A stretch of 34,729 nucleotides of DNA from a virus. The notes under the pieces are model-generated. The model ran no database searches. It was not told the origin of the DNA and saw only the letters and a list, made by a program, of their open reading frames with translations. The stretch is taken from IMG/VR virus record IMGVR_UViG_3300046170_000015, positions 1-34,729 of that record; one strand, 5' to 3'. This document shows positions 1-34,729 of the stretch, piece after piece; within the stretch, counting starts at the first letter, position 1; each line of letters starts with the position of its first letter. Both the position numbers and the translations under genes were made by a program.

Positions 1-1
1 T

Positions 2-181
2 ACTATATCCGGTACTTCCACTGCTTCAACATTCAGTGGAGATTTAAATGGTACCATTAATACTGCTACAACAGCTACAACACAAACAGCAGGAACAAAT
101 AATACAACAGTAGCTACTACAGCATTTGCTAATGTAGCTGCAGATAATGCAGCAGTTGCACTGGCTATTGCGTTAGGATAA
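2..181 (+). CDS. Tail fibre-like protein, C-terminal fragment
   Basis: An open frame enters from the left edge and ends at a TAA at 179-181, so only about 59 C-terminal residues are visible. They are rich in Thr, Ala and Asn. A stretch reading NNTTVATTAFA resembles the short motif often found near the ends of phage tail-fibre proteins, and the neighbours downstream are also fibre genes. I infer the end of another tail fibre or fibre-tip protein. The start and most of the gene lie outside the window, so domain content cannot be judged. A strong promoter begins only about 8 bases after the stop, suggesting that the next gene starts a new transcript. Confidence 0.6.
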   Translation, partial: TISGTSTASTFSGDLNGTINTATTATTQTAGTNNTTVATTAFANVAADNAAVALAIALG

Positions 182-189
182 TAAAACAC

Positions 190-218
190 TTGACAAAAAA
201 TACCAAGTATGGTATAAT
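190..218 (+). promoter_or_regulatory. Consensus sigma-70 promoter with palindrome in the spacer
   Basis: TTGACA (190-195), a 17-base spacer and TATAAT (213-218) match the bacterial housekeeping promoter exactly. Transcription would start near 225, just before the GGAG ribosome site (231-234) of the gene at 241. A 16-bp palindrome, ATACCA-AGTA-TGGTAT (200-215), fills the spacer and overlaps the -10 box, which is where a repressor could block polymerase. I infer host RNA polymerase use, since no phage polymerase gene is visible here. Confidence 0.75.
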
Positions 219-240
219 TAGTGTACATTCGGAGTAAAAA

Positions 241-585
241 ATGGCTAACTCATTTAAATCAGAAACAGATACAGCTATAGGCACATCACCTGCCACTATC
301 TATACCTGTCCTTCAGCTACGCAAACAACCATTATTGGTCTTACTTGTGCTAACATTGTAACAAGTCAGATTGAAATTGATGTACAGCTAGATGCAAGTA
401 CACGTACAAGTGGTGCAGAGGATAGTGTCTATATTATTAAGGATGCCCCTATTCCTGTAGGTTCATCTTTAGTGGTTGTAGGTGGTGAACAGAAGATTGT
501 TATGGAACCCGGCGATACTATTAAGATTACTAGTAATACTGCCTCATCTGCTGACGTTGCTATGTCAATTCTTGAGATCACGTAA
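241..585 (+). CDS. Small virion-associated protein of the tail-fibre cassette (unknown function)
   Basis: This 114-residue protein starts at an ATG 6 bases after GGAG and is the first gene behind the promoter at 190. It has no signal peptide or membrane segment. Alternating hydrophobic and polar residues, with stretches such as TTIIGLTCANI and PIPVGSSLVVVGGEQ, suggest a compact all-beta fold. Similar small proteins sit among fibre genes in marine podoviruses, so a structural or fibre-attachment role is likely but unproven. It ends 10 bases before the next fibre gene, whose ribosome site overlaps its stop. I do not recognise a named family. Confidence 0.7.
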   Translation: MANSFKSETDTAIGTSPATIYTCPSATQTTIIGLTCANIVTSQIEIDVQLDASTRTSGAEDSVYIIKDAPIPVGSSLVVVGGEQKIVMEPGDTIKITSNTASSADVAMSILEIT

Positions 586-595
586 GGAATAATCT

Positions 596-2179
596 ATGGG
601 CTATATTGGCGCAGGACCAACACGATTTAATACGGCAGATGAACTGACTGTAACAGGTGATGCTGAATTTAACGGTAATCTGACCGTTAAAGGAACTCAC
701 ATTACTCTGGACAGTGCTACTGTACAAACCGTTGACTTAGGCGATAATGACAAAATTCGCTTGGGTGATGGCGATGATTTGCAGATTTATCACGATGGCA
801 CAAAAAGCGTTATTGCAGATGTTACAGGCGCAGGTAACTTCCACATTAGAGGTTCTAATGTGTTGTATATCCAAAGCGATGATGGTGGGGAAAACTATGC
901 CGTCTTTAATGACAATGGTTCTGCTAGTCTTTACTATGACAACTCAGCCAAACTCGCCACCACCTCCACAGGCGTTGACGTAACTGGCACTGTGCAAGGT
1001 GACGGATTAGTTATTGATGGTGCAACTGTACTCAATGGTAATGCAACCATTGACCAAGGCGCACTCAGTGGAAACACTTTAAGTTTGGATAGAACAGGTG
1101 CGGATGGAACACTTGGTTTCTTTAATAGCGGAACACAAACTGCCTTAATTTCAGGGGTTTCGGGCGGTGGCATAAACGCATATGTAGGCTCTACACCAAG
1201 CCTTGCGATGACCATCGACAGCAGCGGCAACGTGGGCATTGGTGTCACCCCTTTTGCAAACAACATTGGCAAGGGCTTAGACATTGCTAGCGGTGCTGGT
1301 ATGTTTGGTTCTTCAAACAGCAATTACTTAACCGGCAATCTTTATTACAGCAGCGGTTGGAAATACAAAGCAAGTGCCGGTGGTGCTTTGGTACTTCTAG
1401 ATTCGGCTAGTTCTATTAAGTTCTTTACCGCAGCTAGCGGAACTGCCGGTGGTGCTGCAACTCTTGACGAACGTATGCGCATCGACAGCAGCGGCAATCT
1501 GCTGTTGGGGACTGCGTTTAGTGGCTTTAACTCAAGACAAACGACACGTTTTGAATCCAGTGGCGTTGTGGTTGGTCACACATTTTGGAATGGCGGCGGG
1601 TCAGGGCAGAAATTTATAGAGTTTGTTAGCAGCGGTGGCGGTAGTATTGGAAGTATTACTCAAAGTGGTGCTTCATCAACTGCTTACAACACCTCTTCCG
1701 ACTATCGCCTTAAAGAAAACGTAACGGCAGACTGGGATGCAACCACACGCCTCAAGCAACTGAACCCTGTTCGCTTTAACTTTATTTCTGACGCAGATAC
1801 CACTGTCGATGGCTTCCTTGCACACGAGGTGCAGGACGTTGTTCCAGAGGCTATCAGCGGCACAAAAGACGGTATGATGGACGAGGAATACACCGTCAGC
1901 GCAGCCACAGGTGACATCTACACGCCAGCTATTGAGGCTGTACTTGACGAAGATGGCGTTGAACTGACAGCGGCAACAGATGAAGTCATCCACAGCGCAG
2001 ACGTTGAGCGTCCAGAAGAACTAGCGGAAGGCCAGCAATGGCGTGAAACCACAGCGGCTGTTATGGGTACACGGTCTGTGCCGGATTATCAGGGCATCGA
2101 CCAGTCTAAGCTAGTACCGTTGCTGGTGAAGACCATACAAGAATTAGAAGCCCGTATTGCGGCATTGGAGACTGCATAA
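596..2179 (+). CDS. Tail fibre with C-terminal S74 intramolecular chaperone
   Basis: A 527-residue fibre with an AAGGA ribosome site just upstream. Residues 1-365 are Gly/Ser/Asn-rich beta-forming repeats, including GDGDDLQIYHDGT-type units common in marine phage fibres. From residue 368 comes a peptidase S74 domain: Ser368 starts the SDYRLKEN motif and Lys373 lies five residues on, matching the Ser-Lys pair that cleaves the chaperone from the trimer in the endosialidase family. The last 19 residues form a short coiled coil (QELEARIAALE). Compared with the second S74 domain in this window, it carries about 65 extra acidic residues before YQGIDQSKLVPLL. The fibre should trimerise, release the chaperone and bind the host surface. 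The stop overlaps the next ATG (TAATG). Confidence 0.9.
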   Translation: MGYIGAGPTRFNTADELTVTGDAEFNGNLTVKGTHITLDSATVQTVDLGDNDKIRLGDGDDLQIYHDGTKSVIADVTGAGNFHIRGSNVLYIQSDDGGENYAVFNDNGSASLYYDNSAKLATTSTGVDVTGTVQGDGLVIDGATVLNGNATIDQGALSGNTLSLDRTGADGTLGFFNSGTQTALISGVSGGGINAYVGSTPSLAMTIDSSGNVGIGVTPFANNIGKGLDIASGAGMFGSSNSNYLTGNLYYSSGWKYKASAGGALVLLDSASSIKFFTAASGTAGGAATLDERMRIDSSGNLLLGTAFSGFNSRQTTRFESSGVVVGHTFWNGGGSGQKFIEFVSSGGGSIGSITQSGASSTAYNTSSDYRLKENVTADWDATTRLKQLNPVRFNFISDADTTVDGFLAHEVQDVVPEAISGTKDGMMDEEYTVSAATGDIYTPAIEAVLDEDGVELTAATDEVIHSADVERPEELAEGQQWRETTAAVMGTRSVPDYQGIDQSKLVPLLVKTIQELEARIAALETA

Positions 2180-3574
2180 TGGCATATCTAGGTAAAACAC
2201 CATCACAAGCTGTACGCAATCGCTATTACTACACTGCAACTGGTGGTGAGACATCTCTGTCCGGGGCAGATGATAATAGCAATGTGTTGATATTTGCTGA
2301 TGGTAACTATGTAGATGTTGCACTAAACGGTGTTACACTTGTAGCTGGCACTGACTACAACACCACCACTGCTAACACTATCGCTGGCCTTACTGCGCTT
2401 GTTGCAAGTGATGTAGTTGAGGTTATTGTGTATGACACGTTTAGTGTGTTCAGCGGGAATGTCAACGGTGACTTTACTGTAGGTGGTACACTTACTGCTG
2501 CATCTTACAGCGGCTTGCCTACGACTACACTGACTAGTTTGGGTATTCCTAACCACGATGACATCACGGTTGATGCGGCAGGCAACGTCTTAATTGGCGA
2601 TTCTGCACCACAAATCACAAGCAAACTAACTGTCAGCGGTAATGGCAGTGCAGATACTGGCACTTTTATGTACGATGGGAGTGCGGGAACATACTTTGAT
2701 ATCAATACAAATGCTGCGAATGGTACTGTTGACTTAGAAGCAAATGCTAGAACCGGAGCTTTCCCGCCATTAACCTTTAAAACTGGCGGCACAGAAGTCG
2801 GACGCTGGGATGCAAGTGGCAATCTGTTGGTGGGCAAGACGAGTTATGGCTCTGTACTTGGCACAGGTAGTCAATTGGGGGCTGGTGGAACTGCTATTTT
2901 TACCGCTTCATCTGATGCCCCCGCTTTATCTAAGCCGAACTACATCAGATGGAACCATTGTTGACCTCCGCAAAGACGGCAATTTGGTGGGGTCGATTGC
3001 TACAAAGTCTGATGACTTAAATATTTTTTCTTCTACGTCAAATCACACAGGATTGAGATTTGCTCTTAATGCAGTGTTGCCAACAAATAACTCGGGCAAC
3101 GTAGTAGATAACCAAGTTGATTTAGGTAAGGCTAGCGCAAATTACCGCTTCAAAGACCTCTACCTCTCCGGCGGTGTCTACCTTGGCGGCACTGGTTCAG
3201 CGAACTATCTGGATGATTATGAGGAGGGGACTTTTACTCCCACGCTTGATGCGGCTTTTTATTCTGGCACTCTTACAATTGCAGGTTTTTACAGAAAAGT
3301 AGGTAGTAAGGTTTTTGTTATTGTTCATGTAAGGGGAACAACTAGCGTTAATATGACCACTTCTGGAACCTCACGCATTAGCGGTATGCCCTTTGTTATG
3401 GAGAATATAGGGCCAATAGGTGGCTATTACACAGCAAGTTGGTCAAATTCGTATTCTGGCGGAGGATTTCTTAATGCGATGGCTGGCTATGGGCATCTAT
3501 ACTCTGGGCAAACAATTAATATGGGGTCAAACCAAGTTTTGGCTGTCTGTGCTACTTACTTCACGACAGCATAA
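2179..3574 (+). CDS. Tail fibre protein, interrupted by a one-base frameshift
   Basis: The first frame runs 2179-2964 and the continuation is read in the next frame to 3574. Residues 1-115 (MAYLGKTPSQAVRNRYYY onward) look like the conserved N-terminal part of marine podovirus fibres, probably the tail-attachment end. The second part contains DLGKASANYRFKDLYLSGGV and a C-terminal LDDYEEGTFTPTL module with beta repeats, typical of fibre tips. Reading switches inside a run of five C at 2918-2922. Removing one C gives an uninterrupted 464-residue protein with SSDAPLYLSR across the junction. As written, translation stops after a short wrong tail at 2964 and the receptor-binding end is lost. This may be a sequencing error, phase variation or a real mutation. 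Confidence 0.8.
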
Positions 3575-3626
3575 ACCATACCGTCACTAGATGTGGCGGC
3601 AGACAGTCCATCCATAGGAGATAAAA

Positions 3627-3906
3627 ATGGCACTAACAGAAGAAACAATCCAAGACAAAATCGAAATCGTAGGTGACTACAAGCACGTTCAAGTACGCAC
3701 CGCAACAGTCATCAAGCGTGATGGCGTTGAGATTAGCCGTAGCTTTTCACGGCACGTTGTAGCACCTGACGCTGACATCACTGGCGAAAGCGCAGAGGTG
3801 CAAGCTATCTGTGCGGCTGTGCATACACAAGACAGTCAAGGATGCCTATGCTGCACACTTGGCAGCGCAAGCAGCGGAGATGGCCCCTGTTGTTGAGGGA
3901 GAATAG
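3627..3906 (+). CDS. Small fibre-cassette protein, likely frameshifted near its end
   Basis: The start follows a good AGGAG ribosome site. The first 67 residues (MALTEETIQDKIEIVGDYK onward) resemble small proteins found beside tail fibres in marine phages, with no known function. As written, the frame ends at 3896 with an unlikely Cys-rich tail. Dropping one base at 3829-3831 instead gives TVKDAYAAHLAAQAAEMAPV and a stop at 3906, two bases before the next gene, for a total of 92 residues. The alanine-rich helix is far more plausible and restores tight spacing. A fibre chaperone or accessory role is possible from position only. Confidence 0.7.
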
Positions 3907-3908
3907 AT

Positions 3909-6446
3909 ATGACTAGAGCAAGAGAACTTGCAGACCAGCATAAGACCCTTGACGTAGACGGCGGCACAATCAAGCTGGACGGTAATTATCCTACTGGTAC
4001 TAATAACGTGGCTTTGGGTGACCAAGCCCTTGATGATGGTTCTTTGACTGGGGGCAGCAATGTTGCCGTTGGTACGCAAGCATTAACTGTAAACTCAACG
4101 GGCGCACAAAATGTTTCCGTAGGCCGTAGAGCGTTGTACTTGAATACAACAGGTGACGATAACATTGCTGTTGGCGCAATTGCGTTAGACGCAAACACTT
4201 CTGGTCAAAGAAATGTTGGCATCGGCAGTGGCGCACTTGGCGCAAATACTACCGCAAACAACAACACTGCCGTAGGTTATGTAGCACTTAGCGCAAATAT
4301 CACTGGTACAAACAATACTGCTAATGGGACTGAAGCACTTCGTGAAAATACCACTGGCAATTTTAACACCGCTACAGGCAAAGACGCACTTCTTTCCAAC
4401 ACCACAGGCTCTAGCAACGCTGCTGTTGGTTATCAAGCACTTGTTAACAACACCACCGCAAACAACAACACTGCCGTGGGTTATCAGTCGCTGTATGCAA
4501 ATACTACAGGTGCTTCTAATACCGGCATCGGAATTTATACTTTAGCTCAAAATACTACAGGAGCAAGTAATTTTGCGGGGGGCTATAACGCTTTAGGCGC
4601 AAATACAACTGGGGGGTCTAATGTTGGTATAGGTTTTCGTACCTTGCAAGCTAATACCACCGCTAACAACAACAATGCGTTAGGTGCATATGCGCTTTTT
4701 ACTAATACCACAGGCTCTGAAAACATAGCTATCGGTAGGTCAGCCCTAGAAGCAAACTCAAGTGGCACAGGCAACGTGGCAATTGGTCACAGTGCTTTGG
4801 ATGAAAACACCACCGCAAACAACAACACAGCAGTTGGTTATCATGCCCTTTATGCAAATACCACTGGGGCAGAAAACACTTCCGTGGGTATGCAGTCGCT
4901 TGACGCAAACACATCTGGCGCAAGCAATACGGCTGTCGGTGTTAATGCACTTACCTCAAACACCACTGCTAGTAGCAACACGGCAGTTGGCAGAGATGCG
5001 TTGCAGACTAATAGTACAGGAGCGAGTAATACGGCTATAGGAAAATCTGCTCTAAACAGCAACACTACAGGTCAATACAACACTGCTGTTGGTTCTCTGG
5101 CATTGGATGCAAACACATCTTCTGACTTCAGCACTGCTGTAGGGTACAGTTCTTTAGGTTCTAGTACTGGCGATAGTAACACGGGTATAGGCTATGCAGC
5201 TATGTCATTAAATACCACTGGCACAGATAACGTAGCAGTTGGTCGGCAGGCGTTACGTTCCAACACCACCGCAGGCAACAACACGGCAGTGGGATATCTG
5301 GCTCTTTATAGTAACCAAACTGGTAGTAGCAATGTGGCAATAGGTGCTGAAGCTGCGTATAGTTCAACATCTACTTATGTTACTGCTGTAGGGAGAACTA
5401 CTGCTTATAATACCACAACAGGAAACATTTGTGCGGTTGGATATCAAGCCGGATTTTCAAACACTACCGGAACAGGAAATACTGCTGTAGGTCGTTACCG
5501 GCCTTTATATTACAACACAACAGGTTCTTCAAATACCGCTATAGGTGACCAAGCACTGTTTAACAATACTACGGCAACCCGCAACGCTGCCGTAGGTTAT
5601 CAGGCTGGGTATGGTAACACCACTGGCTATGGCGGTGTATTTGTAGGGTATAAAGCTGGATACGCTTCAGCAACTTCCAACTTGAATACTATGGTTGGTG
5701 ATAATGCTGGTGTAGACACAACTGGCGCACAGAATACATTTATTGGTCAAGGTGCTGGTGCCTCAACTACTACTGGCGCAAAGAACACCATCATTGGTCG
5801 CTATGATGGCAACCAAGGCGGCCTAGACATCCGCACATCCAACAACAACATCGTGCTGTCGGATGGCGATGGTAATCCTAGGGCAAGATGGGAGTCTAAT
5901 GGAAAATTGGCTCTTGGGTACTCAATGTCTCAAGACAATGGACACGCCGTAGTTGTTCACGCTCAAGCTGGCGAAGGCGCACTTAGAATAAATGGCGGGT
6001 CAACAAACGGCTATTGGGCTATGACTGTTGCTAACCCATCTACCAATACTTATGGAATTAATTTTCTTAGTAATAATGTCGGTGTTGGTAATATAAGAAT
6101 TAATGCTTCATCTACATCCTACAACACCTCATCAGACTACCGCTTAAAGCAAAATGTAGTTGACCTAACTGGTGCAGCAGACCGTGTGCAACAGCTTTTA
6201 CCAAAGCGGTTTAACTTCATTGCAGATGCCGACAAAACAGTTGATGGTTTCCTTGCTCACGAGGTTGCTGATATTGTGCCAGAAGCTATTAGCGGCGAGA
6301 AGGATGCAGTTGATGCAGATGGAAACCCTGCCTATCAAGGCATAGACCAAAGCAAACTTGTACCACTGTTAACCGCAGCGTTGCAGGAAGCACTAACAAA
6401 GATTGACCAATTGGAAACACGCATAGAAGCACTGGAGGCTAACTAA
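3909..6446 (+). CDS. Long repetitive tail fibre with S74 chaperone
   Basis: An 845-residue fibre with a GGGAG ribosome site about 8 bases upstream. Residues 32 to about 635 are roughly 36 tandem 17-residue repeats of the form NTAVGxxALxxNTTGxx, the same style as head repeats of trimeric autotransporter adhesins (YadA/Hep_Hag type), which build a left-handed trimeric beta roll. A peptidase S74 chaperone follows: Ser742 begins SDYRLKQN and Lys747 is the partner residue. YQGIDQSKLVPLL and a final coiled coil (IDQLETRIEALE) close the protein. I infer a long, thin trimeric fibre that matures by self-cleavage. The many near-identical DNA repeats make copy-number change by recombination likely. The stop overlaps the next ATG. 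Confidence 0.9.
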   Translation: MTRARELADQHKTLDVDGGTIKLDGNYPTGTNNVALGDQALDDGSLTGGSNVAVGTQALTVNSTGAQNVSVGRRALYLNTTGDDNIAVGAIALDANTSGQRNVGIGSGALGANTTANNNTAVGYVALSANITGTNNTANGTEALRENTTGNFNTATGKDALLSNTTGSSNAAVGYQALVNNTTANNNTAVGYQSLYANTTGASNTGIGIYTLAQNTTGASNFAGGYNALGANTTGGSNVGIGFRTLQANTTANNNNALGAYALFTNTTGSENIAIGRSALEANSSGTGNVAIGHSALDENTTANNNTAVGYHALYANTTGAENTSVGMQSLDANTSGASNTAVGVNALTSNTTASSNTAVGRDALQTNSTGASNTAIGKSALNSNTTGQYNTAVGSLALDANTSSDFSTAVGYSSLGSSTGDSNTGIGYAAMSLNTTGTDNVAVGRQALRSNTTAGNNTAVGYLALYSNQTGSSNVAIGAEAAYSSTSTYVTAVGRTTAYNTTTGNICAVGYQAGFSNTTGTGNTAVGRYRPLYYNTTGSSNTAIGDQALFNNTTATRNAAVGYQAGYGNTTGYGGVFVGYKAGYASATSNLNTMVGDNAGVDTTGAQNTFIGQGAGASTTTGAKNTIIGRYDGNQGGLDIRTSNNNIVLSDGDGNPRARWESNGKLALGYSMSQDNGHAVVVHAQAGEGALRINGGSTNGYWAMTVANPSTNTYGINFLSNNVGVGNIRINASSTSYNTSSDYRLKQNVVDLTGAADRVQQLLPKRFNFIADADKTVDGFLAHEVADIVPEAISGEKDAVDADGNPAYQGIDQSKLVPLLTAALQEALTKIDQLETRIEALEAN
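4002..5813 (+). repeat. About 36 tandem 51-bp coding repeats
   Basis: Each unit encodes 17 residues with N-[TV]-A-[VI]-G at the start and an NTTG-type turn at the end. Units share short DNA blocks such as ACCGCAAACAACAACAC, which recurs at several places. A few units are one residue shorter or longer (for example around AYNTTTGN and GRYRPLYYN), so the array is diverged rather than freshly expanded. It lies wholly inside the fibre gene at 3909 and is a protein-level repeat, not a CRISPR array. Confidence 0.9.
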
Positions 6447-6688
6447 TGGACGAACTAACAGCAGAACAAATCGCACAGCACTATGACGCAATGGGTCACA
6501 GCGTTGACCTCATCAATGCTATCATTGCTGGTGAGGCTATGGCAGACGATGATGCCGCAGATAAGCAGGACTGTGTTGACAGGAATGTTGAACATCTGGA
6601 GATTATGGTTGCTAAAGACTTCTGGGGTTCAGAAGATATGACTGCGGCTAATGCAGCTATTGCTGCTGGTCAAGGGTATACAGCGTAG
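6446..6688 (+). CDS. Small conserved protein downstream of the tail fibre (unknown function)
   Basis: An 80-residue acidic protein that begins inside the stop of the long fibre (TAATG), so it is probably translated by coupling with it. The sequence is predicted helical, with NVEHLEIMVAKDFWGSEDM as its most distinctive stretch, and has no membrane segment or cysteine motif. Similar short proteins often follow fibre genes in marine phages. A fibre-assembly chaperone is one possibility based on position alone. I do not recognise a named family. Confidence 0.7.
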   Translation: MDELTAEQIAQHYDAMGHSVDLINAIIAGEAMADDDAADKQDCVDRNVEHLEIMVAKDFWGSEDMTAANAAIAAGQGYTA

Positions 6689-6690
6689 TC

Positions 6691-6918
6691 ATGGAAATGA
6701 CCAGCTTGATTGATATGCTTATTGGCTTAGTCGTAGCTGGTGGTGCATGGTGGGCTAATGGCATGACCCGTGAACAGAAGCGGTTAGAGATACTGTTGAA
6801 TAAGACACGTGAAGACTATGCTACTCGTGCAGACATGAAGGACGATATGCGCCGTGTAATGGAAGCACTGCATCGTGTAGAAGATAAGTTAGATAAAGTA
6901 TTAAGCAGGGAACTGTAA
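6691..6918 (+). CDS. Small membrane-anchored coiled-coil protein (holin/spanin-like candidate)
   Basis: A 75-residue protein two bases after the preceding stop. Residues 5-22 (SLIDMLIGLVVAGGAWWA) form one membrane segment, and the rest is a charged helix with heptad spacing (RRVMEALHRVEDKLDKVL). This layout resembles small phage lysis proteins such as XhlA-like holin partners or inner-membrane spanins, but no second spanin subunit or endolysin is visible in the window. A structural membrane-contact role during ejection is also possible. An alternative ATG lies two codons downstream (6697). Confidence 0.65.
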   Translation: MEMTSLIDMLIGLVVAGGAWWANGMTREQKRLEILLNKTREDYATRADMKDDMRRVMEALHRVEDKLDKVLSREL

Positions 6919-6921
6919 TCA

Positions 6922-9918
6922 ATGGCAATGTTTAAAGCATTTAAACCTGCAGCAATGAATAAGATTGCACAGGCAATGGGTTATCAAGGTGACATGAACC
7001 AGTTTCAGCAGTTCATTGAAGGAGACCCTGCCCGTCAACAACAGATGAATATGTATACTAATGCTGCACAGAAGATGGCTAAAGGTGGTATGGCACGTAA
7101 AAAGTTTCAAGAGGGTGGTGATGCTGGTGGTGATGAAGGTGAAGGTCCGTTTAATCTTGGTGATTGGAAAAGTACTGATGTAAACAAACAGCCCGGATAT
7201 TACTGGCATATGAGTCAGCGTGGAGAAGGCGGTGACCAAGTATTGGTTCGTATAGGTTCAAAGCAAGACACCTCCAGAGCCAGAATGTTAGCAAGTAAAG
7301 ATAATCCCGGCTGGAATCAAGGTTTAGAAGAATACATTAATAAGTTAGCACCAAAACCTTATGATGTTCGTGTGGCTGAGTATGGAACACAACAAGCTGC
7401 AGATACACAACAAGCTGCAGATACACAACCTGCTACAGATACACAGTCTGCTGCAGACGCACAAGCTGCTGCACAAGCACAGGCAGCTGCTGCTCAACAG
7501 CAACAATACTCACAACAAGTTGCTGCTCAGATGCAAAATAGGATGGATGGTAGGTACGTGCCTGATGGGTCGCAAAATCTCATCGTTGGCAACCCTCCCG
7601 CAATAATTCCAAATGACCCGCTTAATCCAGAGTTGGATGGTAGGTACGTGTCTGATGGGCCGCAAAATCTCATCGTTGGTCATCTGCCCGCAACAATTCC
7701 AACTATCTATCAAGCACCATACCTATCAGGTACTAGATTTACACCTGTAGGTCAATACGTGCAAGACCCTACTACTGGACAGCCTGTAGCGCAAGCATAT
7801 AATCCCCTTAATCAAGGGTATGGTGCAGCGGCAGTTAACTTCCAACAACAGATACAGGGTGGTTATGGTACACCTGAAGTACAGAACACTACATTAACAC
7901 AAAACAAAGGTGGTTATATTGAACCACAAAAGTTTGCAGTAGGCGGTACTGTGACTAACCCATCTGGCACACAGGCTGCTACACCTACAGTAACTACACC
8001 TACTCAACCTGTTACTAATGCTGCTGGTCAGATTACTACACCCGGTGTAGCACAATATAGTGTCGAGCAAATGTATACCCCCGGTGTACCTGTAGGTGGC
8101 ACCACAATCGCTGCACAAACGGCACAGACAGCCCAGCAAGACATTGCTGCTGGTACAGGTGCCTTGACAGGTCAAGTGGCTGTCCCTACGGCTCTAGCAA
8201 CTACTTCACAAGCACAGCAAATTACCCCTACACAAGCTAATGTAATGCAAGCTACACAGGCAGCACCTGCAGTGGATGCAGCTATGACTGCTACTCAAGC
8301 GGCACAAGCTAATCCTCAAGACCCTCGTGCGCAAATTACTGCAGCACAGCAAACTGCTTCTTCTGTGGGTAATCTACAGGCTGCGCAAGGTCAAGCCCAG
8401 CTTATTAACAATCCAGTACAGCGTCAGATACAAGCCGGTGAATTAGTAACAGGCACAGGTGTAGATGCTACACTAGCTGCACAGGCGACTGCGCAGACAC
8501 AGGCTGCTGCTGCACAGGCTAACCCTAGTCAGCAAGCAATGGTACAGGATCAGCTATCTGGTTTAATGAATCAGTTTGTTGGTGGTGCTACACCAGCATG
8601 GGCATCAGGTGCTATCCGTACTGCTAATGCACAGATGGCTGCACGTGGTTTGAGTGCATCATCTATTGCTGGTCAGGCAATTGTACAGGCAGCTATGGAA
8701 TCAGCCTTACCTATTGCACAGGCAGATGCACAAACAATTGCTAGCTTTGAAGCGCAGAACTTATCTAATCGCCAGCAATCTGCTATGATGGCTGCAGAAC
8801 AACGTGCTAAGTTCTTAGGTCAAGAGTTTGACCAAGCCTTTCAAACTAAGGTACAAAATGCAGCCCGTGTTGCTGATGTTGCTAATCAGAACTTTACTGC
8901 AGAACAACAAGTACAGTTAGAGAATAGCCGTGTAGCTAACACAATGAATCTACAGAACCTGTCTAATAATCAGGCTCTTGTAATGTCAGAGGCTGCTGCA
9001 CTAGCACAGCTAGATGTATCTAGCCTCAATAATCGTCAGCAAACTGCAGTACAAAATGCGCAGAACTTCTTGTCTGTTGACATGGCTAACTTGTCTAATC
9101 AACAACAAACTGAATTGTTTAAATCACAACAGCGTGTACAGTCTTTGTTTACAGATCAAGCTGCTACCAATGCTGCTGCACAGTTCAATGCATCTAGTCA
9201 GAATCAGACAGACCAGTTCTTTGCTAATCTTGGTAGCCAAGTATCTCAGTTTAACGCTACCCAGCAAAATGCGCAGGCACAGTTTAATGCAGGTCAGACT
9301 AATACCGTATCACGTTTTAATGCTGAATTAAATAACCAGCGTGACCAGTTTAATGCACAGAACCAGATGGTGATTGCACAGTCTAATGCACAGTGGCGTA
9401 GGCAGATTGCAACTGCAGATACTGCAGCAGTTAATCGTGCCAATGAACTTAACGCTAATGCTATCTTAGATATCAGCAAACAAGCCTATTCTAACTTGTG
9501 GAACTACTATTCAGATACAATGGAATGGGCATGGACTTCTGCTGAAAATCAAATTGATCGTAACAATGCCCTAGCTATTGCAGAGTTAGATGCTAAAGCA
9601 CGTACGGATATTGCTTCAGAACAATCTTCTAGCGCAGCAGGTAACGCTATCGGTAGTCTTATTGGTACACTAGGCAGTGCTTGGATTATGTGTTGGGTAG
9701 CACGTGAAGTATATGGTAACAATGATATGCGTTGGTTTATCTTCCGTACTTGGTTAAAGTATGATGCACCTAAGTGGTTTAGTAATATGTACTTGACGCA
9801 TGGTGAAAAGTATGCTAAGTTTATCAGTAATAAACCATTACTTAAATGGTGTACTAAACAACTAATGGATGTAGTAGTTGAACGTAAAAGGAAAGCACAT
9901 AATGTCCAGACAGTATAA
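6922..9918 (+). CDS. Large Gln/Ala-rich virion protein (putative ejection or tail-tube protein)
   Basis: A 998-residue protein that starts just after the previous stop. The N-terminus (MAMFKAFKPAAMNKIAQAMG) is followed by a Gly-rich region with AKGGMARKK, low-complexity Gln/Ala/Thr stretches and a 30-residue tandem duplication near residues 208-260. Residues about 600-880 are long helical Gln/Asn-rich heptads (repeated NLSNxQQ and QFNAxxxN units). A hydrophobic stretch near residue 905 precedes a conserved C-terminal block, CWVAREVYG...WFIFRTWLKYDAPKWF, which I recognise from several phage virion proteins without a clear function. Length, composition and place among virion genes suggest an internal or ejected protein. 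No enzymatic motif is visible. Confidence 0.75.
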   Translation: MAMFKAFKPAAMNKIAQAMGYQGDMNQFQQFIEGDPARQQQMNMYTNAAQKMAKGGMARKKFQEGGDAGGDEGEGPFNLGDWKSTDVNKQPGYYWHMSQRGEGGDQVLVRIGSKQDTSRARMLASKDNPGWNQGLEEYINKLAPKPYDVRVAEYGTQQAADTQQAADTQPATDTQSAADAQAAAQAQAAAAQQQQYSQQVAAQMQNRMDGRYVPDGSQNLIVGNPPAIIPNDPLNPELDGRYVSDGPQNLIVGHLPATIPTIYQAPYLSGTRFTPVGQYVQDPTTGQPVAQAYNPLNQGYGAAAVNFQQQIQGGYGTPEVQNTTLTQNKGGYIEPQKFAVGGTVTNPSGTQAATPTVTTPTQPVTNAAGQITTPGVAQYSVEQMYTPGVPVGGTTIAAQTAQTAQQDIAAGTGALTGQVAVPTALATTSQAQQITPTQANVMQATQAAPAVDAAMTATQAAQANPQDPRAQITAAQQTASSVGNLQAAQGQAQLINNPVQRQIQAGELVTGTGVDATLAAQATAQTQAAAAQANPSQQAMVQDQLSGLMNQFVGGATPAWASGAIRTANAQMAARGLSASSIAGQAIVQAAMESALPIAQADAQTIASFEAQNLSNRQQSAMMAAEQRAKFLGQEFDQAFQTKVQNAARVADVANQNFTAEQQVQLENSRVANTMNLQNLSNNQALVMSEAAALAQLDVSSLNNRQQTAVQNAQNFLSVDMANLSNQQQTELFKSQQRVQSLFTDQAATNAAAQFNASSQNQTDQFFANLGSQVSQFNATQQNAQAQFNAGQTNTVSRFNAELNNQRDQFNAQNQMVIAQSNAQWRRQIATADTAAVNRANELNANAILDISKQAYSNLWNYYSDTMEWAWTSAENQIDRNNALAIAELDAKARTDIASEQSSSAAGNAIGSLIGTLGSAWIMCWVAREVYGNNDMRWFIFRTWLKYDAPKWFSNMYLTHGEKYAKFISNKPLLKWCTKQLMDVVVERKRKAHNVQTV
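7544..7702 (+). repeat. Imperfect tandem duplication, 90-bp period
   Basis: Two copies of about 68 bases begin near 7544 and 7634 inside the 998-residue virion gene. Both encode LDGRYV or MDGRYV, then DGxQNLIVG and a Pro-rich end (PAIIP and PATIP). The period is exactly 30 codons. The copies differ by a few substitutions, so the duplication is fairly recent. Confidence 0.85.
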
Positions 9919-10117
9919 TCCAGCTATTGTTGCATATAAAAACTTACAACTACAGGAAAATAAACCTGAAGTTAAACAAGAAGCAAGGGGATTACTTTCC
10001 CCAAAAAATATAAAAGAAGATAGTAATCGTGAGTCAGCAAGCGATCAGCCTATGGCACGTATTGCAAAACACGTAGCTGATATTCGCAACCGTAGGATGA
10101 ATAAAAATGGCGATTGA
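9902..10117 (+). CDS. Small conserved virion-block protein (unknown function)
   Basis: A 71-residue basic protein. I chose the ATG at 9902 because AGGA (9889-9892) lies at good distance and the frame then overlaps the preceding gene by only 17 bases; an upstream ATG at 9878 would lie deeper in that gene. The sequence (MSRQYNPAIVAYKNLQLQEN onward, ending ARIAKHVADIRNRRMNKNGD) is charged, probably helical, and has no recognisable domain. It overlaps the next gene, so it belongs to the virion operon. It could be a scaffold-like or minor virion protein. Confidence 0.65.
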   Translation: MSRQYNPAIVAYKNLQLQENKPEVKQEARGLLSPKNIKEDSNRESASDQPMARIAKHVADIRNRRMNKNGD

Positions 10118-10619
10118 AACAACTCCATCTTTTGATGCACCTATTCCCGGTATGTCTCTTACTGCAGAACTAGGCGGTAGACCGTGGCAAACACCAGCAC
10201 AGTATACTACTGTTGATGAAGCAGTACAATACTATATGGATCGTATGACTAGTGAAGAGTTTATGGATCAAGTCATTGATGTTATTGAGATGGGTGTTCC
10301 TCTTACTAGTATTGCTAATACCATTCAGCTAGCAAGTGTTATGGAAGGTCTTCATAGTGTTGATGTAGGTGTGATGGTTACGCCTGTGCTTGTAGAGATG
10401 ATGATGTTCATGGCAGAAAGTGCTGATGTAGAGTATGTTAGTGGCCTAGACAATCCTGAAAAGGGAAAGATTAGCAAAGCTAAAATGGCTAAGATACTAC
10501 AAGAACTTGAACGTGAAGTAGGTGAGTTAGACGAACCTGAAACTACTGAAGAACTTAAAGCTGAAGAGTCAGATGATGAAGAAGAAATGCCTAAAGGCTT
10601 AATGGCACGGAGAAAGTAA
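10107..10619 (+). CDS. Putative minor virion protein (unknown function)
   Basis: A 170-residue acidic protein that overlaps its upstream neighbour by 11 bases and its downstream neighbour by one (TAATG). The central part, SIANTIQLASVMEGLHSVDV followed by GVMVTPVLVEMMMFMAES, is a strongly conserved-looking helical hydrophobic block known to me from marine phage hypothetical proteins. The C-terminal 50 residues are a highly acidic linker (EEPETTEELKAEESDDEEE type). There is no catalytic motif. From its position it may be a virion or assembly protein acting with its two large neighbours. Confidence 0.65.
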   Translation: MAIETTPSFDAPIPGMSLTAELGGRPWQTPAQYTTVDEAVQYYMDRMTSEEFMDQVIDVIEMGVPLTSIANTIQLASVMEGLHSVDVGVMVTPVLVEMMMFMAESADVEYVSGLDNPEKGKISKAKMAKILQELEREVGELDEPETTEELKAEESDDEEEMPKGLMARRK

Positions 10620-11887
10620 TGGGATTTGGTTCAGGTTTTGTAACAGGATTAGCTAGTTCATTTGATAAGGCACTTCAAATGGATATGAAGCGTAATCAAG
10701 ATCGCTTGTCTAAAGCTGAGACATACATGATGGCTCGTCAGCAACAGAAACTAGAAACTGCAGAAGCTGATGAACGTGAATTAAAGAAGAGTCTTAAAGA
10801 ACTTGCTGCCTTTACTGGTAGTAATAACCGGGCATTAATGGCTGCAGAAGGGGCCGGTGGAACAGCAGAAGGTATTAATCGTTTGCTTGATACACTGCGT
10901 GAAGAGCGGTCAAAGGTTAAAGACTTTGACATCAAAAAGGTGATTGATTTTAGTGGTGAAGAAACACTGGGTGATGAACGTGCCTTTACCGATCTAGTAA
11001 AACGGTTTGGTCCTCGTATTGCTGAGACTACTATGCCAGAAGGTTTTGATGACACACGTGGCTTGATGGGTAAGCTAGGCTTTGATATTAAACGTGATGT
11101 TGCGGGTGATGTAGAAAGCACATTACAGATACCAGAAAGATTCCGTGCAGCAGAAGATGATTCAGTTGTACCTCGTGCTAGAATTAACTATGGTGCTATG
11201 ACTAAAGCTATTGAATATGAAAAGTCAATGGAAGAAAAAGCACCTAGTGGGTTTGATGCTGCTCATATGCAGTTGCTACAAAAAATGGAAACTGCAGAAG
11301 GTGACGAACTAACAGCATTGCAAGGACAACAAGATGAACTGATTGCACTAGAAGCTAAACGTAAGAAAGCGTTGGCTGCTGCTACAGGAAAGAAAGCAGA
11401 GGATAGTGTATTTAGTAAATCATCTGTTGACAGTGTGTGGAAAAATGCTTTCAAGCGTACTCTTGAGCCAGCAGGTGTGGTTAAATCTGTAGGCGATGAG
11501 ATTGAGTTTGCTCTTGAAGGTAGCGAAGGTCAGTACTTTCAAGGTGCGTCACAAGCAATTAATAATGTAGAAAAAATATATAGCCCTCTTGAAGACGATA
11601 TTATGACACGCCGTATTGCCCAAGAAAAAGTTACATTCAATGGTGAGTTTGATAGTTATGTAGCAAAGCAACAGGATAAGCACAGGACAAAGGATGACCC
11701 CAAATATTCACCTGCTACGGATACAGCGGCACTGATTAATGCAAGACCTAATATGTCTGCGAAAGAAGCCTTACGTGATGCTGCACGAGCAGGTGATATT
11801 GCAGTAGGTGAGGTTGTAGAAATCGAACGTGATGGTGTAATCAATTACGTGGTATGGACAGGAACATCATTCACAGGAAAGTACTAA
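10619..11887 (+). CDS. Putative internal virion protein, 422 residues
   Basis: The start overlaps the previous stop (TAATG). The N-terminus (MGFGSGFVTGLASSFDKAL) is followed by a long charged helical region to about residue 110, suited to coiled-coil packing. The remainder is mixed, and the end (ALRDAARAGDIAVGEVVEIE) reads like a small beta domain. No transglycosylase or protease motif is seen. By length and place, upstream of the largest virion gene, it could match the middle-sized internal or ejection proteins of T7-like phages. That comparison rests on gene order rather than sequence. Confidence 0.65.
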   Translation: MGFGSGFVTGLASSFDKALQMDMKRNQDRLSKAETYMMARQQQKLETAEADERELKKSLKELAAFTGSNNRALMAAEGAGGTAEGINRLLDTLREERSKVKDFDIKKVIDFSGEETLGDERAFTDLVKRFGPRIAETTMPEGFDDTRGLMGKLGFDIKRDVAGDVESTLQIPERFRAAEDDSVVPRARINYGAMTKAIEYEKSMEEKAPSGFDAAHMQLLQKMETAEGDELTALQGQQDELIALEAKRKKALAAATGKKAEDSVFSKSSVDSVWKNAFKRTLEPAGVVKSVGDEIEFALEGSEGQYFQGASQAINNVEKIYSPLEDDIMTRRIAQEKVTFNGEFDSYVAKQQDKHRTKDDPKYSPATDTAALINARPNMSAKEALRDAARAGDIAVGEVVEIERDGVINYVVWTGTSFTGKY

Positions 11888-11893
11888 TATAAA

Positions 11894-14800
11894 ATGGATG
11901 CATTAGATAAACTTTTTGCAGAAGACACCGATGGCAGTAGCGTTACACAACCTACTGCCGTTGATGCTTTAGACGCAGACACACAAACACAACCAGCTAG
12001 TGTTGACGCACTGGACTCAATATTCAGTGGCACTTCTACATCTACCGTTGGTCCAATTAAAACAACAGTAGATGCTGTAGCAGTAGATGATGTGCCAGAA
12101 GTAAGTTCAAATAATGATGACGCAATGATACGTGAATATCTATCTAGTAATGATCCATACTATACTGAGTCTTATCTACGTAGTTTAAACACGGAAAAGC
12201 TGTCAGAGGTTTTGTACGAAGAAGATGCCGACTTAGTTAATCGTCACTACAAACTACCGACAGACCCATTAACACAAGAAGATATAGCTGAGATATCAGA
12301 TGGTGCTGAGTTAGTTGCTGTCGATGAGACACTACGTATGAAAGCCCGTAGCGGTTTGACTGATGCATTGCTTGCTTCTGGTATTACTAAAGACAGAAAA
12401 ACTGCCCTGTCAATGGCAGATGACTTTGTAGGCAATCCAGATGCTAACAGTATCCTTGAAAGTCTTGGGGGTGCAGACATAACACCTGTAGGTGCCGTGT
12501 TTGCATTAGAAGAAGCCGTGCGTGAAATGCAGAAACTTAGCGAGAATGATGCAGATGCTGCCTCTTATATACTGCCGGGCCTTGATGCTGCTCTGTCAGT
12601 TCTTGAAGGTGCGTTGATAACTAAACCATTAGCCAAAGGTATTAAAGGCGTTATCACAGGCACACGTAATGTTAAGACTATAGATGATATAGTAGAACAG
12701 TCGGAAAAGGCCAAGGTAATTGCGGAACAAGAAACACGGGATAAGTATTTTAATGCCCGTATGAATATTAGTGTGGCACGTGGGGCTACAGCAGAAGATA
12801 TTGCAGAAAAAACTAAAGCTGCAGAAGAAGTTGTAGCTGCTAACAGAGACATCAAGAATGAATTTATCCAAGAGTTTCAAGACACGACTGGTAAAACAAT
12901 ATCTGTTGCAGATGAAAGCGGTAACTTAAACCTAGACCCTGACTTAGCACGTCAAGCTGGCGAAGATACACTAGAAGAAATAACACAAGCTAATAAAGGA
13001 ACAGTACGTGAGTTCCTTCGTGGTGAAGTGAGTCAGACGGACGCTGCTCTTTTAGCTACTGGAAAGGACACACTAACTAAACCAGTACTACGAGCAGACA
13101 AGCTAGATGGTATAGTTGCCGCAGCAGCAGATTTAAAGAAACAATATCCAGATGCATTTGCCCCAAGAACTTGGGAGTTTGGACCCAAGAAGGGAAAGAA
13201 GTATACTGTAATTGACAACCTGTTTGAGTTGACAGTGAACAAAGAACTGGTTGCTGGAGATGAACTGCTAGACACACTCAGTAAATACAATGTGTCCTTT
13301 GAAGATTACGTTCTTGCAGTTGTAAACTCTGGTTCAGAGGCTGGTAAAATACTCAATAAACTATCGCAGATAAAACGAGCAAGACCTACTAACGAACTCA
13401 TTGATATGCAGGAAGCGGCTACTAAAGAGGCACAGAACGCTATCAGTAAAACTTGGATGCGTATTGAAAATATTCGCCGTGGTGGATTGGTGTCTCAGCT
13501 TGCTACTGCTGCACGTAACTTAACATCAGGTGGTATTCGTGCGCCGCTGGAAGGTCTAGGCAATGTAATGGATACTGCCTTGTACAACCTATCTGAAAAA
13601 GGATTAGCGTCTGGTGCAGCTTCTGTGTTAAGTAAAGCTAATTGGTCTGACAGTTTCCGACACATGAAGTATATGTTTAGTCCAGAGTATGCCATGCATA
13701 CAAAAGACTATGTTGACTTTATTATGGAGCAACCTGCGCTTGGTAAACAAGCTAGTATGTTGTTTAACAATATCAATGAGATTCAACGTGCTACAGGCAG
13801 AGGTGAAGGCGGTACGTTGGATGCATCACTAACTGTTTTAGAAGATGCTGTAGACACATTAAATACACCTAACCGTTGGCAAGAATACCTTATTAGACGA
13901 GGTGCTTTCTTAGGTGAATTAGAACGACTGACTAAACGTGAATGGGGTATTGATTTAATTGATACCATTAATCAAGGAAAGATGCGGGACTTAATGAATG
14001 ATGCATCTAGTGTGCGTCCTAAAGATGGTAGGTCTTTCCTTAATCTAGTAGAAGATGCTACTAATAGAGCAATGGACATTACCTACGCCAAGCAACCAGA
14101 CATTGGTGTGTTTCGTTCTACTTCACAGTTTATTGTTCGTAACGGTCTTACTGTTGTAATGCCTTTCCCACGCTTTATGTTTAATAGCATGGAACTGATG
14201 GGACAGTATGCTGCAGGTGCATCTATACCACTTACACGTAAGCTTGCAAGCCTTGTGACAATGGGGCGTGTAGGTAAAGGTAAACTCACTGCTAAAGATA
14301 GGCAGCGTATTTCTAGGAATGTTGTAGGTGCAGGTGTGGCTGGGCCTATTGTACCTGTAGGAGTAGGCGCACTACTTGATGATGATGCCGCTAATCAAGA
14401 ACAGATTACTGATGAACTGTTAGGAATGGCAGCATTTGGTGCTTTCTATCAATTGCGTACAATGGATGGGGCTGCTGCTGATTATAAGATTATAAAAGTA
14501 GGTGATGCAGATTTAGATACTACAACACAGTATCCAGCCAGACAGTTCCTGTATATTGCAGAGGCTACAAGGCGTTTGCAGGAAGGTACATTCAATGACT
14601 TCTTTGACCCAAAAGAATTTGCTGAGACGTTTATTGGTACTAATATCAGACAAGGTGTAGGTAAAGGTATACTGCAGGAAGTTGCTGACTTGGCATCAGA
14701 TACTGATTTAGTTGGCGGCGAGGTTGCGGCTAGACGTGCCGGTACATTGTTGGGTAATTATCTATCTACATGGGCTGTGCCTTTTGGTCAGATCATTGAG

Positions 14801-15529
14801 GCACAAAGGGGTGCAGGTGTACGTGGTACAGAGATGAAAGACTTGGCAGATGATCCAACATTAGATGCTCAAACCACCTTTTTAAATGCACTTAGCAAGC
14901 CAATGAAACGCTTTACTACAACTGCAGAAGAAGAAGCCGCTGCACCTTCTCGTGAATACTTATTCCAAGAGGGCAAGAGTAGAATGTTTCCTATGGCTCG
15001 TGTCGCATTAGGTCTTAGCTTTAACACCGCTGATAGTGAAGAAGGTGAGTATGCAAAAAGGCTTGGCTTAACTGAATGGCAGCTAGGAAGTACATCACGT
15101 GTGCCAAGCATACGGAACTTTGAGAACAGGTTACTCAGAGATGCAATCCCAACAATAATTAACTTTGCACAAAGACAAGAGGGTAAATATCGTAATCAAT
15201 ATCAATTAGCAAAACCTGCTATACGTAAGAAATATACAGAGCAAGCATTTGTTAATGCTAAGATTAGACCTATAATAACTGAACAAGTTAAGAAACTAAA
15301 GCGACAGATTTCTACAGGTAAGAAACTGAAGGCAGATGCACCTGCTTACGCTAAAGGTATGCTGGAATATCGTAGATTACCGCCCGATATTCGTAAGGTA
15401 GCTGCAGTTAAGTTTGTGGAGAAGTATGGTAGGGAACCCGATGGAACAGCAACAAAAATAGAAGGTGCTTTCGATGTAAACAGGTTAGCTACAATAGGAA
15501 AAGCCTATAGAAAAGCATTAAGTAAATAG
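11894..15529 (+). CDS. Very large virion protein, putative DNA-ejection protein
   Basis: At 1211 residues this is the largest product in the window and the last gene of the plus-strand block. The first 50 residues repeat a short motif three times (MDALDKLF, VDALDADT, VDALDSIF) in an acidic linker, which could be a docking signal. Residues about 250-350 are long charged helices. Later parts include QLATAARNLTSGGIR, hydrophobic stretches around GVAGPIVPVGVGALL, and helical blocks to the end. I see no lysozyme or transglycosylase signature. T7-like phages end their virion block with a very large internal protein that enters the host with DNA, and I infer that role from position and size. The terminator at 15533 follows directly. 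Confidence 0.7.
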   Translation: MDALDKLFAEDTDGSSVTQPTAVDALDADTQTQPASVDALDSIFSGTSTSTVGPIKTTVDAVAVDDVPEVSSNNDDAMIREYLSSNDPYYTESYLRSLNTEKLSEVLYEEDADLVNRHYKLPTDPLTQEDIAEISDGAELVAVDETLRMKARSGLTDALLASGITKDRKTALSMADDFVGNPDANSILESLGGADITPVGAVFALEEAVREMQKLSENDADAASYILPGLDAALSVLEGALITKPLAKGIKGVITGTRNVKTIDDIVEQSEKAKVIAEQETRDKYFNARMNISVARGATAEDIAEKTKAAEEVVAANRDIKNEFIQEFQDTTGKTISVADESGNLNLDPDLARQAGEDTLEEITQANKGTVREFLRGEVSQTDAALLATGKDTLTKPVLRADKLDGIVAAAADLKKQYPDAFAPRTWEFGPKKGKKYTVIDNLFELTVNKELVAGDELLDTLSKYNVSFEDYVLAVVNSGSEAGKILNKLSQIKRARPTNELIDMQEAATKEAQNAISKTWMRIENIRRGGLVSQLATAARNLTSGGIRAPLEGLGNVMDTALYNLSEKGLASGAASVLSKANWSDSFRHMKYMFSPEYAMHTKDYVDFIMEQPALGKQASMLFNNINEIQRATGRGEGGTLDASLTVLEDAVDTLNTPNRWQEYLIRRGAFLGELERLTKREWGIDLIDTINQGKMRDLMNDASSVRPKDGRSFLNLVEDATNRAMDITYAKQPDIGVFRSTSQFIVRNGLTVVMPFPRFMFNSMELMGQYAAGASIPLTRKLASLVTMGRVGKGKLTAKDRQRISRNVVGAGVAGPIVPVGVGALLDDDAANQEQITDELLGMAAFGAFYQLRTMDGAAADYKIIKVGDADLDTTTQYPARQFLYIAEATRRLQEGTFNDFFDPKEFAETFIGTNIRQGVGKGILQEVADLASDTDLVGGEVAARRAGTLLGNYLSTWAVPFGQIIEAQRGAGVRGTEMKDLADDPTLDAQTTFLNALSKPMKRFTTTAEEEAAAPSREYLFQEGKSRMFPMARVALGLSFNTADSEEGEYAKRLGLTEWQLGSTSRVPSIRNFENRLLRDAIPTIINFAQRQEGKYRNQYQLAKPAIRKKYTEQAFVNAKIRPIITEQVKKLKRQISTGKKLKADAPAYAKGMLEYRRLPPDIRKVAAVKFVEKYGREPDGTATKIEGAFDVNRLATIGKAYRKALSK

Positions 15530-15532
15530 TAA

Positions 15533-15554
15533 ATGGGGCCAATTAAGGCCCCAT
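15533..15554. terminator. Bidirectional hairpin terminator between convergent blocks
   Basis: ATGGGGCC and GGCCCCAT form an 8-bp stem around the loop AATTAA. CTTTTC follows on the plus strand and ATTTACTATTTAC on the minus strand. It lies 3 bases after the virion block stop and about 60 bases after the MazG gene stop, so it can end both transcripts. A weaker 6-bp inverted repeat (ATAGCA/TGCTAT, 15575-15593) lies just beside it. Confidence 0.85.
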
Positions 15555-15613
15555 CTTTTCTGATAAATACTTTAATAGCATCATGTATGCTATAGTCATT
15601 GCCAGTACTTCAA

Positions 15614-15940
15614 TCAACGGTTGTCTCCGCTGCCGCCTAACGTGCCTCGTTGTTTCCTACTAGCTAGCTTCTCTATATTATCTTCCATTATCTTGCCAAG
15701 GTTCATGCCTAGTTCCTCTGCCAGTACAGCTAAGTACCAGCACACATCTCCTAATTCCTTGCCAATCTCTTCACGCTTATCTGGGTTATCCCCATCACGT
15801 ATTAGCTTTTTAGCCTTGTTAGCAATCTCACCTGCCTCACCCGACAGTCCTAACGTCAAGTACGCTAGGGCTGTTTCTTTTGGGAAGATGGCTGTGCCAC
15901 AGGCTGCTGTCTGGTATTGTGTTGCTGTAATGCTACTCAT
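15614..15940 (-). CDS. MazG-like nucleotide pyrophosphohydrolase
   Basis: MazG-family enzymes cut nucleoside triphosphates to monophosphates and pyrophosphate; marine phages use them to clean up or reprogram nucleotide pools. The 108-residue product shows the paired metal-binding helices: GEAGEI (Glu35, Glu38) and EEIGKELGDVCWYL (Glu58, Glu62, Asp65). The end, KQRGTLGGSGDNR, is typical of short phage MazG proteins. I chose the ATG at 15940, which has GGAG 7 bases upstream, rather than 15988, which lies inside the next gene. It is the last gene of the minus-strand operon and follows the RMF-like gene. Confidence 0.9.
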   Translation of the reverse strand: MSSITATQYQTAACGTAIFPKETALAYLTLGLSGEAGEIANKAKKLIRDGDNPDKREEIGKELGDVCWYLAVLAEELGMNLGKIMEDNIEKLASRKQRGTLGGSGDNR

Positions 15941-15962
15941 TCTTTTCTCCTTCATCCACTGT

Positions 15963-16169
15963 TTAACTTCTTGCTCTAGCTTGTTCATTCCGTTGTACCT
16001 TCTGCAGATTCACATGGTATGCTGTGTTCCAACCTCTATGCCACTCCCTTGCTTGCATTGTGTTTGAATCAATAGGACAAGTTACCTTACCCCTCTTAAA
16101 TGCTTCCTGACCCCACTCAAACTGAATCCTAAGTGGTGCATCATACTTACTTAAACCGTTACGCCGCAT
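15963..16169 (-). CDS. RMF/CrpP-like small protein
   Basis: A 68-residue basic protein. The core, EWGQEAFKRGKVTCPIDS followed by REWHRGWNTAYH, follows the pattern G-x2-A-x2-G...CP...R-x-W-x2-GW-x2-A seen in bacterial ribosome modulation factor and the related CrpP group. RMF pairs ribosomes into inactive dimers; a phage copy could alter host translation, but binding is not shown by sequence. The start overlaps the end of the GIY-YIG-type gene by 11 bases and has AAGGA upstream. It sits between a nuclease-type gene and MazG in the nucleotide module. Confidence 0.65.
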   Translation of the reverse strand: MRRNGLSKYDAPLRIQFEWGQEAFKRGKVTCPIDSNTMQAREWHRGWNTAYHVNLQKVQRNEQARARS

Positions 16170-16710
16170 CTACTAATCCTTTCGATAGCTGTTGAAAAAA
16201 TGTTTTAGCCTGATGATTGAAAATCTTAATGGCTGTCAGGTTGTCAATCTTAAACCACTCACCTTTTCTATCGTCAGCAAAGTGTGTGAATACCTTGTGC
16301 ATTTCAACTTCCCTTTCATGCCTATTGTCTGTGCTTAACCTAGCAATGATATGGTAATCACGGAAGGGTGATGATGTCTGATATCCATTACATCTGTCAT
16401 CTGCATTAACAGCCTTGCCTACTTTCACCCAATCAGGAAACGCTGGGTTGACAATGGCATAGACTTCGCCCTCAGTAGTACGTTCAATCTGCTCATGTGA
16501 CCAAGCGTCATCTAGTGATTTATATCTTCCGGGTTTCCACAACGGATGATTGTGCGGGATATATTTACCGTTGATATACATTCGCCGCTTATTAGAATAG
16601 TTGTTATACTGTTGCGAACATGACTTACATTGGGTACGTCCTGTATCTTTCCAAGATTCAGACCAGTTGTCCTCTGTTAATTCTACGTTGCAAGAGTTAC
16701 AGGTTTCCAT
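16159..16710 (-). CDS. GIY-YIG-type (T5orf172-like) protein with zinc ribbon
   Basis: A 183-residue protein with two parts. Residues 4-31 hold CNSC...CKSC, a four-cysteine zinc ribbon suited to DNA binding. Residues 82-155 (GEVYAIVNP, then WVKVGKAVNADDR, HEREVEMHKVF and GEWFKI) match the T5orf172/Mug113 branch of the GIY-YIG fold. Relatives include DNA-binding proteins and possible nucleases. The exact GIY-YIG tripeptides are degenerate, so catalysis is uncertain. I chose the second ATG (16710), 7 bases from GGAG; the first ATG (16716) is only one base from it. It overlaps ThyX and may be a free-standing homing-type gene inserted beside it. Confidence 0.75.
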   Translation of the reverse strand: METCNSCNVELTEDNWSESWKDTGRTQCKSCSQQYNNYSNKRRMYINGKYIPHNHPLWKPGRYKSLDDAWSHEQIERTTEGEVYAIVNPAFPDWVKVGKAVNADDRCNGYQTSSPFRDYHIIARLSTDNRHEREVEMHKVFTHFADDRKGEWFKIDNLTAIKIFNHQAKTFFQQLSKGLVDAA

Positions 16711-17344
16711 CCTCATTCTCCTTCATCAATGCGTTCCAACTGTATGGGAACTTAGTTGAACAATAGGCAGAGATTTGCCTAGCTACTTCTTGTACCTCAA
16801 TTTGTGAGGTGCTGTCAAGTCTTAATTGACATACTCTTGCAAATGCATACAAGCTACCTGACCAGTACCATTCTGTATACATATTCTGTGGCAGTACCAT
16901 ACGTGCCATCTCAGGTGCAATGCCTTGCATTATCATCTTGTTGTAGTTCGTCTGCGCAAGCGTAACAATGTCTTCAAGATACATCGAAGGAAAGTATTGT
17001 GACGTAGCTTCTCCACCACTGCCCTGCTTACTGTCTTCTGGCTTTTGCCGCCAAGATATCGGGGTATAGAACTCTGGCTCATTGCTTACGTATCTCCTTG
17101 ATACTTCATTCCAAGATAATCCTACCTGATGCTTGGCTAACTGCCGTGCAATAAAGATAGGTGCCTTAATACGAAACTGTAGAAACACATGACTGAATGG
17201 AGACCAGTGTTTATGCCTTGCTAGATAGTTTATTAGTTTGATGTCCTTATCAGAAAGAGAAGAGGATGTCTTATCGAAAGACACCCTCGCTGCATTTACT
17301 ACTGTAAGGTCACTACCCATGTAGTCAATAAGTTCTACTTTCAT
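16697..17344 (-). CDS. thyX: Flavin-dependent thymidylate synthase ThyX
   Basis: ThyX makes dTMP from dUMP with FAD, NADPH and methylene-tetrahydrofolate, supplying thymidine for phage DNA. The 215-residue length is usual. HWSPFSH (46-52) corresponds to the conserved H-x-S-P-F-x-H substrate region. The signature, normally RHRxxSxNExSxRY, appears here as KHQVGLSWNEVSRRY (71-85), with Arg to Lys and Arg to Gln changes and one extra residue, a form I have seen in marine phage ThyX. Asn79, Glu80, Ser82 and Arg84 are kept. The gene lies downstream of ribonucleotide reductase and overlaps both neighbours, so the dNTP genes are co-expressed. Confidence 0.93.
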   Translation of the reverse strand: MKVELIDYMGSDLTVVNAARVSFDKTSSSLSDKDIKLINYLARHKHWSPFSHVFLQFRIKAPIFIARQLAKHQVGLSWNEVSRRYVSNEPEFYTPISWRQKPEDSKQGSGGEATSQYFPSMYLEDIVTLAQTNYNKMIMQGIAPEMARMVLPQNMYTEWYWSGSLYAFARVCQLRLDSTSQIEVQEVARQISAYCSTKFPYSWNALMKENEDGNL

Positions 17345-17559
17345 GCTTTATCTACATTTTCTACTTCATTCACAGAAGCTACCAACATCTTGGTGAAGGC
17401 ATCCTGCGCTACAACAAGTTGATCTAGGTCAAACCTAGCCTGTGCAGTCTTGCTGTTCAATGAAGCAACATGATTTACCATAGCCTTCTGGTTATCCTCT
17501 AGTTCTTCAAAGTTGTACTCTTTACCATCAATAGTAATCATTCGGTTCTCTTCATTCAT
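17341..17559 (-). CDS. DUF6447-like small protein
   Basis: A 72-residue acidic protein. The start MITIDGKEYNFEELEDNQ (residues 6-23) followed by a long helix (NHVASLNSKTAQARFDLDQL) matches the pattern of phage DUF6447 proteins, whose role is unknown. I chose the ATG at 17559 because GGAG is 9 bases upstream; the longer frame to 17652 would run through the adjacent small gene. Its stop overlaps the ThyX start and its start overlaps the preceding stop (ATGAATGA), so translation is likely coupled. Confidence 0.7.
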   Translation of the reverse strand: MNEENRMITIDGKEYNFEELEDNQKAMVNHVASLNSKTAQARFDLDQLVVAQDAFTKMLVASVNEVENVDKA

Positions 17560-17692
17560 TCTCTTTCTCCTTTTCTTTCTGTTTAAGTTTCTGCCATTCC
17601 TCATAACTAGGATGGCTACGTGGGGGGTTGTACTGTACCCAACCATCCCCACGCTTCCACACTAACTTACCACTAAGCTGCTGCGATGTCAA
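17552..17692 (-). CDS. Small basic protein between RNR and the DUF6447-like gene
   Basis: An open frame of 46 residues fills the gap between the ribonucleotide reductase stop and the next gene. It reads LVWKRGDGWVQYNPP then RSHPSYEEWQKLKQKEKEK and ends in a charged helix. The body (Trp, Tyr and Pro clusters, then a helix) looks like real protein rather than random sequence, and the stop overlaps the next start. The start is unsure: TTG at 17692, or GTG at 17662 giving 36 residues; neither has a strong ribosome site. No family recognised. Confidence 0.5.
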   Translation of the reverse strand: MTSQQLSGKLVWKRGDGWVQYNPPRSHPSYEEWQKLKQKEKEKENE

Positions 17693-19605
17693 CTATTTCA
17701 CACACCCCTGCAGTACAGGCTAACTCACGCCCACCTGAAGTGGTGTCTTCCTTTTCAAAGTCACTCAGCTTAGTCCAGTCAACCTTCTTAGGCATCTTCT
17801 TCTTGAACTCAGCGTACTGTTCAGCATCAATGTCCTGATACGGTGCTTGCTGGTATGTGTGTTCACTGAAGGGCAGGAAGCTGATGCCACTCACCTCATC
17901 AAAATGTTCGTACACCCAAGCACCTACATCCATCCACTCATTCTCTTTGACTGAGATAGTGACTGAAGGCTTTGTGTTCACACCAATGACGCTGATAGGT
18001 AAGCCACAGTTCAAGCTGTTCAATGGCAGTCATACCAGTACGTGTTACCGCACCGTTGGGTGACTTCATCGGGAAGCTAAACACTGTAGTGCTATCAGGC
18101 TTCATTACGTCAGGCTCCGCTGGGATACCTTCAGCAACCAAGAACTGTGTCAGTGGGTCTTTGTTATCGCCACGTACTGTACGAATGTAGTACGGATTGT
18201 GACGTGCATGAATACCACTGGCTGCATCAGTAAGCTGCGACACAGTACCACTAGGCTTGACACAAGTGACAGCCGTAGACTGTGGGATTTTAAGCTGCTT
18301 AGACATAGCTTCGTTAACAATCACTGCCTCTGCACGTAAGATTTCAAGTGCAGTCTCTAGCTTACCACCAGAAGTAGCAGTCAAAGAATTGTCCATGATG
18401 CCTGTCAGTGACACGCCAAGCAACCGTTCTTCTTCAGTATTCTTCTGCCAAATCTTACGCAGATACTTGAAGTTAGTTAGTGTCGCTTGGAATGTGCCAA
18501 GGATTGTAGCCAATCGTACCTTCTCTTTTAGTGTAGCAAGAGTATCTGACTCACGTACTACTACCTCAGACAAGTTACAGAACTGATATGGACGCAAGAT
18601 AATTTCACTGCAAGGGTTGCAACCGAAATCATGTTCTGTCTCACGTCTACCATTCTTTTCTGCCTGCTTCTTAGCTGACTGACGATTGAAGATGCCACGC
18701 TCACCTGACTTGCTGTCATACAAAGACAACCACTCACGCATGAATGTACCCATCTCAGGCTTAGTCTTGTATGCTACAGAGTTATTAGCCAACGCACGTT
18801 GACCCTCATTCTCCCACCACTGACCTGACTTGGCATGTGCCATCTGGTCATCGTTAAGATTAGACAATGAAATCAATGCACTACGGCGTACACCACCGAC
18901 AACTACAACCTCACCAATCTTACACATGATGTCGTGACACTCAATTGGATACAGCCTACGTCCAGCAGCACCCTTGAACTTTTGAATACAGAACTCAAAC
19001 AATTCAATAAGGGGCTGTGGACCTGATGCACGACCACCAAATGTCTTTAGCCGTGCGCCAGCAGGACGTACTTCGCTGACATCGAACTTAGGTATTTGTC
19101 CACTATACAGCATAGCAATTAATTCCTTCAGTGACTTAGCCCAACCCGGACGTGAATCACCTACCTTAATTACTGTGTCTGTATTATGGAACTCTTCGCT
19201 AACCATCGGTAGCTTCTCAATGCAATGACGCTCAACGCTGAAGCCAACGCCAGTGCCACACATCAAGATGTACATAGACTCGTCAAAGGCACGAGGGCTA
19301 TCCACAGGTACGTATGAACAGTTGTATCCACCTACGTGGCAACGATCTAGTGCTGGCCCAGCAGTCATCAATGCCCTCATAGAAGGCATGATAGACTGGT
19401 TGAGTACAGCTTCTTCCAGTTCACCTCTTAGTGTGTCTGGTAGCTTATAGCCATTGTTAGTACGCAAATGGCTAGCCATATAATCAAAGTATCTAGTGAC
19501 AGTTTCACCCCATGTCTCCCTTCGCTGTTCGTCTTCTTTCCATCTTGCATAGCGTGAAAGTGCTATGAAGTTCTGATAGTCTGTTGGTAATGTGTTGCTA
19601 ATCAT
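17673..19605 (-). CDS. Class II (B12-dependent) ribonucleotide reductase, frameshifted near the 3' end
   Basis: This enzyme reduces ribonucleotides to deoxyribonucleotides with adenosylcobalamin. Cys96 (YNCSY) and Cys343 (FCNL) match the redox pair, Cys332 and Glu334 in NPCSE match the thiyl-radical site with the spacing of monomeric RTPR, and CVKPSGTVSQL is the phosphate-binding loop. The C-terminal CTAGVC supplies the shuttle cysteines. As written, one frame (19605-17938) ends in a short wrong tail and the last 100 residues are in another frame. Dropping one base at 17970-17973 (AAAG) gives a continuous 643-residue protein reading WCEHKPSVTISV. Without repair the enzyme lacks the shuttle cysteines and should not turn over. 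No ATP-cone is present. Confidence 0.92.
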
Positions 19606-19612
19606 AAGTTGG

Positions 19613-19774
19613 TTACTCCGTTACTGTTCTAATGTTTTTGATACTGGCACCTTCTATATCGTAGAAGTATTCGTTAATGCCATCTTCTAATTCCTCACCT
19701 ACTCTACCATCGGCAGGGATAGGGTATTCATCTTCGTCTACGTCAAGGGTAATGAACATCTTAACTCTTATCAT
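19613..19774 (-). CDS. Small acidic protein upstream of RNR
   Basis: A 53-residue protein starting at an ATG inside the end of the DUF3310 gene and stopping 7 bases before the reductase start. It reads MIRVKMFITLDVDEDEYPIP, then a helical GRVGEELEDGINEYFYDIEG and a final beta strand. The beta-alpha-beta look and acidic charge resemble small hypothetical proteins I know from marine phages in this neighbourhood. No function is known. Its stop-proximal GGAG could serve as the ribosome site of the reductase. Confidence 0.7.
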   Translation of the reverse strand: MIRVKMFITLDVDEDEYPIPADGRVGEELEDGINEYFYDIEGASIKNIRTVTE

Positions 19775-20060
19775 GTGCCATTACCTCTTCAATCAACTTG
19801 TCCAGATACCACTGCGCTTTCTTTAAGTCCTCAAGTGGTTTGTCCTTGTAGTCAAAACGCCACAGGTATTTCATAATGTTACCCTGCAGGTAGTACTTGA
19901 ACCCGTCACCAGTTGCAGCAGAGATAGCGTGTATACATTCAATGCCTGTCTGGTTGTAGTGTGGTGGACTGTTGACCATATCAACATTGCCCCAAGCTTG
20001 CTTGCCTGCTTGTTCTGCCTCTTCCATCATCTTTGCTTTCATAAACGCATCATGTCTCAT
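19761..20060 (-). CDS. DUF3310 (SaV-like) protein
   Basis: A 99-residue protein. VNSPPHYNQTGIECIHAI (residues 29-46), then YLQGNIMKYLWRF and DLKKAQWYLDKLI, is the DUF3310 signature, common in phages and often labelled nucleotide kinase without proof. The protein probably acts in nucleotide metabolism, as it sits upstream of ribonucleotide reductase and ThyX. It starts by an ATGA overlap with the preceding gene and overlaps the small acidic gene downstream. Confidence 0.88.
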   Translation of the reverse strand: MRHDAFMKAKMMEEAEQAGKQAWGNVDMVNSPPHYNQTGIECIHAISAATGDGFKYYLQGNIMKYLWRFDYKDKPLEDLKKAQWYLDKLIEEVMAHDKS

Positions 20061-20428
20061 GCTGAACCTCCTGTCTTTGTGTTGAAGTTAAGGTGTACTA
20101 CATTGCCATCATATGTCTTCTCTACACCAGCTTCTTCCTCTAGTTCTACATCAATATCCATCTCTGTGTCAATAACTTTTGTTACATATTCATGTACAAT
20201 ATTACGAAATTCTTCTATCTCTTCCATGACAGGTACGGAAGAACACATCATCTTAGCAAGATGCATCACCTGATAATAGTCATCATCATCCATAGGATTA
20301 TCTGGCATTGCCATAATAGATATGTCAACTTCACCTGACCACGTACCATCATCATTAGCGAATGGCCTAACACGTATAAGGAAGTCTTCTGTGTTTACTT
20401 CTTTGGATAGTTTCTCCATCATGTCCAT
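20057..20428 (-). CDS. Acidic protein of unknown function
   Basis: A 123-residue acidic protein with an AAGGAG ribosome site overlapping the endonuclease I stop. It contains IRVRPFANDDGTWSGEVDIS (beta strands), a DDDDYYQVMHLAKMM helix and a strongly acidic EMDIDVELEEEAG stretch. I recognise no domain, but similar proteins lie near endonuclease I in marine phages. Its place inside the replication and nucleotide operon suggests an accessory role there. It could mimic DNA by charge, but that is speculation. Confidence 0.65.
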   Translation of the reverse strand: MDMMEKLSKEVNTEDFLIRVRPFANDDGTWSGEVDISIMAMPDNPMDDDDYYQVMHLAKMMCSSVPVMEEIEEFRNIVHEYVTKVIDTEMDIDVELEEEAGVEKTYDGNVVHLNFNTKTGGSA

Positions 20429-20430
20429 AC

Positions 20431-20883
20431 TTATCTCCTTTTCACTTTTGTGCCGCCAAACTTAATAAACTTTGGATGCTTGTTCTTACCCTTCTCCTTC
20501 AACCAATCTTCAGGAATTATCCTGTCATAGTATCTGAAGCCGTGCTTAATGCACCAGTCTGCATATGAAGACTTGGCACCCTTACTTAACTTAGCCTTGC
20601 TGTTAGTAAACACAAAGCGTATGTCCAGCTTGGGATGCTGCTTCTTAATAGCGATATGCTTTCGCCTGTCTGCTGCCATGAACCTGCCCTTTGTCTCAAT
20701 GATGATACCATTGTTGAGTACAAAGTCAGGAGTATAGGTGCGGTAGGCTAGGTCTTCCCATTCAATCTTGATGTTCTCGTAGTCATACTTGACCTTGTGT
20801 TCATCAAGATAAATGGATAGCTTGTGTTCTAGCCCACTGCGATACCCATGTTTTATCGCCATGCGCCGTGCTTTATGGAGCAA
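20431..20883 (-). CDS. T7-like endonuclease I (Holliday junction resolvase)
   Basis: Endonuclease I cuts branched DNA, resolving junctions before packaging and helping break host DNA. Residues SGLEHKL (16-22), TPDFVL (51-56) and ETKG (63-66) give the active site Glu19, Asp53, Glu63 and Lys65, equivalent to Glu20, Asp55, Glu65 and Lys67 of T7 gp3. The 150-residue size fits. The TTG start at 20883 has GGAG at good distance inside the end of the upstream nuclease gene; an ATG at 20862 is possible but lacks a ribosome site. It lies next to the recombination exonuclease, as expected for coupled recombination and resolution. Confidence 0.92.
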   Translation of the reverse strand: MLHKARRMAIKHGYRSGLEHKLSIYLDEHKVKYDYENIKIEWEDLAYRTYTPDFVLNNGIIIETKGRFMAADRRKHIAIKKQHPKLDIRFVFTNSKAKLSKGAKSSYADWCIKHGFRYYDRIIPEDWLKEKGKNKHPKFIKFGGTKVKRR

Positions 20884-21727
20884 TTACATCTCCAATATAG
20901 CTGACGGTAGGCGGGTTCTTAGCCTGTGACATTACTGCAGGACGCTCAGTAAGATTATCCCAACAATCAAAACGATAGTTGCAGAATTTGCATCCATCAT
21001 TAAGGACTTTATTACCTGTTGGCTTGCCACGAAAAGTCTCAGGCACTGGTTCAAAACATCTTTCAAACTTGTTCTCCTTTACTGATTTTACTGTGGTCTC
21101 AATCTTAGCAAGTTCAGCGTCCATATCAAGACCTGTAGCCGGTACATACTTGAACGCACCGTTAGCTTTATTGACTACCCACCATCCACCAGCACGTTTG
21201 CCTGATGCTTTAGCGTACCCAGCTAGCTGTCCTACGTATCCAAAACCATCACCACTGGCAAGGGTGTCAAAGGACTCAAACTTGTTTCTGTATGACCAGT
21301 CTGAAGCTGATTTAATATCATCGACAGCATCGTCAATGACAATATCATATGAGCCGTTAATGCTAGTATCCCCAACGTCCAGAGTAACTTTCTCAGTGTC
21401 TTCATAGTTAACTCCTGCTTCCTTGAGTAGTCCTTTGAAGACAGCTTCAACGATGTCTCCAATCATCATGTTCATTATGAATGTGGTAGGGAAAGGTAAG
21501 GCAACTTCCGGTTTGTTCTTATCGTACCATAGCTGACAGGTAGGTCTGCCAACATTAGACATACGAATACGGAAGTCGCCTCGTTTGTTTCCCCCACCAA
21601 ACTGACGTTGCAATGCATCAGATATGTCTGTTGCTACCTGTTTAATGGTATCCGCAGACATTGTGCTATCACCTTTGACAGCACTATCCATGTATTGATG
21701 CAACGCCAGTTCAGCAGGATGGTTCAT
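20873..21727 (-). CDS. Cas4/RecB-like Fe-S exonuclease
   Basis: A 284-residue PD-(D/E)XK nuclease. Asp128 (GSYDIV), Asp137 and Lys139 (DDIKSAS), and Gln167 (YVGQLAGYA) match the RecB-family catalytic motifs. Cys64 (PTCQLWY) with Cys246, Cys249 and Cys255 (CKFCNYRFDC) form the one-plus-three cysteine pattern of Cas4 and AddB nucleases that hold a 4Fe-4S cluster. It likely digests ends for recombination or degrades host DNA, replacing the T7 gp6 exonuclease. It sits directly after the putative SSB, with a one-base TAATG overlap. Confidence 0.85.
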   Translation of the reverse strand: MNHPAELALHQYMDSAVKGDSTMSADTIKQVATDISDALQRQFGGGNKRGDFRIRMSNVGRPTCQLWYDKNKPEVALPFPTTFIMNMMIGDIVEAVFKGLLKEAGVNYEDTEKVTLDVGDTSINGSYDIVIDDAVDDIKSASDWSYRNKFESFDTLASGDGFGYVGQLAGYAKASGKRAGGWWVVNKANGAFKYVPATGLDMDAELAKIETTVKSVKENKFERCFEPVPETFRGKPTGNKVLNDGCKFCNYRFDCWDNLTERPAVMSQAKNPPTVSYIGDVIAP

Positions 21728-22605
21728 TATGCCACCTCTTCTTCAAACTCTACATCAACTACACCGTCAATGTCTACCTCATCCAAGCCAGCATCGTTAC
21801 TGCTTGTTGCTTTCTCTGCATAGGTATTGATGATGTACTCGTTGTAGTTAGTAACCCACGCCATGAAGTCACCAAACATTGTCTGGTCTTCCTGTGTAAG
21901 TTCCACAGAATTGGTAACATCCAGTGATGTAGTCGGAACATAGAAGCTGTTACCGTTAGGTAGCTTACGCTCTTCTGTGTTCAGTGTTACATTGTGCTGC
22001 ACTGGCAACCGCTTCATCTTAGCAAGCTGTGTAAACACATTGCCTACAGTCTTAAACGCATCCCGGTTCTCTACTTCCCAGATGAATGAGGTAGTACCTA
22101 AGTCTACAGGATTACCATCCGCATCTTTTGGATTAACCAACTCAACTGTACCAAGCACAACACGTACACGCTTGATTGAACGGATGAGTTCCTTGGTTGC
22201 ATCTGGCAGAGACTTGAAGTCTTCAATCCAACCAGATGGTTTACCACAGTTAAAGCCACCGTCATTGTCTTTTAAGTCCATGTTAAGCGTATCAGCCATG
22301 ACAGTCTTGACGTAACGATTAGGTGTGCCAGCACTACCCATCACAAACTTCTTGTACATGAAGCGTTGTAAGAATGGACGCATTACTGCTGACTCTGCAT
22401 AGTATGTAGGGCCATCAGGAATCTCTAGCTTGTATGTACCACCCTTAACCTTGATGGTATCTGAACCAAGGATAGGGCTGTGGTTGATGCGTAGTCGAGC
22501 AAGGAACATACCCTGCTTCTTCTGCGATGGTGCTTCGTTAGCAATGCCCATAGCCTTTGCCATCTCAGCATAGTTATTCGTATCAATTGTAGTAAGATCG
22601 TTCAT
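21727..22605 (-). CDS. Putative single-stranded DNA-binding protein
   Basis: The ATG at 22605 is 9 bases from AAGGAG and gives 292 residues. The body is beta-rich with many aromatic and basic residues (RLRINHSPIL, KVKGGTYKLEIPDGPTYYA), and it ends in an acidic tail (DVEFEEEVA). Such a tail is the partner-docking element of phage and bacterial SSB proteins, for example T7 gp2.5. Its position between DNA polymerase and exonuclease supports a replication and recombination role. I do not see a clear OB-fold signature by eye, so the function is inferred from context and the tail. Confidence 0.65.
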   Translation of the reverse strand: MNDLTTIDTNNYAEMAKAMGIANEAPSQKKQGMFLARLRINHSPILGSDTIKVKGGTYKLEIPDGPTYYAESAVMRPFLQRFMYKKFVMGSAGTPNRYVKTVMADTLNMDLKDNDGGFNCGKPSGWIEDFKSLPDATKELIRSIKRVRVVLGTVELVNPKDADGNPVDLGTTSFIWEVENRDAFKTVGNVFTQLAKMKRLPVQHNVTLNTEERKLPNGNSFYVPTTSLDVTNSVELTQEDQTMFGDFMAWVTNYNEYIINTYAEKATSSNDAGLDEVDIDGVVDVEFEEEVA

Positions 22606-22645
22606 GTTTATTAACTCCTTTTCAGTTGTAAGATGCATAGTTATA

Positions 22646-24688
22646 TCAGGTTACGTCCTTAACGTCAAGCCAATTCGGACCTATTTTTGCCTCTAATAAT
22701 AGAGGAACATTGAACTCAACACCCCAACGTAGGGTGATGAGTTCGGGTAGTGCTTTATTAGTAGCGTCTATGACATTGATAACCTGCGTTTCTTCGTCAG
22801 GATGTACATCAATAACGATACTGTCATGCACTGAATTTACTATACACGATTTCATACCCTGTAGCAACTCATCAATGTGCAGTAAAGCAATCGGAACAAT
22901 ATCCGCTGTAGCGAATGACTGCACAGGGTAATTCTTGATCTGTGTAAAGTGTGATACACGTCCAGTGTGTTTACGTACTACATCAGGGAACGCAAACTCA
23001 CGACCACTGGGCGTGGTAATCTTTTGTGTGGCTATAGCTTCTTTAGCCAGTCGGGTATGCCAAGCTGCCACCCCTTTGTACTTGCTGTTGAAGTGTTCGT
23101 AGTACGCTGCTTCCGCTTTTGTTCTGCCGAAGCCTGTCGCACCGTAGAGTGGTGCAAACGTGTGAGCCTTCGCATCTTGGCGAGACGTAGGCTGACCAGC
23201 ATCGGTAATAACTTTAGCGGTATATGAGTGTACATCAAACCCAGTAGATACTTCCTCAATTGCTACCTCATCTTGTGATAAATAAGCGGCAGCACGGAAC
23301 TCAAGCTGTGCGAAGTCAGCTTCCATTACCTTGCCACCATCGAATCGTGACACGAAGACTTTCTTTACAGGGAACGTACCGCCACGTGGCATGTTCTGCA
23401 TGTTAGGATCAGCACCAGAGAAGCGACCAGTAGATGTGCGATGTTGTAGTAAACGCACATGCAACTTGCCATCCTGCTTTGTGTAGTTACTGATACCCTC
23501 AACGAATGAAGATAGGTATGTGTCAACTGCACTGAGCCTACGTACCTTAGATAAGAAGTCAACGGCATCAGTCATGCCACGCTGCTTGGCAGCCGACTCT
23601 AGTATCTCAAGGTTTTGTTTGCTGGTACTGAAACCATTTGCACTAGCCCACTTAGGTGAAGGTGGCTTGAACTTTAGCCCCGCCAGTTCCACATCAGGTA
23701 TAAGAAGATAACCAGCCCCATCACAGCGTGTACATTTATTAGTTCTAGCAAATGGTGTACCATCTTTCTTAACCTTTCGTATCTGTCCAGTGCCATTGCA
23801 GTCACTACATTGCTTTGCATTGGTCTTGTGTATCTTGTCTGTGCCGCCAGCAATCAAGCTGCGGAAGTCAGCGTCTGACATATAGGGATCAATAGCATTA
23901 CCCCAATATGGTTTGTCCGTTACCTTGCGGCTATAGATAACCCAAGACAATTGCTCTGGGCTGTTGAGGTTGATGGGTGTGTCACCCATAACCCTACGCA
24001 CATGAGCCTGTAGGTCAGAGATTAGCTGCTGCTTCTCCTGCTCAAACTCTGTACGCACCTCGTCTAGTTTAGACAAGTCAACAGCAAAGCCTGTCTGATA
24101 TATCTTAGTCAGGCATTTAGCTACACGATTAGTCAGTCGTGCAGTAGATAATAGACCTGCATCAGCAGTAGTGTTAAGCCGCTGCCATAGTCGGTCAGCA
24201 AGTTGCTGAGTAGCATGAAGGTCAGCAGATAGATACTCACTCAACTCAGCGTGAGGTATCTGGCTTGTATTGTATCCCTTCTTGAAGTACTCCTTGAGTG
24301 TGTCTTGCTTCTTAGTGTCTAGGTTGTACCGTTCAGCGCAAGCCTCAAGAGATAGAGGTTCTTTCAGACCACGCTGTAGTACATACTCGACAAGCATAGT
24401 GTCAAACACTGCGCCATCGTACTTGAAGCCAGACTCCCACAGCCATAGCAAGTCATGTGCTACGTTGTGGCATATGAGTACAGTGGTCTGGTCAAGCCAA
24501 TCTTGTACTATTGTATGACCATCTGCATCTGCATCAACCTCATTGTGGTCAAAGGTAACGATACATTCATCACCTCTGTCGTTAAGCATGCCAACCATAG
24601 TCAGTGAGTTGTCAGGCTCAAAGGGGTCAAGGTGTAGCTTGCCATCACGTTTGGTAGTCGTATTCTCTACATCAAGTGTTAGTTTCAT
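22646..24688 (-). CDS. Family A DNA polymerase with DnaJ-type zinc finger (HMO-2011 type)
   Basis: This is the replicative polymerase, 680 residues. The 3'-5' exonuclease shows Asp6 and Glu8 (LDVEN), Asp79 (HNVAHDL) and Asp156 (SADLHA). The polymerase shows motif A with Asp458 (EADFAQLEFR), motif B (Arg503, Lys507, Phe511, Tyr515) and motif C His621-Asp622. Phe511 equals Phe762 of E. coli Pol I. Between the domains, Cys294/Cys297 and Cys319/Cys322 form two CxxCxGxG units of a DnaJ-like zinc finger, as described for phage HMO-2011. It may help contact DNA or a processivity partner. Motif C reads HDS instead of HDE. The gene overlaps the nuclease-like gene upstream. Confidence 0.95.
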   Translation of the reverse strand: MKLTLDVENTTTKRDGKLHLDPFEPDNSLTMVGMLNDRGDECIVTFDHNEVDADADGHTIVQDWLDQTTVLICHNVAHDLLWLWESGFKYDGAVFDTMLVEYVLQRGLKEPLSLEACAERYNLDTKKQDTLKEYFKKGYNTSQIPHAELSEYLSADLHATQQLADRLWQRLNTTADAGLLSTARLTNRVAKCLTKIYQTGFAVDLSKLDEVRTEFEQEKQQLISDLQAHVRRVMGDTPINLNSPEQLSWVIYSRKVTDKPYWGNAIDPYMSDADFRSLIAGGTDKIHKTNAKQCSDCNGTGQIRKVKKDGTPFARTNKCTRCDGAGYLLIPDVELAGLKFKPPSPKWASANGFSTSKQNLEILESAAKQRGMTDAVDFLSKVRRLSAVDTYLSSFVEGISNYTKQDGKLHVRLLQHRTSTGRFSGADPNMQNMPRGGTFPVKKVFVSRFDGGKVMEADFAQLEFRAAAYLSQDEVAIEEVSTGFDVHSYTAKVITDAGQPTSRQDAKAHTFAPLYGATGFGRTKAEAAYYEHFNSKYKGVAAWHTRLAKEAIATQKITTPSGREFAFPDVVRKHTGRVSHFTQIKNYPVQSFATADIVPIALLHIDELLQGMKSCIVNSVHDSIVIDVHPDEETQVINVIDATNKALPELITLRWGVEFNVPLLLEAKIGPNWLDVKDVT

Positions 24689-25113
24689 ATTTGTTCATCC
24701 TTACTTTTCCTGTCAGGGTTAGGGGAATCTGGTAGAACATCTCACCAGAAGCTACATATTTATTACGTACCTCTACTGGTGTCAAGTCTTTTATGTCTTC
24801 TGACTTAAACATAAGTGCATTAGACAATTCATTATTCCATATGAAGAACAATGTAGGTGAAGTAAAGAACTTCTTTTTTCGCTGCGGTAGCTGTAGTGTA
24901 TCATATGGAAACACCTCACCCTTCCACACTGTCTTCACTTCACACTCCACATAGAACTTACCCTTGCTGCCTTCAGCAATAAGGTCTTGCCCATATGGAT
25001 TAGGGTTCTCCCATATCTCATACCCTCTTATCTGCATATACTCCATTGTCCTGACACGTGCAGGCTTATCGTGCTTGCCGTGCTAGGGCTTCATTAAATC
25101 GTTTAGTTGTCAT
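24672..25113 (-). CDS. PD-(D/E)XK-like nuclease, probably frameshifted near its start
   Basis: The main frame (25046-24672, 124 residues) has Asp21 (GQDLIAEG) and Glu36-Val-Lys38 (FYVECEVK), the spacing of a PD-(D/E)XK nuclease core, then beta strands such as TLFFIW. It resembles small Vsr- or resolvase-like phage proteins, so cleavage of some DNA structure is possible. The helicase stop overlaps an ATG at 25113 that reads MTTKRFNEALARQA and stops at 25066. Removing one base near 25071 joins it to DKPARVRTMEYMQIRGYE in frame, giving 146 residues that fill the gap exactly. I infer this longer protein is the real one. The ATG at 25046 could still start a shorter form. Confidence 0.65.
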
Positions 25114-26333
25114 CCCTCATACCTCGCTGTCTGGTAGTTAAGGTCTACGTTCACCATACCGTGCCAGCCATTCAGCTTGTTCTTCACGATGTTAATGTGA
25201 CGTAGTGGGCTGTCTTCCTCTTGGCCTTCCACACTAGGTGACTTACCAATTAGTATCATCAGGTCAGCTTCAGCAGCCTTACCTGTACGTGAGCCTTCCA
25301 TCATAGACTGATTAAGTTGTGACCTACCCTCTGCCTCTGCAGATAGCTGTGACATATAGAATACAGCGCAGTCGTAGGTCTTGGCAATCTGTCTAGCGTA
25401 GATAGCACAAGCCTTGAGTGCTTCGTCAGGTCTGGCATAGTTACCTGCCACACCAAACTTGTCACCCATGTCAAGCACAAGAACGTCAGGGTTGTGTGTC
25501 TTACACACTGACTCAACCCATGCCATGTCACGACCACCAGCATCTTTAATCTTGATGTTGTTCATCACTGGTTCATACAGTGACTTGGCCTTGCTCATGT
25601 CATCTCGTACCTCACGTGCTGTCATACCGGCAGCGGCAGTCAGGTATCTTGCACCGACACGGTGAGTAGGTTCCTCGTTACATAGGATGATACACTTGGC
25701 ACCCTGATGTGCAAACCCACCCGGCGCAGCAATCAAGCTAGCGTGGAAGGATGTCTTGCCAGTGTTAGGTCTAGCACCTACTTCGATAAGCTGACCGCCA
25801 CTAACGCCTTCAACCTTACGCATGACACTGGCGATATTGAATTGCCACTTAGCTTCCAGTTCAGCTTTAGCCATCAGTGTCTCAATGCTGATGTCATCCC
25901 ACTCAATGTTGAGATTAGGAATGAAATCATCACCATAACGCTCAAGCAAATTACGTAGCTTCTCAAGTGTAGCTGCATCACCATTGACCATATCAAAGCC
26001 AATGTTGGCAACGTCCTCACCTACTACCTGCTGGAATAGTTTAGACAGTACCTCTTGTGCAATGTCACTACCCATAGGCTGCTCACGCTTGATTGATGAG
26101 AACATAGAAGCATAGCCCTGCTTCTGTGCTGTAGTCAGTGTTGGGTTGTTAGCCATGAACAACGCCTCTACCTCATCAGGTGTGACAGTACGCTCGTATC
26201 TGTCCATAGCTGTGTCGATAGCTTCTTTAATCTTGCGGGCATCCTTACTGAACAACCGCTGTGGGCATTTGCTACCACGATGGTCATCGTAGAATGATTT
26301 ATCCATAAGGCTTCTAATGATTGATAATTCCAT
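25110..26333 (-). CDS. DnaB-like replicative helicase
   Basis: A 407-residue RecA-fold helicase that unwinds the fork 5' to 3'. Residues 1-110 are a helical N-terminal region that would meet the primase. Walker A is GARPNTGKT (186-194), the catalytic Glu lies in CNEEP (218-222), and Walker B ends at Asp288 (DVLVLD). SQLSAEAEGR and the final GKAAEADLMILIG carry further helicase motifs. The primase is a separate gene immediately upstream rather than fused as in T7 gp4, and the two overlap by 20 bases. GGAG is 7 bases before the ATG. Confidence 0.93.
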   Translation of the reverse strand: MELSIIRSLMDKSFYDDHRGSKCPQRLFSKDARKIKEAIDTAMDRYERTVTPDEVEALFMANNPTLTTAQKQGYASMFSSIKREQPMGSDIAQEVLSKLFQQVVGEDVANIGFDMVNGDAATLEKLRNLLERYGDDFIPNLNIEWDDISIETLMAKAELEAKWQFNIASVMRKVEGVSGGQLIEVGARPNTGKTSFHASLIAAPGGFAHQGAKCIILCNEEPTHRVGARYLTAAAGMTAREVRDDMSKAKSLYEPVMNNIKIKDAGGRDMAWVESVCKTHNPDVLVLDMGDKFGVAGNYARPDEALKACAIYARQIAKTYDCAVFYMSQLSAEAEGRSQLNQSMMEGSRTGKAAEADLMILIGKSPSVEGQEEDSPLRHINIVKNKLNGWHGMVNVDLNYQTARYEG

Positions 26334-27084
26334 GTAGGTTCTCCATATCTGTCGGGTTACGATATTTCAAGTCGTCTGTTAGTTTGAGTACACGAACATC
26401 GTTCACGTGTCCTCGTAGTTCCTTCGCCATCTGTAATGTCTTCGGTAGCGCATCGGGGTCTAACGCTATGATTGCTGTTGAGAACTGTGCGAGATACCCT
26501 TTATGCGCATCTTGCAATGATGTGCCTAGAAGCGCAACCCCGACAAAGGAACCGTAACCAACAACGGCTGCACTCACACAGTCCTCAACAACTACGGCGA
26601 CTTTACCACACCCTGCGGTGTAAGGCAAGCCACTTTTTCCATATCTTTTCCATTTAGGTAGACGCTTACCGATAGCACGGCCTGTCGCATCTACAATCTT
26701 TCCATCATGTACGACAGGAAACACAACCCTGTCATCCTTCACATCATACATCACACCCAACTCATCTGGGTCTAGCTTGTAACGAAAGCAGAAGCTGAGT
26801 ACGCTACGCTTATTCCTGTGCGGTACGATGTAACTAGGTAATTCAAATGGCTCTGTAGCGAATTGCTCCACGCCCAAGAAGCCAGAACGTATGTCATCTA
26901 CGGATAGGTGAACACGTGTGCCACCACCTACTGTGCATGACGCCTTGTAACAATTCCATACAAGACTGCCCATGTTATTCGTAGCGGTGAACGTCTTGAT
27001 ACCGCCACACTCAGGGCAGTTCATACGTTTAGTCTCACCATTAGATAACTCTAATCTATTTACTATGTTATATATATCACTCAT
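26314..27084 (-). CDS. TOPRIM DNA primase with zinc-binding domain
   Basis: The primase makes RNA primers for lagging-strand synthesis. With the ATG at 27084 it has 256 residues: a zinc domain with Cys23, Cys26, Cys45 and Cys50 (NCPECGG ... NCYKASC), then a TOPRIM core with Glu167 (VVVEDCVSA) and Asp209/Asp211 (ALDPDA). This is the arrangement of the primase half of T7 gp4. The longer frame from 27126 overlaps the integrase, so I prefer the internal start, which has GTGAG upstream. It overlaps the helicase gene, consistent with a paired primase-helicase. Confidence 0.92.
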   Translation of the reverse strand: MSDIYNIVNRLELSNGETKRMNCPECGGIKTFTATNNMGSLVWNCYKASCTVGGGTRVHLSVDDIRSGFLGVEQFATEPFELPSYIVPHRNKRSVLSFCFRYKLDPDELGVMYDVKDDRVVFPVVHDGKIVDATGRAIGKRLPKWKRYGKSGLPYTAGCGKVAVVVEDCVSAAVVGYGSFVGVALLGTSLQDAHKGYLAQFSTAIIALDPDALPKTLQMAKELRGHVNDVRVLKLTDDLKYRNPTDMENLHGIINH

Positions 27085-27109
27085 ATAATACTCACTTTCG
27101 TTGCGGCAG

Positions 27110-27988
27110 TTAAGTGCTTTTACCATGTGCTTTGCGAGTTGTCAACGCATTATTTGCACTGGCGAAAGTATTTTTCATGTATGGTTTAACTGACTGTGGG
27201 TTACTATGTCCTGTAACCGACATGATTTGTCCCATAGGGACACCAGCTTCAACCATTTGTGTTGTACCAGTGCGGCGTAAGTCCATCAGCCGCAGTTCCT
27301 CAGACAGCCCAGCTTGCCGCATGACAGCCCTTCCAGCTTTTGATAGACGTTCCATGCTGTAAGGGTGGTACTCGCCGCCTACGGGCGTTGTACGGGGAAC
27401 AACATACTGTTGAAAGCCAAAGTCCTGCTCTTGTTGTACAAGCATCTCAAGCAGGTCATCTTCAATAGGCAAAGTTACCTCTGCTCTACGCTTAGACTGC
27501 TCAAGATATAGCTTGCGTTCATCCAAGTCAAAGTTATCCCAAGTCAACAGGCGCATATCGCCTAGTCGTTGGCACCATTCGTATGCCATGTGTACTATCA
27601 AGCCAATGCTGCGCCACTGAAACTCACCATACGCAGTGTCAAGGAAATTACGAACATCATCTTCTGTCCATACAACCTTGCGTTGTGCAGGTGTCTTACG
27701 TCTGACACTAGCAAAGGGGTTGACAGTAGCATACTCCATGTCAATAGCATAACGATACACGATGGATGACACAGTGCAGATGTGGTTGGCGAAGCTGATG
27801 CCACGCTCAACCCACTCCTCATAAGCATGTTTAGCTTGCTTGCTAGACAGCTTGTCAAAGTTTACATCTCCAAAACTGTCACACATTACACCAAGAAAGT
27901 ATTGATAGTCTTTCTTAGTTCTGTCTCGTAACATATTGAAATCATTGGATGTATAATACTTCTGCACTAAGTCACCTACCGTAATCAT
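27110..27988 (-). CDS. Tyrosine recombinase (phage integrase)
   Basis: A 292-residue site-specific recombinase. An N-terminal SAM-like DNA-binding domain (about 1-95) precedes the catalytic part with Arg141 (CQRLGDMRLLTW), Lys167 or nearby (SKRR), Arg238 (LMDLRRT), His261 (VTGHS) and nucleophile Tyr270 (VKPYMKNT), nine residues after the His. The usual HxxR histidine is Met235 here (MDLR), a change that several active recombinases tolerate. It starts inside the stop of the DUF932-like gene (ATGA) and lies within the replication operon, not beside a repressor. It may integrate the genome, or resolve multimers; no attachment site is recognisable. Confidence 0.92.
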   Translation of the reverse strand: MITVGDLVQKYYTSNDFNMLRDRTKKDYQYFLGVMCDSFGDVNFDKLSSKQAKHAYEEWVERGISFANHICTVSSIVYRYAIDMEYATVNPFASVRRKTPAQRKVVWTEDDVRNFLDTAYGEFQWRSIGLIVHMAYEWCQRLGDMRLLTWDNFDLDERKLYLEQSKRRAEVTLPIEDDLLEMLVQQEQDFGFQQYVVPRTTPVGGEYHPYSMERLSKAGRAVMRQAGLSEELRLMDLRRTGTTQMVEAGVPMGQIMSVTGHSNPQSVKPYMKNTFASANNALTTRKAHGKST

Positions 27989-28809
27989 GCTGCTAACAAC
28001 TCCTTGAACTGCTTGCTTTCAATCCAACGTGTGACCTTCTCTTCACGCTCCCACATATTCTTAGCGGCAGTATCCTTGCCAGTCTTGCGAAGCTTGAAAC
28101 CATTACGTTCATCAGCATAGCTTGCATAGTTTGTGAAAGCAGAGTATAAAGCGAAGGCATTGTTACCACGCACACCAGCCTCTTGGTTGTATAATTGGAA
28201 CAGTCCATCGGACTTGCCCTTGTCGAGTGATTCAAGCATAGCTTTAACATCACCTACAAACAGGCTCTTGTTTGCCCATGCTTGTATCTGTTGGTGGTAG
28301 TCTTTGAAATCGTTATTAGATTTCTGTACCTGCTCACCGAACCTATCAAGGTCAAAGCCACTGGTGTTCTTACGCTTCACCTTGTCATGCTCACCACGCA
28401 CCATGCCATTGGTACAGAAGAAGTCGATAGCCCCAAACAGTACAGTGTTTGAGCAAGTACCATCCACACCATGCAATGCAATGATGCGCTGTGCAATCTC
28501 AGTCTCATGCTTTGGTGTGACGATAGTATGCTTCATGTTGGGCAGGGTCATGTCCATCATAGCCCAGCCATTGTTGTGAGCGTCACGCCATACAATGTTA
28601 GCATCAGCATACTCAGCATCTGTCAGATGATTAGTGACAGCATCCATAACATCACGAAAGAAATCACCGTGTGATGCACATTTGAAATCTTTACCAACGA
28701 TAGCGATAGGTTCGCCAGTGTTATTGTCGATGACATACTTCTTGTCAGCTACACGGGTAGGCTCAAAGGTTACATCAAAGTCTAGGTTCTCAGGGATATA
28801 TTCTAGCAT
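27985..28809 (-). CDS. DUF932-family protein
   Basis: A 274-residue protein with AAGGAG 7 bases before the ATG. The part HGVDGTCSNTVLFGAIDFFC followed by TNGMVRGEHDKVKRKNT is the DUF932 signature, known from phages and plasmids and sometimes linked to restriction-modification or replication neighbourhoods, with no proven activity. The family's typical size is similar. It is the first gene of the integrase-primase-helicase run and may be transcribed from the near-consensus promoter at 28877-28905. I cannot assign a molecular role. Confidence 0.85.
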   Translation of the reverse strand: MLEYIPENLDFDVTFEPTRVADKKYVIDNNTGEPIAIVGKDFKCASHGDFFRDVMDAVTNHLTDAEYADANIVWRDAHNNGWAMMDMTLPNMKHTIVTPKHETEIAQRIIALHGVDGTCSNTVLFGAIDFFCTNGMVRGEHDKVKRKNTSGFDLDRFGEQVQKSNNDFKDYHQQIQAWANKSLFVGDVKAMLESLDKGKSDGLFQLYNQEAGVRGNNAFALYSAFTNYASYADERNGFKLRKTGKDTAAKNMWEREEKVTRWIESKQFKELLAA

Positions 28810-28821
28810 ATGTATTCTCCT

Positions 28822-28875
28822 TTATAGTATGATTAGTATTAGTGGTAGTATGGTAATCCATAACAACAAGTCCAT
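28822..28875 (-). CDS. Tiny hydrophobic membrane peptide, 17 residues
   Basis: An ATG with a strong AAGGAG site (28883-28888, 7-base gap) opens a frame that reads MDLLLWITILPLILIIL and stops at 28822. The whole peptide is one membrane-spanning helix with a negative start. Its stop lies 12 bases before the DUF932 start, whose own ribosome site follows directly. Composition and ribosome site argue for a real gene, comparable in style to very small phage membrane peptides. The caution is that a candidate promoter overlaps the same bases, and from that promoter the peptide's ribosome site would not be in the transcript. Confidence 0.5.
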   Translation of the reverse strand: MDLLLWITILPLILIIL

Positions 28876-28876
28876 A

Positions 28877-28905
28877 GTTATACTCCTTATTATATAAGAT
28901 GTCAA
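28877..28905 (-). promoter_or_regulatory. Candidate sigma-70 promoter before the DUF932-integrase-replication genes
   Basis: On the minus strand TTGACA (28905-28900), a 17-base spacer and TATAAC (28882-28877) match the housekeeping consensus at 11 of 12 positions. Transcription would start near 28870 and lead into the DUF932 gene. The spacer also contains the ribosome site of the tiny peptide gene, so both readings are in tension unless read-through transcripts also cross here. Confidence 0.5.
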
Positions 28906-28916
28906 CTCTGTGGCAT

Positions 28917-29168
28917 CTAATAGCCCCAATATTTTACTTCAACATTTTCATCAACAATCAAACGCTTCATCACACACCAAGCTTGATCCACCTTGCGTAA
29001 ATCCTCGTAACTAATCTCACACAAATCAGACACAGATTGTCTGATAGGCACAAAAGCCTGTAGCATTTCCAGCACAGCTTGCTGTTGTTTAGGTGTCATG
29101 CTTTTCCATGTAGCACTCGCCTGCTCCTTGGTAATTTCCCATTCTGATTTAGTTTTTTTATTACCCAT
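28917..29168 (-). CDS. Small early protein of unknown function (83 residues)
   Basis: The ATG at 29168 follows AAGGAG at good distance and gives MGNKKTKSEWEITKEQ onward. An upstream start at 29243 would overlap the previous gene needlessly. The protein is mixed charged and helical (ATWKSMTPKQQQAVLEMLQA), then SVSDLCEISYEDLRKVDQAW. There is no membrane segment or metal motif. The helix-rich form may be a small DNA- or protein-binding early factor, but I recognise no family. It overlaps the preceding gene by 8 bases. Confidence 0.65.
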   Translation of the reverse strand: MGNKKTKSEWEITKEQASATWKSMTPKQQQAVLEMLQAFVPIRQSVSDLCEISYEDLRKVDQAWCVMKRLIVDENVEVKYWGY

Positions 29169-29331
29169 CTTGTAACTCCTTCTGAAACTCAGTCCATGCG
29201 GCATAAAATACCTCGTTAAAACTGTGGTAGTTGGCATCCTCAAAGGCAGCAGCCGCTACCTCAAAGATGTCCTGCCCACTCCACTTGACTGCTTGGGATA
29301 ACTGTATCCCTTTGATTTCATTACTCGTCAT
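29161..29331 (-). CDS. Small early protein (56 residues)
   Basis: AGGAG lies 7 bases before the ATG at 29331, giving MTSNEIKGIQLSQAVKWSGQ onward. It ends by overlapping the next gene and begins by overlapping the previous one (11 bases), so it is part of a tightly packed early operon. It is probably a small helical soluble protein (IFEVAAAAFEDANYH, then a Trp- and Tyr-containing end). No family recognised. Confidence 0.6.
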   Translation of the reverse strand: MTSNEIKGIQLSQAVKWSGQDIFEVAAAAFEDANYHSFNEVFYAAWTEFQKELQDG

Positions 29332-29530
29332 TGCAATTCTCCTCATACCATTCTCTGTAATGTTTATAGGCTAACAGTTTGTAAGCATCTAAGTCAAATG
29401 TTTCCCAGTCTTGTAAGCTAATACCACCACCGTAGTCGTGCCATGTTTGCATCTCGCTATCCAGCATCACCATGATGGCGTTAGCCTCTATGGGTGTTAG
29501 CTGTAGCCATATTGTCTTTGATTTAGCCAT
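29321..29530 (-). CDS. Small early protein (69 residues)
   Basis: The ATG at 29530 follows AAAGGAGG at an 8-base gap; the longer frame from 29560 is less likely. The protein reads MAKSKTIWLQLTPIEANAIM and then an acidic, Tyr- and Trp-rich helical end (AYKLLAYKHYREWYEENCN). It may fold as a small helix-loop-helix. No named family. It overlaps both neighbours by 8 to 11 bases. Confidence 0.6.
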   Translation of the reverse strand: MAKSKTIWLQLTPIEANAIMVMLDSEMQTWHDYGGGISLQDWETFDLDAYKLLAYKHYREWYEENCNDE

Positions 29531-29729
29531 CGTAATCGCCTCCTTTATCACGCAACTCAAGTGTGTCTACATCAGCATCGTCACCGATGTATGAATAGTC
29601 GTAGTGAGGAAGATTGAATAAGGCAACAGTGCCATCTTCATTACGCACATAGTCATCCTCATCATGGTCATACACATACATAGGCATATCCCATACACCT
29701 ATCGTGTATGCTTTATCAGGGTCAAACAT
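29523..29729 (-). CDS. Small very acidic early protein (68 residues)
   Basis: I prefer the ATG at 29729, 7 bases from GGAG, over one at 29735 that sits too close to it. The sequence is rich in Asp and Tyr (YDHDEDDYVRNEDGT, PHYDYSYIGDDADVD). Such strongly acidic small phage proteins sometimes mimic DNA and block host nucleases or polymerase, but nothing here proves that. It overlaps the zinc-ribbon gene upstream by 8 bases. Confidence 0.6.
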   Translation of the reverse strand: MFDPDKAYTIGVWDMPMYVYDHDEDDYVRNEDGTVALFNLPHYDYSYIGDDADVDTLELRDKGGDYDG

Positions 29730-29892
29730 TGTCATTCTCCTTTCGTGGATAATATACCTCTACCATGCTGTCGCATTTAGGGCAAGCCAGTATTGTTACC
29801 ATGCTAAACTCATCACCTCGTGCGTCAGCATACTCATCTAGGTCATGGTCATTGCCCCAGATTAACTTGGTATTACAGTGCCAACAGTTCAT
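29722..29892 (-). CDS. Small zinc-ribbon protein (56 residues)
   Basis: The ATG at 29892 follows GAGGAG and overlaps the previous stop (ATGA). Cys3 and Cys6 (CWHC) and Cys37 and Cys40 (CPKC) form a four-cysteine zinc ribbon around an acidic loop (NDHDLDEYADARGDE). Small zinc ribbons of this kind bind nucleic acid or host proteins. Together with the next upstream gene it makes a tandem pair of mini zinc proteins. Confidence 0.65.
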   Translation of the reverse strand: MNCWHCNTKLIWGNDHDLDEYADARGDEFSMVTILACPKCDSMVEVYYPRKENDNV

Positions 29893-30026
29893 ATGTCAAT
29901 CTCCTCATCCAATTCATCTATAACAGACTTGGTGTAGTAACACAAGAAGTTACAGCTAGGGCATTGCTCTTGTACTGTTTCATGTATCTCTACATGGTTG
30001 CAGTTAAGACATTCATGTTGTGTCAC
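29889..30026 (-). CDS. Small zinc-ribbon protein with GTG start (45 residues)
   Basis: GTG at 30026 overlaps the stop of the gene upstream (GTGA), with AGGAG about 8 bases away. Cys6 and Cys9 (CLNC) pair with Cys22 and Cys25 (CPSC), plus Cys29 (NFLC), giving a compact rubredoxin-like or ribbon metal site. The tail is acidic (DELDEEID). The stop overlaps the next start, so the three genes here are translated as a relay. No named family. Confidence 0.6.
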   Translation of the reverse strand: MTQHECLNCNHVEIHETVQEQCPSCNFLCYYTKSVIDELDEEIDI

Positions 30027-30232
30027 TGTCTTGCTCCTATCACCCAGTCCTCTGCGGTATCTTCTGCATATTGCTGCGAGTGTCCAAGCAGATTAAGTTC
30101 ATCTACAATAGCACCATCCTGTATTAGCACAATGGTGTAGCTGCCATCAGGTTCCTTGAACACACACGATTTGCGGTATGATATGTCACCACGGCTGCAA
30201 TCTTCATCACTGTAAAACTCATGCAACAGCAT
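30023..30232 (-). CDS. Small early protein (69 residues)
   Basis: I chose the ATG at 30232, 7 bases from AGGAG; ATGs at 30238 and 30250 are too close to or upstream of that site. The protein starts MLLHEFYSDEDCSRGDI and has a beta-hairpin-like centre (GSYTIVLIQDGAIVDELN), then an acidic helix (AEDTAEDWVIG). It overlaps the YubB-like gene by 14 bases. A small beta-alpha fold is likely; the function is unknown. Confidence 0.6.
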   Translation of the reverse strand: MLLHEFYSDEDCSRGDISYRKSCVFKEPDGSYTIVLIQDGAIVDELNLLGHSQQYAEDTAEDWVIGARQ

Positions 30233-30707
30233 CTTCATTCTCCTCTGCATACTCAGCTATACTCTCACTAATACCAAACTCAAGGTCAAGGTCAGGATAG
30301 TCTTCAACTACACTTTCTACTTCAGTGGTACACCAGTCATCACCATCTGTGTATTCGCCAATGTATCCCCAGCCTTCATCAAGGTAACGTGCATTGATTT
30401 CAAAGCCCATGTCCACCAGCTTGTCAAAGATAGGGATAGGCGGTGACCATGCAGTGTAGAAGTTTAGGTTTAGTGTGTTAGCATCAATGCGGGTGCAGTG
30501 TGTTTCATACACATCCCACTTAGTACCCCAATTCTCTAGCCGCCACTCATACCAGCCTGATGTGGGTTCATTCTCATCATCACGAGGCTCTGGTATAAGA
30601 TGATGACACAGTTCTGTGTTCTCTGTGTTCATCACATTGTAAATGTTATCAATCATTTGGCTGTCATCATGTGACAGGATTACTCTGTTATCTGTATGAT
30701 TAGGCAT
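30219..30707 (-). CDS. DUF1281/YubB-type ferredoxin-like protein
   Basis: A 162-residue protein. WYEWRLENWGTKWD (52-65) and AWSPPIPIFDKLVDMG followed by an EGWGYIGEY-type stretch are the hallmarks of the DUF1281 family with a YubB ferredoxin-like domain, carried by plasmids and phages with unknown activity. The N-terminus MPNHTDNRVILS is also typical. The C-terminal 25 residues are very acidic. It stands in the early small-gene run, so a host-takeover role is plausible but unproven. Confidence 0.8.
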   Translation of the reverse strand: MPNHTDNRVILSHDDSQMIDNIYNVMNTENTELCHHLIPEPRDDENEPTSGWYEWRLENWGTKWDVYETHCTRIDANTLNLNFYTAWSPPIPIFDKLVDMGFEINARYLDEGWGYIGEYTDGDDWCTTEVESVVEDYPDLDLEFGISESIAEYAEENEDAVA

Positions 30708-30708
30708 A

Positions 30709-30849
30709 TCACTTCTCCTTCAGTGCATCTATTACTAAATAGATAACTATAGCTGTGCCAATAGCCAGATACCCAATGATGAACAAGTCATCCATGCCCA
30801 CATCGGGCATCTGGTTTTGTAGGCAGACGATTGTGTTACAGTCAAGCAA
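30709..30849 (-). CDS. Small single-pass membrane protein (about 46 residues)
   Basis: A TTG at 30849 lies 8 bases from GGAG and opens a frame that ends at 30709, one base before the next ATG. The visible membrane helix is LFIIGYLAIGTAIVIYLVID, followed by ALKEK; residues before it include CNTIVCLQ. An ATG at 30810 (MPDVGMDD) would give 33 residues without a clear ribosome site. The helix and the tight join to the downstream gene support a real gene. Function unknown. Confidence 0.55.
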   Translation of the reverse strand: MLDCNTIVCLQNQMPDVGMDDLFIIGYLAIGTAIVIYLVIDALKEK

Positions 30850-30855
30850 TGTCAA

Positions 30856-31119
30856 TTCTCCACTGCATAAGTTAATAGGGTAGGCAGTTTAACCACTTGC
30901 CTAGGTGTCTTCACACCAAAAGGTGAGGGGGTTGCACACTGACCATTTACACGAATTATTCTTCCACCCCTAAGTCACGAGACCCTGTATTTATACTGTT
31001 AGGCCTTCAGTTCGCATGTCTAGGCAGTTTTCTATTGGCCTTTATCGCCGTGAAACTTCACCTAGTCACGCTTCTCTAGCTAGTCCTTCTTATTCAGACT
31101 GTCACTATGCTAGAGCATA
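30856..31119 (-). other. Non-coding early leader region with several hairpins
   Basis: About 264 bases carry no convincing gene on either strand. They contain TAGGCA/TGCCTA (30881-30903), GGTGT-CTTC-ACACC (30904-30917) that competes on the minus strand with CACC-TTTT-GGTG (30914-30925), AGGCC/GGCCT (31001-31041) and the palindrome TATGCT-AG-AGCATA (31106-31119) touching the upstream stop. TAGGCAGTTT occurs twice (30881 and 31021). The mutually exclusive hairpins look like an attenuator or processed leader. I found no tRNA T-loop or anticodon arm. Confidence 0.5.
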
Positions 31120-31299
31120 TTACGCAGTTTCAAACTCTTTGACAAACTCAAGTTCAATATGCTTGTCAGGATACAATGCTTGTGCCATGTCGAGTGCATG
31201 TTCTACCGCATGGTTCCAGATAGGTTGCTCCAAGGGCTGTGGGTGTACATTGTACACACCACTAATCCCATCCATCTTAATACCAACTTCCCAATACAT
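31120..31299 (-). CDS. Small early protein (59 residues)
   Basis: The ATG at 31299 overlaps the stop of the upstream gene (TAATG). It reads MYWEVGIKMDGISGVYNVHP, then helical WNHAVEHALDMAQALYP and a beta end (KHIELEFVKEF). This strand-helix-strand pattern looks like a small folded domain. It is the last gene before the non-coding hairpin region at 30856-31119. No family recognised. Confidence 0.65.
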   Translation of the reverse strand: MYWEVGIKMDGISGVYNVHPQPLEQPIWNHAVEHALDMAQALYPDKHIELEFVKEFETA

Positions 31300-31688
31300 T
31301 ACGCTGCCACCTTTCTGATTGCTTTGCCACGACCATTCCGTGCCAATTCACGCAGGTTACTTACAGTAAACCCACCAATGTTAATAGAGATTGCCTCATC
31401 ACGGCTCTTACGCCGTACTGCTGCACCTAGTTCTTTGTGCATGTGGTCAAGGAAGATGCCAGCAATTGCCTCTGTCGTGTACTGTAAGTACCCGCCGCAG
31501 TCTTTCTTTGCATGCCGTGCAGCTTCAAGTGCAAGGTCATAGAACTTGTAACGACCAAGCTTCACGCCATGATACTCAGCATACAAGGCTTCTACTTTAG
31601 CAAGCTTTGCTTCTACCTGTGGTGATGCAAGCACTTGTCCTGTCTTGCCGGTTGAACGCTGGTGAAATGTTACAGTCTTTATAGCCAT
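31299..31688 (-). CDS. Early protein of unknown function (129 residues)
   Basis: AAGGAG sits 8 bases before the ATG at 31688. The protein is basic: MAIKTVTFHQRSTGKTGQVL, a helix (KLAKVEALYAEYHGVKLGRY), a middle with ALEAARHAKKDCGGYLQY, and a C-terminal RELARNGRGKAIRKV. The charge and helices would suit nucleic-acid binding, but no helix-turn-helix stands out by eye. It is one of the larger early genes and lies downstream of the operator-carrying gene at 31702. Confidence 0.65.
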   Translation of the reverse strand: MAIKTVTFHQRSTGKTGQVLASPQVEAKLAKVEALYAEYHGVKLGRYKFYDLALEAARHAKKDCGGYLQYTTEAIAGIFLDHMHKELGAAVRRKSRDEAISINIGGFTVSNLRELARNGRGKAIRKVAA

Positions 31689-31701
31689 GATATAATCTCC
31701 T

Positions 31702-31971
31702 TTAGTTGGTTAGTGTGTTAGTAGTCGAGGTTAGTCCAACATTGGACTTGATATGTCTTATGACATATTTGGCACGATTGATAAACCACCGTGCTTGTTT
31801 TTGGTCATATGACATAACATGTTGTGCATCAGATAGGATAGACATAGCCAACATGCAAGGCATATCTTCGTGCAGCATATCTTCCATATCTAGCTGTGTG
31901 CAACCGTATATATCCATGTACCGCTTGTCTGTTTCTGTCTGTGCTACTTCATTCCAAGTTAAGTTACCCAT
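31702..31971 (-). CDS. Early protein whose coding sequence carries an operator-like palindrome (89 residues)
   Basis: GGAG is 7 bases before the ATG at 31971. The protein is mostly helical (MGNLTWNEVAQTETDKRYMD onward; AMSILSDAQHVMSYDQKQAR). The C-terminal stretch KSNVGLTSTTNTLTN contains KSNVGL, encoded by the 19-bp palindromic element at 31733-31748; the gene at 33616 encodes the same six residues with its own copy. I recognise no family. It overlaps the small basic gene before it by 8 bases. Confidence 0.65.
   Translation of the reverse strand: MGNLTWNEVAQTETDKRYMDIYGCTQLDMEDMLHEDMPCMLAMSILSDAQHVMSYDQKQARWFINRAKYVIRHIKSNVGLTSTTNTLTN
31733..31748. promoter_or_regulatory. Operator-like palindrome, copy 1
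   Basis: AGTCCAA-CA-TTGGACT, perfect 7-bp arms with a 2-bp centre. The wider 19-bp match TAGTCCAACATTGGACTTG is identical to copies 2 and 4. This copy lies inside the coding sequence of the gene at 31702. Confidence 0.7.
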
Positions 31972-32095
31972 AGATTTTCTCCTGCATCATATGCTTAGTG
32001 CGAACCTGTGCTTTACGGGTACGCTTCCAGTCATCACGCTTTGCTTTGCGGGGTTTCACTTTCAGTGACTTCATTTTCTCTACTTTGATTTGCAT
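31964..32095 (-). CDS. Small basic protein (36-43 residues) overlapping the gene at 32034
   Basis: This frame ends at 31964, overlapping the next start by 8 bases. It reads MKSLKVKPRKAKRDDWKRTR then KAQVRTKHMMQEKIYG, a highly basic helix likely to bind RNA or DNA. Two ATGs are possible: 32095 (43 residues) and 32074 (36 residues, with GAGAAA just before). It overlaps the C-terminal third of the gene at 32034 in another frame. Either both are real, as a compact overlapping pair, or one ends sooner. Confidence 0.5.
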   Translation of the reverse strand: MQIKVEKMKSLKVKPRKAKRDDWKRTRKAQVRTKHMMQEKIYG

Positions 32096-32204
32096 TGTGC
32101 TTATCTTTCTTTCTGTTGTATTTGGTTTTGTCTGGCACTGCTTGTGTCCTGCGGCGTGACTGTGCCACTGCCTTCGCCACAGGGTTGATAGGTTTAATTC
32201 GCAT
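32034..32204 (-). CDS. Small basic protein of unknown function (56 residues)
   Basis: The ATG at 32204 follows GGAGAAAGG and overlaps the preceding stop by 11 bases. The N-terminal MRIKPINPVAKAVAQSRRRT is familiar from small basic proteins of marine phages; the rest is Lys- and Arg-rich (KTKYNRKKDKHNANQSR) before an acidic tail. It probably binds nucleic acid. An upstream frame to 32243 exists but lacks a ribosome site. It shares about 60 bases with the small basic gene at 31964. Confidence 0.6.
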   Translation of the reverse strand: MRIKPINPVAKAVAQSRRRTQAVPDKTKYNRKKDKHNANQSRENEVTESETPQSKA

Positions 32205-32362
32205 TGCCTTTCTCCATGTTGTGGATGAACTGAAGATAATCAATTATCTCCTGCACATCGTAATGTTCTACGTTATGGTCATGCTTCATATGCATTGCCT
32301 TCTGATACACATCCATTGCAAAATCATACATGGATAAGTGCTTTATAAATCTTAACGTCCAT
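32194..32362 (-). CDS. Early protein after control module A, start unclear (leader peptide or frameshift)
   Basis: AAGGAG sits 8 bases before an ATG at 32362 that reads MDVKIYKALIHV and stops at 32324. A second frame, with an ATG at 32331 lacking a ribosome site, continues MYDFAMDVYQKAMHMKHDH to 32194. Dropping one base near 32329 joins both into a 55-residue helical protein. Alternatively the first is a 12-residue leader peptide whose stop overlaps the second start, giving coupled translation. The operator palindrome at 32377 lies directly upstream of the ribosome site. Confidence 0.5.
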
Positions 32363-32376
32363 TTGTAAAACTCCTT

Positions 32377-32392
32377 AGTCCAACATTGGACT
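32377..32392. promoter_or_regulatory. Operator-like palindrome, copy 2 (module A)
   Basis: AGTCCAA-CA-TTGGACT, identical over 19 bp to copies 1 and 4. It sits in the intergenic space just upstream (minus strand) of AAGGAG and the ATG at 32362, and 22 bases from dyad A. A protein bound here would sit near the transcript start of the downstream gene. Confidence 0.75.
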
Positions 32393-32414
32393 TGTCTAGT
32401 ATATCTAAGTAAAT

Positions 32415-32445
32415 ATATTACTTTCACTAAAGTATCAAGTAATAT
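32415..32445. promoter_or_regulatory. Large dyad A with conserved centre
   Basis: ATATTACTT and AAGTAATAT form 9-bp arms around a 13-base centre, TCACTAAAGTATC on the plus strand. The centre is identical in dyad B, while the outer arm bases differ but stay complementary. On the minus strand it contains TTGATA, a possible -35 box, with A/T-rich -10 candidates at imperfect spacing. It could be a protein site, an RNA hairpin or a promoter element. Confidence 0.65.
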
Positions 32446-32469
32446 TTTACATAAGATATACATAAGGGG

Positions 32470-33105
32470 TTAAGCGATACCATGCAGCTTTCGCCATGTA
32501 ACCCATGTAATCGCCTGCAATTCGTATGCTTTCAGCTTACGACCATTGACACGGCAACGACTAGCAGCTTGGCGATAGGCATCTTGAAGATTGCGATACT
32601 CAACAACGCCAATGTTAGTTTTGTTGTCGGTCAAATTGACACGTTCATTGTATGCAATGTTACGAGCATGTCCATCTACTGTACAAGTATCATCACCCAT
32701 GATGTTCTCATAGAAGCATACAATCTTCTTGCCATTAAGAATAGTCTTAATGCTGTCATGGCTTGGTCTAATCTGCCCTAGTATCTGCCATGCCTTGTCT
32801 CGCATAGCATTGTAGGTACAGACAGATACACTATCTACGCTACGACCATTGACAAACGCATCAATCAAATCACGGGCATTTGTCACATTGGTAGACCAAC
32901 GATTGTTAGGTGACAATGCCGCCACAACACCAGCCGCCACATGAATAGAGATACCATAGGATTTGTATTGCTCCGCAAGTTGGCGGCACTCCTCGTATGC
33001 TTCGGCATACCATGCAATGCCATGTGCTACGTCTTCGGGCTTTGCCTTGCGGCGCATAGCAATGATGTTTTTGATAGCAATTTGCATATTAAATTCGGTT
33101 TTCAT
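32470..33105 (-). CDS. Phage protein with HhH-glycosylase-like features (211 residues)
   Basis: GGAG lies 6 bases before the ATG at 33105. Visible motifs are ALSPNNRW (63-70), LNGKKIVCFYENI (123-135), TVDGHA (142-147) and LQAITWVTWRK (196-206). The same order (SP-x2-W, K-x4-FY-x-NI, TVD-x-HA) occurs in a phage protein family, possibly DUF7178. The GK...F...VDxH layout recalls helix-hairpin-helix DNA glycosylases, so base removal is a possible but unproven role; no Fe-S cysteines are seen. The gene is flanked by two copies of the dyad-plus-operator module, about 750 bases apart, and its transcript starts beside module B. Confidence 0.7.
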   Translation of the reverse strand: MKTEFNMQIAIKNIIAMRRKAKPEDVAHGIAWYAEAYEECRQLAEQYKSYGISIHVAAGVVAALSPNNRWSTNVTNARDLIDAFVNGRSVDSVSVCTYNAMRDKAWQILGQIRPSHDSIKTILNGKKIVCFYENIMGDDTCTVDGHARNIAYNERVNLTDNKTNIGVVEYRNLQDAYRQAASRCRVNGRKLKAYELQAITWVTWRKLHGIA

Positions 33106-33124
33106 ATCAAACTCCGTTTGGTTA

Positions 33125-33140
33125 AGTCCAACCTTGGACT
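33125..33140. promoter_or_regulatory. Operator-like palindrome, copy 3 (module B)
   Basis: AGTCCAA-CC-TTGGACT with perfect 7-bp arms. Its flanks match the other copies when read on the minus strand (TAGTCCAAGGTTGGACTTA), so this copy is inverted. It lies between dyad B and the ribosome site of the 211-residue gene. Confidence 0.75.
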
Positions 33141-33157
33141 AGTTAAGTGTTGTATAA

Positions 33158-33196
33158 GTAATATATACTTTCACTAAAGTATCAAGTATATATTAC
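33158..33196. promoter_or_regulatory. Large dyad B with 13-bp arms
   Basis: GTAATATATACTT and AAGTATATATTAC form perfect 13-bp arms around the same 13-base centre as dyad A (TCACTAAAGTATC, 33171-33183). Compared with A, arm positions 6 to 9 from the centre are all swapped, yet each remains paired. The palindrome copy 3 lies 17 bases away, close to the 22-base gap in module A. Confidence 0.7.
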
Positions 33197-33206
33197 GTTA
33201 TTCACA

Positions 33207-33410
33207 CTAAAGCAATTCAGCTAGTATATCCAAGGCAGCTTGCTTGTCAATAGCCTTTCTGTACAAAGCCAAACAAGCAGCAGCTTGTCCTGTATGATAT
33301 ACAGATAACGCTTGGTCATCCCGCTGCTCATCATGTATGACAATTCCAGAGAATTGTGAACGTACTACCTTGTGTCTGCCAAGGTCATGTATTGCCCCAC
33401 GTTTAGCCAT
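33207..33410 (-). CDS. Small early protein (67 residues)
   Basis: The ATG at 33410 is 8 bases from GGAG and overlaps the stop of the membrane protein gene (TAATG). It reads MAKRGAIHDLGRHKVVRSQF, a beta region (SGIVIHDEQRDDQALSVYHT) and a helix (QAAACLALYRKAIDKQAALDI). The small alpha/beta form could bind a host partner. It is the last gene before dyad B. No family recognised. Confidence 0.65.
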   Translation of the reverse strand: MAKRGAIHDLGRHKVVRSQFSGIVIHDEQRDDQALSVYHTGQAAACLALYRKAIDKQAALDILAELL

Positions 33411-33577
33411 TATGACAACTCCGTTGCAAGGATAGTCCAGCCACCGACAAAGCAAGCGGCACAACCTAGAGCAACCCAACCCATACCGGGTACGCCATTC
33501 GCTAGTGACATGACAGACAGCAATCCAACGATTGCACTAGTGACGATTAGAAACAAGGCGATAACAAAATCAAACAT
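33410..33577 (-). CDS. Small two-pass membrane protein (55 residues)
   Basis: GGAG is 8 bases before the ATG at 33577. Two membrane helices are clear: FVIALFLIVTSAIVGLLSV (4-22) and GWVALGCAACFVGGWTIL (33-50), with a short Pro/Gly turn between them. Early phage membrane proteins of this shape may alter host membrane functions or exclude other phages, but holin-like roles are also possible. The stop overlaps the next start. Confidence 0.7.
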   Translation of the reverse strand: MFDFVIALFLIVTSAIVGLLSVMSLANGVPGMGWVALGCAACFVGGWTILATELS

Positions 33578-33615
33578 AGTATTTACTCCGTAAATTGAAA
33601 GGGTGAAGTGACAGC

Positions 33616-34209
33616 TTACGCTGCCACCTTATCTTCGTCAAGCATTTCCAACTGCTCTTTAAGAGCAAGCATGAAGTCTTTAATGGCAATGCCATTCATC
33701 TCACACTGTACCAAGGCATCCAAGGCAATGTCGCTTGGTGACTTTGGATCAGCCTTATCAGCTTCGCTGTCTAGTCCAACATTGGACTTGTCATCAGCTT
33801 CGCTGCTTACAGGTGTCTCTGTATTAGCCTTCGGCTTTGGGTCAGCTTTAGGCTTCATGGCAGCTTGTAAAGCTGTAAGGCTAGTGAAGCCCTTTTTGCT
33901 TTTAGCAATGAAGTCACGGCAAGCTGTCTCATTCGCAGCAAACCACATGGCTTCGCTTCTACGGCGTTTGTCGATACCGGCAATGCCACAATCTTTCAGC
34001 CTTGCTGAAGCGATACGATCACCGCCTTCAGCCTTCAGCTTTAGCATCAGCTTTCCAAGCCGTGTATCAAAGCCATCAGCCTTCGTTGACTTGGTGAAAC
34101 GAGCCTTATCACCTTTGGTGATTTGCTTCCACTCTTTAGCCAAGGCAAAGCCTTCAGCTTCAAGAGTGTTGTTTACAACAGCGACCATTTGAGTTGATGA
34201 ATTTTCCAT
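33616..34209 (-). CDS. First early protein of the minus-strand operon (197 residues)
   Basis: AAGGAAG is 5 bases before the ATG at 34209 (MENSSTQMVAVVNNTLEAEG); the frame could begin at 34272 but that would cover the leader hairpin. The first 125 residues are basic, with KEWKQITKGDKARFTKS, IDKRRRSEAMWF and a SKKGFTSLTALQAAM end, and look like a nucleic-acid-binding fold. A Lys/Pro linker and an acidic stretch (ETPVSSEADDKSNVGLDSEA) follow, then a helix (DALVQCEMNGIAIKDFMLAL). It contains palindrome copy 4 in its linker coding sequence, encoding KSNVGL. No named family. As the first gene, it may act soonest after infection. Confidence 0.65.
   Translation of the reverse strand: MENSSTQMVAVVNNTLEAEGFALAKEWKQITKGDKARFTKSTKADGFDTRLGKLMLKLKAEGGDRIASARLKDCGIAGIDKRRRSEAMWFAANETACRDFIAKSKKGFTSLTALQAAMKPKADPKPKANTETPVSSEADDKSNVGLDSEADKADPKSPSDIALDALVQCEMNGIAIKDFMLALKEQLEMLDEDKVAA
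33773..33788. promoter_or_regulatory. Operator-like palindrome, copy 4
   Basis: AGTCCAA-CA-TTGGACT, identical over 19 bp to copies 1 and 2. It lies in the linker-coding part of the gene at 33616, in the same reading frame as copy 1 in its gene. Confidence 0.7.
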
Positions 34210-34243
34210 TTCGGCTTCCTTTATACTATCTTTAGGTTTTATA

Positions 34244-34286
34244 GGGATATACCCTCTTTCACTTACGTTCAAGAGGTTTATATCCC
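34244..34286 (-). promoter_or_regulatory. Long hairpin in the early transcript leader
   Basis: GGGATATA pairs with TATATCCC (8 bp), then CCTCTT with AAGAGG (6 bp) inside, separated by a small internal loop; the end loop is 12 bases. It sits about 35 bases upstream of the first early ATG (34209). It could protect or process the transcript, or act as a regulated leader. Confidence 0.65.
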
Positions 34287-34428
34287 GTAAAACCGTAAGA
34301 AGATAGATATAAGTTTGAGGTTGAAGCCTCGCCTGCGATCTTCTGCGCCTGCCGTTTCGCCTGTGACTGCAGCTATCTCTGATAGCGAAGTACGTGCGCT
34401 AAACTCGTGTGCTGCATGAGGAATGGCT

Positions 34429-34444
34429 AGTCCAAGGTGGGACT
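34429..34444. promoter_or_regulatory. Operator-like palindrome, copy 5 (one mismatch)
   Basis: AGTCCAA-GG-TGGGACT differs from a perfect palindrome at one arm base. Its flanks (TAGTCCAAGGTGGGACTTA) match copy 3 read on the other strand, apart from that base. It lies upstream of the first early gene. Confidence 0.6.
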
Positions 34445-34729
34445 TATGGCAATGACCATCACCCCAAGGGGGTGGCATTATGTGCATCAACACCTTGCAT
34501 TGTGTGTCATTTTTGCAACACTGCCCCTATTTCACGTCAATCATCATGGCAACTGATACCATAACAGTTGACACATTGCCTGAAACCCGCAGAAATGCTA
34601 GAGTTTTCCTCGCATAATGCACGGATGATACACATATATGCCCATAATGCAGGCATATGAGCCTATGCGCTGGCAGATGCGGGCATACACATGGGGGCGG
34701 GCATGAGCCACCGGGGGGTACCGTAGATA

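What the first reader, a model, noticed from the sequence alone, without database searches (positions are those of the whole stretch)
32415..33196. Two large dyads with identical centres and covarying arms
Dyads at 32415-32445 and 33158-33196 share the 13-base centre TCACTAAAGTATC, but arm positions 6-9 differ while every pair is kept. Pair-preserving change is a mark of selected structure, either an RNA hairpin with a recognised loop or a symmetric protein site. The centre itself can form a competing inner hairpin (ATACTTT/AAAGTAT on the minus strand).
Basis: seen in the sequence. Interest (0 to 1): 0.75.

Follow-up and report, generated by a model that had tools for sequence, protein, structure and literature searches.

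The report
Conserved capped hairpins before phage genes
Marine phages of the HMO-2011 type and some unrelated ones carry one to five copies of a hairpin just upstream of gene starts, whose stem changes freely as long as it stays paired while the tip keeps the same design; it is a real, undescribed control element of unknown mechanism.

Summary
Both dyads are real. The syntenic phage HMO-2011 also has three. The exact 21-bp core occurs in 89 viral contigs; 46 bacterial matches to an 18-bp core pattern look like chance and lack paired arms. Across copies the stem sequence changes almost completely yet stays paired (covariation 0.400; shuffles 0.167 +/- 0.017; slid controls at most 0.162). The generic cap is stem-GA-[N0-1]-AY-N2-5-RT-GA-stem: 92 distinct hairpins against 0-11 for control caps. 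Elements sit between co-directional genes; 48 of 56 non-redundant copies have a Shine-Dalgarno and start codon within 110 nt. Orientation follows the gene, even on opposite strands of one genome. The same cap occurs in phages with unrelated structural genes. No Rfam family matches. A symmetric protein site is disfavoured, because arms differ even within one genome. Most likely it is a cis-acting hairpin of early mRNA leaders (stability, processing or translation; about 50%). Against a simple RNA reading, G.U pairs are almost absent (2 against 1,412 Watson-Crick; tRNA control 47 of 995), so a DNA-level hairpin or template-switch repair of the arms remains open.

The parts
34221..34312 (-).
   Evidence: weak hit of covariance model R1 (E 0.64); same cap design and fold, z -6.7; orthologues with compensated arms in HMO-2011, L004, L006, L153
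33143..33211 (-). Element 2: hairpin, cap GATACTTTAGTGA at 33171-33183, upstream of the DUF7178 gene
   Evidence: E 5e-13; z -4.6
32399..32461 (-). Element 3: hairpin, cap GATACTTTAGTGA at 32424-32436, begins 9 nt after the DUF7178 stop codon
   Evidence: E 9e-11; z -4.4
33223..33250 (-). Promoter-like site TTGACA-16-TATACT just upstream of element 2; would start a transcript within about 5 nt of the hairpin base
   Evidence: 11 of 12 consensus matches (scan total 10 found against 7.5 in shuffles, so only suggestive); exact TTGACA is enriched 26-66 nt upstream of caps in the element set, 13 against 1.4 expected
33616..34209 (-). First early gene downstream of element 1 (197 aa, ATG at 34209, SD AAGGAA 37 nt after the cap)
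32470..33105 (-). DUF7178 / phrog_3842 gene downstream of element 2 (211 aa, SD GGAG)
33124..33144 (-). AGTCCAA-N2-TTGGACT palindrome, one of five, just downstream of element 2; operator-like (arms conserved within the genome)
   Evidence: family D1; varies between phages (GTCCGCTGTCGGAC in HMO-2011)
32376..32396 (-). AGTCCAA-N2-TTGGACT palindrome just downstream of element 3
   Evidence: family D1

Best explanation
The dyads are copies of a cis-acting hairpin element that stands upstream of early-gene ribosome-binding sites in HMO-2011-type and some other marine phages. Shown from sequence: a stem of any sequence whose pairing is kept, closed by a fixed cap (GA, a two-pair mini-stem AY/RT that itself varies in a paired way, a 2-5 nt loop, GA), always in the sense orientation of the downstream gene. 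Inferred: on the sense strand the two GA steps form tandem sheared G.A pairs that cap the stem. The hairpin acts in the early mRNA, as a 5'-terminal or intercistronic structure, where it sets the stability, processing or translation of the gene that follows, probably through a host factor, because phage groups sharing the element share no obvious regulator.
For: Covariation well above shuffles and slid controls. Unbiased scan: 92 GA..TGA caps against 0-11 for 12 control caps. Inner pair covaries: AT/CG 40, AT/TA 10 of 56. Position and orientation: between co-directional genes, 5-30 nt after a stop in most cases; 48 of 56 have SD and start within 110 nt, SD 16-75 nt after the cap; on both strands of one genome each copy follows its own gene (L452). 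The GA..GA cap exists only on the sense strand. Exact TTGACA enriched upstream (13 against 1.4 expected), so some copies may sit at mRNA 5' ends. Absent from 289 alphaproteobacterial genomes bar one weak hit.
Against: G.U pairs nearly absent and not commoner than A.C (2 against 8, with 1,412 Watson-Crick pairs), unlike real RNA stems (47 G.U of 995 in tRNAs). If the TTGACA sites are promoters, several predicted starts fall inside the left arm or the cap, so the full hairpin would not be transcribed from them. No transcript data were available. No binding partner identified.
Confidence: 0.5

Rival explanations
1. DNA-level hairpin: the inverted repeat extrudes or folds as single-stranded DNA, and the hairpin with its sheared-G.A cap is a promoter or regulatory site, working like the phage N4 early promoters.
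For: No tolerance of G.U; Y-GA-R context on both sides of the cap; stem identity free as long as paired, and a sheared G:A in the loop, as described for N4 (PMC4496689); short distance to SD suits a promoter.
Against: No single-subunit RNA polymerase found (the PF00940 search had no positive control that rang, so weak); N4 stems are 5-7 bp with a conserved heptamer, these are 13-40 bp; the structured cap is on the non-template strand, in N4 the template strand is used.
Confidence: 0.17
2. Host RNase III processing or mRNA-stabilising site: an intercistronic double-stranded RNA of about 20-25 bp with an internal loop, cut or shielded by host enzymes, with the cap only adding stability.
For: Many HMO-type copies have an upper stem of about 12-13 bp, a small internal loop and a lower stem; multiple copies in early operons; unrelated phages share it, as expected for a host enzyme.
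Against: Does not explain the strict GA..TGA cap design or the lack of G.U; cleavage cannot be tested here. It is a special case of the best explanation.
Confidence: 0.15
3. Symmetric protein-binding site (operator) in duplex DNA.
For: Dyads near gene starts; a separate operator-like palindrome AGTCCAA-N2-TTGGACT lies 15-20 bp downstream.
Against: The arms of copies in one genome differ (the three window copies, L016 three copies, five copies in L454), whereas one protein would need like arms; the conserved centre is asymmetric and keeps one orientation to the gene.
Confidence: 0.08
4. Arms kept complementary mainly by template-switch (quasipalindrome) mutation rather than by selection on pairing.
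For: Multi-base coupled arm changes between close relatives (window against L004); no G.U intermediates; the process is documented (PMC8794818).
Against: The cap is never seen inverted relative to the gene, although template switching inverts spacers; internal loops persist between relatives; one-sided intermediates exist among close pairs (8 one-sided, 5 two-sided); position before SD is conserved. It may contribute to how pairing is kept, not to why.
Confidence: 0.08

Closest known systems
Extended start-associated sequences (ESAS) of cluster K mycobacteriophages (PMC3203893)
   Same: Multiple inverted repeats just upstream of gene starts in one phage genome, oriented with the gene, function unknown.
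   Different: ESAS arms are conserved in sequence and the spacer varies; here the arms vary and the cap is conserved. No 13-bp SAS.
Phage N4 early promoter hairpins (PMC4496689)
   Same: Hairpin whose non-conserved stem bases are exchangeable if paired; loop stabilised by a sheared G:A; early genes.
   Different: N4 stem 5-7 bp with 3-nt loop on the template strand, read by an injected virion RNA polymerase; here 13-40 bp, 10-14 nt cap on the sense strand, no such polymerase found.
Phage T7 RNase III processing hairpins (general knowledge)
   Same: Intercistronic hairpins of about 20 bp with an internal loop in early operons.
   Different: No conserved apical cap in T7; cleavage not shown here.
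Extra-stable 5'-terminal or intercistronic mRNA hairpins such as T4 CUUCGG hairpins and the ompA leader (general knowledge)
   Same: Fixed cap with freely changing stem, near gene boundaries.
   Different: The cap is a longer GA/GA design, not UUCG or GNRA.

Membership tests
Any Rfam 15 family | Match to a curated covariance model | tested here: not met
   No match covering an element in the window or in five element-bearing loci up to E 10 and 1; the sub-threshold GP20-b hit in L016 (3818-3865) lies outside the elements
N4 early promoter | Phage-encoded virion RNA polymerase | tested here: inconclusive
   No RNA polymerase signature in large proteins; Pfam RNA_pol search empty but its controls did not ring
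N4 early promoter | 5-7 bp stem with conserved GC-rich heptamer centred at -11 | tested here: not met
Mycobacteriophage ESAS | Arms conserved in sequence, variable spacer, next to a 13-bp SAS | tested here: not met
   Arms variable, cap conserved
Repressor operator | Arm sequence shared by copies in one genome | tested here: not met
   Arms differ within the window, L016 and L454
Intrinsic terminator | G+C-rich hairpin followed by a T run | tested here: not met
   Not found at any element
RNase III processing site | Double-stranded RNA of about 20 bp in an intercistronic region | tested here: met
   Folds, positions; presence in a transcript is assumed
RNase III processing site | Cleavage by RNase III | not testable with these tools
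   Needs 5'-end mapping in wild-type and rnc mutant hosts

The most novel reading that the evidence does not exclude
The element is a functional DNA hairpin: a long, freely evolving stem with a tandem G.A cap that extrudes from duplex DNA and directs transcription or regulation of early genes, without a phage RNA polymerase, shared by unrelated marine phages.
Probability: 0.15. Interest if true: 0.85.

Novelty: new variant of a known kind. Interest (0 to 1): 0.62.

Why it matters
HMO-2011-type phages are among the most abundant marine viruses, and the literature found here describes no control elements for their early genes (PMC9038755 has no mention of a promoter). A fixed-cap, free-stem hairpin before gene starts, shared by phages with unrelated structural genes, gives a concrete handle on how they control early expression. 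It occurs in cultured phages (HMO-2011, CRP-1, CRP-345), so it can be tested. The absence of wobble pairs makes it a good case for separating RNA-level selection, DNA-level hairpins and template-switch repair of stems.

Tried and rejected
(1) Sigma-70 promoter with TTGATA in the core as -35 and a -10 in the right arm: rejected as a general reading, because TTGATA is not kept in relatives (TAGAAA, AAGAAT, CTGATA) and no -10 is fixed in the right arm. (2) Immunity-type operator: arms differ within one genome. (3) Competing inner hairpin: broken in relatives. (4) N4-like virion polymerase: the 1,211-aa protein has no Pfam, PHROG or PDB match, alone or as a profile, and its conserved blocks do not resemble a polymerase; no structure prediction was run. 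(5) Host copies: the 46 bacterial matches have unpaired arms, and 289 alphaproteobacterial genomes gave one weak hit (only 21 candidates per genome scored, so weak sites could be missed). (6) A shared phage partner protein: comparison of element-bearing groups showed only small scattered homologues, e.g. a pyrimidine-dimer glycosylase family that one phage without the element also has. (7) The terminator-like control for G.U was too noisy (27 against 15), so tRNAs were used.

Full report
What the window is. The window is a 34,729-bp virus record. It is part of an HMO-2011-type marine phage: blast places the early region on Puniceispirillum phage HMO-2011, and gene families include DNA polymerase A, DnaB-like helicase, integrase, Cas4-like exonuclease, ribonucleotide reductase and thymidylate synthase. 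Early genes are read on the minus strand from the right end of the window.

The observation. The two dyads are as described. The core is identical over 21 bp (expected 0.01 in the window), and arm positions 6-9 differ with pairs kept. The arms extend further, as imperfect repeats of 25-28 nt. A search with the model built from relatives and a cap-based scan add a third copy at 34221-34312, directly before the SD and ATG of the first early gene. HMO-2011 has the same three, at 54070-54154, 1-46 and about 1190-1260.

How widespread. The exact 21-mer is in 89 IMG/VR contigs and in cultured HMO-2011, CRP-1 and CRP-345 (in CRP-345 with a variant cap). It was not found in the parts searched of CRP-2, CRP-603, CRP-13, CRP-207, CRP-5, ICBM2 or phiM6 (first 7 kb of most, 48 kb of phiM6). 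Of 32 records searched whole with the model, several of them fragments, 27 carry 1-4 matches. Carriers include a second group (G022, G024) whose structural genes are unrelated and a divergent RNR-bearing phage, G027, with five copies. In bacteria, 46 matches to the 18-bp core pattern TTGAWACTTTAGTGAAAG have arms that do not pair beyond 5 bp. Only one weak hit came from 289 alphaproteobacterial genomes.

What is conserved. In a 40-copy alignment the covariation score is 0.400 against 0.167 +/- 0.017 in shuffles and at most 0.162 in slid controls; 16 of 17 pairs have double changes. The tool's own warning applies: related sequences can exceed shuffles, so the slid controls and the independent genomes matter more. 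An unbiased scan of hairpins by cap found 92 distinct GA..TGA caps and 0-11 for twelve control caps. Cap variants fit GA-[N0-1]-AY-N2-5-RT-GA, and the inner pair switches between C-G and U-A. The outer stem ranges from AATTAATTATT to GGGATATATCCCC. Even ACTT/AAGT is replaceable by ACTA/TAGT, CCTT/AAGG or ATAA/TTAT.

Where it sits. Most copies lie between co-directional genes, typically 5-30 nt after the upstream stop (the gene caller is simple). In 48 of 56 non-redundant copies an SD and a start codon follow within 110 nt, the SD 16-75 nt after the cap. In G022, copies on opposite strands each face their own gene. In G022 and G024 the SD overlaps the base of one hairpin. Exact TTGACA is enriched 26-66 nt upstream of caps (13 against 1.4 expected, Poisson p 2e-9, not corrected for kinship or for four hits from one genome). 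Element 2 has TTGACA-16-TATACT just upstream. So some copies may lie at transcript 5' ends, but in several cases the predicted start falls inside the hairpin.

RNA or DNA. Sense-strand orientation, the cap that can form only on the sense strand, and the place before the SD favour RNA. Against it, stems contain 1,412 Watson-Crick, 2 G.U and 8 A.C pairs, whereas tRNA stems from two marine bacteria have 47 G.U in 995. The scan required four Watson-Crick closing pairs and scored G.U and A.C alike as mismatches, which lowers both; ARAGORN, which defines the tRNA stems, tolerates G.U. The contrast is therefore suggestive, not proof. Template switching during replication is known to create and repair hairpin stems without G.U intermediates (PMC8794818) and could reconcile an RNA function with this pattern; few close pairs were available to test it.

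Judgement. It is a real, selected, undescribed hairpin element of phage early genes. I commit to an mRNA leader or intercistronic element at about 0.5, with a DNA hairpin the most interesting alternative. It works like a start-associated control hairpin. It is not a member of the ESAS or N4 promoter families, nor of any Rfam family. Sheared G.A pairing in the cap is inferred from sequence, not shown.

Noticed in passing
window 31732-31752, 32376-32396, 33124-33144, 33772-33792, 34428-34448: Five near-identical AGTCCAA-N2-TTGGACT palindromes in the early region; they change between phages (GTCCGCTGTCGGAC in HMO-2011, GTCCGACAGCGGAC in L008) and look like repressor operators or stoperators.
   Followed up: partly
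window 32325-32362, minus strand: The SD-ATG after element 3 (ATG at 32362) opens a frame of only 12 codons that overlaps the ATG of the next small ORF (32194-32331): a leader peptide or a frameshift.
   Followed up: no
relatives lacking the element, e.g. L029, L037, L054, L068, 50-70 nt upstream of the DUF7178 gene: Different palindromes (GGTGCAATG..CATTGCACC, GGGACAACAGT..ACTGTTGTACC and others) occupy the comparable place, some around a -10-like sequence; probable operators of other immunity groups.
   Followed up: partly
L016:3818-3865: Sub-threshold match to Rfam GP20-b RNA (29.9 bits, cut-off 36.2), about 110 nt downstream of an element.
   Followed up: no
right arms of elements, positions 5-26 after the cap: G is almost absent from the right arm while C is used, so the left arm carries the G of each pair.
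   Followed up: no
window 11894-15529 and homologues: A 1,211-aa protein family near the end of the structural genes with no Pfam, PHROG or PDB match; possibly an ejection protein.
   Followed up: partly
GU557055 positions 46-433: HMO-2011 has no annotated gene between an element at 1-46 and gene 01 at 433, where SD-like sequence follows the element; a gene start may have been missed.
   Followed up: no
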